Source: Psococerastis gibbosa (taxonomy: Eukaryota > Arthropoda > Insecta > Psocodea > Psocidae). From it: DNA of 64,000 nt. The notes under the pieces were generated by a model that worked only from the letters and a program-made list of their open reading frames with translations, was not told the DNA's origin and searched no databases. Shown piece by piece: positions 1 through 64,000 of this stretch (position 1 is the first letter of the stretch; each line of letters begins with the position of its first letter). The position numbers were made by a program, and so were the translations under genes. The stretch is taken from the NCBI GenBank assembly GCA_963971405.1, contig OZ020492.1, positions 7,378,001 through 7,442,000 of the forward strand. Direction: 5' to 3'.

Positions 1-203
1 CCCACTTTTGAGATATTTTACATGTTATATAGAAGAATTTTTGTAATTAAAAAACGTCAGAATTAAAACTGGTTACAAGACTATACAAGTTACTTACTTT
101 CATTATACCTTTTGAAAAATGTTTTGTTTTTTCATTGGACTCCCAGATAGAAGTCATGACCCCCTCATGCCCCCCCTCCTTAAAATTTCTGGCGCCGCCA
201 CTG
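1..203 (+). repeat. Repeat R, copy 1 (cut by window edge)
   Basis: About 200 bp that recur at 30173-30370. The copies share the opening CCCACTTTTGAGATATTTTA, a middle with AAAAACGTC and the ending TTTCTGGCGCCGCCACTG. The ending resembles the terminus of a DNA transposon, but no partner end is visible here. The family is unnamed. The left boundary may lie outside the window. Confidence 0.75.
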
Positions 204-639
204 GGTTAGTGGCTTTACTTACCAAACTTTTTTCCAAGGTTATGAGGTAATACTTGAAAGTAGGGATGCAGATTTTATAATTATATCCGAACCTAGTGCA
301 AAGGAAGACGTACGTGGAAGCAAGATAACTGAGCCCTATAGTATCATAATCAGCAAACTCCACTTTTTTAGTTTTCGAGTTATGCCTAGGTTGGATTCCT
401 TGTAAAAAAAACGCATCACTGATGAAAATAGTTTTCCGCGTCAAAATTAACATTATGGTACTAAAAATGCCTAATAAAAAATGACATTGGTATCAAAATG
501 AGCAGAACCGGCTGACAGTTTTTGGCGGTTCCTGAAAAAAGTGTCATAGGGGGAGTGCCGATTTTGATACTAGAGGGCTCATATGGGATGTGGATTGTGG
601 AACCCTAGTTTGAGGTTAAAATAAAACACTATGCGACCA
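204..639. other. No recognisable feature
   Basis: AT-rich sequence with no supported gene. The 99-aa reverse frame over 154-453 starts inside repeat R and resembles no family I know. Confidence 0.6.
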
Positions 640-1109
640 TGTGGCTTAGCCTAATTGAATTCGGGCAAGATTAATAAACTTAAATTACAATTAATAGAAT
701 CCCCCGTTTATCCCCCCTCTCCGCAATGGTGCGCCTCTGATTTCAGTAAATCTGACAGTGTTCCTTCGCCAGAATGTGCTGAACCACAGACCTAATGAAG
801 AAACCGATTAAACCACTTACGGGCTGGTGGCTTATACTACTTGAACTCGGTCAAGATTAATAAACTTAAATTTCAATTAATAACATCCCCAATGACCCCC
901 CCCCCCTCCTCCCCAATGGTGCGCCTCTGATTTCGGTAAATCACACACTATGTCTTTGCAAGAATGTGCTGAACCACAGACCAGCTGAAGAAACCGATTA
1001 AACTTAAATTATAATAACATCCCCAATGACCCCCCCCCCTCGCCTCCTCCCCAATGGTGCGCCTCTGATTTCGGTAAATCTGACGCTGTTCCTTTGCAAG
1101 AATGTGCTG
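640..1109. repeat. Tandem repeat, about 2.6 units of 105-185 bp
   Basis: Three successive units share AAGATTAATAAACTTAAATT, a C-rich run, CAATGGTGCGCCTCTGATTT and AGAATGTGCTG. Units begin near 640, 826 and 1001; the third lacks the first 70 or so bases. The second and third are most alike, including the long C run, so the array probably grew in two steps. The short frames at 948-1241 are produced by these repeats. Confidence 0.85.
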
Positions 1110-1478
1110 CTTAATAAGGGTAGTCAATTTCATCTATCTGTCTATGTCGGCGGGGCTTTAGCTGTCTCTTCTTTCCCCCCTAAAATATTGCCAGCTCTAC
1201 GGATCCATTCTATCTATTCTAAGCTATCCTCATTTCTTTAGAACGGTCAGATCAACTCTCCTAATTCCATTTATGCATATAATACAAAGAATATTACGTT
1301 AAGCTTTAGGCCTTCCTTTAATTCTTGATAAGGATAATTTTTCATTAACAAAATATGAAATAAATAAGATAAAAGAAAAAAGAAAAATCTGTTTCTATAA
1401 CGGTACAATGAACAAGCATAAAGATCAAAAGTCATTATTCATTTATTTATTATAGTTTCCGCGATATTTTTAAGTTAA
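1110..1478. other. No recognisable feature
   Basis: AT-rich sequence after the tandem array. No inverted ends, pol III boxes or protein similarity seen. Confidence 0.5.
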
Positions 1479-1612
1479 GGCCGTGTCCAGGTTTTTGTTT
1501 CGGAGGGTTTTTAGGTATTTTATTAATGAAAGTCCATTCTATTCAGTGTACGGCTCTTCTATTTAGGAGGGGGTCCTGACACTTGGACCACCACCCTGGG
1601 CCTACGTTGGAC
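1479..1612 (+). repeat. Repeat Q, copy 1
   Basis: Begins AAGGCCGTGTCCAGGTTTTT and matches 30374-30480, which begins AAGGCCGGGCCCAGGTTTTT. Both have a G-rich run soon after the start and a TTTTATTT block. The first bases resemble the ends of repeat P (CAAGGCCGTAGCC), so Q may be a related hAT-like element end. The other end is not clear. Confidence 0.5.
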
Positions 1613-1911
1613 ATATAATTTGGCAATATGTTAAGTTTTCCGCGCCAGCTTGTCTTGGGTACCAAGCAATTATCATGGAAGTGTTTGCATAAATTTAAAT
1701 TCCATAACAATAACAGTAAGACAATAACAAAGGGAAGTGGAATCGCGGATGGGAAGGGGTTAATTACGAGTTTTTATCTAAATCTAAAGTGTGATTCAGA
1801 GAAATGATTTTTGTAGCCTGAAATAATTGAAATTTACCCATAACCTTGAAAAATTATATGAATATACTATAGTATAATTTCATACAGAGTGCCATAAATA
1901 ATTATAAATAT

Positions 1912-1913
<2 letters not shown>

Positions 1914-1943
<30 letters not shown>
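1914..1943. repeat. (TA)n microsatellite
   Basis: About 15 uninterrupted TA dinucleotides in an AT-rich stretch. Confidence 0.95.
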
Positions 1944-1945
<2 letters not shown>

Positions 1946-2069
1946 AGTATGTTACACATTCAGTGGTAAAATTACATAAATTTCAATACAAATACATGAT
2001 GTTTATGAAATCATCTCCCTTATATGTATTCAATATATTTTTTGTTTTTATTCAATTTATTGCAGTATA

Positions 2070-2215
2070 TTACGGTGTATAAAACTGACATTAAACTAAA
2101 TTAGGTTTAAGAAGTAACCTCCACTTAATAAGACGTCGCCCCGGATAGGCGTAGATTGTGGGTTCGAATCCCGCCATGTCCCGCTTCTCTAAATCCTCTA
2201 ATTTCGGTTATCTCC
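2070..2215 (+). mobile_element. SINE-J, copy 1
   Basis: Shares GACATTAAACTAA and the nearby TTAAGAAGTAACCTCC with 18195-18365, and the general block with 33818-33965. A perfect pol III B box, GGTTCGAATCC, sits at 2161-2171 after a block AGGCGTAGATTGTG that recurs in the second copy. This suggests a tRNA-derived element. I see no complete cloverleaf, so it is not called a tRNA gene. Confidence 0.5.
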
Positions 2216-3003
2216 CATACATAAATTGTAAATTAAAGAAACAGTCAATATTTCTCAGCATTACATAATGATAAGTGCAGTATAATTAAGTAAGATTGAC
2301 TAACTTATCTTAATTTTATAGTCTTAACATAAATCTAACTTAGTCAATATACTTTATTTAGTATATTATAAGCATAGTATAATTAGGTAATATTATTATT
2401 TTCTCGCATTTTCTTACTGTTTTTTTTGCAGGAAAATTTTTTATGTATGTTAATTTTGTATAATAATTTGTAAACAAAATAGGGCTGGTAGAGTAGCCCT
2501 TTGGGGCAATAGCTCACCTAATATAAAGACGTGTTTCATTCATTTATTTATTCATTTTCATTCTTTCATGCATTTTCATTATTCATTTTCATTCATTTTT
2601 TTCATTTCATTATTTATATTTTCAATCCAATGAACTTAATTTTCTACTAAATTAGATAAAATAGCTATTTCAGGTTTAGTATTATTTAGACAATATTTTA
2701 TTAAATAATGGCGGTTAGTGGTAGCCAAATTTAACGTATAATTAGCAATATATTCAGAATACGAAGGAGCGCCACTGGGGAAGGGGGTGGCAAGGGGGGG
2801 GGGGTTAATGCTGCATAGAAGGAAGTGGAATGAGTCAAGCTATTAGCGAATTTGATATACACACAAAACTATAGAATATGGAATAGGAAAGCAACTCTCA
2901 TATATTAACTCCCATTTATCCCTAACCTATAACATTCGCTAGCAGCATCAACGCCTAGGGGTGGATAAAATTCCGTCTAAATTCATACATGCGATACGAA
3001 CAC
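2216..3003. other. AT-rich filler with TTCATT simple repeats
   Basis: Holds a degenerate (ATTC/TTCA) stretch at about 2533-2625 and a G run near 2800. CGCCACTGGGGAAGG at 2772 looks like an isolated DNA-transposon end. No gene seen. Confidence 0.5.
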
Positions 3004-3220
3004 ATGATAAATAAATAAATATTGACTTTTCGTTCAATTACTAAGCCAACCTAGTGGAGTTAGGGCTTTAAAGCCCCTCTTTTACACTCAACTAGGAAGG
3101 CCATGGACTGCCTGCTTTAGATGCCCTCCGAAGCATGGCCAGAAAATGTAGCAAGTGTGAGACTCGAACCAACAGCCTTTCGGGAGAAAGTCCGTGCCAC
3201 TACTCTCCATGTCCTGATCC
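3004..3220 (-). mobile_element. SINE-T, full copy
   Basis: Reads on the minus strand from a tRNA-like head (GACATGGAGAGTAGTGGCAC as A box region; GGTTCGAGTCTC as B box) through TTTTCTGGCCATGCTTCGGA and a hairpin to GGTTGGCTTAGTAATTGAAC, ending in an (AAAT)n tail at the left. SINE-T is about 200 bp and is the commonest element here. Confidence 0.9.
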
Positions 3221-3310
3221 ATGATGGTGCAGTAGAATTCGAGCTGAAGAGCCGTGGTCGATCATGAACTTTTACAACTTCAGTAGTACTAGATCGGAGA
3301 CGTACTGGCA

Positions 3311-3712
3311 CTTGGCTAAGTCTCGCTTACGCTTGCTACAATGTGTCAATGGTAAGCTTGTCTCAGGTTGTCTATTATCGCTTGAAGCCAGTGTAGGTTG
3401 ACAGGGATGACGCGTACAAGTTTTTCAACGGGCAAAAATGCTTGAGCAAACAATACCAATAATGCCTGAATATCCATGGGGTCGTTGGCAGAACGTGGTT
3501 CGATGGGGCTCGATATACATAGGCCTACATTAATAACAAGCCCTTCAAAAAGGCATTTCAACGTTACATCAGCAGCTGCGGGCGACAGCAAAAAGGTGTA
3601 CTAGTTTGCCCACGATCAAAAATGCTTGCGCAAACAATACTACTAATGCCCGAAAATCCATGGGATCTTAGGCATTAGGCAAGGTTCAATGGGGCTCTGT
3701 ATAAGTTCTTCA
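3311..3712 (+). repeat. Repeat C, copy 1, with a partial second unit
   Basis: Contains the family's landmarks: CTTGGNTAAGTC, CAATGGTAAGCTTG, GTGTAGGTTGACA, a GGCAAAAATGC block, AACAATAC, and CCATGGGGTCGTTGGC. From about 3596 the second half repeats (CAAAAATGCTTGCGCAAACA, CCATGGGATC), so a partial tandem duplication is likely. No protein frame or pol III box recognised. Confidence 0.7.
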
Positions 3713-4562
3713 ATAGGCATCTTAACGTTTCGTGAGCAGCTGTGGTCGACTTCTTCTTCAATCAGAGATTTTATTTTGGAAGTTCCTTATCAGTAGCAAT
3801 TTGTTATAATGGGGGATGCGCACTACTATTGTATTTATACAGGTAGGTGGAGTAGAAATTTTGAGAAAATTGATGTCTACGCTGAATTTCTGTATTATTC
3901 GTAAGCTATATTCAAATTTCTCTTCAAAGCTTCCTTTCAGCTTTCCTTTGAGCCACTGAATTATCATCATAGATACAAGTAAGCTAACCATGTAATTAAC
4001 CTAGTTCTGTAGCAAATATACAATTCATCATGACAGAAATCATCCCGATTCATTTGAATTCCTTCTATCCTTCTCTCAAAATGTCTTCAACGATTTTCCG
4101 GATCGTAAAATCTTAGAGATTGGTACAACCCAGCAAGAGTAAGCACCGTTATAAAATTATAAAATCTCGCTACTTGAAATGCGGAATTCGATTAAAAGAG
4201 GGGAAACGCAGTCAAGTCGAAGAATAGTATAATTTAAAAATCCCCCGATAATATCATAGCGATGATAAAAATTCAAGAATATGATCGCAAACAGCAAGAG
4301 AACATTAGACACGATTGGATGCGTTTTAGAAGCTTCCCGAAGATTTTCATTTTTAAACTTAAGAGTAGGAAGCGATACATCATGGCTAAATCTAAATAGT
4401 GACATCTCTTTTTTACAGCCGTTGGTTTTGCCCTCCCCATTTTTCTACCTCCCTCCATTTCTTTTATTTTATTTGTTCGATTGTTGGGACATGCGAAAAA
4501 TTTTGGTGCTGAGCAGCACATTAAATTATTCATACAAGTCAGAGTAGATCTTAAAATAAATT
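3713..4562. other. No recognisable feature
   Basis: Open frames of 77-88 aa occur on both strands but overlap each other and match no family I recognise. They look like chance frames. Confidence 0.5.
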
Positions 4563-4771
4563 CAATAAATAAATAAGGACTTTTTGTTCTACTACTAAGC
4601 CAACCTAGCGGAGTTAGGGCTATAAAGCCCTCTCTTACACTCAAAGAGGAAAGCCCGGGACCGCCTGCTTTAAATGCCCTCCGAAGCATGGCCAGAAAAT
4701 GTAGCCAGTGTGGAACTCAAACGAACAAAGGTGAAAGTCAGAGTCAGTACCACTACTCTTCATGCCCTGAC
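4563..4771 (-). mobile_element. SINE-T, full copy
   Basis: Minus-strand copy with (AAAT)n at 4563-4577, the GGGCTATAAAGCCC hairpin (given on the plus strand), CCTCCGAAGCATGGCCAGAA, and a decayed B box. The head ends near CATGCCCTGA at 4761-4770. Confidence 0.9.
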
Positions 4772-5253
4772 AACTGAACAACTGAACAACTGAAATATCT
4801 ATTTCAATTATCAGACACATAAAAAATAATGTCCTAATGAAATGAAATAATTACTTGTGGTGGCCACTGGTTGTTATAGTGTGTAATGGTGTAACGGACC
4901 ACAACAAGGGGCCCTACGCCCATAGAAAGTACTAAAAATATCATAATGTGGAAGACAAAGCTTCAGGTGACCACGGCCCATCAGCCGGAATTCTTCTACC
5001 CCTAATCTACTCCCGTCGTGAAGCATATGCAGTCAGGTAGAACACTATTTTTTTCAATTTTTTAATTTTCTTTCTGCCCTCCGTGCGACACCCAGGAAGA
5101 AATGGACAGAAAACACATTAAGACGTGCCCAGTTCTCGTCAATAGCAGAGGTTCTATTATTTGTTGTATTGGGCTGCAACGAAGCTGATGGCGGAAGCCT
5201 AATGTTGTGGCGTGATTTAAAAAAAATATTTTATTTTTGGATTTTCATTATTA
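4772..5253. other. No recognisable feature
   Basis: No open frame, repeat or pol III box that I can support. Confidence 0.45.
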
Positions 5254-5416
5254 GGGTGGCTCCAACCATCGGTTTTCCTATGGTGAGTGGAATCGGAAAT
5301 TTTCTAATGCTTTTTTAATTTACGTTTAATCCTTTTCAAACACATAGTAAAAAAATTGTATTATCCGTAGAATTCCACATAGTTTATATGAAAAACATCC
5401 GTTGGTGGGAGCTGCC
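5254..5416. mobile_element. Short inverted-repeat element (MITE candidate)
   Basis: The left end GGTGGCTCCAACCATCGG has an imperfect inverted partner GTTGGTGGGAGCTGCC at the right; inner bases pair in part. The 14-base string TGGCTCCAACCATC occurs again at about 22912. The left flank is TTA and the right TTT, not a clean duplication. Confidence 0.5.
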
Positions 5417-6199
5417 TTTCATTTTAAGAAACCCTAAGACTCTAATTTTAATTGGTAACGACTCAGTTTTAATAAGTTTAATATTAATATTGTCGCGCCT
5501 ATAAAAATGTCAGGTATTAATAAAAATAATAATTAATTTTACAACAAAACAGCAAAGCCTCTGTTTACTCACCTCAGAAGTCAGCAAAGAAAATGAGACT
5601 GCGGAGTAACAAATTGCTTTGTTAAATTAGAAAGTTGCTAGCGTATAGAAAACAAAGCCTATTCAAATGCTGGTGTTGTGTATAGTTTATAGAAAATTCT
5701 GTACAGTTCATAGAAAATGAGAAACACTGTACACCCCTGGTTCCGAACCCACTTCCCGGCAATTTTCATTTTCAAATGTTTGGATATTTCCTAAATCAAT
5801 TACGCAGCCTCAACTGAAAATATATCCACACGAAAGCTCACTATAGGCTCTGCATCCAACTAAACACGTAACAACCTTCCTAAGGGTAGGTGTTAAGCTC
5901 GAATAGGAAATCTATTCTGACGGAGGCATCCTATTTAGGAAATATCTCCGATTGTTTAAGCTATTGTGTTAGAGTCTCTTGTTATCGCAAACCAATGAAT
6001 TTTATATCAATATGAGACAATAGATCTAGAGGCCCTCATATTAGAAACGCTCATTTCCACCTTACTCATTATACATTTTCAAATTGAAATTTAAAAATAT
6101 TCTCCAACTCAAATACCATCCGTGGTAAGAAGGTTATATATGAAATTAGAAAAAATATGTAAGAAGGTGTTTTTCATAGTTACATTTATGGATATGATA
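5417..6199. other. No recognisable feature
   Basis: AT-rich. No supported gene or repeat. Confidence 0.5.
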
Positions 6200-6395
6200 C
6201 ATAGCTTCAGAATAGTCGAATTGGCAGTGAGGTGTTGGTTCTAAAGGTCGAGACTCGAGACTCAAGAGGGAAAATTTTACTGCCGGGTCTGGGCTCACTC
6301 AATCCGAAGAGGTACCGTACCTTGTCTTACAGGTAGGGGAAAACGCAATGCTGACCATAAGTATCCCAAACATATGTAAGTAAGTAAGTAAATAG
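6200..6395 (+). mobile_element. SINE-N-like element, copy 1 (decayed)
   Basis: AATTGGCAGTGAGGTG could be an A box, AAGGTCGAGACTC a B box. The body holds GGGGAAAACGC followed by GCTGACC, as in 25290-25500. It ends in a (TAAG)n run at about 6376-6391, the same tail motif as the LINE at 9845. That suggests the LINE mobilised it, which is an inference. Confidence 0.45.
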
Positions 6396-6732
6396 TATAT
6401 TACAGTTTTTCTTGTGCAGTTTACAAAGTCTACCCCAGTACTAAGTACTCAAAGAGACTTGTATCACTGGGGTAATTTCAAGAATACATTAAATTTTAAA
6501 GGCTTATTAGAGAACAATTACAATTACTTACGGTCAAAATAAAAATATAAAAGACTATCAATGTTAACATTAAGGCTCTATTAGAGCCTTAGTCAATGTA
6601 AATGTAAATTTTAGGATATAAAACAAAATATTTACAGATGCTGGCCGAGTTTAAAATATTTATAAAATGTTAGTTTAAAAAATACAAAATGAAGTTGAAC
6701 AATTTAAGGATACTATATAAATTAACAAATTA

Positions 6733-6840
6733 AAATAACTGCAACAGTAAGTACATATAGGTTAAAATACCATTTAACATAATAAAATAACAGCAACAGT
6801 AAGTACATATAGGTTAAAATACTATTTAAACATTTAACAT
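6733..6840. repeat. Tandem duplication of about 52 bp
   Basis: Two adjacent units share GCAACAGTAAGTACATATAG and GTTAAAATAC(C/T)ATTTAA. They differ by very few bases, so the duplication is recent. Confidence 0.85.
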
Positions 6841-6874
6841 AGCAGTGCAAATATAGCCTAAAACAATTATTGGA

Positions 6875-7034
6875 AGTAGACTAGAAAAAGGTTCACTAAA
6901 AGAGGCTCTGACTTTCACCCGAAAAGTTGTTAGTTTGATCACTGCGTTTGCTGTATTTCACGTCATGCTTTGGAGGTCATGTGAAGCAAGCGGTCCATGG
7001 GCCTTCCTAGTTGAGTATATGAGAAGGCTCTACA
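6875..7034 (+). mobile_element. SINE-T, 5' part of an interrupted copy
   Basis: Matches SINE-T from CTCTGACTTTCACCCGAAAA to GAGAAGGCTCTACA. The SINE resumes at 8358 with GCTCTACAGCCCTA. The hAT-like element at 7035-8357 separates the two parts, and the 8-bp target sequence GCTCTACA is duplicated on both sides (7027-7034 and 8358-8365). Confidence 0.85.
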
Positions 7035-8357
7035 TAGGGTTGCTAGATTAGAAAATTACTTAGTCTGGGCAAAGTTGCAAAATATCGGGGTTTTGTGAAT
7101 TTTGTCGGGGCTAATAAAACATAAAAAGTAATGTTAGTGTGACGAACAAATGAATAATCTACTACAGTAAATTGTGTGGTGATCTCAACGCGCCTTCTTA
7201 GCTTTGTGGCACGGTGCCACTGGCACTGGTTTCAGTATAATTTGTAATGTCTTTTGATGAATAAAAGCAGCCAACGGCCTTACCATGTTGAATCCATGAG
7301 AGCAGAGCATGTTTCAAACTGCGGCAAACTTGGTAGTGTGCACAGCGTTGGCAGGGGAACATGGTGGGACATTATAACGCGCTGCGTGCCTGTCGAGTCT
7401 TGGTCACCTCCGCTTTAATCGTGTGCCCTTACCATAATCCCCAAGTGATTCGGAATCCACTATAATCCAGTTCCACCCTGTCAGTCAACTCCCCTTTCCC
7501 CCGACGTGAAAGATTCTGCCCTTAGGGTGCCTCAAGTTAACAAACAGACTCACTCCCCCCACGAGGCTGACAGGGTTGCTTAAAGCAGAAATGCTGAAAG
7601 CAGGCGTTGGAAACAAACAAAAAAACAATAAATACAAGCATTATTATCATTATTATAATTAAGGTGGCAATTCCCCGAGTATTTAATTTGATTCCCGTCA
7701 GTCTTCTAGAGTTGGATAGCTACAATGCTGTTAAGCGAAATCTAGGGGACTGGCTGATAAATTGTTTAAATGATGGCGATTAATTCTTTTGATTTATTTT
7801 TATTTTATACAGGATAATGTAAGGTAATTTTAACTTATTTAACATTAACTCACTATATAACTGTATTATCATTATTTTATTTACACTTGTAATAATGTAG
7901 TTCGTACTCCCTATAATAACTGTTTGTAGTCTTTTGGCGAATCCTGCCACAAGCCTCCCTTATGGGGCTTACATGCAGTATTCCGGTAAAAACGATTATT
8001 TTCTTTAATCTTGTATTGTATTCTTTCTATTAAATGCTCCCATTGCTGGGGGTACCGGCTGGGGGGGGGGGGACTACTAAGAGAAGGCCCGACGCGTTTT
8101 GGTTAGGATTACATTGTAGTATTATATGGTATATATAACACTGACATTAATTTCGGCTGGTTAGGATAGCGACTTTGCCAACCAGCCATCGATGGTTGTG
8201 AGAAGCGCAGCACCGTTCGTTCTGTAGTGGAAATTCGGTTTTCGCGCGCTTATTTCAACTTTTTTCAAGCCGGGCCATCTTCAGTTTTTTCGGGATTTCG
8301 GGCCGCCAATGAAATGTCGGGACAATCCCGATGAATTCCAGCCGTCTGGCAACTCTT
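7035..8357. mobile_element. hAT-like DNA element, 1.3 kb, non-autonomous
   Basis: Perfect 8-bp target duplications (GCTCTACA) flank it, the signature length for hAT. The ends TAGGGTTGCTAGAT and, reversed, AAGAGTTGCCAGAC match at 10 of 14 bases. G/C-rich motifs such as GTCGGGACAATCCCGA lie near the right end. No transposase frame is visible, so another element must have moved it. A SINE-5S (7270-7627) is nested inside, and a single MITE-3-like end (GGTGGCAATTCCCC) lies at about 7663. A related fragment is at 28945-28998. Confidence 0.85.
7270..7627 (+). mobile_element. SINE-5S, full copy nested in the hAT-like element
   Basis: The head GCCAACGGCCTTACCATGTT matches the start of animal 5S rRNA (GCCAACGNCCATACCACG), and the later TTGGCAGGGGAACATGGTGG resembles the 5S internal control region. 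A family-specific body follows (CCCAAGTGATTCGGAATCCA, TTAACAAACAGACTCACTCC), then an A/C-rich tail. The head likely supplies a type 1 pol III promoter. This is an inference from sequence likeness. Confidence 0.85.
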
Positions 8358-8414
8358 GCTCTACAGCCCTACCTCCACTAGGTTGGCTTAGTAATTGAAC
8401 TTCATTCATTCATT
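8358..8414 (+). mobile_element. SINE-T, 3' part of the interrupted copy
   Basis: CTACCTCCACTAGGTTGGCT and TAGTAATTGAAC complete the SINE begun at 6875. The tail is (ATTC)n, where the next element landed. Confidence 0.85.
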
Positions 8415-8702
8415 CAGAGGCGTAAAGTTTTAGAATGATGGCGGGGGCAAAACGAAGTAGACCTTATGACGTCATCAGGCAGGATAAGGAACAATTGAAA
8501 ATATAAGAGCAAAATAGTAGCGTTTTACGCATTTTAACAGTTGTAAAGTATCGATGTAGATTTTACAAAGCTAAAAAAGAAATGCTTACATTCATATTGC
8601 TGCAAAGGGGACCATGAAGTATGAACCACGTCTTACATTGCTCGAGGCTGGGGGGGGGGGGCAAGTTGGACCGTGCCCTCCCCCGCCAACTTTACGCCCC
8701 TG
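8415..8702. mobile_element. hAT-like short element, 288 bp
   Basis: Flanked by perfect 8-bp duplications CATTCATT (8407-8414, 8703-8710), although the flank is itself an ATTC repeat. The ends CAGAGGCGTAAAGTT and, reversed, CAGGGGCGTAAAGTT differ at one base. CAGRGGCG is a typical hAT terminus. A G run lies near the right end. It has no coding capacity. Confidence 0.85.
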
Positions 8703-8710
8703 CATTCATT

Positions 8711-9052
8711 TATAAAAGTTTATAGTACATTTGAACGACCAAACGACAGTAATATCTACTTCTAAGTTAATACATTCATCATTCTCAAAAAATTGGATTT
8801 TGTAATGTGCTAAAGGTCACGGCAATTCAGCATTCAAGTTCCAATACAATGGAAAATAGAAAATCTTTGGAAAAGCGGGCTGGATATTGAATGCGTTGAC
8901 ATTTTAGCAGGTATTAACATTTTCCTATATGTCCTTCGGTTATAGGTCACGGGGAGAAAATGAAATCCAATGAAACTTCAGCGATTTAGCTTTCAATTCC
9001 TAAGGGTGTCTTCAAATTAGATTTACGAGCAAATGGTTGCTTGCATTATGTA
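8711..9052. other. No recognisable feature
   Basis: No gene, repeat or terminal motif that I can support. Confidence 0.45.
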
Positions 9053-9056
9053 TTAA

Positions 9057-9372
9057 GAGACACACCACCACTGTCAATTTTTTAAGTAAATTCCAATTTC
9101 ACCGGAAATATTGATTTTAGAACTAAAAAAGATATCTCATTGTTTAAAAGAAATGTTCCTCTGCATTTTTTTTTATTTTCGGTCCGTCTCTAATCCTAAC
9201 TGGCAGCAGTTTTGGAATTCCCTCGACTTGAGAGGGCTCAGTGTGCGTTTTTTTTACAAAGCAAGTTCCCAAGCTGAGGTAACATGATGTGCATCAGAAA
9301 GTAGGGGAACATGTATTCTAAGCACTACTTCCTGGAAACTTTTGTGGCACACAAGGTACTCCCCCCTGTCTC
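9057..9372. mobile_element. TTAA-flanked MITE candidate
   Basis: TTAA at 9053-9056 and 9373-9376 borders GAGACA and its complement TGTCTC. The inverted ends beyond these six bases are weak, so the call rests on the flanks and a short terminus. Confidence 0.35.
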
Positions 9373-9376
9373 TTAA

Positions 9377-9844
9377 CATGACCGCAAATGAGAATTGTGT
9401 AAAAAAAACATAAGCGCCTGACTTATTAAATTTTTGTTTAAAAGTCGTCTAAAATTAATTAATTAATTAATGTTATACTTCACATTCCAGTTAAGTGGTG
9501 GTTAATTGAACTTTAACTACGCTTCTAAATTAGCAAGGCAGGTAGGAAGGCATGTCGGAAATTTTCCATGAACTGGAGCACAAAGCTGTTGCCTTTTTAG
9601 GTCAAAGATTTTTCAACATTTTTCTCCATAAATGAAAAAGAAAAAACTAGCCTACAAACTTTTTTGCGTGTAATGCAATGCTACTAGTTAATCATTACAA
9701 TTTTTCTTTTGAGTGTACGAAATATGTACATCCCTGGTTCGACCTTACTTCTGGCACTTCTAATTTCCTATAAGTTACAGTTAAATGTAAAATTTACCAC
9801 AACTATACTTCATACTGTAGTAGATAGTAGTTTATACATTACTT
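9377..9844. other. No recognisable feature
   Basis: Short (TTAA) run near 9455-9470; otherwise nothing supported. Confidence 0.45.
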
Positions 9845-10320
9845 ACTTACTTGATCCATGGCGCTACAGCCCGTGAATGTCCTTGGCTTGCTCTGCCATA
9901 TCTCGCCTGCCTTCGAGGTCCTGCACTCTCCTTCGCCAGTCGTCGACGCCAAGGGTCGCCAGATCCACATCGACGTCGTCCAGCCATCGCATCCGCAGTC
10001 GTCTTACTCGTCTTCACCCTTGGGACACCTTGTGTAGGGCTGCTCTTGTAGCCCTATTGTTTGGCATTCGTTCCACGTGCCTTAGCCAACTGATGCGGAC
10101 TCTCTTGATTTCGGCTACTATCGGAGGTTCTCGGTATAACGCGTAGAGCTTATCATTTCTACAGATGCGCCACTCTCTTTGTCCCTCCCCCTCTCCCTGA
10201 TTTTGCACTGGTCCATACACCTTTTGGAGTATCTTTCGCTCCCACCTTTCAAGCAGCTTCTCGCTCCTCCGAGTCATAACCCATGTCTCACTAGTTTCTA
10301 CATGACTGAAATTAGGGAAT
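9845..10320 (-). pseudogene. LINE 3' end: C-terminus of endonuclease-reverse transcriptase
   Basis: The minus strand encodes a classic C-terminal tail of an arthropod non-LTR retrotransposon polyprotein. The segments are SETWVMTRRSEKLLERWERK, LQKVYGPV, ELY-like KLYALYREPPIV, and KRVRISWLRHVERMPNNRAT, then RRLRMRWLDDVDVDLATLGV and DDWRRRVQDL. An in-frame TGA near 10014, probably from CGA, splits the frame. The normal end is a TAG near 9868, followed by a short 3' UTR and an (AAGT)n tail at 9843-9855. Only about 150 residues remain, so the copy is 5'-truncated, as is usual for LINEs. The RT catalytic core is missing. It is the only recognisable protein remnant in the window. Confidence 0.85.
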
Positions 10321-10570
10321 AGAAAAAAAAAATTAATATAAAAAGTCAGTGTTATATACTCTATATAATACTGCAATATAATAAGTTTATATATGCATTA
10401 CATTATATCCCAGAGGAGTTTAAATCATTTAGGCTCTCATTGTTTTTCATAATTTGATGAATAGATAAAAAATTATCACTGATTGGGAAAAAATTACTGT
10501 CCGAAACACCCCAAACATCAACATTTCTGGATGAAATGATGCATAAACTAATTATCTACAACTGTGTTAA

Positions 10571-10915
10571 GGCGCCCATTCAACCAACCGGCTAGGGCTA
10601 TTTACAAAAACAGTGACGTGGTAGCAGACATTCAAGACTTAGGCGGGGTTTCCACCGACCTCGCATTGCAGAATTGACGGAAATGTTTATTTTCCTCTAT
10701 TCCATAGTTAAAATTGATCAATGATCATACAGTAAAATCACAAACTAAAATTAAAAAATGGCGTCATGGGATATGTTAAGTACAAAGATTTTAATAGATT
10801 TCTATAAAAAGATTCTGCAATGCGAGGTCGGTGGAAACGCCACCGAAGTCTTGAATGTCTGCTACCACGTCACCGTTTTTGTAAATAGCCCTAGCCGGTC
10901 TGTGGAATGGGCGCC
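10571..10915. mobile_element. MITE-1, PIF/Harbinger-like, full copy
   Basis: Long inverted repeats of about 105 bp begin GGCGCCCATTC and hold GGCTAGGGCTATTTAC, ACGTGGTAGCAGACATTC and CGACCTCGCATTGCAGAAT on both arms. The flanks are TAA (10568-10570, 10916-10918), the 3-bp TWA duplication of PIF/Harbinger elements. The middle (about 130 bp) is AT-rich and non-coding. A second copy is at 34081-34437. Confidence 0.9.
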
Positions 10916-11001
10916 TAAGTAAAATTTCCATAACTTTCATATTAACTTGAAAGAAAATAGTGTCGGAGTTGACCAAAGTCAACTTACTTATAGTCCTCTC
11001 A

Positions 11002-11163
11002 GGCGGGTATTCCACATACCTCAATCGTCAATGAAAAATTGAAAAATGACGTAACAATGACGTAAATAGACGTGGTAGCAGAATTTTTAGTATGTCTTTA
11101 ATGTCTGCTAAAACGTCATTTTTCAATTTTTCATTGACGATTGACGTATGTGGAATACCCGCC
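11002..11163. mobile_element. MITE-2, hairpin element
   Basis: Almost all of this 162-bp element folds on itself: GGCGGGTATTCCACATAC plus TCAATCGTCAATGAAAAATT on the left is mirrored at the right. The flanks are TCA and TAA, close to the TWA target of MITE-1. The interior ACGTGGTAGCAGA is shared with MITE-1, and the terminus GGCGNNNATTCCAC is shared with MITE-1 and MITE-3. Confidence 0.85.
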
Positions 11164-11673
11164 TAAAAGACGAGAGACTACACCATTAAAAAACAAACAA
11201 CTGGTAAAGTCAAGAACCAACAAAACTGTGCTTTTTCTTCACAGGCAAAGCACTCCTTTGAGCAAAGGGGCAGCACTTAAGCCAATTCGTTTTTTTCGCA
11301 TTCCTAATTAGAAAAAGTCAAGGCAAAAAAAATGGACATAAAGAAGACGCTGTAAGTAAGGGAGGAGCAAAGAGTGGGGGAAGATTGAAATTTTCCAAAG
11401 ATACATATCTTGATATTACTTGCAAGAGACAGGCCAAGGGAAGAAAGAAAAAAACAGAAGGAGAGAGAAAAAGTAATTAACTGCTGTGAATAAATAATTA
11501 ACAGCGAATGAAAGAAAAAAACTCGCAATGAAAATGTAAAGGCTCCGACGCAAAAGTTAACAACTCCGGCGGGAAAAAAAATTGATGGCCGGCAAAAGCT
11601 TCCACACGGCTATTCAACGCACCCTTATAGGATACCATTGGCTATGTTATTCAACTACTATTTGATAACTTTT
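11164..11673. other. No recognisable feature
   Basis: Purine-rich on the plus strand between about 11320 and 11580. The 74-aa reverse frame is low complexity (F, S and L) and is not a credible gene. Confidence 0.45.
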
Positions 11674-12655
11674 TGCTTTCCAATTTACACGTAGTATAAG
11701 GAAAGCTTTGTGATGGTCAAAATTTTCGATTCCGAGATTTCAACGGTTTTACACGTTCTGAGGTCCCAAGAAAAAGTGGTTTTTACGTAATGTCTGTCTG
11801 TCACTATGTCTGTTCATCAATTTCCGGGCAAACTACTCAGTCGATTTTAATGAAATTTGGCATGTAGGTTCACAAAAATCATACCTCGAGATTGTATTTT
11901 GTATTATGGGCTAACTCAGTTTTAAGGGGTTTTATTCTCAAAAAACTCCAAAAAAAACTTCTAAAAGGTGATTTCTTAAAAACGGCTCCAACGATTTCTT
12001 TTAAATTCACATATATTGTAGTCGTTATTAATATTGATGAAATGCAGGGAGTCGCTTGCCCCTTGATAGCTTGCTTTTGGGAGTAAAAAAATAAAAATAC
12101 GTCAATTTTCATGAAAAATGACTAAAAAATAATTTTTCTGCGGAACCTTTCCATCAATGATTTCTCCCTTCATGCATGTTTTAGATGTTAAATTGAGTAA
12201 CAAAATCGGATTGCTTGCTTTCGTATTTGGTGCAAAAAAGTATTTTTGGAAAAAATTATAGAAAATTCACGCTCAAATGCATTGCGTGTGTTGCCATTAT
12301 TAATGTGTGGTAATGTATTGGTCTGTCCGATCTAGAATATGCAATGCCATCGATGAATTCAATGCTTTGGGATAGGGGATATCCTAGGTCTTTGCAAGAG
12401 GGGGTTCAGGGGGTCCGGACCCCCCCTTCTCCAAATGGTTGCTGCGTACACTAGATAGAATGAGGTTTTAAGGATTTTTAAATATATTGAGGTAACCTCA
12501 CCTCAAGTGACGTCAGATGGAACCCCCCCCCCCCCCCCGAGATATCCGGAATCCGAAATTTAACCATAGGAAAGTTATTTACTTTGAAATTTTTCATTTT
12601 CTCTATCAATTGATAAATTGGAAAGCATGTTCGAGTAAACTCGGACCGGTTCTTG
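11674..12655 (+). mobile_element. Repeat E, longest copy
   Basis: Starts TGCTTTCCAATTTACACGTA followed by TATAAGGAAAGC, so the first 32 bases can fold. It runs through GATTCCGAGATTTCAACGG, a (TGTC) run, GGGCAAACTACTCAGTCGAT and CACATATATTGTAGTCGTTA. Near the right end TAAATTGGAAAGCA repeats the start in reverse, followed by a conserved palindrome CGAGTAAACTCG and CGGTTCTT. It is non-coding. The inner part from about 12200 is shared with 25505-25945. Superfamily uncertain. Confidence 0.8.
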
Positions 12656-12716
12656 TATATTCGCACGGTCAGCTTTGAGGCAAACAAAGACAGTATAAAA
12701 TGTGACGAAGCAGTTG

Positions 12717-12856
12717 AATCTGGGATGATAGGCCATGGTGGTTCTGAAAGCGTACTTCCAAAGATTTCGTCAACATCTGCGGTCGACACAGTGGAACTGC
12801 ATAGACATCTAAGATTGCATCTCGGAGGCTCAGCAGCAACTCGTCACTCCGGCCGT
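12717..12856 (-). repeat. Repeat D, copy 1 (partial)
   Basis: Minus-strand match to 19600-19985: CGCAGATGTTGACGAAAT, GGAAGTACGCTTTCAGAACC and CTATCATCCCAGATTC, with ACTCCGGCCGTG-type sequence at the edge. It lacks part of the CTGAAGA core present in copies 2 and 3. Confidence 0.7.
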
Positions 12857-13057
12857 GAAATAATAATGACTTTTTGTACTATTACTGAGCCAACCTAGCG
12901 GAGTTAGGGCTATTACCCTCTTACACTCAACGAGGAAAGCCCGGGACCGCCTGCTCTACACACCCTCCGAAACATGGACAGAAAATGTAACTAGTGTGGG
13001 ACTCGAACCAACAACCTTTCGGGAGAAAGTCGGAGTCCGTTCCACCACTCAACATGT
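12857..13057 (-). mobile_element. SINE-T, full copy
   Basis: Minus-strand copy with a short AAT tail, GAGCCAACCTAGCGGAGTTA, a shortened hairpin and a good B box (GGTTCGAGTCC as reverse complement near 12995). It directly abuts repeat D. Confidence 0.88.
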
Positions 13058-13096
13058 CTACACTGTCTATACTGTACAGTTTTTTTTATGGTAGGT

Positions 13097-13250
13097 CAAG
13101 GCCGTAGTTAGGATTTTCTCTCGGGGGGGGGGGGGGGGTTCAGAAATTTCACTGGATATTACATTGTAGATTGTATTTTTTCTCCCAAAATTCGATTCTA
13201 TCTAATGTCAAGCCATTTCATTTGTTGGGGGGAGGGGGTTGAACCCCTGC
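13097..13250 (-). mobile_element. Repeat P (hAT-like short element), copy 1
   Basis: CAAGGCCGTAGTTAGGATTT begins one end, followed by a G run. It then matches P copy 2 in reverse (ATTACATAGTGG-like block, CCATTTCATTT, GTTGAACCCC). The far terminus is decayed. Confidence 0.65.
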
Positions 13251-13804
13251 TGTTGTGTGGAAGGGAATTCATTATAAATGAAAACAAATGTTTCGAATGT
13301 AGTATACGTTAATATTAATTAATATTCACCAGTAGCATCTTCCATCTACACTTTATTGTTTATACTCCCTTTATACGACCCTTGGATGACGTCTGAAGTC
13401 GCAGTGATCGACAGAGCATGCTAAGGGCTTAACGAAATTAACGGTTGGTTAAATACTGAGATTGTAAAATAACTGATTACCCGGTATAGTATGTAATAAC
13501 TAACAAGGACAGCGAGATCTTGCGGTTTATTTCTTGCAAGATTCCCGTCGTTACCTGGAATATTTCAGGCTTGAAGGTAATTTTGAGAATATCATGTCAT
13601 TACTGCGTTAATTTGTTGCTCATGCAGGAATCATTGTGCCTAATTCTATATACTATAATCTCAGTTATGTACGCAGCAGAGGGAAAACTAAACTCCCTGT
13701 ACTAGTCTGTGCTTTCCTACATTTCTGAATTTGTAAGACAATATAGGGCCTAATATAAGACAATCAGGTAGGCCTACATCCTACAGTGTTACTTATAGAC
13801 TCTT
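13251..13804. other. No recognisable feature
   Basis: One 61-aa frame (13520-13705) is not recognisable. Nothing else supported. Confidence 0.45.
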
Positions 13805-13912
13805 TGGGACAATAATAATAATAATAATAATTGTTTCTTTATTGCACTAGGCTCCCCTGGCGGAGTTAAGGCCTTCGGGCCCTTTCTTACACTCAACTAG
13901 AGGGCTAGTTAA
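13805..13912 (-). mobile_element. SINE tail U, related to the SINE-T tail
   Basis: On the minus strand: TAGTTGAGTGTAAGAAAGGG, hairpin GGCCCGAAGGCC, TTAACTCCGCCAGGGG, CAATAAAGAAAC, then an (ATT)n tail that reads (AAT)n at 13809-13831. It aligns with SINE-T through the hairpin but has a different distal tail, so it is a separate SINE or the donor LINE's 3' end. Confidence 0.65.
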
Positions 13913-15232
13913 TTAGTGTTACAAAGCTAAAAATACAAAAACAGTTGCAAATACACAAAAAATTATAACACTCGTTCACACATTCATTCACACATGGAGA
14001 GCGAAACCACGTCAGATCAATGAATCTAGTATTAATGAAACTTTGCATTTTCGCAATTTAAATAAACAGCTATTATCCTTCAACTCATCTCAAAACAGCT
14101 GATTTTCGTCCTTCCATTGGATTATGACGTCAAAGCCGGCATGGCGGCATAAGGCCACGTAACTGGATTTTCCAACTGTTTTTAAAATTCAAATAAGCAC
14201 AACAACACCAACAAAAATCTTCAACTACATAACGTTTTTTTTTTTTAAAGAAAACAATTATTTAAAGAGATTATATATTAAATATAGTAATATATTATAG
14301 GATGATATTAAAACTAGAAACTATCCCTAAAAGGCTTGGAGACTACTTCTTCATTAGATCCAACTGTAAGTACTCCAGAGTCTGTTGATCACTTCAGGTC
14401 GACAATGCTGATTCAAAAGTTATAGGCCTAAGGCAAGTCAAAGCAAAATGAATTTTATATTAAAAAATTCTTTAAACTCTTCCAAACAGAATGATGGAAT
14501 GCCAAAAGCGATAAAAAGCGCTGTCGTACATATTAAAGGCGGCATAGCATGAAGTTTCCCTAAGGAAGTGACCACTTACAGAACTTGGCGAAACAAAAGA
14601 AGCGTAAAATTGAAAATGAGAGACAAAAAAAGGGGAATTTTAAAAATCAGCAATTGTTCGAGCAGCCAATTCTTTTGTCCTGGAGTTGCCAGGTTTTGTT
14701 AACGAGGTGAAAGTGGAAGACGTTTAAATTGATATGCTCCGACTTTATTAGAGATCACTGCTCGTCTGTTAGCGGTCCCCTAGGACTTGAGGACTTTCTC
14801 ATAAAGACTTGTAAAAAAATATAAATTAACGCTGAATTTCTTTTCTCTAATTTTGTTTCTACCTTATTTCTCCCAATCAACGACAAAGAGAGGCTCAATT
14901 CCAGCCGAGAATCCACAAATCAAAGAAGAAACAACTACTGTACGTACTCCTGTTCCCGCCCCGTAAACGGTAAACCTACGGAAACAGGAATCCGAAAGAT
15001 ACTGTACTTTGTTCTATGGTTTTGTGTTTGGTTATTGATGCCATTAATCATAGTAGCTAGTACATACCTGTAGTTCGGGTTGTTTACTGGCAAGTTGCAA
15101 GTTGCAAGCTGCATGTTGCAAGTTGAGTTGCAACAAGAAACATAATTTCCAAAAGCGTTAATTTTTAAATTCCCATCTGATTTGTTTACAGAAAGCCTCG
15201 TTACGTTTCGAAAAGTAAACCAAGTGTAACTA
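13913..15232. other. Unassigned AT-rich DNA
   Basis: No supported gene. CAAGTTGCAAGTTGCAAG near 15090 is a short tandem TTGCAAG run. AAACAGCTGATTT at 14095 also occurs near 49900 and may belong to an unnamed repeat. Confidence 0.45.
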
Positions 15233-15370
15233 GGTAACATGGTAGGACTTGTCCTGGTCACCTCCGAACTAATCGTGTGACTTCACTGTGTTTCCCAAGT
15301 GGTTCGGAATCCACTATAATCAGGAGGTCCACTGGAGTCCTATGGGCCCACACCGTGGCCTGGGACTGTA
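15233..15370 (+). mobile_element. SINE-5S subfamily B, 5'-truncated
   Basis: Begins GGTAACATGGTAGGACTTGT and continues TCCTGGTCACCTCCGAACTA, CCCAAGTGGTTCGGAATCCA and GGTCCACTGGAGTCCTATGG. It follows the subfamily seen at 43440-43690, not the one at 21930. The 5S head is missing. Confidence 0.75.
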
Positions 15371-15587
15371 TCAAACTATACTACTAGTAACTAGGTAACC
15401 TTTCACGGTGGTGCCGATTTTTACTATATATAGTAGACAGGAGTCCAAATGCCATTGGCCGAATTCCAGTAATTCAATATTTCATGGAATACAATACCTG
15501 TATAATTTACTACAACGTTTGGATCGAATCTGTGGATCAGGGAAATCGTGAAATAGACCTTTTAAGCATAGTCGACTCGTTCCCATA

Positions 15588-16010
15588 CTTGGTTAAGTCG
15601 AGATAAGAACTGTTACAATGTCGATGGTATCAAGCTCGTGTGAGCCTGCCCATTGGCACATGTAGACGGTGTGGGTTGACAACGAGGAGTGAGCAAATTT
15701 GCCAACCGCTAGAAATTCATTAGACTTTTAGCGACTTTTGGTGACTTCGGTGGCAAAGTGGTAGCGTGCTTGTACTTGTGAGAGTATCTACACACCTTGC
15801 GATCGGAAACTTGTAGTAACTCGACACAAGTACCGGATTGGTTACTTAGTGAGGCGATTGAAGAGGTTAATCGGATACATTCATTAAATTGCTTGTACGC
15901 GATTAACGATTAAAAAATAAGCGGAAACAATAACAGTAATGTCCGAAAACCGATGGGGTCGTAGGCGGGGCAAGATTTAATGGGCCACTATAAGTCCACT
16001 ACGTCCATAA
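15588..16010 (+). repeat. Repeat C, copy 2, split by SINE-K
   Basis: Left part has ACTTGGTTAAGTC, GTGTGGGTTGACA and TTGCCAACCGCTAGAAATTC. The right part resumes near 15912 with GCGGAAACAATAAC, GTCCGAAAACCGATGGGGTC. The SINE-K at about 15740-15906 sits between them. Confidence 0.7.
15740..15906 (+). mobile_element. SINE-K, full copy inside repeat C
   Basis: Head GGTGGCAAAGTGGTAGCG fits a pol III A box (TRGCNNAGYGG). GCGATCGGAAACTTG holds a weak B box. The body GTAACTCGACACAAGTACCG and GATTGAAGAGGTTAATCGG recurs in four other places. The host breaks at GCTAGAAATT and resumes at TTAAAAAAT, a possible decayed target duplication. Confidence 0.75.
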
Positions 16011-16588
16011 AAAATCCCTACAATAAAATAATTATGTATAATAATATAAGCAGCGTTTACTTTAAAAATTCGGCCGGCAGTTCAGTGCCATGTACAAATT
16101 TCCCAGCGCGAATGAAAAGAAGGGGGCAATTTCAAATAATTGCTTTTTTACTAAAGGAGGATTGTTAACACAGTGAGGGCGGAAGGATATACTTGCAGCC
16201 TTTCTAGTACTCCTTAAGAGCGCCCGCCCCCCAGGCTTGACTCCTTTCCCATTTTTTGCTATAACGATTCTTTGCCTTTGGGGGTTTGACATTGTTCTTT
16301 GTGACTCCCCTTTACCCTTATGCACAACTCCTTGCCGTATAACTACCTCAACAATTCTTGCGACAAACCCTATTGAGCTCAAGCCCTGATTATTATTATT
16401 TCGAACAAGATATTCATCCTGTTGCTAATTATTCATAAAGTGCTTTATTCATTGTTTTCGCGTACAACATTTACAAAGACGTATAATACTGAATTAAAGG
16501 CACTGTACTTTCAGCATCGCCTTGCGGGGCATCGTTTCACAGGGACCAGTGGGTGGCAGTTCTATGCTTTGCGCGTCACATGTATTTC
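16011..16588. other. No recognisable feature
   Basis: A 106-aa reverse frame (16062-16382) resembles no family I know. Confidence 0.45.
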
Positions 16589-16592
16589 TTAA

Positions 16593-17098
16593 GGGTGTAC
16601 GTCCCTTAGAAAATTGGTAGCCCGAAATTTAATACTTCTCATTTTTTATTTAATAAACTAAACAAGTTATTAAAGGTTTGGTTCATTTAAGTTGTAGAAG
16701 ATTACTTCATGCATAATAATTATAATGGGGTATTATTAAATTTTAGTACCTTCGTTTTTTAATGAAAATTATAATAATTTATAAACAATAAAATTTCACG
16801 TAAAGTAGATACCATGAAAAAACTACAAAACCAAAAATTAAAAATACCCTAATATATGATGCATGAAGTAGTCTTCTACAACTTAAAAGAGCCAAATCTT
16901 TGAAATTGAATTTAAAACGACTTTATTGAAAACAAAAAACAAAAGGCTAACAATAAGACTATAAAATCTTTTTTTCATGCTAACCCTAAAAAACAAAATT
17001 TTGTATTATTGAGAACTTTAATAACTTGCTTAGTAAATAAAATAAAATATAAGAAGTATTAAAATTCGGGTTGCCAATTTCCTACGGGACGTACACTT
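16593..17098. mobile_element. MITE-4, TTAA-flanked inverted-repeat element, 506 bp
   Basis: TTAA lies at 16589-16592 and 17099-17102. The ends GGGTGTACGTCCC and, reversed, AAGTGTACGTCCC continue as inverted repeats of about 85 bp (AAATTGG, CCCGAA, TTAATACTTCT). A second inner inverted block (TTAAGTTGTAGAAG, TACTTCATGCAT) makes nearly the whole element fold, apart from about 100 unmatched bases in the right arm. TTAA is the piggyBac target, but other TTAA users are possible. Non-coding. Confidence 0.85.
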
Positions 17099-17233
17099 TT
17101 AAGTGAAAAGTCTAACACTAATTTTTTTGCCATTTTTAATTTTTCAACCTTTTTTCCTTCAAAAAATTTCTAGAACAGTCGTTGCATTAGTTTAAAAATC
17201 TATAATTGCCTATTTCGGTTCAAGGACCAATTT

Positions 17234-17330
17234 CAACTGTCGTAACTCAACACAGGTATTACCCACAGAAGCGACTGAAGAGGTTATTCGGGAACATTCA
17301 GTGAATTGTTTGTGAATAACATTTAAAAAA
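17234..17330 (+). mobile_element. SINE-K, 5'-truncated copy
   Basis: CTGTCGTAACTCAACACAGG, GCGACTGAAGAGGTTATTCG and AACATTCAGTGAATTG match SINE-K. The tRNA-like head is missing. Confidence 0.7.
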
Positions 17331-18194
17331 AACTTTTCAAATTTGTAAGTGTGTAACTTCGATAGCAGCCACCTGCAAATAAGAACGCATGCAAGAACGC
17401 AGTCGTACATTCTCATCAGAATACCATCTCTCACGAGCAGGAAAAGTTCTGAAAAATAAAAAAAGGCCCATACAGTGCAATACAAATCACGTAGCAATGC
17501 GGTTTCGTGGATGAATGACAGTCAAATACACGGGAGATATCTCGTTGAAAAAAAAGCAATATATAAGCCGTTAGGGAGAAAAGGAAGGCAGTAAAGACGA
17601 ACAGTATTGCTAATGGCACAAAAGCACTCTCTATCTCGAAAATATCTTCGATTCAAAAGGAGAAACGTATTAAGAAAGCTCACGAACAACTATTTTTCAC
17701 GATGTAAATAAACTGATACAGAGGGGGTGAATTTGATATAAAAAATGTGCAATTTGTCTCGTTCCCCATCAATGGTGAATTGGTGTTGTATCGCGGTTTT
17801 CCGAATTGTCTGTATTCCGTAAATACTTTTTCTAGCCATCGAGTCATTAGAAGAGGAAAAATTTAGTAGGTATTTTCCTCTCGGATCTTTCTATGTGAGA
17901 CTTCCTCCTGGTACTTTCGACTATTTATTTATTTGTAAGTGTATTTCCCGTGCTTTCTGAAAACATTTTTTACGATTTATTTTATTTCAATAGCAGCAAC
18001 AGATTATATTATTTTCGAAATTGAGTGTAATTTCTAATTATAGGTTGCTTTAGGTCTTCCGAAAGAATTATTTTGACTTCATGAATGTTTAAACTGAGAG
18101 TTATATACGGAAAAAATTCTGTAAACTATTAAAAAAAATTAGTCTTAATGACAAAATAAACTGACAAAACACTCTATGATATTATTTGTTGTAT
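17331..18194. other. No recognisable feature
   Basis: Frames of 62-95 aa on the minus strand are not recognisable. Confidence 0.45.
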
Positions 18195-18365
18195 AGCATT
18201 AAATATGATATATAATACAGACATTAAAGTAACTTAGGTTGAAGAGGCAACCTCCTCGTTGTAACCGAAATTAGAGGATTTAAAAAAATCAACCTAACCT
18301 GGGCCAGGCATAGATTGTAGTTTTGAATCACACCAATTGCAGATTTGTCTTCATCTTCTCATTTC
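18195..18365 (+). mobile_element. SINE-J, copy 2
   Basis: GACATTAAAGTAACTTAGGT, GAAGAGGCAACCTCCTCG and CCGAAATTAGAGGATTT define the family. AGGCATAGATTGTAGTTTTG followed by AATCACACC is the decayed counterpart of the B-box region in copy 1. Confidence 0.55.
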
Positions 18366-19599
18366 AGTTCCTATGTTGTTATGTATGAAATAGACTTGAA
18401 GAACTTGAATTGGCCTACACTAAACCTCTGGTAACTTGCGAGGTTGATTAAATTAATAATAAAAACTGACTGTAATGTAAAGCAAGCTATTTACTTCTCC
18501 GTAAACATAAGAGGGGGTTTCAAAAGGCCAAAATACGAGAATATACATATCTATAATTTGAAGGGAGAAATGATGGAGTTAATATGTTATAGAGAAGTTA
18601 AGCTCTTTATACAATTTATTGACAATGGAACCATTGTGCAATAGATAGATATATCATCCCTTTATATAATGCTTAACCACCTCCGGTACAATTTATCATA
18701 GACAATACTCCTTTAAGACTTAAGGTTTCACTTAACCTCTTCCTATTTGTTGTCCCAGGCAAACCCTAGCATTTGAGAGCTTCCAGTGAATTCAATATTT
18801 TAGTCTGGTTATAATCAACTCTTGGAATGTATTTGCCTTCATTTAACTTAGTTATCATGTAGGCCTACCAGGCGTTTCACTGTTATATTATAAGTAGATA
18901 CCAAGATTTTTTTCGCTGGTGATAAATGGCGTGCTTCTATGTATTGTTTAAATTTTTAAATCTATAGTGCTGAGATATTTCGTTCCAAAACCCCCTTCGG
19001 GCACAATTGTTTTAAATACATGCTGAATTATTTTATATACCGTAACAATTGCACCAAGCAGTCCAAACTATATATCTAACTGCAAAAACTATAGATTTTA
19101 TTATTTTTCAATCTAAAAACCATTTTGTGGACTATACTGAATGCTGGAGCGTTTTAGGTTTTGAGTTCCAAGTTGGAATATTATTGACAATAATAAATAA
19201 TTTGTATTTTTTCTTCAAGTACAATACAATTGCTATTTAATTACACTTCGAAGGGGAGCCCAAAGGACAAGTCCCGTGCTGGGCCCCCCCTTTTACAAAG
19301 GCTTAGTGTAATATAAAAAATTTAAAATCTATAATCTTTATAACAATGGTCCAGAAGAATAAATGTTACACGTAGCTGAAATGAGAATGGAACGAAAGTC
19401 GTGTGGGGTTTACCCTAAGGGACCTGAGAAGGAATGAAGACATAAATGTCGCCCAGTGAATAGATTTTGTCACCCAGTTGCTGGGAATACTGTCGGCACT
19501 TTTTAGTAATCAAATTGAAAAGAAGTTTTAAGTTAACTGTCGGACTGTTCGTCCCTAAGTCGCCGCTATTGACGGAACGTTTAAAATATACTTACAAAG
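18366..19599. other. Unassigned AT-rich DNA
   Basis: Short frames at 18444-18644 and 19049-19240 are not recognisable. No terminal repeats found. Confidence 0.45.
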
Positions 19600-19985
19600 G
19601 CTTTCACGGCCGGAGTTACATGATGATAGGATGATAGGCCGTGGTCGTTCTGAAAGTGTACTTCCAAACGTTTCGTCAACATCTGCGGTCGACATCTTCA
19701 GTGGAACTGCGTAGACTTCTAAGATTGTATCTCTGAGGCTCAGCAGCAACAGTGTGGGCAGGGTTTTTTTTGTGTGAAATAGAGCCCCAACCTAGCTCTA
19801 TGAAATGGTGGCAACCGACCCGGTTTCGAATACCTAGGATGGTTTCAAGTACCGAAGTCACGTCCCGAAAATCTGAACGGAAGGAATAACTGTCTGCCCA
19901 AGGGCAATGGACTCTTGTCTGGATAGGATAGCCTGAATGTAAGTGTAAGCCGAACAGGGAGAAGGAAAAGGCCACTAGGGCAAAA
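19600..19985 (-). mobile_element. Repeat D, longest copy (possible Penelope-like 3' region)
   Basis: Reads on the minus strand from CTAGTGGCC near 19975 (an echo of this start lies at 34545-34580). It then has an open frame with SLFGLHLHSGYPIQTRVHCP and RSDFRDVTS, the motif CACTGAAGATGTCGACCGCA, GACGAAACG, AGTACACTTTCAGAACGACC, and the end CGGCCGTGAAAGCCTTTG. The CTGAAGA and GAAA blocks resemble a hammerhead core. Hammerheads are known in Penelope-like elements, hence the tentative family. No reverse transcriptase remains. Confidence 0.55.
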
Positions 19986-20079
19986 AAACCTACTCATGTG
20001 TCTGAATGTTTTTGTGTGATTACAGTATTAATTTACATAGGAAGAGAGATAGAAGATAGTAAGGGGACCTGATTGGCTC

Positions 20080-20255
20080 CTTGGAAGATTCCACTGAAGA
20101 TGTCGACCGCAGATGTTGGCGAAACGTTGGAAGTACACTTTCAGAACGACCACGGCCTGTCATCCCGGATTCTACTGATTCATCATGAAACGTTTAGAAG
20201 TTCACTTTCAGATCGACCGCGGACATTATGCTCCATTATCTCTCTCCAGCCACGA
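20080..20255 (+). repeat. Repeat D, copy 3, with an internal echo
   Basis: CCACTGAAGATGTCGACCGC, TTGGCGAAACGTTGGAAGTA and CTTTCAGAACGACCACGG, then a shorter second pass from 20188 (GAAACGTTTAGAAGTTCACT, TCAGATCGACCGCGG). The second pass looks like a tandem duplication. Confidence 0.7.
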
Positions 20256-21929
20256 AAGCCCTCTTTAATTATTCTATTGTAGGAAAGATAAACATAGAGT
20301 GCTCACAACATATTATCTTATATATGGCGAGTTCTTAAGCATACTCTGTATTATAAGATGTATATAAGGTGACGTGGTTAAGATTTCATCTCCACCTTAA
20401 TACCGTGATGATAGATAGCCTGAGTTCCGACCGACCTCATAAAATTCACCCTCTCAAAACATGAGACCAAGCCCATTAATTCTAGTTAACTATCCGACAA
20501 GTCTTCGCTTTCCTCATCCACCAATGCGCAACTTATAGAGAATCCCTATGAACTATAATTTTTAATTGAGATGATAGGCTATACTATAGGTAAGTTGTAA
20601 CTTTATAAATGAGGACTGTAAGTGTTTAATACAGTGGCGGGCACAGCTTTTTGTTTGGGTGGGAGGGGGGGTTACGTGAGCACCAAAAATGCTTAATGTT
20701 CCATCCATCAAATAATCGTCAACAGCACCTCTTTAGCGTTTATTTAAATGTCATGCAACGAACTAGTATTTTTATATCTCAGGGGGTTAAGGCCAAGCAG
20801 GAGAGCTGTGGCCTTGAGCGTTGAGTGAGGAATACATAGAAATATAATAGAACTGGAGCGGTGGGAGCCATAATATGCCTTACGAGGCACCCGTTAACCA
20901 TAAGCCAACTATCAGAGATAAGTACCAACGCAAAAAATATCGAAGTCTTACATATTGCAGCATAGCAAAGCGGATACCTGGACCCGAATTCTTAAACCGC
21001 CGCTAAACCATCGCCATGCGTAGTATTTCAAAAGGAAAATGCGAAATTCGTATATCGTTCCGAGCCAACTATATGACGAACATCTACTTGAAACTAACTT
21101 TTGATACATCCATACAGTTTATGAAGTGAAAGCGGTTGGGTGCCTTACGGCGAAGCATTTAAAACGTAATAAAAGCCAACTACAGCGACAATGGGTTTAC
21201 AAGATTGAGTTACCACGCTTCGGCTCTCATTTTTAGACAAACATTTACGCATTTACTGGTTAATTCTCTGTTGTAATTACGAAACCAGCAGCGTTTTGAA
21301 TATTATGACTCCTCCGCCGCTTTTCTTTGTCGTCCGACTTTCGACCCCAAAACTTAGTTAACTCTTTAAGGATGTAATTGTAACAGCAGCAAACGAAGCT
21401 TGAGTGGGCCGTCCCTTAGGTTATGCACCCTCTTTCCTATTACAAACTTGTCTCTTTCCCAATTTATCCCTTTGTTTGTGGTTTCCCTAGATTATTAGGG
21501 ATTTTTAGGGGTAGCTTATCCACCCATCTCATAGAAAGAACCACGACGATCGTAATTCTAATCTCGACTGTCTACGCCAGAACCAAGCAAGCTGTGGCCA
21601 AACAAGTGCTGATAACTGATGCGGTGTCTTCTCTACCTTGTGCTGACAATTTGTCCTCAATTGCATAATAATGACTCACTATGTACAGCTAAAGGTAATA
21701 CGCGTATGTACCAGTGTACCTATAGCTTGCTGTTATCAATTTTGCGCCAATAAGAGCGCAAGTTACATGTCGTTTAGACTACTGACGGCCTATGGGTAGG
21801 CACCCTGAAGAGGGCAATTCCGAGGCAACTCCCAAGCAGAAGGTTGAGAAGAAGAAAAAGAGAGAAACAGCGCAGCTGCAGAATGTTATTAGGGTTAGTG
21901 TATATTTATATTATAATATTGTATGTTAA
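20256..21929. other. Unassigned DNA
   Basis: CAGTGGCGGGCACAGCTTTT at 20634 followed by a G run resembles a single hAT-like end. The 81-aa frame at 21423-21668 is not recognisable. Nothing else supported in 1.7 kb. Confidence 0.4.
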
Positions 21930-22292
21930 CGCCAACGGCCTTACCATGTTGATTCCATTAGAGCAGAGCATGTTTCAAACTGCAGCAACTTGGTAGTGTG
22001 CACAGCGTTGGCAGGGGAACCTGGTGGGACATGATTATTCGCTTAGGCAGTATAAGTCGAGTCCTGGTCACCTCCAATTTAATCGTGTGACTTTACCATG
22101 TTCCCCAAGTGGTTCGGAATCCACTATAATCAGGAGGTCCACACTGTTAGTCAACCCCCCTTTCCCCGAGGTGAAAGAGTCTGCCCTTAGGGTGCCTCAA
22201 GTTAACAAACAGACTCACTCCCCCCGCCAGGCTGACAGGGTTGCTTAAAAGCAGAAATGCTGAAAGCAGGCGTTAGAAACAACAACAACAAC
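21930..22292 (+). mobile_element. SINE-5S subfamily A, full copy with perfect target duplication
   Basis: The head GCCAACGGCCTTACCATGTT is 5S-like. The body has CCCAAGTGGTTCGGAATCCA, CAGGAGGTCCAC and TTAACAAACAGACTCACTCC. The tail is (AAC)n. The 14-bp sequence ATATTGTATGTTAA lies directly before (21916-21929) and after (22293-22306), so the copy is complete at both ends and moved by target-primed reverse transcription. The 74-aa frame it carries is incidental. Confidence 0.93.
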
Positions 22293-22306
22293 ATATTGTA
22301 TGTTAA

Positions 22307-22790
22307 TCATAAGTTCATTAATTTTGGTTTATCCTCCTAAGGTGCCCTAAGAGATCCTACAATAAATATCAATTTAGGATAAAAATAAAATTTTGAGTGA
22401 CTTCTAGGTATAATTCTACCCTAGTTCTAGTTTCAGAAGTGAGGAAAGCGAGCCGTGAAGTACCGAAGACGTCAGCGGGGTATAGCTAAGGTAAGGAAAA
22501 AACATAAAAAGAGAAACCGTTTTTATAAATGATCCAGGGAAATCGTGTTTCTTAGAAGAAGAAAAAACCTGGTAGCCAAGAAGTCGTCACTTGCTAAGAA
22601 TTGACTGTCCAGACCCGTTGGGTGCAGCAACAGGAATTTTTATGTGATTTATATTAACGAATTCCTTGTCGAAAGCCCCATTCCTGATGTCTCCAAAGAA
22701 TCTCAATTTCCGCAGCTTTCCTTGGAAGTTTGGCCACCAATTTTAAATAAATAAATCACACAATGAACATATAAAAAAGAAACAAAAAAA
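22307..22790. other. No recognisable feature
   Basis: No supported gene or repeat. Confidence 0.45.
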
Positions 22791-22791
22791 G

Positions 22792-22858
22792 TGTCTTTAT
22801 TTTCCATATGGGCGAATTTCGGGCCCACTCTTACAACTAACCCATTCAATGAACATAT
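22792..22858 (-). mobile_element. SINE tail V, copy 2
   Basis: On the minus strand: GGGTTAGTTGTAAGAGTGGG, CCCGAAATTCGCCCATATGG, AAAATAAAGACAC. It matches 35300-35385 and partly tail U. The hairpin is damaged here. Confidence 0.5.
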
Positions 22859-23224
22859 GTTGTACTCTTATTATGAACGTGGTACACGCTACGCTATAAA
22901 TATAATTCAATTTGGCTCCAACCATCTAGGGACAATATAAATTTCTGCTGACACAATTTTCCTTATTAAAAAAATACAATGCGGTATGCTATCACATATG
23001 ACGTGTGTTTGTTATGCGATGCATTAAATTCTTATCGTAAGTCATAACATGCTGGTGATAGGGGACGGAATCCGAAACTTAATGTTTTTTTTATCCTCTC
23101 CGTAACATCTAAAACTTAAAAATTAGTAGCTAGGCCTCATAGTCATCGCACAATTAGGGTGGACCCCGTTGTCCGGGGAAATGGGGCCACATTTTGGGAG
23201 TGGGTGCTGCTCCCGTAATAGTTA

Positions 23225-23367
23225 TTAGTACTTGGTTAAGTCATGCATTCGCCTGTTTCATTGCGTCAATGGTAAGCTTAACTTAGCTTGTAGCCGGTGT
23301 AGGTGACATCAAGGGCGTATACCAGTCGGCCAATGGCTAAAAATCCATCCGGAAACAATATAAAGAA
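23225..23367 (+). repeat. Repeat C, copy 3, left part
   Basis: ACTTGGTTAAGTCATGCATT, GTTTCATTGCGTCAATGGTA, CCGGTGTAGGTGACATC and CCAGTCGGCCAATGGCTAAA end at GGAAACAATATAAA. The remainder (AAAATTCATGGGGTCGTTGG) resumes at 24151-24180, after an inserted repeat E. Confidence 0.8.
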
Positions 23368-24150
23368 CGGGTCCGAGTTTACTCGAAATTGCTTTCCAAT
23401 TTATCAATTAGTAGATATAAAATGAGTAATTCCATGGTAAATAATTTTCCTATAGTTAAATTTCGGGCATCTGACACAGCAATAATGGCAGGGGCACGTA
23501 ATGCATTTGACCGTGAATTTTCTATCATTTTTTCAAACACATTTTTTTGCACAAAACCAAATAGTTTTTTTGGAAAGCAACCTGTCCCGTTTCGTTACAC
23601 AATTTAAAATCTAAAACATGCCTGAAGGTAGAAATCATTGACAGAAAGGTTTCGCAGAAAAATTATTTTATAGTCATTTTTCATAAAAATTTAGTTATTT
23701 TTATTTTTTACCCCCAAAAGCAAACTATCAAGGGGCAAGTGACCCCCCGCATTTTATCAACATTAATAACGACTACAACATATGTGAATTTAAAAGAAAT
23801 CGTTGCTGCCGTTTTTGAGAAATAATTTTTTTTGACGTTTTTTTGGAGTTTTTTAGTTTTTTAAGAATAAAACCACCCCAAATTGAGTTAGCCAAAAAAA
23901 AAAATTGTCCCGAGGTATGATTTTTTTGAACCTACACGCAAAATTTAATCAAAATCGACCGAGTAGTTTGCCCGGAAATCGATGAACAGACAGACAGACA
24001 GACAGAGCGAGAGACAGACAGAAGACATTTCGTAAAAATCACTTTTTTGGGTTCCTGGGACCTCAAAACGTGTAAATCCGTTGAAATCTCGGAATCGAAA
24101 ATTTCGACCGTCACAAAGCTTTCCTTATACTACGTATAAATTGGAAAGCA
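23366..24150 (-). mobile_element. Repeat E, inserted in repeat C
   Basis: Minus-strand copy. The plus strand starts GGGTCCGAGTTTACTCG, then TTGCTTTCCAATTTATC, and ends ATACTACGTATAAATTGGAA. The body has CCCCCAAAAGCAAACTATC and a (GACA) run near 23990. Uninterrupted repeat C copies show the unoccupied site. The palindromic CGAGTTTACTCG block is inside the insertion, so it belongs to E. I see no target duplication. Confidence 0.85.
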
Positions 24151-24428
24151 ATGAAGCTCAAAATTCATGGGGTCGTTGGCTTTGGACAAATTATTATTAT
24201 ATATAAACAGGCTGTCAGCTGTGAGACAAGCAAAGACAATAGAAAATATTAAGAACTTTTCAGCTATATTTCATATTAGGGTTATTATTATTAAATAGTT
24301 AAATGTTTTTTTATGTTCGGTTGTTTTTTAATACCTTATACGGCTGCAGGAGCATGCATCCCAACCAGCCCATTTTCATGTTTGCAAGTTAAAAACCCCC
24401 TACCCTAGGGAAAGTACAGTAGGCTATA

Positions 24429-24810
24429 GTATTTAAAATAGCCTATAAGTATTGTAAATATCGTATTTAATGTCAGATACGCCCAAAACAATTCATCGGA
24501 TCGTCTCAATAAGAAGAATCTTCGGGCAGGTGCTCAGGGAGGAAATGTAGAAGGAAATAAAAAGTAAAGCCTGTTCTCATTAAATACGTGTAGTTTATAC
24601 AAGACCATTACTGGAATTGTATTTAAAATAGCCTATAAGTATTGTAAGTAAATATCGTATTTAATGTCAGATACGCTCAAAACAATTCATCCGATCGTCT
24701 CAATAAGAAGAATCTTCGGGCAGGTGCTGAGGGAGGAAATGTAGAAGGAAATAAAAAGTAAAGGCTGTTCTCATTAAATACGTGTAGTTTATACAAGACC
24801 ATTACTGGAA
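24429..24810. repeat. Tandem duplication, 2 x about 190 bp
   Basis: Units 24429-24616 and 24619-24810 are nearly identical, from GTATTTAAAATAGCCTATAA to ACAAGACCATTACTGGAA. They differ by a GTAA insertion and a few substitutions. A very recent duplication, or an assembly artefact. Confidence 0.93.
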
Positions 24811-24952
24811 GCTGTGAAAGCATGCAGTTGCTAGTAGATAGAGTGGATGGGACTAAGGAAGGGGGGAGGGTGGATCTTAGGGAATGATACTTCGGACAAT
24901 AATGTTCCAACACAAACGATTGGCATTTTGAAACCTAGGAATGGCTGCTGCG

Positions 24953-25243
24953 CAGGGGCGGATTTGGCTTTGTTCGGATACAGGCACTGCACTTGTCGCG
25001 GACATTAATAATTATTGTGTGTGTGTGTGTGGGGGGGGGGGGGGTGTGTTCACTAATAAAACCACTATTTTTTATTTTAAAAAATGTTTATAATCAAAAT
25101 AAACTACTTTCTTATCCTTAGCTAAAATGTTTTTTTTTTCTTGCTTTGACCTTTTACATTATATGCACAGAAAAAAATCTTTAATGTACGCGTGCGCGGA
25201 TATAGGCCTTTACCTAAGTTGCCTATTGGTAAATCCGCCACGG
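24953..25243. mobile_element. hAT-like short element, 291 bp
   Basis: Ends CAGGGGCGGATTTGGC and, reversed, CCGTGGCGGATTTACC. The flanks CTGCTGCG (24945-24952) and TTGCTGCG (25244-25251) match at 7 of 8 bases. A (GT)n run and G run lie inside. Non-coding. Confidence 0.85.
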
Positions 25244-25289
25244 TTGCTGCGTAAGCATTTAACCGAACCATTAATCATTACACTTTCAG

Positions 25290-25500
25290 CCCCCTCCCCT
25301 CAATTTATAAAAAATTTAAACGTTGGTAGAGAGCTTGAAAGTCGAGGAAATTAGGCTCCACCTCACCTTAATGGTTGGAGAAAACGCTGCTGTTGGGCAT
25401 GTTGCTGACCGTAATACCTCAAATAGGCTAGGGGTTAAGTAAGAGGTTCCTTTCCCCAAGCCTAAATCCTCCAGTAGTATCTGATAACTTGGTTCTGGGG
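25290..25500 (+). mobile_element. SINE-N-like element, copy 2
   Basis: GTAGAGAGCTTGAAAGTCGA resembles the head at 39650. TGGTTGGAGAAAACGCTGCT, GTTGGGCATG and TGCTGACCGTAATACCTCAA match that copy's body. The B box is poorly kept. Confidence 0.5.
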
Positions 25501-25504
25501 ACAA

Positions 25505-25945
25505 AAAATTAAAAAAAACTCAATATTCATGGAAAATGACTAAAAAATAATTTTTCAGCGGAACCTTTCTATGGATGCTTTCTTATTTCAGGTATGTTTT
25601 AGGTGCTAAATTTAGTAACAAAACCGAACAGGTTCCTTTCCAAAACAAATATTTTATTTAGAACAAAAAATTATTTTTTGAAGAAATAATAAGATAATTT
25701 ATGTCCCCATACTTAGCGTAGCATACCCTGCCAGTATTACATTATTGTATCGTATTATATAATTCTGCCCATTCTTGACTATGCAACCATTCCAACGATC
25801 AATTCAGGGCTTTGGGATAGGGAAACTCGAAATGTAAACCTAAACCTAGGACAAATATTTACCAAGGAACTATTATAGTACCTATCCTAATTGATAAATA
25901 GGAAAGCATGTACGGGTTTACTCGTAACGGTTCTTTATTAATACA
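25505..25945 (+). mobile_element. Repeat E, right-hand part only
   Basis: AAATGACTAAAAAATAATTT, GCGGAACCTTTCTATGG, GGCTTTGGGATAGGGAAACT and TTGATAAATAGGAAAGCATG follow copy 1 from about 12095 to 12655, including the terminal ACGGTTCTTTATTA. The left half is missing. Confidence 0.75.
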
Positions 25946-26741
25946 AAGAGAATCCAAAAGCAGCTAATCTAAGGCCTCGCCAACTGACCAGCAATCAATG
26001 GTATAGACTGAATGAGAGGGCCAAGAAAGAGATGGGGGTATCTTAAGTCTACAGCTCCCGTAATGAAATGATTCTCGCATCATATGTTCCCTCATCTCTC
26101 CCTAGCCTATCGATTCCCCCCCCCCCTCCCTCGACATCTAAGTGACCGACCCGAAACATTACCAAACGACCAGTCTAACTACTTCTATAAACTCAGCTAC
26201 AGATCCAAAACTATCCGCCCGCCTTAGAAAATCCCACCATACTTCGTCAGTCAGTCACCAGATAGGTCTTCCTATGGTATGTAAGTTTCTTCCCTTGTAA
26301 ATATAGAAAGAAGGTTTGACTACTGGCTGTTTCGTACACCTGACAGCAACTTATTTCTTTCATTAAACGTGTAGTTCGACTATTGAGGATTTTGGTGATT
26401 CTTTCAGCCCCATGTTCAATGTCCTTTTTCAGTTAATATTGTTTCCCCGCAACTTGTAATCGGGGGGGGGGGGGGGGAGGGGATGAATTGTTGCTATCAC
26501 TGCCTTACCAACTCGTCAGCAGATGAGTGAAATTCTTTGATGCTTTCTAAGAAAATACTGTACTACTTTGTAGCATGCTCAAGGTCCCTATCGAATAAAT
26601 ACCATTAAAGTGTCCGCTAGACTGTTCCCAGTTAAGATATGTGTGTGAGCGAAGTCACCTGCCACCTACACTCAGGGCCAATTTTGCTTTACACCGAAAT
26701 TTAGTTTACAAAATACTTGTTTCAGTGGGCATTCGTAAAAC
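25946..26741. other. No gene; G and C runs
   Basis: A C run near 26117 and a 16-base G run near 26461. No inverted ends paired. Confidence 0.45.
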
Positions 26742-26942
26742 AGGACATGTAGAGTAGTGGTACCGACTCCGACTTTCACCCGAAAGGTTGTTGATTCGAG
26801 CCCCACACTTGCTACATTTTCTGGACATGTTTCGGAGGGCATGTAAAGCAGGTGGTCCCGGGCCTTCCTAGTTGAGTGAAAAAGAAGGCTTTACAGCCCT
26901 AACTCCGCTAGGTTGGCTTAGTAATAGAACAAAAAGTCAAAC
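26742..26942 (+). mobile_element. SINE-T, full copy
   Basis: A clean copy: GGACATGTAGAGTAGTGGTA (A box), GGTTGTTGATTCGAGCCCC (B box), TTTTCTGGACATGTTTCGGA, GGGCCTTCCTAGTTGAGTG, CTAACTCCGCTAGGTTGGCT, TAGTAATAGAACAAAAAGTC. It serves as my reference for the family. Confidence 0.93.
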
Positions 26943-27060
26943 CAGGCAATACTATAAATGTCATTGGTCATGGCCTATGTCTTTAACCCTGCCCGCCCCC
27001 TAGCTCAACAGCTGGCGAAGACCCTGAAACTAACGTTATGAATTTTATAGGTGTCTTATA

Positions 27061-27196
27061 AATAATAAATATAAATAAATAAGGACTTTTTTGTTCTGTT
27101 ACTAAGTGAACCTAGTGGAGTTAGGGCTATAAAGCCCTCCCATACACTCAACTAGCAAAGACCGGGACCGCCTACTTTACATGCCCTCCGAAGCAT
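27061..27196 (-). mobile_element. SINE-T, head missing
   Basis: (AAAT)n tail, then CTAGTGGAGTTAGGGCTATA, AAGCCC, ACACTCAACTAG and ATGCCCTCCGAAGCAT; it stops before the pol III boxes. A 5' truncation. Confidence 0.85.
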
Positions 27197-27822
27197 TATG
27201 TGCATCTTATGTGCATACAGTGCAGTAATGGCCATGTATTTGTGTCTATATTGTTAGATAGGCCAATATACAATCCCTAGAACATGGATATTATACAATA
27301 TATATAGAGGGGATATAATGCATTATTTCCTCTCAATACACAACACACATACAATCTATTTTAAATCCTAAGAACATGCAACCTAACAGTTTTTAACTTT
27401 GGATACACTACAAAATGAACATACGTAAGCCTAAACTATGAATAAGGGAAAATAAACTAGACTTTCACTTTTTTTGCTGAATGGCTCCGACGTCAATAAA
27501 AAAATGCATCATAAAATGATGACGGTTTTGTTGGTGTGAATAGATCAAATTCGAACAAATTTAATTTTCATTAAATTTCTCTTTTGTCAAATTTTTGAGA
27601 TTTGTGATTGATACGTGTGTGTGGGGCCACCGCACCGGTGCCCGGCCAGTATAGCAGCCATGTCTTTCTTCATCTTTTTACACAACAGCGGAGATCTTTC
27701 ATCACCTTTCTCTAGCGTCTTTCTTTACCAAGCCCTCACCTACAGATGTTTTAGTTGGACACTTCTTCTTTCTACTAATGCCTCAATTGTAACTCTACCA
27801 TCTATTTTTCTATTTTCCAGTA
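27197..27822. other. No recognisable feature
   Basis: The frame at 27615-27965 runs into repeat P and is not credible. Confidence 0.45.
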
Positions 27823-27830
27823 GCCACAGT

Positions 27831-28010
27831 CAAGACCGTAGCCAAGGGGGGGTTCATGGGGGTTCAATTCAAACCCCCCCCCCCCCCCGAAATGAAATGG
27901 CTTCATACTACATAGAATCGGATTTTGAGATGAAAAATAAAAACCACTATGTAATATCCAATTAAATTTCTAACCCCCCCCCCAAAAAAAAAATCCTGGC
28001 TACGGCCTTG
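27831..28010 (+). mobile_element. Repeat P (hAT-like short element), copy 2, best copy
   Basis: Ends CAAGACCGTAGCCAAGG and, reversed, CAAGGCCGTAGCCAGG. The flanks GCCACAGT (27823-27830) and ACCACAGT (28011-28018) match at 7 of 8 bases. Inside lie a C run, GAAATGAAATGGCTTCATAC, CCACTATGTAATATCCAATT and a second C run. 180 bp, non-coding. Confidence 0.8.
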
Positions 28011-28556
28011 ACCACAGTCACTTCAAAACAGGTTCTCTTATCTCTTATAAACCCTTTTCCAACCATGGTTATATTTGTTGAAGCTGCCACAAATGACGCA
28101 TGAAATCATGCAGTTCGGTCAAGAAAACCGGTTTCTAGGATGTTTTGATTGCTTGAATACACATTGAGTGTTAGCAAGGCCCAAGGCTAACAGTAAATTA
28201 CGGCCTATAACCCCTTTATTCCCTAAAGCAATGTATACATTACAATTGTTGTTTTAATGCAGGGAATCTATGCTACTCACTTCCCCTTTACCTTCAAATT
28301 CATCTTTTTGCCATGCCAACGTGCATATTTGATTATTTTAGCAGAAACTCCATTGTTTCTATATTTCGATTTTGCGCTCCCCTCACCTCAAGGCAAAATT
28401 AATATTATATTACGTTCCGTTCTGTAATCCAGATCATGATCGACCACTATAACATAAATTCAAAAAGATCAACGTGTCTAATGTACGTACACCCATATAC
28501 AATATTTTGACTCAGTCATATTTGTTTACGTCGGAATCAAAAATGAAATAAATATA

Positions 28557-28617
28557 TTATAATATATATATATAATATATATATATATATAATATATATA
28601 TTATATATATATGTAGA
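28557..28617. repeat. TA-rich palindromic microsatellite
   Basis: Alternating TATA blocks arranged so that the stretch can form a cruciform. No gene nearby. Confidence 0.85.
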
Positions 28618-28859
28618 GTCGTATTAATACGGACTCTGAATATAATTTTTTTCTTCTTCTTCTTCGGCCGGTACTCCCCTGCGCCGAAGGAATATATTTA
28701 TACGAGTAAATTAACAATTATACCCTTATAATACCTGTGGGCCCCCAAGTTAATCAACTTGTCGGGGGCTCGCACAGTAAACGCTGTTGATGATGCAACA
28801 TGTTTTCTATTTCACGTCTGTGTTAGCAAAAAACTTAGTTTTAAATTCAAAACAGTTTC

Positions 28860-28900
28860 ATACCATTTAAAATAATAATAATAATAATAATAATAATACG
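28860..28900. repeat. (AAT)n microsatellite
   Basis: About nine AAT units at 28872-28899, possibly the tail of an unrecognised retroelement. Confidence 0.8.
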
Positions 28901-28944
28901 TGTATTTAACAACAACAAAAAAAAACATTACACATTTTTCTAAT

Positions 28945-28998
28945 AACCGGTGCCACAAAGCCAATAAAGGCGCGTTGGGATCACCGCACAATTCACTT
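28945..28998 (-). mobile_element. Fragment of the 1.3-kb hAT-like element
   Basis: On the minus strand TGAATTGTGCGGTGATCCCA, ACGCGCCTTTATTGGC and TTTGTGGCACCGG match 7165-7225. Only this fragment is present. Confidence 0.65.
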
Positions 28999-29087
28999 TA
29001 TTATGTTAGTTTTAAATCTGTATCAGTGAGTAGACTTAAAATATAGTTCTTAATTACAGACAATGTAATATTTTCATAGTATCACCC

Positions 29088-29186
29088 GAAAGGTTGCTGA
29101 TTCGAGTCTCAAACTTGCACATGCTTCGGAGGGCATGTAAAGCGGACGGGCCTTTCCAGTTGAGTGTTAGAAAGGGTTTTATAAGT
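29088..29186 (+). mobile_element. SINE-T, partial, tail-to-tail pair (left)
   Basis: Starts at CCCGAAAGGTTGCTGATTCG (B box), lacks CTACATTTTCTGGC, continues to GTTGAGTGTTAGAAAGGG, then passes into (AAAT)n shared with the next copy. Confidence 0.8.
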
Positions 29187-29334
29187 AAATAAAAATAAAT
29201 AAATAAATAAGGACTTTTTGTTCTATTATTAAGCCAACCTAGCGGATTAAGGGCTATAAAGCCCTCTTTTACACTCAACTAGGAAGACCCGGGACCGCCT
29301 GCTTTACATGCCCTTCGAAGCATGGCCAGAAAAT
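29187..29334 (-). mobile_element. SINE-T, partial, tail-to-tail pair (right)
   Basis: Opposite orientation, joined through the AAAT tail. GCCAACCTAGCGGATTAAGG, the GGGCTATAAAGCCC hairpin, ACACTCAACTAGGAAG and CATGGCCAGAAAAT are present; the pol III boxes are missing. Confidence 0.85.
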
Positions 29335-29489
29335 TTATAGTACTAGAAGTACTAGAACAAAATGTCATTATTTATGTATTCTTACAAATTATAATGTATA
29401 AATTAATATTAAAATAAAATAATTGTAGATGCGCAACCTGAGTAATATGGTGAGTAGGTCACTAGAAAGTAATTTTCATCTTTCATCGC

Positions 29490-29855
29490 TCGCCAACGGC
29501 CTTGCCATGTTGATTCCATTAGAGCAGAGCATGTTTCAAACTGCGGCAACTTGGTAGTGTGCACAGCGTTGGCAGGGGAACCTGGTGGGACATGATAACT
29601 CGCTCAGGCAGTATAAGTCGAGTCCTGGTCACCTCCGATTTAATCGTGTGACTTTACCATGTTCCCCAAGTGGTTCGGAATCCACTATAATCAGGAGGTC
29701 CACCCTGTTAGTCAACTCCCCTTTCCCCGAGGTGAAAGAGTCTGCCCTTAGGGTGCCTCAAGTTAACAAACAGACTCACTCCCCCCGCCAGGCTGACAGG
29801 GTTGCTTAAAGCAGAAATGCTGAAAGCAGGCGTTAGAAACAACAACAACAACAAC
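29490..29855 (+). mobile_element. SINE-5S subfamily A, full copy with target duplication
   Basis: Nearly identical to the copy at 21930: 5S-like head GCCAACGGCCTTGCCATGTT, the same body, (AAC)n tail. The 11-bp TCTTTCATCGC flanks it (29479-29489, 29856-29866). The closeness of the two copies and intact flanks suggest recent activity. Confidence 0.93.
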
Positions 29856-30091
29856 TCTTTCATCGCAATTCATATATAAAGTTAAGCCTTTAGAAAAACA
29901 TATCACAGAAGCTAACCATTAGCTATGACGTTCCGTTCTGCTTGAAGAACAACTAACAAGCAATTAAACTGAGTCAAGTTAATATGTTCTTTTAGTATAT
30001 TGTATAAGCTACTCACTAAACTCGGAAGGAAATTTGTGTGGCTGGGAGAAAATTCATTTAGAACAAGTACCTTAGTGTAGAAGTAAAAAAT

Positions 30092-30155
30092 TAGACTTTG
30101 ACACGAAAGGTTATTGGTTCGAGCTCCATACTTCCCACACATTCGGCCATGCTTT
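30092..30155 (+). mobile_element. SINE-T, head fragment
   Basis: GACTTTGACACGAAAGGTTA, TTGGTTCGAGCTCC (B box) and CACATTCGGCCATGCTTT; broken off next to repeat R. Confidence 0.7.
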
Positions 30156-30172
30156 CTCCGGCCCCTCCGCTC

Positions 30173-30370
30173 CCCCACTTTTGAGATATTTTACATGTTG
30201 TTAAATTGCAAAATTATTGTAATTCAAAAACGTCCGACACAACTGGTAACATGTTACTTACTTCCATTACGGTATACCTACTCCAAATGAAATTTTTTTT
30301 TTCATTGGCCCCCCAGATAAAAGTCGTGCCCCCATGGCCCCCACCTTAAAATTTCTAGCGCCGCCACTGA
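30173..30370 (+). repeat. Repeat R, copy 2 (complete)
   Basis: CCCACTTTTGAGATATTTTA to TTCTAGCGCCGCCACTG, collinear with 1-203. It joins a SINE-T fragment on the left and repeat Q on the right. Confidence 0.8.
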
Positions 30371-30373
30371 AGG

Positions 30374-30480
30374 TAAGGCCGGGCCCAGGTTTTTGTTTGG
30401 GGGGTCCAAAAAAGCGTACAGTCCTTTTATTTCAGAGGTTTCCGGACCCCTTGGAGCCCCCCCCCCCCCGGGCACGGTCA
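30374..30480 (+). repeat. Repeat Q, copy 2
   Basis: AAGGCCGGGCCCAGGTTTTT, a G run, then a C run. See the entry at 1479. Confidence 0.5.
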
Positions 30481-30739
30481 AGACACATGACACAGTAAAG
30501 CGCACAAAATATTTTGATAGTCTCTCCCTCCCTTTTCCCAACAAATTTTTATTAATTCAATTTTATTATTTATATTTTAATTAACAATTTGTAGAAGTAC
30601 AACACCTCGTAAACTTTTAAGCCCACAATTATCCCCAAAATAGTCAGTAATTAATTAAATACTTGGTCAATCCTGTACCATGGCAATGTCATAACTCATA
30701 AGGTTATTTTTAGACGTAGTATTGTGGAAAGTATCTTAA

Positions 30740-30994
30740 GGCGGCAATTCCACCGGCGAATTTACTTCATTTGTGATTTGAGATTTTTTGTTTGGTTTGT
30801 TTTAAGGGGAATTTTATGTAGATACTATTATCTATTATAAATTAAGTTATAACATGGTAGCAAACATCATTAATAATATTATAACTTAATTTATAACAGA
30901 TAAGCTAAGTATCTACATAATAGTCTCCTTAAAACAAAACAAACAAAAAATCTCAAATTACAAATGATGTAAATTCGCCGGTGGAATTGCCGCC
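30740..30994. mobile_element. MITE-3, hairpin element, 255 bp
   Basis: Inverted repeats of about 110 bp: GGCGGCAATTCCACCGGCGA, ATTTAC, TCAAATTACAAATGA-type block, AAAACAAACCAAACAAAAAA-type block, TAGATACT, TTATAACTTAATTTATAA. The left flank is TAA and the right GAA. The interior ATGGTAGCAAACAT parallels GTGGTAGCAGACAT of MITE-1. Confidence 0.88.
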
Positions 30995-30997
30995 GAA

Positions 30998-33817
30998 TCA
31001 CTGAATGGCATCAATGTTGATACTACGTGGATTCCCATCAATGCAGCCTACTAAATACTCAAGAGGTTTTATTTATAAAGCAATGTTAAGAAAATTTATT
31101 AAGAAAATTAACTTCATTTTTCCTTAAGGGCTCCCTTAATACCGAAAGGGATTCAGGTAGTAAACACAGGCCAAAAATATAGTTAGGCAAGAATTATGAT
31201 TGTTTTTTTATTTCATTTTCAGAGTAGGAGCTTGTTCCCCTGAAAAGAACAATAAAAGATGGCCCCTGAGAATATAATATTAATTAAAAAGTTCATTTCT
31301 TTGCTCATTTTTTTTGTGCTCCTCATTGTTCTTTCCTGTGTCAAAAGAATAATTTAAAAAAAATAATCTAGCGTTTTCTTCAGCACTTGCTCCATGATGA
31401 CAAGGGGAATCAAAAGAAACAAACCTGTTGTTAATTTTCGAAATGACCTTTCCTTCTCTTAATTATTAATTTAACATAAAAGTCATCAGATATATTTTCC
31501 GTCTTTTTTTTAATTTCAAGATTACATTGTGTATTAAGTGGCGTGAAATGATTTCTTTGAACGAACACAAGGTCAGAGTCCAACGTTTTTTTCCTTGATT
31601 CCGACTGAGAAACGTTTTGAAGCTTTGGTGAAGAAGAGGGGGAAGAAGAACCGTTTAATCGGCACGGTAAATTATTTCTTCTGTATTGGAGCAGTATGCA
31701 ATCATCCAGTTTCACACATGGTATGAGTGGAGAATCCATGACAGAAAATTGAGTAGGTGAAAGACGATGAAGATGAAAGGCGGGGAAAATTTACAAAGCA
31801 GCCCCTCCTGACACGTCGTCTTAAATCGGCTAACATGCTGCAACGGAACAAAACTCCATAAATTCTGAAACCGTCGACGACGTTAAAGATGACACCGTTC
31901 TCCAGGAAAACCAAATTGGAAGGGGGATGGACGGGGGTAAAAGGGGGAAATGTTGAGAAATTGGGCCTGTTCGCTATGAGTGAGTATTGATAATTATAAT
32001 ACTTCCGGAGGACAACTCTCATATCTAATTTCCTGGGGCTACTATTCGATGAAGCCGACAAATTTAAAGAGGGGGTGCTTCAAGGCATCTCTGGCTGGAT
32101 AAAGGCTGATTCCCCCGAGAAAGGCCGCTGAAATGCCCCCTCCTCCTCAATTTTGGAACACCCTACCTTTCGTAGTTTATCAATTAGCATTGGGAACAAA
32201 ATCAAAATTCAAAATCGACCCGGTGGGTTTTCGTCAATCTTGCAAAGAAGCATGACTAGTTAATTCATTTGATTTGCATATTGAATCCTTCCACCTAAGA
32301 TTCAATTAAGTTTAGGAAAACAAAATCAAAATTCAAAACTTAAAGATGAAATGCTTTTGTCAATCTCACAAAGAACTTCGACAAATTAACGGTTTATCTT
32401 TGAGATCTGGATTTGAAATTCTATCAGTTTTGAGCCAATTTAGTTGAGTCAACATATATAACGAGCCAGCCTTAGTTTAGCCTATTTTAGAAATATACAT
32501 ACTTTTCCAAAGTTCTTCCCTCCCGAATTTTCTGAAGTTTGCGTCTTTCTCAGTGTTTATTGTAAGATATTTTATAGAAGAAAAACTTCCATTTACAATG
32601 CTCCCTCTTTACAATACTCCACCTCAATGGCGGTATCAGGCCGGCGCAAGTAACAAAGGAGGTCAGAAAAAACTCAATTTGATTTCTTGTTGGTGTGATA
32701 TTGAGACTCGAACGAGCGTTCTGCCAACCTCAAATGCCTAGTTAAGTTACTTATCTTGTACTTCCTCATCTGGTATTGTCAGGGATTATTGGACCCCCAA
32801 TGCATAGCAAACCTGCTCCCGTGTTGAAATTGAGACTTTAATTGTTCAGTTAATATACCAATGTACCAATTTTTATACAGGGAGTTAGTTATTTAGATAA
32901 AAACATCGGCAAAATGCGCATTAGATTGATGAATGCCGCTGACCCCTTAAATTGCGCAAGCTATATAAAAAAAGCCCCATATTATATTACATCTGCTAAA
33001 CTTGCTATGACGTGATCTTTTTGTTGTTAAAATATTTCTTGCTACTAAAATATAAGATAGTGTACAACAACTTTATAGAGATGCATTACGGAGTTCCAAA
33101 AGTGTAATTTATTGTTAAAAATTTTATATTCACGCTGTATAAATCATAAGAGCGCTAGGATGTAGATAAACTATCTATATATCTAAATAGACAGAAAAAT
33201 TCGGTAGGCACTATATGAAAAACGATCCATCTTGTTGGATTTGCAATGAAACTAGGACCAGGCTTGTCATCCACTTTTAATTTCTTTCCCTCCTTTTAAG
33301 AAATAAAAAACATTTCGAAATTTGTTGGAGCAAGAACGCAAAGAATTTAATCAATAATCGGTTAACAACCCAAATTTAATTATGGTGAAAAAACGCAGTC
33401 ACCTGAAAAAAATATTAAAAGTATTGAAAAATTACAGGATATTACACAATAAAAATAATTTTTTACGTTTTTGACAGCCACTTGAAGCAATTAATATTGC
33501 TCATTTGGAAAATCAAATCTATTTTCAATGTACAGTACAGGAATTAGTGCAGGTACCTTAGTGAATTTGTATTTTTGTTTCTTCACAGCCTACAAAAATT
33601 TTCGAATGGGGTAATTATGATCAAGCTTAATTTTGGCAATTGCGGTCAATCGTTTGTCTTCTTCTCGAGTTGCAATCTAGGGATTGGTTTGCAGCGAATG
33701 TTGTATTCTTCTTCTCCACTCTTGTCTTGTCAATTGTATCAAACGACTTTAGTCAAAATCCACCACGTCTATCGGCATGTTAAACCTTATATGGCACTCA
33801 TAAACTTTTATTTTTAT
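30998..33817. other. 2.8 kb without recognised repeats; unassigned frames
   Basis: The longest stretch with none of the local repeat families. Two reverse frames overlap at 31431-31739 and 31702-32061 (102 and 119 aa), on different frames. The second has a Ser-rich stretch near its end. I recognise no domain, and I see no splice-site arrangement that would make them exons. Unique DNA is where a regulatory element or small exon could hide, but nothing here supports either. Confidence 0.35.
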
Positions 33818-33990
33818 TAGTATATGGTACATAATACAGTCGTTCAATTGACTTAGGTTGATGAGACAACCTCCTCGTTACATCCGAAATTAGAAAATCA
33901 AAAAAACTTTGGGCTGAGCGGGACGCGAACCTACGATCTGCGGTTTGATCAGAGCCCACATGGTCAAACTGGGTCATGGAGGTCCTACCG
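33818..33990 (+). mobile_element. SINE-J, copy 3
   Basis: TTGACTTAGGTTGATGAGAC, AACCTCCTCG and CCGAAATTAGAAAATC match the family. The downstream block is different: GGGACGCGAACCTACGATCT is a B box on the minus strand, unlike copies 1 and 2. Confidence 0.5.
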
Positions 33991-34080
33991 TCTGCCAGCA
34001 CAGCAATGACTCCGAGGAAACCACGTAACACGTGGTTGGCCACTGTCCAGACCTGTGGCGGGCGCGGTTGGACTGTTTAA

Positions 34081-34437
34081 CTATTCCACCGACCGGCTAT
34101 GGCTATTTACAAAAACAGTGACGTGGTAGCAGACATTCAAGACTTAGGCGGGGTTTCCACCGACCTCGCATTGCAGAATTGACGGAAATGTTTATTTTCC
34201 TCTATGCCATAGTTAAAATTGATCAATGATCATACAGTAAAATCACAAACAAACTAAAATTAAAAAAAAGGCGTCATGGGATATATTAAGTACAAACATT
34301 TTAATAGATTTCTATAAAAAGAAAAATTCTAATTTCCGTCAATGTCATTTGCATTCTGCAATGCGAGGTCAGTGGAAACGCCGCCTAAGTCTTGATTGTC
34401 TGCTACCACGTCACCGTTTTTGTAAATAGCCCTAGCC
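34081..34437. mobile_element. MITE-1, copy 2, ends worn
   Basis: ATTCCACCGACCGGCTATGG begins it without the GGCGCC terminus. The arms and middle follow copy 1 closely (CATAGTTAAAATTGATCAAT, GTCATGGGATATATTAAGTA). It keeps TTTCCGTCAATGTCATTTGC, which copy 1 has lost. Confidence 0.88.
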
Positions 34438-34596
34438 TTAGGGCTGCCTACATCGACCAGGTCGATCTGATTGACTGGCCATTGAAGAACATGGTTGTCA
34501 TTGCTAACAAGGTTAAGCTGCTGTTTTTCGATAGAAGGGTTTTTGCCCTAGTGGCCCCCTTCTCCCTGTTCGGCTTACACTTTTAAATTTTTTTAA

Positions 34597-34806
34597 TTAA
34601 TAATAAATAAATATGGACTTTTTGTTCTATTACTAAGCCAACCTAGCGAAGTTAGGGCTATAAAGCCCTCTCTTACACTCAACTAGGAAGGCCCGGGTTT
34701 ACATGCCCTCCGAAGCATGTCCAGAAAATGTAGGAAGCGTAGGACTGGAGCCAACAACGTTTCAGGTGAATGTCAGAGTCCGTACCACTACTCTACTTGT
34801 CCTGAC
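34597..34806 (-). mobile_element. SINE-T, full copy with an internal gap
   Basis: (AAT)/(AAAT) tail, CCTAGCGAAGTTAGGGCTAT, GAAGGCCCGGG joined directly to TTTACATGCCCTCCG (a deletion of CCGCCTGC), then a worn head. Confidence 0.9.
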
Positions 34807-35299
34807 TGGTATTCTTTGTTGGAACTTGTTATAAAGTGACTAACTCTAATAATAATAACGTATAAATAGGAAAGCAAAAAGTCAGCTCGAAAAAAAAATC
34901 GAGCCCAAAGATATAATATTGGGTTAGAATCCGGGCTCCACTAAGCGTAGAAACTCATATATTGGAATTTGTGTGTAAGGTGTGGAGAGGAAAGAGGGAG
35001 GCCACAAATTTATAACTCTATTTTTCATAGGCAGCGCGTCAATATTTTATTCGTATGTGTCTGTATTTGCTTGATATATACGGAGCTTGTCACATAAGGG
35101 AGGGGGCTGCCAAATTCTCGTAAAACCTCCATTTCTACTCCTTCACACACATACATTCTAATTTATTTCATATTTATTACTTTCATATGAGTTATTTAAA
35201 AAGCTCCTCTTTTGGCATTAGTTACTGAGCGTACTCTATTAGTACAAAGGTTTAAATTGTATAGGATAATATGTGTGGGCTGTTATTTTTATTTTAATA
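34807..35299. other. No recognisable feature
   Basis: GTATAAATAGGAAAGCA at 34859 matches the end of repeat E; the rest is unassigned. Confidence 0.4.
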
Positions 35300-35390
35300 A
35301 GGAAGAGAGAAAATTGTCTTTATTTTTCAAATGGGCGAATTTTTGGCCTTTCGGCCCACACTCACAACTAACCTTTTCAATTAATTTTAA
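35300..35390 (-). mobile_element. SINE tail V, copy 1
   Basis: On the minus strand: GGTTAGTTGTGAGTGTGGGC, hairpin GGCCGAAAGGCC with a GAAA loop, AAAAATTCGCCCATTTG, AAAAATAAAGACAATT. Aligned with tails T and U. No head found. Confidence 0.6.
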
Positions 35391-35424
35391 ACGTATTATT
35401 AAGTTTTTTTAAAGGACTTTTTAG

Positions 35425-35650
35425 AGACCCAGACCTACTGATAGTGGCCCATATCTACATAAGTCCCTTGTCAAAAGCCAACGACCCCATGGATTTCGGA
35501 CATTATTTGTATTGTTTCCGTATGAATTTTTGGCCATTGGTAAACTGGTATACCTTCTCGATGTCAACCTACATCGGCGATAATGGATAAACTGAGAGAA
35601 ACTTACCATTGACGCAATGAAACAGGGGAAAGTATAACTTAACCAAGTAC
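35425..35650 (-). repeat. Repeat C, copy 4
   Basis: Reads on the minus strand: ACTTGGTTAAGTTATACTTT, GTTTCATTGCGTCAATGGTA, CATCGAGAAGGTATACCAGT, CCAATGGCCAAAAATTCATA, CGGAAACAATACAAATAATG, TCCGAAATCCATGGGGTCGT. It is an uninterrupted copy and shows what copies 2 and 3 looked like before insertion. Confidence 0.8.
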
Positions 35651-36151
35651 AGATACGAGTCCCGAGATACGAGTAGTGGCCTAACTGTCAATACCAAATT
35701 GCGGTAGCCAATCAGTGACAGCGTTTAGTGTTGTAAACTATGTTAGCATTCAGATGCAATAACATTACATTTCCATTGACGCAATGAAACAGGCGAAAGC
35801 ATGACTTAACCAAGTACAGATCAGGACATGTAGAGTAGTAGTAGTACGGACTCTGACTTTCACCTGAAAGCTTGTTGGTTCGAGTCCTACACTTCCTACA
35901 TTTTCTGGCCATGCTTCGGAGGGCATGTAAAGCAGGCGGTCCCGGGCCTTCCTTGTTGAGTGTAAGAGAGGGCTTTATAGCCGCTAGGTTGGCTTAGTAA
36001 TAGAACAAAAAGTCAATATTTATTTATTTAGATACGAGTCGCGAGATACGAGTAGTGGGCCAACTGTCAATACCAAATTGCGGTAGCCAATCAGAGACAG
36101 CGTTTAGTGTCGTATACGTCGTGTACTATGTTAGCATTCAGATGCAATAAC
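35603..36151. repeat. Tandem duplication, one unit carrying a SINE
   Basis: Unit 1 (35603-35771) and unit 2 (35772-36151) share CCATTGACGCAATGAAACAG, AACCAAGTACAGAT, ACGAGTAGTGG, CAATACCAAATTGCGGTAGC and GTTAGCATTCAGATGCAATA. Unit 2 holds SINE-T between ACAGAT and ACGAG; unit 1 keeps the uninterrupted CAAGTACAGATACGAG. Confidence 0.92.
35826..36029 (+). mobile_element. SINE-T, full copy inserted after a tandem duplication
   Basis: GGACATGTAGAGTAGTAGTA, GGTTCGAGTCC (B box), the GGGCTTTATAGCC hairpin and TAGTAATAGAACAAAAAGTC, then (ATTT)n. The short AGAT at each side is the likely target duplication. The SINE lost CCTAACT next to the hairpin. Confidence 0.93.
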
Positions 36152-37268
36152 AAATAATGACACAAGAAGGAGTACACACGCATAATTTCACATTCCGCTC
36201 CCAGCAACTTTATATCTCAAGAGCCGCAATAAAAATGGTAAATACTAAAAACTAAAAGCTATTCTACATTTAAGTGTGGTAGATAAAAATCAATTTATGA
36301 TTTTTCAATTTTATTATCGAGGCAAAAAATTGATTAATGACAATTGCATGCTCTTAAATATTCCACAAAAAATCGATCATTATCCTAAGAAAATAAAAAC
36401 GCATGAAGCTACTAATTAGTTGCAACTTGCTAACGAAAGAACATAAAATCTGTCTTTAAATGCTAGCTATAAATGTATTTTCTTTTAGAATGTTGCTTTA
36501 CCGAAGAATCGTTTATTTTTTCTACAGTTTAAATAGAGGAACTGAAAACCTCGCAAAGTTATAATGGTCGGGTGTTATAGGCAGGTCGATTGGTTTTACA
36601 ACTTTCTTTTTATTTTTATTGCTATCGTTTTATTGAGTGGATACAGACCATTGCATGTGATATCTGGCCCCAGACGACTTTACTGGCCTTTATTTATTAT
36701 ACCAGAGAACTGAGATTTTTTATTTGGGTATTGTTAGGCACAAATTTACAGTAGACCAAGGCGAATCACTCAATTTCATTGCATTATGTGTTTGCTACAA
36801 TAGTAGGCTATGGGAGAATGTAGTACAAGAGTCCAAAATAGCTCCGACTTAGACTTTTGCGGCCCTACAGCGGCGTATCACGTCGTGTTCGATTTTTTTG
36901 GGGAGTGTCAACTTCGATCTTCCCCGAGGGCCATGTCCTGGGAGTCTTGTTTTTTTAATACGCTTCAGTAACGGCGTTTCGCCTCCCCCACATTTTCACA
37001 CTTACATCAGCAGTCTATAACGTATAACATATTAGTCAGAATGTCACCCATCCGCTTGGAGTGCCCACCGGTGAAGTGGAGGTGAAGGTGCTTACCACCA
37101 AAGTCACAAGGTGTAGATAGTGTACCTGCCACCAGATGACCATGGGTATTTCGTGTTTGGCATATACGCAGCAGAACCGAGACCACCTGTTACGCCCCAG
37201 GCCTAACACAAGAGCAGACGCTCTTCTTGGCCTAGGCTCAGGGCTGAGGACAGACGGCAAACCTCTGT
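36152..37268. other. No recognisable feature
   Basis: The 74-aa reverse frame at 37036-37260 lies in GC-richer DNA but matches no family known to me. Confidence 0.4.
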
Positions 37269-37269
37269 T

Positions 37270-37735
37270 GTGTAAATGTTATATCGGTCGTCACGTATGT
37301 CCTTAGCCATAATGTATAAATCACGAACCTTGGGTTCGAAGAAGGAGAGTAGTTTTAGAGAGTCCAGAGAGAGAGTTTGGAGACTATGGATAGAGTAGTT
37401 AGAGTCGATAGAGTCTAGTGAGACAGAACTGATTCACCATGTGAGTTGATACACGGTGCAAGTAGGAGTAAGCTCCTATGGATGTATGAGTAAGTACGTT
37501 ATCATGTAGCCCTTATGTAACTAAGTTCCCCCCCCCCAATTCATGATGTTGTCCCTTGTCCCTTAAGTGCTTAAGTTGTCCCTAACTTATTATGTGGTAT
37601 TAATGTTAAGTGTATTAATATAATATAAGGTATTTGGTACCATCCTATTAGCTTATATATAATTCCCCCCTCATAAGTCCACTCTGAATACTCTAATCTA
37701 TAGAAGGTCCCAATTAGTGGTATTCGGAGTGTGAC
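37270..37735 (+). mobile_element. LTR-like fossil candidate
   Basis: A promoter-like TATAAATC at about 37314 is followed by a purine-rich leader, then an AT-rich tail. TGGTATTCGGAGTGTGACAC at about 37720 resembles a tRNA primer site. There is no second LTR and no coding region. Broken and old if real. Family unknown. Confidence 0.2.
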
Positions 37736-37929
37736 ACCACCTTATCGCGTTTTACACCTCTGCACGCTGTCATTCAACCAGCTTCAGCTTGAACGTCCTG
37801 AGTTTGCTGTTTATACTTTGGGGGTACTATTGTGTAATTAAAAACTCTTATTTGTCAATGGAGTTCGTTCGGCAAGCTGCGGAGAGACAACAGTTGCGTT
37901 GTTATGAATGTTCTAGAACGTCAATAATT

Positions 37930-38155
37930 ATATTCAGAGCCACCCCCGCAGAATAGGTATCGCTGATTCATCCGAATGCCACCTCTGCCTCCAAGGGGGA
38001 AGAAAGGCCGATCACCTATCCAGCTGCATTAACGTTGGGGTAGAAACCCGAACTACTAGTCAAGAGGGAATGGCTCAGCTCTACAATGCGTCAGGGCGTC
38101 AAACAGCATACCAGCCTTGGACGGGCGTTGGCTGAAGAAGAAGAAGAAGAAGAAG
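37930..38155 (+). mobile_element. Repeat Y, copy 1, (GAA)n tail
   Basis: GCAGAATAGGTATCGCTGAT, TCATCCGAAT, CAGCTGCATTAACGTTGGG, ATGGCTCAGCTCTACAATGC and GGACGGGCGTTGGCTGAAG match 44500-44702. The (GAA)n tail marks it as a LINE or SINE 3' end. Confidence 0.75.
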
Positions 38156-38540
38156 ACATTCAAATAAATGCTAAACTGGTCCATTATATATTTGAGGCAA
38201 CTTCCTGATTTAAAATCTTACTATCAGCCAGAGGTATCTTAATAGATTATTGGAGATCGATTCCATACATTGGGTGTTGCCATATAACAAGGGAATTGTC
38301 AAGGCATTGTAGGTGGGGAGCTTAAGGCGCTAAGCCGTAGCTTAAGCCACATTTCTAATATTAAAAATCTCCTTTACGGATACGCCCAGCTGGCAACTTA
38401 TCGGGGTTCCCCATTATCCCATAGAAGAAATTATATATGGCTCATGGATTAATTCGTCTACAACTTAACGCTCTTAGAACCCGCGGTCATATTCAGTTCA
38501 AGACTGCTATTTTCTGTCTGAGGACATATACGTTTGACAC

Positions 38541-38646
38541 CAGGACATGTAGAGTAGTGGTACGGACTCTGGCTTTCACCCGCAAGGTTGTTGGCTCGAG
38601 TCCCACGCAAGCTAAAATTTCTGGCCAAGCTTCGGAGGGCATGTAA
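38541..38646 (+). mobile_element. SINE-T, 3'-truncated
   Basis: CAGGACATGTAGAGTAGTGG, GGTTGTTGGCTCGAGTCCC and GCTTCGGAGGGCATGTAA, then it stops. The tail half is missing, unusual for a SINE and probably a later deletion. Confidence 0.88.
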
Positions 38647-39649
38647 CCAGTGTGCCAACGGCCAAATCATGTGAAAGGCTCTCTGTACATTCTATTGATA
38701 ATGGTACCATAGCAATGCTTTGAAAAAACGAAAAAAAACAGCCCAATAAGGGTCTGAGCCTCAGCACAGGTCTCTCATGACTATTGCTCTATTCGGGATG
38801 TTATGTTTAGCAACAATTCAATGCTTTAGAATAGGGGAAATTCATTAGACATATGATTTATCATAGCTGGTTGTAGCCATCTTCTTCATTAAATCATGGC
38901 AATCTTGAAGAAAATAGATCTTGTTTTACCATCTTACCACTTTTGTGCTAATTGTTGAATCTTATGATTTTGACTCATAATATCAACTCAAAATTTAGTA
39001 CGTTTGCCATTGCTTCCAAGTTACCATCTATGCCTCCTAGACTCCAAAAATTGTCAAATGTGCTCATTGTTCAAGTATGCTTTTAGTCGTCCCATTTCCA
39101 TTCATGGACCATTGCAGTAACATACTAGTTATGATCCTTTATTGGAACTCACCCTGAGATTACCAGTTAATGAGTATCAAAGAGTATATTTTTGTACTTC
39201 TTTACAGGGCAAAAAGAAGCTTCGAAAATGGAAAATTGTCTTTGAAAACGTTGTTAAATATGCAATCAAGATACTGCAGGAAACATGAAAGCTTCAAAAA
39301 GAAAAGCGAATCATCAGCTTTCATGAAATAATCAGTTGGGCAAAAACAGGGGATGAAGGTCCAAAAGCGAGAAACAGCTTTTGCGCGAAAAAAAAAATCA
39401 AAGTAACCGGCAAAGACAGTGATCAGTTTGATTAGACCGTGATGAAAGAGTGTATATATATTGGGTTTATAAAAAACAAGCAGCCCCCTCCCCCTTCGCG
39501 TCCCATCCCCTGCCCCGTAATCATGGATCCTATTGAATAAGAATTTAGCTTATTTTTGTCGCAACGCTTTCAGTCATTCAGTGCCGAAACACGTGTTTTA
39601 GATAAATATATATTGGCGATGGACGATAATACATTACACACACACACAA
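38647..39649. other. No recognisable feature
   Basis: AACAATTCAATGCTTTAGAA followed by TAGGGGAAA near 38812 is a short echo of repeat E. No gene. Confidence 0.4.
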
Positions 39650-39830
39650 TATTGGCATAGTCCAGTAGAAAGAGGACTGGACTAAGAAAGGGAAGGCCGA
39701 GGTTCGAAACATTAAAAAAGAAAATTCCACAGGGTTTGGGTTCTCCATTCACCAGTTTGGAGAAAACGCGGCTGTCGGGCATGATACTGTTCACCACAAC
39801 CCAAATAAGCTGTATCTCTACAAAAAGTAT
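39650..39830 (+). mobile_element. SINE-N-like element, copy 3, best pol III boxes
   Basis: TTGGCATAGTCCAGT fits an A box and GAGGTTCGAAAC a B box about 50 bases later. The body GTTTGGAGAAAACGCGGCTG, TCGGGCATGATACTG and CACAACCCAAATAAGCTG matches 25290-25500. A tRNA-derived SINE is likely. Confidence 0.6.
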
Positions 39831-40149
39831 CCTCCACCATCCAAAATTCTAATAACTATCAAGTCAAAATGTGGCGCGTAAATTTCATTGGAGACACAAT
39901 ATAAGCAGTATTAGTTCAATAATCTGTCTAGGTATAGAGGTTCTTTATGGGAGAGATAGGGCATTCGTTCCCACCAAGGAATTCTTTTCATTTACACGTC
40001 CTCTATTGACAAATAAGAGCTTCGGCCATTACGCAGGTTAGAGTTTCATATAAGGGGGATGGGACATTCCAGCGCGCCATGAATATTATTTTAACCTGGG
40101 GCCATTAGTAGGTCTACGTGACAATTTTTAATTTTAGCACAAATTTTTA

Positions 40150-40298
40150 GCACACTTTACGTTCTTGAGGACGTAAGGGCAAGATAACATTGGTAAATTA
40201 TGTCCGAAGCGTCCAGGAAAAATGAATCCAGGGGGACTCCAGCCTTGGATCCATGACTTACCGGGGCTTCGTATTTACCACTACACTACGGATTTTCC
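40150..40298 (-). mobile_element. tRNA-like SINE head, single copy
   Basis: On the minus strand, TAGTGTAGTGGTAA (A box, 40275-40288) and GGCTGGAGTCC (B box, 9 of 11 consensus bases, near 40234-40245) lie about 40 bases apart. No mature cloverleaf, so not a tRNA gene. Confidence 0.45.
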
Positions 40299-40373
40299 CG
40301 TACTCGATTTTCACAAGAGACTTAATTTCAAGCTCAACAGCATTTTGTTCGACCCCATTATGATGAGACGTAA

Positions 40374-40582
40374 TGGACATGTAGAGTAGTCATACAGACT
40401 CCGATTTTCACCCGAAAGATGGTGGGTTCGAGTCCCACACTTGCTATATTTTCTGGCCATGCTTTGGAAGGCATGTCAAGCAGGCGGTTCCCTGGTATTC
40501 CTAGTTCAGTGTAAGAGAGGGCTTTCTAGTCGTAAGTCCACTGGGTTGGCTTAGTAATAGAACAAAAAAAGTCATTATTTTT
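40374..40582 (+). mobile_element. SINE-T, full copy
   Basis: GGACATGTAGAGTAGTCATA, GGTGGGTTCGAGTCCCACAC, TTTTCTGGCCATGCTTTGGA, GTTCAGTGTAAGAGAGGGCT, GGGTTGGCTTAGTAATAGAA. The hairpin is slightly worn. Confidence 0.92.
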
Positions 40583-41130
40583 AATCATTGAGACCCCCTC
40601 ATAAGTAATAAAATTCAATAAACCATAGTATAAACAAAAAATTTAATAAATTGGGCTGTCACCACAGTGGATTTTATAAATCAAACGAATATACGTTGAC
40701 TCAAAAGTCAAACCAATAAAATGTATTATTTTAGGAGTGTGAAATCGCCCCCCTACTGTGGTGAAATCTGTCGGGAACAAATTGAATTGTTTTTTTTGGC
40801 GATTGGTATCTTGCAGGTTAGTCAGGTTGGAAGTGTATATCAGAAGAAAATTTATCAAGATGCAAGAGATATAGCTATGCGTTCACAGGCTCAGGCACAC
40901 GTACCGTACGTTACTCCCCACCGGGTCAACAAGATGACACTGGGGATTCTCCGATCTTTTGATATCATTGCATTGGAAAGGCACCTAGTTAGGGTGGGGG
41001 CCAGGGCCCTCAATTGGGGTCCTTGAGGGGTCAGTTCACCCCCCCCCCCTCCCCGTTTGGGGAAACTTAAATGCAGTTTCTACAATTCTGATGGATACTG
41101 AGGTTTTTTCTTAGGATCAATTGCATATAA

Positions 41131-41193
41131 AAATTCAATGAATGTTTCCAAATAACCTCTATAGTCGCCTCTGTAGGTAAAACCTGGGTTGAC
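41131..41193 (-). mobile_element. SINE-K, fragment
   Basis: TTCAATGAATGTTTCCAAAT, then AGTCGCCTCTGTAGGTAAAA and CCTGGGTTGA. 3' half of the family on the minus strand. Confidence 0.6.
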
Positions 41194-41257
41194 TTTCGTA
41201 TTTTTAATTATTTGTTTATTTATAAAGTTTTTTCAGTATAATATATGTTTTATTTCC

Positions 41258-41332
41258 TCGAAAATCCTAGGGGAGGGGGCTAAGCCCCCCTCCACCCCAG
41301 ACCCCCCTAATTACGCCAATACTGGCCCTGAA
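41258..41332 (-). mobile_element. Single hAT-like terminus with C runs
   Basis: GAAAATCCTAGGGGAGGGGG, CTAAGCCCCCC and CCCTAATTACGCCAATACTG mirror the right end of the element at 51461-51837 (CCCCTATTTACGCCAATG). The opposite end is not recognised. Confidence 0.5.
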
Positions 41333-42118
41333 TTGGGTCGGAAAACTTACCTCCAGTCATTGTTAGAACATTTCCGTAGTGGATTTAGAAACATTTTCTC
41401 CGACCTGCGTGCTGGTGTTAAATCAGTGGTAATCCACCGAAAACTGGTTATACTCCTTTAGGAGAGGGGGGGGGGGCGGAGGAGCCCCTGGAAAATATTT
41501 TGAAAATGTGAGTTATGATTGAAACTAAGACACTCTTGTTTTTAATATTATTATCTTTGGGCGCGACTGCCTCAAAACATATTTTGCTGAACTGGGGCGG
41601 TCCAAAACATGGCCATTTTTTTATATATTCAAAATTAATAAGTCCAACTTTAAGGACGAAATATAGGGAATTTATTGGGATAAATTAGTAAGTCAACAAA
41701 TGATGGAAAAACACATTAACGGTCCTCATAATATTTCAGCAGGAAAATGTTTGAATTTATTTTGGGAAATCCATTCTAAAAGTGGCAAAGGGGGTGCCCA
41801 TTTTGGAAACCGAATCATTTAGGCAGTCCCTAATTTAGGTACTTAATTATGAGGTAATAGGCAAAAGGTTCTTCATTTTCATTTGGTGTATTAGAACCGA
41901 TGTGTCACAACGTCACACAGTGTAAATTATAGCTTGGAATATAAGTAGGATCCCATGTTTGGGAATTTTCGCTCCCGCCCAACCAGCAACCTTTCCCGTT
42001 TTTCTCTTGATATATGTTTTTTTCTCAAAAAATAATACATTTATTGACATCCTTGTAACACATTTATTTCGGATTAATATGATATCACACTGTTTTAAAT
42101 TAAATCTGTAAGACAAAT

Positions 42119-42410
42119 ATACAGGGTGTTCCACACCATTTATCTCGGTTATTATGAGGTAGGCGGTAATAAATTCTATAACAAAGTTGAGGTTAAAATA
42201 TCTTTTCGTAGAATTAATTTATTTGGAGGGGGGGGGGGGTATTTCAGGGACTCCATAGATGGTTTCTCGAATTTTTGAATTGTAAAGGTATGTCGTGTTG
42301 AACATCAAAAAGCCACTTTAAATGCCTTTCATTTAGTGTAGAAATGATGATCCTAGCGTCTAAGCCTGAATGATTTTAGTACAATTAATGCAAACTTGTC
42401 AAAATTTTAA
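42119..42410 (+). repeat. Repeat Z, copy 1
   Basis: ACAGGGTGTTCCACACCATT, TATCTCGG, AACAAAGTTGAGGTTAAAAT, a G run, GTATGTCGTGTTGAACATCA and TGATCCTAGCGTCTAAGC recur in the same order at 42800-43075. ACAGGGTGT is a common end motif of invertebrate repeats, but the class is uncertain. Confidence 0.7.
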
Positions 42411-42799
42411 TAATAATAATAAATCATAATAATAAGGATATAATAATTTTTTACAGCATTATATCAGGGCATGTTACATTAATAGGTGGTATGATTTTAG
42501 AACTTTATGACACATTTGAAAAAAAAATGCTGTAAAAATTTGAAAAGAAAAGTGAGGGAGAAAAAAAACATAATAAACATGAGGATGAAAGAAAAAGAAA
42601 AACCGCAATAGAAAATGATATAGGTAAGTTACCGAAAATGGTGCCATGGTAATAGCCTACTCTTCATTCTGCCTTTCTAGGATGAATATTTGCTGTCTGT
42701 ACCTAGAATGAAAGATATTTTAATCAAGTGTACTCATTTTCACCGATAACCTTAAGGTACAGGTGCAGTCAGCATAAGATTACAATTTGGGCGAGTTTC

Positions 42800-43075
42800 A
42801 GACCACACGGACACACCATTTGTCTCGGTACATAAAGAATTTTGAAGAAAAAAAATCGGTAACAAAGTTGGGGTTAAACTATCTTTGGGTAGAATTAAAT
42901 TTGTTTTCGGGAGGCTGGGAAAGGGTTTCCGGGAGGTCATAATATGGTATCTCAGAATTTTCAAAGGTTTGTCGTGTTGCACATCAAATGAGAGCCCTGT
43001 ATAAATTATGAGCCTAGTCTTATCGGTTCAGGTATAATTAATTCGAAATTGTCAAAAATATAAATCAATACACAA
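42800..43075 (+). repeat. Repeat Z, copy 2
   Basis: CACACCATTTGTCTCGGTAC, GGTAACAAAGTTGGGGTTAA, TTGGGTAGAATTAAATTTG, GGTTTGTCGTGTTGCACATC, GAGCCTAGTCTTATCGGTTC. Diverged from copy 1 by roughly a quarter of positions, by eye. Confidence 0.7.
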
Positions 43076-43164
43076 GCCTGAGGAGTCTCCAGCTGGTTAT
43101 ACGACTGCGACACAGGAGTTGTTCTATTATTTTTATTATTTATTTATTTTTATTGTAGAGTTGT

Positions 43165-43195
43165 GGTAATAGAACAAAAAAAGTAAATATTAAAT
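43165..43195 (+). mobile_element. SINE-T, terminal scrap
   Basis: GTAATAGAACAAAAAAAGTA matches only the last bases of SINE-T. It may be a deep 5' truncation. Confidence 0.45.
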
Positions 43196-43394
43196 TAATT
43201 ATTTATTTTTATTTAAAGAAAATAAATTATTTGAAAGCAACAATGTGAATAACCTTCCCAGGTCCGGGTATTACTATGGTAATTATTTTAGATCTTGACA
43301 ATAAGTAAAGTATTTAGTATTAAGTATTAATAAATTACACAGTTTGTGGAACAGCAGTCTTGTTTTTAATTCTCTCTATTCCAAGAATGAATGC

Positions 43395-43690
43395 AGTACC
43401 GTAGTAGTAGTAGTAGTAGTAGTAGTGTTCGTCGGCTTAATAACGACTTAGGCCTCATTTGGGCCCAGAGCGACCCCGACTTGACTGTCCTATGCCAGCC
43501 CATAGGACAGTGGACCTCCTGATTATAGCGGATTCCGAACCACTTGGGAAACACAGTGAAGTCACACGATTAGTTCGGAGGTGACCAGGACAAGTCCTAC
43601 CATGTTTCCCTACCGGCACTGTGCACACGACCAAGTTATCTGCAGATTTGAACCTGCTCTGGTCCGCTGGATTTAACTTGGTATGGCGGC
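43395..43690 (-). mobile_element. SINE-5S subfamily B, full copy
   Basis: On the minus strand: head GGCCGCCATACCAAGTTAAA, which is closer to 5S rRNA (GNCCATACCACGTTGAA) than subfamily A. Then TAACTTGGTCGTGTGCACAG, GGTAGGGAAACATGGTAGGA, TCCTGGTCACCTCCGAACTA, AAGTGGTTCGGAATCCGCTA, and a 3' part of its own (CCTATGGGCTGGCATAGGAC, GGGCCCAAATGAGGCCTAAG). The tail is (ACT)n, seen as (GTA)n at 43399-43424. Confidence 0.88.
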
Positions 43691-43954
43691 CGGTATGCAG
43701 TACCGTACCTAGAGTTTTATATGTGAGAGGGGGGACATTAAAAATATTTTTTTAATCCCGGGGCCACCTGATAAGATTTCCCAATGCCCCCTCAATCTTG
43801 GTCTCTCTAAGAGCCTTCAACCCTCTGGTTTCTCACTGAAACTCTTCTTTGTAGCCTGGTCTTTAGGAAGCCTCCTGACGTGTAGTGTCAGTGTATTATT
43901 TCTCTAGCTACCTCTTTCAATTCGATTCTCTTTTAAAAAAGATTAATCTCATAA

Positions 43955-44107
43955 AAACAATTTAATGAATGTAAACGATTGACCTCTTCAGTCGCCTCTG
44001 TAGGTTAGTACCCGTGTTGAGTTACGACACATCTCCGATCGCATGGCGTGTAAAGGCTCGCACAAGTGCAAGCCCGTTACCACCCGGCCATCTCTGAGTC
44101 ATCTGTC
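43955..44107 (-). mobile_element. SINE-K, full copy
   Basis: On the minus strand: GATGGCCGGGTGGTAACGGG (A box), CTTGCACTTGTGCGAGCC, CATGCGATCGGAGATGTGTC (weak B box), GTAACTCAACACGGGTACTA, GCGACTGAAGAGGTCAATCG, TTACATTCATTAAATTG. The clearest copy of this family. Confidence 0.8.
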
Positions 44108-44499
44108 TCGGACTTTCGTACACTTCCATGAATGCTTCGTAATTTGATTTTTCAGAGGGGTCTGAGGTGTATTCTAACCTAATAGTTGTTCTTCCAGGTC
44201 GATGGACGTAATTAATTGGAGATAGGACCGATATAGGAGGAGGACCTTGGTCGATACGCCCCAGTGATTTGTTATTCGACGGAAACTACGGACTCTGAAT
44301 GACTTCCGCACACTCCGCCCTGTCTCAATCGCAGGAAACCGCTGAATCCAGTCATATATTTCACATATCTAGCTGTCAACCGGCACCCTTCCTACAAATG
44401 GGGGCGATAGCCACCAAATGCGGTCAAAAGAAGGTTAATATTGGGGTTCGCGATTTTGATTTGTGAAGTTGAAGGCATAGCGAAGCAAAACTTCTAACC

Positions 44500-44702
44500 A
44501 GTTTACTCCCACCTGCACAGAATGGGTATCGCTGAGTCATCCGAATACCCCTCTGCTTCCAAGGAGAGCGGAATGCTGATATTCAGCTGCACTGGCATTG
44601 AGGTAGAAAACCGAAGGAATTGGCCCAGCTCTATTATGCGGCACGCGTCAAATGGCCCACCAGCCAAGGACGGGCGTTGGCTAAAGAAGAAGAAGAAGAA
44701 GT
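44500..44702 (+). mobile_element. Repeat Y, copy 2, (GAA)n tail
   Basis: CCCACCTGCACAGAATGGGT, ATCGCTGAGTCATCCGAATA, GAATGCTGATATTCAGCTGC, GGCCCAGCTCTATTATGCGG, AAGGACGGGCGTTGGCTAAA, then (GAA)n. An overlapping plus-strand frame (44522-44806) is not a recognised protein. Confidence 0.75.
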
Positions 44703-46956
44703 TTACTCCCCGAAATAAGAAAAGGTATAACCAAAACTCATCAAGGGCTGTAGAACCAGAAGTAGAGGAAGACGTAGGTACCAAAATAATATCATTTTTT
44801 TTTTAAGTATGCCTCGAAGAAAACATATAGTGCACGGTACGCGTTTATTTCTTTTAAAAAACACCTGCCGACAAATAAGTGCTAAGAGTCTTTCCGCACC
44901 TAATACGATTACCGAGCTCAAGCAATTTGAAGTGGAATTTTCGTCGACTAATACAACACAATCCTTCAAATTTGAACCCAGTGACCCCCTGCTAGATGGT
45001 TTTCGAACGAGCCTTGGCCTGTCATTTAGTCGCCTAATGGTGGTGACACCTAATGTCCTAGGCAAATATTAGCCTAATGTTTCATACCTAATCGATAATA
45101 CTCTGTGAAAGAAAACAACACATTCTTTGCGGCAATATGGGTTTCTAATGAGCGTCTTGGCATTTATCATACACTGTCATAGTTTGCCGTCTTCATATCA
45201 TTTTCTTCTTCCGAACTTCATGGTACTTCCAATCACCAGTCAATTAGATGAGAAGTATGTTTGTGTAGTTGCTAAAAGTACCGAAATTATGAAATATGAC
45301 AAGTTGACCACTATTCGACTCGACTCGAATCGCCCGATTCGGGTGAAATTTTTCACATTATAGCAAGTTAGTGTTGGCAAGCCAAACCATACCAATTATA
45401 GGCAATTAGCCTAGATTGGCGGAACCAGCTTTGGGCCTACCCACAAATTTTTAATTTTACTTATTACAATGGAGACTACTTGCCTTGGATACTTTCAGGT
45501 CTCAAAATTTATCTGCCCCTCCCCACAAATAAGTATGTAAGAAACACGAATTGAAAAATGCCACAAATACGCAATAGTTGTAAATGTAGTTAATCTGTTG
45601 TAAGTTAATATATTGGATTATAATTTAATCGATACTACATACGTTTATTCTATTTTAACACACAACTACCCCCCCCCCCCCTAAAAAAATCAAAAATGGG
45701 GTGAAACCGTCCCTGACCTTACTGATACCGAAGTTACTCAGTTAAGTTCCTCTGGCTTGAAACTCAACGAATTGCTGGGTAGCACCTTTAAAAATTTTGC
45801 TTATCTTAAAATAAAAATAAATAAATTTTAACATACAACTACACTTACATATTAATAACAAATCTCACATAGTTAAATCCACTATTTAAAATAAGGATTC
45901 CACCTATTCCCGTCAAATAAAGATCCCAGATCCAGCAATGGCTCAATAATTGGTTAATGTATTGATTATTGATATTATATAAAACGTTAATAGCTAAATT
46001 AATAATAATGTACACTTCTATCTCATTATAAATTTGCATATTATTGGACTTTGTCTGTTTGCAAATAAATGCTTTTTTATTTATTTATTTATTTATTTAT
46101 TTAATTTAATTTAATGTACTGATAGAGAAAAGAGATTACATACATGCTGCATGATGTCGTACTATCCCAACATTATACCCAAAGATTATCCAAATGCCAA
46201 GGTTAAAAAAAACGTGGTAACCGACTCCCGCGGCTTTAAAGACATTTAGGTCATAAACACTCATAATAACGAGCCTTTCAACTTTATGTCATAGCGATCA
46301 ACAGTTTTTAAACTAGGTGTCATTTTTTGGGACAATACGTATCAAACAAATGTGTTATTGGGAGAGGATGGCCCCCTATGGCTAAGGTCCTGCCTGCACC
46401 CTTTCATAATGCTTCCAGAAGACGGAAGAGGTTATCTCAGCTTCATCTATGGTGACAAACTATTTTTATTGTATTTGGGGTAACACCGACAATCCTTTAT
46501 GTAGTGGAGGGCACCTGAGGAGTAGCCCGTCTGGGGTCTGGCAACCCTGCTTGCAATGTTGCACTACCCTATTAAAAATAAGAAATATTGAGCTTTGTCT
46601 AAATGGGTTGATTTTGTTAGACCGGATGCTAATTAATTATAGTTTATTAGGCTAACTTAGCCAAGGGCGTATACATGGGGGGGGGGGTACATAAAACATT
46701 GATTTTAGTTCCCCATATGAGTTTCTCCATTTCCGGGCAGAGGCTCACCTTCCAGCGGGCCTAGCACGAACACATAAGGATAAGTCATCCTTGGGAGGCG
46801 GATAAAAACTTAACAATGTTTTAGGCCAACAGCTTGATAAAATAACCAAACAAAAACTCCCCCCCCCCTAAAAAAATTAGTAGGTCTGTTCTAGGTTAAT
46901 TTATTACGTTATAATTTATCGATAATAACAAGTTTATTCTATTTTAAATTACAAAT

Positions 46957-46987
<31 letters not shown>

Positions 46988-47626
46988 TATTCACTACGAA
47001 CGAACTTTCTCATGCAAAGTAATAGAACGTATTTCGCCCCAAGGTAGTCGTGGGTAAAGCTGTAAACTTACTTATCAACGGCAAAAATTTAAATTGGTCG
47101 TTCTGCAGTGAGTTTCATGTGGCAAGGTGTCTTCATTTGTTCCAAAACATAAAAATATAAATTTTCAGGAAGAAGAAGAAGTTATAAAACTATTCGAGCA
47201 GGTTCTATCTGGTATACAGGGTTTCATGGGGTGTGTTTATAGGTAACACGCTGCACTAGAAAGACTTTTCTTGTTTTCCTTTCTTGTACTACGTTTGGGT
47301 AATAACATAATCAAAAGCACGTCGCTTACTCAGTTGAAAACGAAAAGATGCGTAAAAGGGAGAAAATTTTGGGACAGCTAATGACAGTACAAAGCATGGT
47401 AATTAAAGCGACAGTAATTATGCATCGTTAAATATACATAAAAAACGAATGTGGCATCACGTATCAGAGCGCCAGTGTCTCCATAGAAACCTAGTATCCT
47501 GAATTATAATCAGTCAGCCCTTTGTACAAAGTCGCATTTAAATGCCCACAATTTTAAATAATTACTGCCCGGGCTGGCCCTTTCATGGGGGCTTCAATCA
47601 TCATAAGCTAAATACATGATAACTAT
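44703..47626. other. Mostly unassigned; two repeat S fragments
   Basis: Fragments at about 45590-45715 and 46855-46975 carry the repeat S interior (TTAATCGATACTAC, TTTATTCTATTTTAA, a C run). An (ATTT)n run is at 46075-46104 and (CT)n at 46972-46987. Overlapping frames at 44703-45072 and 45127-45363 are not recognised. A G run near 46680 follows AAGGGCGTATACATG, a possible lone DNA-element end. Confidence 0.45.
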
Positions 47627-48015
47627 CCAGGACGGATACGGATGGGGGCATGGGGGTACCTGCCTCCCCCCCCCCCCAATTTAGTAATCCTGCTCTAAGT
47701 ATATAATATATATATCATATGTATATATAATTCAAGACATGTAGTGTAGTGGTATGGACTCAGACTATCACCCGAAAAGTTGTTGGTTCGAGTCCCGCAC
47801 TGGATACATTTTCTGGCAATGCTTCGGAGGGCATGTAAGGGCCTTCCTAGTTGAGTGTAAGAGAGGGCTATATAGCCCTAACTCCGCTAGGTTGGCTTAG
47901 TATTTGAACAAAAAAGTCCCTATTTATTTGTGTGTTTATTTTATGATTATGTTTTAATTTAATCGATACTAAAATACTATTAGTTTAGTCTATTTTGGGC
48001 TGGATCCGTCCCTGG
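47627..48015. mobile_element. Repeat S (hAT-like), interrupted by SINE-T
   Basis: Ends CCAGGACGGATACGG and, reversed, CCAGGGACGGATCCAG. Inside: C run, AATTTAGTAATCCTG, then after the SINE TTTAATCGATACTAAAATAC and TAGTCTATTTTGGGC. The flanks ATAACTAT and TAAACTAT agree at 6 of 8 positions. Without the SINE the element is about 180 bp. Confidence 0.7.
47733..47940 (+). mobile_element. SINE-T inside repeat S
   Basis: AGACATGTAGTGTAGTGGTA, GTTGTTGGTTCGAGTCCCGC (intact boxes), GGCATGTAAGGGCCTTCCTA (internal deletion), hairpin GGGCTATATAGCCC, CTCCGCTAGGTTGGCTTAGT, (ATTT) tail. Younger than its host element. Confidence 0.92.
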
Positions 48016-48097
48016 TAAACTATTGTAGCTCCACTCTCTTTGCACATTCGTCATCGTCATCCATGAAGAACCTTGGTCTCAGCAACTACATCAATCC

Positions 48098-48296
48098 GTT
48101 TTTTGTTCTATTACTAGGCAAAACTAGCGGAGTTTTGGCTATAAAGCCCTCTCTTACACCTAACACGGAAAGCCTGGGACCACCTGCTTTACATACCCTC
48201 CGAAGCATGGCCAGAAAATGTAGTGATTGTGGAATTCGAACCACCAAACCTTTCGGGTGAAAGTCGGAGACTATATCACTACTCTACAGGTCCTGA
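48098..48296 (-). mobile_element. SINE-T, full copy
   Basis: GTTCTATTACTAGGCAAAAC, GGCTATAAAGCC, CCCTCCGAAGCATGGCCAGA, GGTTCGAATTCC as B box on the minus strand, ACCTGTAGAGTAGTGATATA. No poly-A type tail remains at the left end. Confidence 0.9.
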
Positions 48297-49390
48297 TATG
48301 TCTTTTGTTGAGGAAATCTGGGGCACTTTAGTGTCGCTAATGCTTTCCACAGGGCCCATCCCTCCGAGCCTTCTCCCTTCGCTGTTCTTAACGCAATAGT
48401 CAACTTGAAACCTGATGGTAACAGTCACAAGTAACACTTTTGGTCGCGAGACTGGTAACGATTTTAACAAATAACAAATTTGTACGTTGTAAATTGACTG
48501 CGGTCCTGTAAAACAGGTCGGTATCAAATTAAATTAACCTATCATCCTACTAAAGCAGAAAAAAAAAACATTCTTCCACACTCGCAGACAAATTTGGAAA
48601 GCAATAGGACGCCATTCGTAGTGTCCGCAGTAAATTCTAAACAAGAAGCCATATGTCCCCCAACTACCGTAATAAATTGTTATTATTATGAAGATATAAA
48701 AACAATTAAAAGATGAAATACTGGCTATAGATGAAGAGACGATAGCGCATGCGCAAAGGGTTATGCCCGAAGATGCCGACTGCCATCTAGAAAGTGACGA
48801 ACGGCTTCAAGATTTCATGTCTTCGTGATGTGCATACCACTTAACGGCCTTACGACCAGCCAAAGCATTGCCGCGCCGAAGACTGGTGTGTCTTTTCTTG
48901 TTATGACATAAAACCTTGCTGATTGATCGTAGGCGACTGCTGGAATTTTTAGTGTGTCGGTTTGAGATGAAAAAGGCGTATCTCAAAATCGCGCCTACCT
49001 TGTCGGTAGTCAACATGAAATATACGGTACCTATATACCTGTTATGAGTAGTTGGCTTGTTACTTAATTTATTTTTTACACTAAACTGGTGTAATAAACT
49101 CCTGGTTTTTTTTTACTATATCGCTGCAACTACGATATCAGCACAGATGAGCCATCTTATACTATCATATTACAAAAATTAGACGTATATGGTATATAGT
49201 ACATGTTTTGATTATTTAAAAGGATTTTAATTGAACCTGCTGTTTCTTTGTTTCCAACGACTGCATTCAGCATTTTTTTAATGCTACCCTCGCACGCTGC
49301 TGGATTCAGGCGCGACACTTCAACTTTCTTTACATTTGTATAAAAAAAATTTTAGGAAACTTACACCCATTATTATTATTTTAAACAATT
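48297..49390. other. No recognisable feature
   Basis: ATATGGTATATAGTACATGT near 49190 echoes SINE-J flanks. No gene. Confidence 0.4.
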
Positions 49391-49692
49391 CTGTCAGCCT
49401 GGTGGGGGGAGTGAGTCTGTTTGTTATTTTGAGGCACTCTAAGGACAGATTCTTTCACCTCGGGGGAAGGGGAGTTGACTGACAAAGTGGACCTCCTGAT
49501 TACAGTGGATTCCGAACCACTTGGGGAACATGGTAAAGTCATACGGTTAAATCGGTGGTGAACAGGACTGGATACGAACGTAGACTGACTGTAATAGTCT
49601 CAGCGCGTTATCATGTCCCACCTAGTACCCCTGCCAACGCTGTGCACACTAAAAAGTTTGCCATAGTTTGAAACATGGTCTGCTCTCATCAA
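49391..49692 (-). mobile_element. SINE-5S subfamily A, nearly full, no AAC tail
   Basis: On the minus strand: GAGAGCAGACCATGTTTCAA, TTTAGTGTGCACAGCGTTGG, GGTGGGACATGATAACGCGC, ACCACTTGG-type block CCCAAGTGGTTCGGAATCCA, CAGGAGGTCCAC, AAACAGACTCACTCCCCCCA, CAGGCTGACAG. An extra block (CAGTCTACGTTCGTATCCAG) lies in the middle. The first 30 or so bases of the 5S-like head and the 3' tail are missing. Confidence 0.85.
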
Positions 49693-51170
49693 ATTAAATA
49701 AAAATAAACATCCTCAGTAGAAAATGCAGACCGTAGATAAACCCCTGAACAGCACCAAAATCAATTTACACTGCAAGTTATTAAATATTTACTATATCCT
49801 AGCTTGAGTTGAGTATTTCATGCATCCTGTTACACTGCACCGATACCGTAAGAAATTTAGTAGCTTTGGGTGCAGGGATTTTTAAAGACAAAAATTTAAA
49901 ACAGCTGATTTGTGATATCATTTTCACTTTGACTGGTCGCCATATTGATATCGTTGATTTGTCGTAAAAAGTGTAAATACTATAATTGTAGATACATCTT
50001 TGGACTTTTAGCCACATGTTATGTAATTCCTCTATGACCAATTTTAACTGAGATATGATTTTTTTACGTGTTTGATCGGGCGCCATCTTTAAACAAAATG
50101 ATGGATCGCGCTGGTTAACGAACTCGATCAAGACAATAGTATGATAAAATTTTGTACCAAGTTTCATTCTAATCGGATAATACCTACGAAAGTAACAGTG
50201 TTTCTTAAAATCGATATACATACATAAATAAATATGTATAACTGTAACTTCGTTAATACGACCTTGATCGAAATCAGTTTTTAACCTTTTCCATTTGAAC
50301 TAGTTCTGAATATAACTGTGGAAAAAGTTTTGCTCTATCTCTATTGGTTCGCGAGTAATCGCATAGCCTGGTTCGAACCCCTCATCTTTAAAACAATTCT
50401 ACTTGTGCGCTAGAGCCACGATAGGTGTAAGAATACATTGCAGGAGTTTGTATGAGGTGAGTTTAGCCGAAAGGGACGAAAAATAAAAGAGGAAGTGTAC
50501 TCTTATACGGTTCGATCTCAGGTTGTCATGATTTAAAACCTGCCACCTTCCGTATTAGACTACACCACCTCTTATAAATACAAGCAAAACAACGGGTACT
50601 TCAATTTAATAATATTCGAATGCTCACTTGCTGATACAAAAACAAATCGATTGCTGTTTTTATGATTATTTTTGAATTGTTATGGAAACTATAAGCGTGA
50701 GTGTTTTAGCTCTGTGTGGCAAAACAATGCTGAAATTTCCAGGTCATTCAGACATTTGAAATAACGAAAATTGCCAGAGGGCCAAATTTTGGTACATAGC
50801 TTGGGTTTACAATTAGAAATAATATGTCAGAAATCCCCATCGATCCCATGTGTGCTAAAGAAGTTATTCGCGGTCAAAGGTCAAAATATCATTTTTTTTT
50901 TGTTTTTCTCGAAAACGGTAATTTTTATCAAAAAATTATGTTGACAAAAGTTGTAGATCTTTTACTTTTCTTCAAAAAAGGTTTCCATCATTTTTCTTCT
51001 AATGACCACCATTGCTGAGATATCGCGCTTGCAAGGGTCACGTTCCACATAATGTGCACATACATCATACAATATATGCATATTTAGGTACTTAAGGCGC
51101 CTATTCGAGTCTCTTACTTGTATAAACTACATTATTAATCGAAAATGTACACTTTATAAAATATATGCAT
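49693..51170. other. Unassigned; a 140-aa reverse frame and transposon-like prose
   Basis: The 140-aa frame at 49799-50221 (minus) matches no family. The plus strand beneath contains TACCAAGTTTCATTCTAATC, a phrase typical of non-coding invertebrate repeats, as is TGTTGACAAAAGTTGTAGAT near 50940. TTAAGGCGCCTATTC at 51092 is a lone MITE-1-like terminus. Confidence 0.4.
50355..50572 (-). mobile_element. Two adjacent tRNA-like heads
   Basis: On the minus strand, GGTGGTGTAGTCTAATACGG with GAGATCGAACC about 40 bases on (50508-50572). Then CGTGGCTCTAGCGCACAAG with GGGGTTCGAACC (50360-50425). Each has A-box and B-box spacing but no perfect stems. Likely SINE heads or tRNA relics. Confidence 0.35.
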
Positions 51171-51177
51171 ATCAATC

Positions 51178-51237
51178 AATCAATATAATACATACAATAA
51201 TATTCATTTGTGATACAAAAATACCGTGGAACCGGTA
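51178..51237 (-). mobile_element. Repeat W, fragment 1
   Basis: CAATATAATACATACAATAA and CATTTGTGATACAAAAATA match 58815-58862, a LINE- or SINE-like 3' end. Confidence 0.45.
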
Positions 51238-51460
51238 AGCCGTGGGCCGTGGCCCGTGATGGGTCCAAAACAACTGTAGTTATTGTTAAAAATAATAATA
51301 ATAGTAGTTAATAGTCAATCCAAACAATAATATAGGAAGTATAAATAAGGTAGTATAGGGAGCATAATATCTAATTAGGTATATGTAATTATTGAAGTTA
51401 GGAACTATTTGAGATAGATATTCTGTATTGTTATTTAGGAATTGGCTAATTAGATAGCAG

Positions 51461-51837
51461 CATTAGCGTAAATTCTCAAAATTTCTGGGGGGGGGGGCTT
51501 TACGACCCCAAGACTTTGATCCATTACTCATTCTTTTCTGAAGTCTGCCTAGTAAATTACCTGTATACTTTTTATTTTTTTTTTATGTGCATGAAATACA
51601 CTATATTATTCAAGTTCAGTAAAACAAAAAAATTAAAAAGTAAACTTTTGTTTTCGAAATTTAAAAAAATATATATTTTAGTCTTTGGAAATGTTTTTAC
51701 AAATTCTGACACGCTAGTCGACTCGTTCTCTATATGTCTTTTGCCTCCATAATGTCTTTGTCACCAGAACTCCAGGGGGGGGGCTAAGAGTGCCGGTAGC
51801 CCCCCCCCCCTCCAGGACCCCCCTATTTACGCCAATG
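51461..51837. mobile_element. hAT-like element, 377 bp, with G and C runs
   Basis: Ends CATTAGCGTAAATTC and, reversed, CATTGGCGTAAATAG. The flanks GATAGCAG (51453-51460) and GATAACAG (51838-51845) match at 7 of 8 bases. A G run follows the left end and a C run precedes the right end. The 78-aa frame inside is low complexity and not a transposase. Confidence 0.83.
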
Positions 51838-51845
51838 GATAACAG

Positions 51846-52366
51846 TCAGTCCCTTACTATACAGAATCCCCCCCACCTCCTTGGCCTTTAATCACTATGC
51901 CTATGATATTTGTTATTAATATTTTAAACACAACAACTGTAGTGGCGTGAGGTAGTGTCCTCGGCGCGTTTTTTTTTTTTTTTTTTTTAAATGTTGTATC
52001 CCGGGTGGGCTTATTTCACTCCATGATGATTATTGCCAATGATATTACGTATTATTGGTGATTGACTTTTGACTATTGACTATTGACGTGGCGTTCTGAT
52101 TTCTTTGGATATTTTAATCTGATTCATATTCGTTATAGGCAGCTTCAACAATCATGTCTTCTCAATTTTCTTAATCTTCCTCATGCTGAGTATTCATAAG
52201 CTGCTCAAATGGAGATAAATCAGTAAGATCATCATCAAAATAACATGAATTTTCCTCTGTTGCATTCAAATGGACATTTGAGCAAGACTGACCTTGGCAA
52301 TTGGTACACACTGGAGAACAATGTAAGTCTACTTTTTTACAGCTAAATTTACGTTTACCTTACCTT
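51846..52366. other. No recognisable feature
   Basis: A T run of about 20 at 51969-51988 and short TTGACTATTGAC echoes near 52070. No gene. Confidence 0.4.
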
Positions 52367-52531
52367 TATAATCAGGAGGTCCACCCTGTCAGTCAACTCC
52401 CCTTCTCCCCGAGGTGAAAGAGTCTGCCCATAGGGTACCTCAAGTTAAGAAATAGACTCACTCCCTCCGCCAGGCTGACAGGGTTGCTTAAAGTAGAAAT
52501 GCTGAAAGTGGGCGTTGGAAAACAAACAGAA
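52367..52531 (+). mobile_element. SINE-5S subfamily A, 5'-truncated
   Basis: Starts abruptly at TATAATCAGGAGGTCCACCC and keeps CCGAGGTGAAAGAGTCTGCC, CCAGGCTGACAGGGTTGCTT, GGGCGTTGG and an A-rich tail. The whole 5S-like head is missing, as expected of incomplete reverse transcription. Confidence 0.9.
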
Positions 52532-53564
52532 ATTTTGAAGTCTCTGTCTTGCGAGGTAAGATAGCACCGTCTGTACATATTATCCTGTACAGTAGGTAAT
52601 GCTAAGTATAAGTAAAGCGCAAAACAGGTCAGACTAGCCCTAGATGATTGCCCCTTGAAAACATGTAGTCTTGTCGCAGATGTAGATAAGACAGATAAAA
52701 TGATTTGTTTCGGAACAGTTCTAGAACAATCTGTCTTTTCCCAACTCAGATACCATTTCCGAGGTATGACTTTACGAGTACCTTAACCTCTGAACCTGTC
52801 TACATCTTTACCCTGAGAACGGCTACTATCATCAAAAAAATTACTAATATTTTCATGAAATATTACAGTTTCGTCGAGTTTTTATTACTCCTTTGCCCTG
52901 ATCTCGGAGACAATTTCAGTGGATTGAGGGTAGGTTTAGGTCAATTGTCTGGTATATACTATTTTGGAAGAAGGTGAGTCTCGTAAAAAGGTCGAAAGAG
53001 TATGAAAATATAGTTGATAGTAAAATTATACTAATAGGTTTTGTCCATTTTCTTGTGCTCGATGTGGATTTACATGTTTATAGAGCAACGTTGTGTTTAT
53101 TTGAAGATGTTTGGCAATGGTATATGGCTACACCGTTGAGACATACGTCACAGCAGGAAAATCACAGAAAGTCGACTGATTGGTGCTATGTGGACTTAGC
53201 TGTCTGCGTTAACCACATCATTAACAATATAAATAAATAAATAAAATCCGAGTGCGACATACTGTGCAGTGTTACGCGATCAATAGTCATCTTAAATGAT
53301 ACATACAAAAGCATCATTTTGAAGATGACAGTTGTTCGCGTATGCAAAGTATGCTTCAATCAACTTACCGTAATTTTTCTGCTGTGACGTACGACTTAAC
53401 TCTACGTATACGCGTTTACCTATAGCATAATAATAGCAGGGAATTCCAACTCCTGGGATCAAAAATACCCTTCGACAACCCCCGTGGAAAGAATGCAGTT
53501 GTCATCTCTCAGATTTTTGTACACTGGCTTGAGACATTCAAAATTGTCCAGTTGGTAAAGAACT
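52532..53564. other. No recognisable feature
   Basis: Adjacent frames of 90 and 88 aa (52705-52977, 52974-53240) overlap by four bases on the plus strand but resemble no known protein; likely chance. Confidence 0.35.
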
Positions 53565-53569
53565 AGACC

Positions 53570-53650
53570 AGAAGTTCTCAAGGTGTGGTCCGCGGACCCC
53601 CGGGTCCACAAGCACCTACCAGGGGGTCCTTAGTTTTTGGTATAAAATAT
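53570..53650. mobile_element. Lone hAT-like terminus
   Basis: CAGAAGTTCTCAAGGTGTGG, TCCGCGGACCCC and AGGGGGTCCTTAG follow the well-known pattern of hAT ends in animals. The opposite terminus was not found. Confidence 0.5.
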
Positions 53651-53934
53651 TAAATCCAACTAAGCGACAACGCACCTTCTTGCTTCTGTATTAGCACAAA
53701 TGCAGTAACAGTAAACGAAAACTAGAGAAAACTAGCCACAATAAATCTATAAAAATTCACTTTTTCTTCCACCTGTACTAATATAGTAATTAATAATTTG
53801 CAATGCTTAAAAACGGTTAAAATAATTTATAAATGAGTAAAAAATTGTAATTTCTTCCCAATCAATTTATTACAAACAATGTGAGGGCCGTCCACTGACT
53901 CCCACACTCTCTATATACGGCCTTGGCACGGATA

Positions 53935-54190
53935 AGGGCGACACCAGAGAGGGGCAGGGGGGGGGGGGTGACCATCTGTTGCCCCCCCCCCCCTACAGCC
54001 TGCTTTGGGAGCCCTCCCCCAACCTAGAGTTTTACATGACATACGGCAAAACATGCACTGTGTGATCTGAGAACAACTTATCTATTTGAAAATAGACTAA
54101 CTAAATAAAATTTACGAAATGACTTTTTAAGGGGGGTTAGGACCTACCTCCTGCCCCCCCCCCCCTTGTTGAAATCCTGATGTTACCCTT
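53935..54190. repeat. G/C-run palindromic block
   Basis: A G run at about 53959, a C run at about 53984, a second C run near 54155. CAGGGG facing CCCCTG suggests one or two short DNA elements, but no target duplication was found. Confidence 0.35.
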
Positions 54191-55240
54191 GGCTCGTCCA
54201 AAAGCTTTCAAAATGCACAATCAATTAAAAGGGTACTGTATGACAATGTGCCTCAGAGTACCGACGTGCGGCTTCTTTTTATGGAATCAGGTAAGCGGCG
54301 ATTTGAATTTAAAAGAAACCTTCCTAGGACCCTTCCTGATATCATTGACAGGCGCGGAGCAGCTAGAAACACGATACTCATCCAAACATGACATGACTAG
54401 CGGCCTAATGGTCCAAAAGGAAAGCAATTTCAGTATTAATATTATTATTGAAAAGCTATTACTGTCTTGCGCGGCTATGAATAAGGGTGGCTCCTTAAAT
54501 CTTCGGTGATGGTAGTGCTCTATATAGGAGAGATAAGTAATTCGATCGCACCTTAAATATCGTTGTGAATTCGATGCCACATCTCCCCTGACCAGCCATT
54601 GAAAAAACGTACCAAGTGACCCCAAAATTAAAAAAAAAAACTATTTTTGGCGTACTCCCAGCTCGATGAATCGTTGGGATACTAACATTGCTCCAAAGCT
54701 TAGCCATTTCCGATAGAGTTTTCCCACCATATTTTTTTAGCGAATTCAGTAAATTTATTCCAGTCAGTAATTTTGTGATTATAACCTCCATTTCCAAGTT
54801 TTTTTGACTGAAATTCTCCTATTTCTTTTCTTCTTTGCTGCCACTCCCATCCCGTATGTGAATATGAGAGGTTTTTTTATACAAACACAATACTGATCAC
54901 AACTCGTAATGGATTGAGCGATTTCCTATTGTTGCATCTATTTCCTTTGTGTATATCTTCTTCTTCTTCTTTGGCACTGCAGCTATGACCTCTCTCCAGA
55001 GGTCCCACTCTTTAGTCTTCTTCTGCTAAGTCGCTACTGACGTCTTCGACAGTTTACTTTACACCTGATGTCTCCATCAGTTCCGCCATAGGCAAGCCGC
55101 CTTCTGCCGTCCATTTTAGCCCTACATTTTATAGTTTGGAACTCGATGTCCGGCTCCACTGGACTTTTGCGAATCGTACGATGCCTTCTTTTCCCTCTGT
55201 CTTGACGTTGATTTTTCCTTTAAATACTAGTAGTATCGAG
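54191..55240. other. Unassigned frames; (CTT)n near 54957
   Basis: Overlapping frames of 100-112 aa on both strands at 54180-54797 are not recognised. The (CTT)n at 54957-54973 is a reverse (GAA)n tail, and the 250 bases to its right could be a minus-strand repeat Y relative. Weak. Confidence 0.3.
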
Positions 55241-57099
55241 GCATCAGCGGCAGTTATAACCCCAGCAGGTCCGTAACCAGTGTGCAGCCTCCCCCCCCCC
55301 CCGTTTTTTTGACTTTACACTAGATAAAATTGAGTTTTTCAGGCGTGTGACATGACAAAGGATCGCACCCCCCCGCCCCCGAAAAAATCTTGTGTACAGG
55401 CCTGTACCCATTCTTCGGCCCCTGTACACTTAGTGACAAGACATCGTCGAATTATTATTAATAAACCTCCGAGCCCTACTATCCAAAATCGGTAGCTACG
55501 AGATGTATTACCGTATGTCGATCAGGCTTTTAAATACTGGCTATCATTTTCGACCACCCCGGTTGAGAGATGCAATCTTGGCCTGACATAGAACATCGTA
55601 CCTCTTTGTCAACCGGGCAGCCTAGTGGGTGTGAACCCGGCCTCACTCATACATTATGGCCATCAATATTTAATATTATGGACACAATCAGACTGCTTTC
55701 GGTTGTCAATGTTTCAACTTGCCAAAGAGACTGCCGCACCCATCGTCTTCTACCTGCGTGGTATTTTGTTTTTCGTGGGACATCGACTTGGCCCATCGGA
55801 GATGGCAGCTCGGCGCATTGCTCCTCGATTTCTCCACTTAGGCTCTTAAAGGTTAGGAAACCTATCCTAAAATACAATCAATATATTCTTTTTTTTCAAG
55901 TTGAACATTTCTTATGGGAAAAGTCCTTGTCTGTTACTTGTTCAATTTTTGGTCAACTTTAATTTTTAAGCTTAACACTCCTGCCTCTCATAAACACCCT
56001 CCCAGAACAGTAATTAGTTTTTAAAAAAAACATCGATTTATCGATTTATAAACCTGTAAGTATTCCTACACCCTGCCCCCCCCCCCCCCCTCTGCATCGG
56101 ACCATGATTCTCACACCAATAATATGAATAGCCTAGCAATGCCTCAGCCCTATATCTGGTACAATCAAGCTATGGTCTTCAATAGCCCCTCAAAAAATTA
56201 CCAGCAACACCTCCCATTTCTAATACACAGGTATGATTTATTAGAACCCGCACAAAGCGAGTAGAGGATTGAATCGACAGAATAATATTAGAACAAAGAA
56301 AAACAAAAAAAACGTTGCTTCATTTGGAACAACTGTGAATAGTTTCAATGGTGGCTTCTATACAGTCAATAGACAGTGATGAATTATTTGATATTTTTCG
56401 TTGGGTATAAAGAGTTTTCTATACTAATGGCCTGTTTCGGTAGCTATATCAAAAGAAGTTGATTGCACTGGGTGACCTTTAAGGTTTAAGTCACCCATTC
56501 AATTGGTATACTGGGCAAAAGGATGAGTCATTAATCGATCGCCATTAATATTAACGTATTCAGGCTGAAGTCTGAAACCCTATTAGACTATTTAGCGAGA
56601 ACTTTGGTCATCATCTATTATGTGTAAACAATTAATTATATGATTTTGAAGAATGTGAAGAATTTATTTATTTATTTATTTATTTCCCATTTCTAAAACA
56701 CATTGCTTCTTATCGGTACTCGACTTGCATATTATTATTATTATTATTATTATTCTCCTTCTTCTTCTTCTTCGTTTGCCAGTTGCTCTCGCTTTCCAGG
56801 CATCTTTGGTCATTTGCATGAAAAAATTAGAATGCATCGATGGCCTCAATGACTGTGCACATGATGGTCTGATGGAATTTGGTAATTGTGCGGTTATTTA
56901 GTTGCTGGAGAAAGTAGTGGTTAACGATCTGGACTTTCAAGAAGGATTCTGTCATCTATTCACCTCTTTCTAATTAGAAATAATTATTCATGAGATAGGC
57001 TGAAGTTCCATAGATGAACCCACACACTCACAAAAATATTGTGCACACGACAGTGACTGTGTTATTAATGAATTCACACCCTGAAGTGGTTTGTACAGA
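55241..57099. other. Unassigned DNA
   Basis: Mirrored C runs at 55290 and 55368. A 130-aa plus frame at 55570-55962 overlaps two others and is not recognised. (ATTT)n at 56660-56683 and (ATT)n then (CTT)n at 56731-56772. Confidence 0.35.
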
Positions 57100-57243
57100 A
57101 ATCAACAAACAGTCAGGCCGACATTTCGTAAAAAGAAAACACTTATGTGGGTTCCTGGGACCTAAAAACATGTAAATGCACTGAAATCTCGACATTTCGA
57201 CCATCACAAAGCTTTTGCTATACCATGTATAAATAGGACAGAA
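57100..57243 (-). mobile_element. Repeat E, left-end fragment
   Basis: GGTTCCTGGGACCTAAAAAC, CTGAAATCTCGACATTTCGA, CCATCACAAAGCTTTTGCTA, ATGTATAAATAGGACAG. Equivalent to the first 140 bases of E on the minus strand. Confidence 0.75.
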
Positions 57244-57403
57244 AAAAATAACAGGCTTACAGAAAAACCACAATAGTCTGCTATAATATACGATACACGA
57301 TACAATACTTATTTGTCTGAACATTACTACATATATCTGATTATGCAACTGTGTCATTTTCAGAAATAATAATTAGTTTATTGTACCGTGGCATCCGATG
57401 TAG

Positions 57404-57841
57404 CAGGGACGCCGAGCTTTAAAAATTCTGGGGGGGGGGCAAGAATTCGGCCGGTACTCTGGAAATTATTATGAAAATGCGTTGGTAAACTTACTTAAAA
57501 TAACAATAATGCAGAAAACGTTGACCGATTTACACTCGTATCGCTCTTTCTATACAAAATTATTGACTAAAGCCTTTATATCAAAGTTTTGTGCCTCTTC
57601 ATTGTGAATGCTCATGATTGCCATGGCATTAAGTATCTCTGCGTCTACGCGTGGTCGCATGAAACTATATAAATAAATGAACTGCACTAAGAGCTCTTCG
57701 TTTCTGGGGGGGGGGGGGGGGGGCGCTGAAACAAAACTACATGGAGCGTTAGACTATACCATATTGTATAGGACAGACACTTAAGCTAAAAAAGAAAATA
57801 TCTGAGCTCCCCAGAAAATTTTAAAGCCAGCACCAATACCA
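57404..57841. mobile_element. Inverted-end element with G runs
   Basis: Left GACGCCGAGCTTTAAAAATT then CTGGGGGG; right, reversed, GGTGCTGGCTTTAAAATTTT then CTGGGG. A second G run is at about 57706. The design copies the 51461 element (terminus, TTTCTGGGG, G run). Target duplication not resolved. Confidence 0.5.
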
Positions 57842-57849
57842 TGAGCCTC

Positions 57850-57990
57850 TAAACGTCATGCGATCGGAGACGTGTCGTAATTCAACACGGGTACTAACCT
57901 ACAGAGGCAACTGAAGAGGTCAATCAACGCGCGCGTCAGCGCGCGATCAAGTTCCATATCAGATACATTTGCTAAATTATTCGCATGCGA
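57850..57990 (+). mobile_element. SINE-K, copy with a CG-rich palindromic insert
   Basis: CATGCGATCGGAGACGTGTC, GTAATTCAACACGGGTACTA, CAACTGAAGAGGTCAATC, then GCGCGCGTCAGCGCGC, then a worn 3' end with GATACATTTGCTAAATT. Confidence 0.7.
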
Positions 57991-58444
57991 TGAACCTTTA
58001 CACACACAAAAAATGAACGAGGTAAAATAAATTGTATGTTTTGAGATACCTCGTGTGTTGATCCGAGGTAAATTATAGAAAATGCGACGTAGGAAAGAAG
58101 CGATTAGTACAAGAGAAGTACTCGTAACGTCAAAATATGTCTAATGGTTTTCTAATGACAATAACAGATGCTCTGTGTTTCCCCTTCTTCTGCAATAATT
58201 TTACACTGCTTTCCGTGCATTACGAATAGGTATACTGCTACGATAAATTTGCAACTGTATGTTATGACATCAGCGGTAAAACTATGTATCTTTTTGTATA
58301 TTTATTTTTTTAATTGCCCAGCCGAATTGAAAAATGGAAAATATATATTTTATCCCCTTAATTTCTGCCATTGGTCACACCTTGTGGAAACTCATTGATT
58401 CCTGTAAAGGACATTTTAAGAGGGTGCATACAATGAACAGATAC

Positions 58445-58597
58445 AGGTTACAGGCAGGGGGGTAGCTCCAAATTTAGTAAATCTATTGTAAGTTAATTTA
58501 TCACTCTCTGATTTAATCGATACTGCATATGTTATTTCTATTTTGACCCACAACTATTCCCCCACCCCGAAAAAAAATTGGCTGAATCCGCCCCTGG
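58445..58597. mobile_element. Repeat S (hAT-like), short copy
   Basis: GGCAGGGGGGTAGCTCCAAA, TTTAGTAAATCTATTG, TTTAATCGATACTGCATATG, TTCTATTTTGACCCACAAC and GGCTGAATCCGCCCCTGG. It sits against repeat C, copy 5. Confidence 0.65.
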
Positions 58598-58704
58598 CGC
58601 ATACCAGTTTGCCAATGACCAAAAATGCATGTCGAAACAATATAAATAATGTTCAAAATTTGTGTAGTCGTTCATGTTGGACAAGGGACCAATGGGCCAG
58701 ATTC
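58597..58704 (+). repeat. Repeat C, copy 5 (partial)
   Basis: GCATACCAGTTTGCCAATGA, CCAAAAATGCATGTCGAAAC, AATATAAATAATGTTC, GACAAGGGACCAATGGGCC. The left half is missing and repeat S abuts the break. Confidence 0.75.
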
Positions 58705-58747
58705 AACAAAAAAATAATAAATAAATTAAATAATTTAATTTAAATTA

Positions 58748-58880
58748 ATTAATAATAATAATAATAATAATACTTTATTCTTCCAAACATGTACATTTTT
58801 TACCATAATCAATAATCAATATAATCATACAATATGCAGTACATTTGTGATACAAAAAATAAAGTTACAAAATTTATACT
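58748..58880 (-). mobile_element. Repeat W, copy 2, (AAT)n
   Basis: (AAT)n at 58750-58771, then ACTTTATTCTTCC and CATACAATATGCAGTACATT followed by TGTGATACAAAAA. Reads as the 3' end of a minus-strand retroelement. Confidence 0.5.
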
Positions 58881-60024
58881 ACTATTTATATGAAAATAAA
58901 ATACAAATTATAAGATTTAAAAGCTGAAACATTTATTTTAGGTACTTGTTCAGTGCTGTGAATTAATGGTGAAAATGAAAATGAATATGAAAAATTCATA
59001 AAAATGGGTTAAAAATTAGGTTAATTGTACCGCCCAAATTTCACCCAAATGTAAAATGAGGTAATTTTCTTTCTTTCTTACTTCCTTTACTTTGTATAAA
59101 CACTAGACAAATCAGCAGAAATTTTTGGAAAATCCATTCTAGTTTCCAGTTCTGTGATTAGGTAAAACTAGGAGTAAGGGATATCTTGGAAGATATTTTA
59201 TGATATCTCGAATGAGTAACTTTGTTCCTAAGATATTTGCATCCGCAACTCAAACAACTCCGCTCAACTTAAATTAAAGGAATAAAGGGCTCCTATATGA
59301 ATTAACCGGATGAGCACAAATAATAAACTAAATCCGATAAATTATGGGGGGGGGGCGTTATTTGGTGAAATAATTAATGCTTGTATGGTGTGAAGTAACT
59401 GTCTTAGAGCACCAGGGCAATTTCATGTAAGAACACCATCTCATAGGGAAGCACTATTGTGAATTTGAGGGGGACTGTAGAACCATAAGTTGTGGTTACG
59501 TCCTACTTATTAGTCATTCGAGACGTGGTCTTGTTAGAACTCAAGTTCGGTGTAAAACAAGCCTGTCGGCGAGTATAGAATTCTGTACCATTAGAACGAA
59601 AGGGACAGTGGAGAGTTAAAAATCGAAACAATTTTTGTTTCTACTGGAAGGTTCATTTTTTAAAGAAAGGGCAAAGTAGAACAGAAAGTAAACTAATGAG
59701 ACATTTGCGAAGTTGCGAAGGGTTACTTGATGGGGCTTGACAGGCAAAGGGTGTTTTTTTTTTTTTTTTAATTCTAGAGGCATCCCTAACGTTTAAGAGA
59801 TATTGCCCATACAAATAAATAATGACCCCCTTTTTTGCTTTTATTCCCGAATCGGATGTGATACTAGATAAATATTATATCAAGCTTTTAAGAAATGATG
59901 CCTACGGATATTTTTTTGAGTAAAAAGGACTGAGTTTGAAAACCCAATGAATGGTATCGGTATATAATTAAGAAGGGTACGCACAGTTAGACAATGGGCT
60001 AATGGTCTTAATGTGAACTACGTT
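58881..60024. other. No recognisable feature
   Basis: A G run near 59346 and a T run near 59754. No gene seen. Confidence 0.4.
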
Positions 60025-60110
60025 TCAGCAACAGCTGCGATCGGCGTTTTCAGTGGCACCACGTTGTCTTCGAAAATTGTATCTCAGAAGCTCAGGAGCA
60101 ACTATTTAAT
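60025..60110 (-). repeat. Repeat D, diverged copy 4
   Basis: GTTTCAGCAACAGCTGCGAT, GTTTTCAGTGGCACC and AATTGTATCTCAGAAGCTCA align with 19655-19750. The core positions differ. Confidence 0.55.
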
Positions 60111-60527
60111 GGTAAAATCATGAATATCGTAAATAAAAAAAGGTCGAATAGTACATTTTGTACCTATAAAAGTAAGACAGCAACGTTCACCTACTACATT
60201 GATAACGCGACCTACGAGGTTAATAAAATCTTAAAATATGAAATAAAAAGTATAAATAATAGGTATAAATTTATAGGGTATATAAAAAATTAACACATTG
60301 AAGCCTGATTGATTCTTTTTGGCCCATCTCCATTAACAGGTTGATGCTAATTGCATGGCACTGGCTATCATTTCAATCGAACTCGCCAGCTGTTTGATGA
60401 AGGCCAACCTAGGGCGCATTTTTATTAGCCTTATTTTAATATGTTGATATATTTGACTGTTCATTGTAATGAATGAATATTTCAAGTATATATTATCAAA
60501 CAATATTTGAAACAAAAATTGAACGGT

Positions 60528-60715
60528 TTCCCACCTGCACCGCATCGGGGTCCTTGCTTCGGACATCAGCCCCCTGAAGGCGAAATTAATGCAGAGCATC
60601 TACCCGAGTTCCCAGCCCTGGAAAAAGAACGAGAAGACCAAACGGATGGCATCTTCCGGGAGACAACATGGAGATACTGGTCAGCAAGTCACCAAAAGGC
60701 TGACCTGCCAAGGGT
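60528..60715 (+). repeat. Possible repeat Y relative
   Basis: TTTCCCACCTGCACCGCATC and TGCCAAGGGTGGGCGTTATA recall the start and end of repeat Y; the middle does not align. Confidence 0.35.
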
Positions 60716-60822
60716 GGGCGTTATAGAGTTATGTATCTGGTAAAAAGTGAATAGAGCACTCAGTGTTGGACTCCATACTTTGGGCGAAATTGAAAATATT
60801 GAGCTAAGCAAAAAAACTATAT

Positions 60823-60936
60823 CATGGGGGTTCAACCCCCCCCCCCCCCCCCCCCCGTCCCGCCCGAAATGAAATGGCTAGACACAATAACCACTATGTA
60901 ATATACAATTAAATTTCGGAAACCCCCCGGCCTTGA
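60823..60936 (+). mobile_element. Repeat P (hAT-like), copy 3
   Basis: GGGGGTTCAAC, an 18-base C run, GAAATGAAATGGCTAGACAC, AACCACTATGTAATATACAA and CCCCCCGGCCTTG. Both ends are shortened. Confidence 0.65.
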
Positions 60937-61717
60937 ACGTACCCGTTAGAGGTTAAATAAATAATCATTTGTTTGCAAACAGACCTAAAAGTCCAGTAAA
61001 ATGGAAATCTTATACAGAGTATTGAGTTCAATTTAGATTCCTTCATGTTATAAATTTTGTTTTATTAAGTTACGTAAAATATACATGAGACAGTGATCAT
61101 CAAACTATTGAGACAGAACATCCTGCTGCCCATAGATTTGTAGACAATAAGAATCCCATGTAAAAATTGAGAAACATAAGAAGAATGAAATAGAAAGTAG
61201 TAAAATGAAAAGTAATTTTCAATCGGCTATATGGATTTATGTATTATTAGTAAATATTGTAATTAAGTAAAAGTAGTAGTAGTAATAACTATTAACTGGC
61301 CAAAAATATTACCTTTCATGTCGATTTTGACCTTTCGATTCTATATCAACTGGACAGTGGCCCAAGCGTTAATGTTATTTTATTAAATTTAATTAGGGTC
61401 TTCACAATGTCAGTGTTATCAAGTTAACTAGTTAGAAGTGTTATCCAAGTTAACCCACAATCATGAGTGGACCTCGGGGTGAGTTATGAGTCCTTCTATC
61501 TTCCCTTGGATTGGTACATGCAGAAGGGGAAGCGAAGCAAATATAGAGCAAGGTCCACCGATCTGAGAAAACTTGAAAATGATCGAATTCCCACAAGATC
61601 CCAGCCCTTTAGGCCTATTCAGGAATATAGCGGTAGTAAATAATACACAGGGGGCACAAGGCCACAATGTACTCAAATGTACTGGAGAGTGAATTTTCCA
61701 TAATTTCCTCCATAAAG
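60937..61717. other. No recognisable feature
   Basis: The 92-aa reverse frame at 61461-61739 runs into repeat E and is not recognised. Confidence 0.4.
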
Positions 61718-61930
61718 GATTTTTTTTGCACAAAACCAAATATTTGTTGGTATAGCACCCTGTTCAGTTTTGTTACTTTATTTAACAACTAAAATACACC
61801 TGAAGGTAGCAATCATCAAAATATCAAAAATCAATATCAAAAATATATTTTTTAAATCAGTTGAATCTCGGAATCGAACATTTTAACCATCACAAAGCTC
61901 TCCTTATACTACGTGTAAATTGGAGAGCAA
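61718..61930 (-). mobile_element. Repeat E, internally deleted copy
   Basis: TTTTTTGCACAAAACCAAAT, GTTACTTTATTTAACAACTA, ACACCTGAAGGTAGCAATCA and then AATCTCGGAATCGAACATTT, CCTTATACTACGTGTAAATT. About 400 bases of the middle are missing compared with 23390-24150. Confidence 0.75.
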
Positions 61931-62726
61931 AAAAAAAAACATTGGGCATGGAATCGACCATAAATTTACTCCAGGCTTGAGCAAGGAAGAAATTTGTACT
62001 CGTGAACAATATCAAAGAAAACATCCTGAATAAATGCCTAGCAGTGCTGATGTTTGAAATGCTAAGCCTTAAAATGTTTGGGGATTTGCAGTGGAAGGAA
62101 AGCTCTTTGGACTGATTTATATCGTTTGGGGATCGAAAGATCTTTATATATAAAAAAACACAGAATTTTGGGAAGCGAATATATAGGAAAGACTGCGGGG
62201 AAATCCAATGTGAAAAAGATACAAAAACCGTTTGATTTACTCCGCGATAATGGCCGTGAGTAGTGTCCCGACGCTTTGAAATGATTTAGTACGGCGGTTC
62301 AGCCAATGGCGTACAGCCCAGTGAGATCCTTTTTGTTCTTCTTTCTATGGCGTGACATGAGTCGCAGCCCGAGCACGTGACGCTCTTCAGACATTAATCT
62401 ATTGATTTTTTATGCCACAAAGAGGATGAGTCGCAGGTGAAAAGGTTTGGACTTGTTATACTCGTCGAATGCTAAGTGAAATGACTCAAACATTAACCGT
62501 GGGAACTTTAGGGGGAAACCTATTGAAAATATACTCGATAAATGGACACTAAACCACTCCTACCAATATGACAGTTTTGGAATAAAATGTGTTACTATGT
62601 TACTTGATTATGGAACGGGCGGTAGCTATCGCGAGGATTTGTACCTATAATTTAATTTATTTATTGTTACTTTTTTGTTCACCTCCCAAATACTAAAAAA
62701 AGTGGCCACAAAATTATCATAGTTTT
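61931..62726. other. No recognisable feature
   Basis: The 61-aa frame at 62078-62263 is not recognised. Confidence 0.4.
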
Positions 62727-62905
62727 GCCTGTTTCATTGCGCGAATGGTAATCGTGCCTCATTGTCACTTGTAGCAGGTGTTGGGGTTCACAACAAGGAC
62801 GAGTATCAGAACCAATGAAAAAAAACGCAGGCGAAACATCAATGGGGTTGTTGGCTGAGCAAGGTTCAATGGGCTGATGCAAAATAAGCCTACATCCATA
62901 ACGTA
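62727..62905 (+). repeat. Repeat C, copy 6
   Basis: TTGCCTGTTTCATTGCGCGA, ATGGTAATCGTGCCTC, GTAGCAGGTGTTGGGGTTCA, ACGCAGGCGAAACATCAATG, GGGTTGTTGGCTGAGCAAGG and CAATGGGCTGATGCAAAATA. Confidence 0.7.
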
Positions 62906-62997
62906 GAATTTCAAACTGTATCCAAACTATTTCAATTAAGCCTTAAGCTAATTTTTTTTTATTATTTTCGATTAGGCAATGTCGGAATCTTAATAAG

Positions 62998-63070
62998 AAA
63001 TTGAGAAGGCGTGTTTCGAACCCAAGACTGTCAAATTTCCCTACCCCTTCGCGATGTTGCCAACAGCATA
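62998..63070 (-). mobile_element. tRNA-like relic
   Basis: On the minus strand TTGGCAACATCGCGAAGGGG, then GGGTTCGAAAC about 25 bases later. Fits loosely with A and B boxes. Single occurrence. Confidence 0.25.
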
Positions 63071-63409
63071 TAATTAAGAATAGAAATCGACAGACAATGA
63101 TTAGGAATAGAGATGAAGTTTGATAGTAATCTTAGATGGATGTTTTATCTACGCTTAATTCGCGAGTAGGGGGGTTTTGTAAGCCTTTTCGAAACAGACG
63201 TCACTCACTCACATTTATAATTACTAGTTGGTGCTGTCTTGCATTTAAATCCTTCATCGATTGTACAATGCCCTGACACGCCCTCTGTTATGTCGGAATC
63301 AGGATATATTTTGTCTTCTATGGATTTATCTTCCTTGAAGCACAACTGGATTTACTGAATATGCTTTTGACTATAGGACCCCACAAATAGCGCTCCTTGC
63401 AGAAATTAT

Positions 63410-64000
63410 TGCTTTCCAATTTATACGTAGTATAAGGAAAGCTTTGTGACGGTCGAAATTTTTGATTCCGAGATTTCAATGGATTTACACGTTTTGAGAT
63501 CCCAGGAACCAAAAAAAGTGGTTTTTACTAAATGTCTGTCTGTCGCTCTGTCTGTCGCTCTGTCGCTCTGTCTGTCGCTCTGTCGCTCTGTCTGTCGCTC
63601 TGTCGCTCTGTCTGTCTGTCTGTTCATCGATTTCCAGGCTAACTACTCGGTCGATTTAAATGAAATTTGGCATGTAGGCTTATAAAACTCATACCTCGAG
63701 ACAATTTTTTTTTTTTTTTTTGGCGAACTTAATTTGGGGGGTTTTTTTTTCTCAAAAAACGATTTCTTTTAAATTCACATATATTGTAGTCATTATTAAT
63801 GTTAATAAAATGCGGGGGGTCGCTTGTCCCTTGATAGTTTGCTTCTGAGGGTAAAAAAAATAAAAATATTTAAATTTGAGTGAAAAATGACTAAAAAATC
63901 ATTTCTCTGCGAAATCTTTCTATTTATGATTTCTAACTTCAAGCATGTTTTAGGTGTTTAATTGAGTAATGAAACCGGATAGTTTGGTTTTCCAAGAAAC
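63410..64000 (+). mobile_element. Repeat E, copy running off the right edge
   Basis: TTGCTTTCCAATTTATACGT, AGTATAAGGAAAGCTTTGTG, GATTCCGAGATTTCAATGGA, the CTGTC array, CTACTCGGTCGATTTAAATG, ATATTGTAGTCATTATTAAT. Collinear with 11674 onward to the last base. Confidence 0.88.
63534..63624 (+). repeat. 12/20-bp minisatellite within repeat E
   Basis: Units of CTGTCTGTCGCT and CTGTCGCT alternate, grown from the shorter (CTGT) run found in other copies. The repeat makes Ser-Val-Cys-Leu peptides in one frame, which are not genes. Confidence 0.92.

Follow-up and report, generated by a model that had tools for sequence, protein, structure and literature searches.

In the 64,000-nucleotide stretch of DNA analysed here (the window) and in the genome around it, we found what is, with a probability of about 80%, a recently active lineage of 5S rRNA-derived SINEs in an arthropod, the ancestral head of which followed 5S rRNA to about nucleotide (nt) 70 and was without nt 71–108. 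The origin of the head from 5S rRNA, the mark of SINE3 descent, is supported at the level of sequence comparison. A sequence-only reading of the same DNA had placed the elements in the SINE3 class. The 5S half of that assignment stood, through collinearity with 5S and shared helices, whereas the type 1 internal promoter did not, because box C was not found. Since the 5S origin holds and box C is missing, we regard the elements as a 5S-derived SINE variant and not as a standard SINE3 member.

The window contains seven SINE pieces, five of family A and two of family B (from eight blastn matches, one copy being split over two). Their positions, and the parts of the best preserved copy, are as follows.

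7270–7627, + strand: older family A copy (88%), with no duplication of at least 8 bp found
15233–15390, + strand: family B copy of subtype B1, 5'-truncated, 3' end approximate
21916–21929: left copy of a 14 bp target-site duplication, ATATTGTATGTTAA
21931–22292, + strand: full-length family A copy, 98.1% identical to the 28-copy consensus
21931–22012, + strand: head of this copy, putative 5S-derived module with helices I and II, gamma arm mostly absent
22061–22142, + strand: its central domain, common to family B (about 91% alike)
22108–22125, + strand: hairpin AGTGG-TTCGGAAT-CCACT inside this central domain
22143–22277, + strand: its 3' body and tail region, specific to family A
22278–22292, + strand: its (AAC)n tail
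22293–22306: right copy of the 14 bp duplication, ATATTGTATGTTAA
29479–29489: left copy of an 11 bp target-site duplication, TCTTTCATCGC
29492–29855, + strand: full-length family A copy
29856–29866: right copy of the 11 bp duplication, TCTTTCATCGC
43401–43694, − strand: family B copy of subtype B2 with a (CTA)n tail and TACGGTACTGCAT at both flanks (by eye)
49248–49697, − strand: older family A copy in two pieces (82% and 81%)
52367–52528, + strand: family A copy, 5'-truncated

The interval 21916–22306 is exactly one SINE copy plus both of its 14 bp duplications, with one additional C (21930) between the left duplication and the element; two additional bases (29490–29491) stand at the same place in the 29492 copy. 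The earlier claim that direct repeats bound these two copies, 14 bp at 21916–22306 and 11 bp at 29479–29866, was correct apart from these 1–2 extra 5' bases. The (AAC)n tail had also been recognised rightly: it is seen at 22278–22292 and across family A, where its length varies between copies.

The family A consensus, built from 28 aligned copies, is 363 bp long, and nine of the 28 are without mismatch to it (gaps not counted), in a sample that is skewed toward young copies because those most like the window copy had been picked. Direct repeats of at least 8 bp (range 8–17) flanked 27 of 31 family A copies, compared with 83 of 3100 controls with mismatched flanks, so that this short element bears the LINE-type target-site duplications expected of a SINE. 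The median duplication length over all 31 copies was 13 bp. These 31 were the copies that the scan covered, eight older or truncated A pieces and the family B copies being left aside, and up to four extra bases were tolerated at the copy end. Truncation at the 5' end was seen in four family A copies that were inspected, and the consensus contains no TTTT run. The genome was searched over 409 Mb in 68 contigs, 98.8% of it in ten. An exact 34-mer of the family A head occurred 881 times and one of the tail 1071 times, each about half per strand, and the reversed-pattern controls gave 0. Two A copies on different contigs (L028 and L032) have the identical 13 bp target duplication ATTTCTATATCTT, which reflects either a duplicated region or insertions into the same site of another repeat.

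In order to judge the head, the host genome's own 5S genes were used as reference. The statement that the first 20 bases of the SINE are 5S-like was confirmed: the stretch GCCAACGGCCTTACCATGTT is identical to the host gene at 19 of 20 positions, or 21 of 22 across the aligned stretch, and it occurs three times in the window at up to 3 mismatches and not at all in 100 shuffles. Positions 1–30 of the family A and family B consensuses scored z 10.3 and z 8.7 against host 5S, with none of 1000 dinucleotide shuffles as high in either case. Both alignments begin exactly at 5S nt 1 and are strong over the first 22–31 nt. Apart from the clusters on C15, full-length 5S matches were present at 1–4 per contig on C1, C2, C3, C12, C13, C14, and C19; all of them were above the Rfam cut-off and among the best 47 of 14106 candidates scored, and they are possibly retrocopies or moved genes.

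A second statement, that a later block resembles the 5S internal control region, did not survive comparison with the young consensuses. Positions 26–110 were equalled by 302 of 1000 shuffles for A and 386 of 1000 for B, and promoter-focused tests by 942 to 1374 of 3000. When the promoter tests were made conditional on the first 25 nt, shuffles did as well in 1001 of 2000 (A) and 294 of 2000 (B) cases. The minus strand of 5S gave nothing against the young consensuses. Rfam model RF00001 did not match the window at E up to 1, or any of four SINE copies (the 21931 copy and three others) at E up to 10, and the Rfam scan of the window and these four copies returned no 5S, tRNA, or 7SL match in them. 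On the young-consensus tests alone, therefore, only the first 22–31 nt would count as 5S. The significant match of the young families at nt 1–31 only would also fit a template switch that joined a 5S head to an older SINE body; genuine 5S would then amount to about 30 nt, and the helix I partner strand would be a product of selection for pairing. Such an origin was proposed for HaSE3 in the accessible part of PMC3272025.

Older copies bear directly on this question. A pattern that fixed only head nt 6–16 and 67–83 found 166 copies, and a consensus was built from nine of the 166; the pattern favours the 5S-like form at the fixed nucleotides, and the first five bases were assumed. This older consensus is closer to 5S than the young families are, being collinear with nt 1–70 and then jumping to nt 109–118. 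Outside the pattern-fixed stretch, at nt 17–66, none of 3000 shuffles matched 5S as well, and the figures were 7 of 3000 for nt 24–66 and 30 of 3000 for nt 32–66. When one free deletion in 5S was allowed, the best was nt 71–108, a result equalled by none of 500 versions with nt 26–83 shuffled. With the pattern-fixed ends kept, it was equalled by 0 of 500 when nt 17–66 were shuffled and by 8 of 500 when only nt 26–66 were. The last value means that the 5S match of the middle is not overwhelming, and it speaks for the template switch. The deletion of nt 71–108 was also the best for the A consensus, for the older copies L026 and L041, and for the majority head, whereas B preferred 71–102; beyond nt 25 this deletion model is weak, with shuffles as good in 34 of 500 cases for the majority head, 119 for A, 17 for L026, 40 for L041, and 79 for B. 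Against a template switch stand the greater nearness of the older consensus to 5S, with a match through nt 66, and the same head architecture in A and B, and we consider that origin unlikely compared with descent of the whole head from 5S.

The missing stretch, nt 71–108, is most of the 5S gamma arm (66–109 in the host 5S fold). We take the 5S promoter boxes to lie at 50–64 (A), 67–72 (IE), and 80–97 (C), which would place box C inside the missing stretch. An exact box C was found nowhere in the genome 46–76 nt upstream of the central domain (exact forms only). Box A has a partial match in the older consensus, shares 9 of its 15 letters with the A consensus, and is not present at up to 6 mismatches in B. 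The young heads may thus fail to match the 5S control region because nt 71–108 are missing, as the older copies suggest. That the element is instead an ordinary SINE3 with a working type 1 promoter of boxes A, IE, and C seems to us quite improbable. Its 5' end is indeed 5S, and the young consensus offers letters that align like box C (ACTTGG..GTG). In the older consensus, however, these letters align to 5S helix II and box A, with nt 71–108 missing; positions 26–110 and the promoter block score like shuffles; and the genome-wide search gave no exact box C at the proper distance, where diverged forms are possible. On these alignments, the best reading of the head is a 5S rRNA that retains both termini, helices I and II, and a beta arm about as long as in 5S, and that is without most of the gamma arm.

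We further found that the predicted secondary structure of the head agrees with that of 5S. From an alignment of five A-lineage and six B heads, with no structure supplied, RNAalifold paired the 5' end with nt 76–83 (helix I) and nt 13–20 with nt 58–65 (helix II). The helices are at the same places in the host 5S fold, where helix I lies at 1–9 and helix II starts from 14. In the aligned heads 97.5% of cells pair, compared with 17–46% when the 3' partners are slid. Changes on both sides were present in 4 of 15 pairs; the covariation score was reached by none of 500 shuffles and the number of such pairs by 34 of 500. This covariation corresponds to few events, perhaps two, inherited by several rows; it comprises two adjacent pairs that separate A from B, wobble changes, and a single pair of the second domain. 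Among shuffles that kept the first 25 nt, both helices could be formed in 164 of 20000 for A and in 152 of 20000 for B. The older copy L041 also has both (32 of 20000 shuffles), and the older copy L026, taken alone, failed the two-helix test. Family A offers nt 13–20 two alternative partners, at 37 and at 88. The older consensus offers them one alone, at 58, where 8 of 8 pairs form. Folded singly, the head was not more stable than shuffles (z +0.55). As far as these predictions go, the retention of 5S helices I and II in place, with some compensatory changes, is supported.

Family B shares 71% identity with A over element positions 9–213, and 91% in the central part, positions 132–213 (copy at 15251). 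It has its own head, an exact 34-mer of which occurs 1873 times genome-wide, and two distinct 3' ends (B1 and B2), each leading into (CTA)n. For a central-domain 34-mer that A and B share, the count was 5204; the reversed-pattern controls again gave 0 for both. With one head type, one central domain, and several tails, A and B therefore form a small superfamily. The CORE, V, Deu, and other SINE superfamilies also have a conserved central domain under differing 3' tails, and A and B resemble them in layout. At L003:1440–2051 a family A copy sits inside a family B copy, flanked by 11 bp of duplicated B sequence (by eye), so that A is the younger of the two at that place. A dimeric element that had been considered at C15 was dropped, since it proved to be a family A insertion within a copy of family B.

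In the consensus fold of ten copies, the central domain follows on the head with a helix 85–96/186–198, inner helices, and the hairpin AGTGG-TTCGGAAT-CCACT. In this whole fold 95.6% of cells were paired, compared with 31–42% when slid. Both-side changes were found in 4 of 51 pairs, three of them in helix I, and the covariation score was reached by none of 500 shuffles, the both-side change count by 204 of 500. The whole family A RNA folded with z −1.74 relative to shuffles. Because the domain alone is only slightly more stable than shuffles (z −1.48 for A and −0.59 for B), its fold should be taken as a prediction. A 29-base piece of the central domain had no exact match in viral and prokaryote genome contigs, a set from which close relatives of this genome's records may be absent. 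The hairpin, which has the same letters in the A and B consensuses, arose in 25 of 20000 shuffles and may resemble the T arm of a tRNA, its loop being one base longer; this likeness is a lead only, because the hairpin criterion was set after seeing it.

The same hairpin, identical in A and B and rare in shuffles by that post hoc count, is an argument for a tRNA-derived SINE (SINE2), in which it would descend from a T arm (box B plus one base) and the 5S likeness of the first 22 nt would be due to chance or to later capture. Family B also contains one exact loose box B, GWTCRANNC, at nt 42. For this motif search we relied on generally known tRNA box consensuses, and an exact tRNA box A is absent from both A and B. 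Moreover, 20 host tRNA loci (of 50 listed) fitted the elements no better than shuffles did (125 of 300 for A, 176 of 300 for B), whereas a tRNA-derived SINE family of the same window, C, used as positive control for this test, scored 39, where its 300 shuffles averaged 24 and reached at most 33. The older consensus, in addition, is collinear with 5S to nt 70. A tRNA origin is consequently very improbable in our estimation. Derivation from 7SL (SINE1) was rejected, its fit being weak (35 of 500 shuffles as good for A, 217 of 500 for B). A better fit of tRNA or 7SL than of 5S had been named beforehand as an outcome that would speak against a 5S origin. Neither occurred, tRNA scoring like shuffles and 7SL only weakly, and the 5S origin of the head stood.

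Family C itself is about 200 bp long; its tRNA-like head has the box B GGTTCGAGTCC, and its tail is (TATTTATT)n-like. It occurs in the window at 3010, 4564, 12858, 26741, 34602, 35821, 40375, 47732, and 48100, and has partial copies at 27059 and 29186. ARAGORN found no tRNA in the window. Among other repeats, an AT-rich, near-perfect palindrome with 87 nt arms (93% complementary) at 30740–30994 is probably a MITE; its sub-threshold Rfam match to MIR841, at 39.7 bits compared with a gathering score of 200, is most likely spurious. A MITE-like element with long inverted repeats is present in two copies, 87% alike, at 10570–10916 and 34083–34437 (arms of 105 and 85 nt). A larger dispersed repeat has diverged copies at 11673–12308, 23474–24152, 25482–25822, and 63403–64000. 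Three open reading frames of the window gave nothing in a Pfam scan at E up to 0.01.

According to the tests above, the ancestral head ran from the first base of 5S to about nt 70, with the 3' helix I strand of 5S closing it; behind it come the central domain that A and B share and then the differing 3' ends, which finish in (AAC)n or (CTA)n. On these grounds the following life cycle may be proposed. The RNA presumably starts at the base equivalent to 5S +1, because the majority of full-length copies start at this base, preceded by few others; one nested family A copy carries more extra 5' bases than the other full-length copies. Transcription is probably carried out by RNA polymerase III, with a promoter different from a complete type 1 promoter. 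With box C gone, that promoter would have to be unusual. Insertion into the genome would proceed by target-primed reverse transcription, with the enzyme supplied by a LINE able to recognise the tail. The genome does contain LINE-like reverse transcriptases. No partner LINE was found in the sequence searched, where the family A tail was seen only on SINE copies plus chance-level matches; a B1-like tail without the body at L027:3599–3632 is a weak match.

The remark that 5S-derived SINEs are known mostly from fish was right in part and incomplete. Lepidopteran families have been published, namely HaSE3 (PMC3272025), PxSE4 and PxSE5 (PMC8010984), and others (PMC10886601), and Tribolium SINE3-1_TC is cited in the accessible text of PMC3272025 and PMC8010984. 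As far as these texts extend, the lepidopteran SINE3 families resemble ours in their insect host, 5S-derived head, and short non-coding body, as well as in target duplications, which two of the first three HaSE3-type copies have. PxSE4, PxSE5, and CsSE2 have short-repeat tails, as families A and B do; the tails of the lepidopteran families are (TGA)n or (ATGT)n, those of A and B (AAC)n or (CTA)n. Judged by their descriptions, the heads of HaSE3, PxSE4, and PxSE5 carry boxes A, IE, and C (PMC3272025, PMC8010984), in contrast to the family A head, which has no box C. In the families described in PMC10886601 the promoter is better conserved than the part upstream of it, whereas here, comparing descriptions, it is the 5' end that is conserved. 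SINE3-1_TC, known to us by citation only, is like A and B a 5S-derived SINE, and its host is a non-lepidopteran insect. The Ajax elements of nemerteans, in the available portion of PMC10886601, are likewise mobile elements with a part of 5S; however, they are LTR elements that retain only the A-IE-C promoter part and have 5 bp duplications, unlike A and B, which retain the 5' part of 5S and have longer duplications. No 5S SINE without box C was described in the full-text literature searched, and Repbase, outside that search, may already hold the present family. A search of the same literature for SINE3 in Hemiptera found no publication.

The host had been taken for a probable arthropod, and its mitochondrial contig (17,084 bp) bears this out. 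Here cox1 (Pfam) reads with the invertebrate mitochondrial code, and nad2, cox1, cox2, atp6, and cox3 are consecutive on one strand (order by eye), which we take to be the ancestral arthropod mitochondrial order. The same contig has a tandem array at L023:7717–8103, visible as a repeating reading frame. Nuclear copies of cox1 are frequent and many of them short, with 43 matches including the true mitochondrial gene, and one at G000:C14:11085363–11086704 comprises nearly the whole gene in two pieces.

The ten contigs that hold 98.8% of the genome are not in keeping with the chromosome numbers known for Lepidoptera, and the host range of 5S SINEs among arthropods may accordingly widen. 5S-derived SINEs are usually explained by the internal 5S promoter. 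A different and, in our view, doubtful proposal is that RNA folding, rather than promoter function, is the reason why the 5S part was retained. The arm with box C would have been given up and the alpha-beta domain of 5S (helices I to III) preserved, in part through compensatory changes. RPL5 binds 5S; the head could, as a 5S mimic, bind such a protein and so reach ribosomes or the nucleolus and there encounter the LINE machinery, while transcription would have moved elsewhere, for example to the T-arm-like hairpin. Thousands of copies without box C, but with the 5' end of 5S and two of its helices, would separate promoter from RNA structure as the reason for a 5S head, and this question would thereby become testable in cells.
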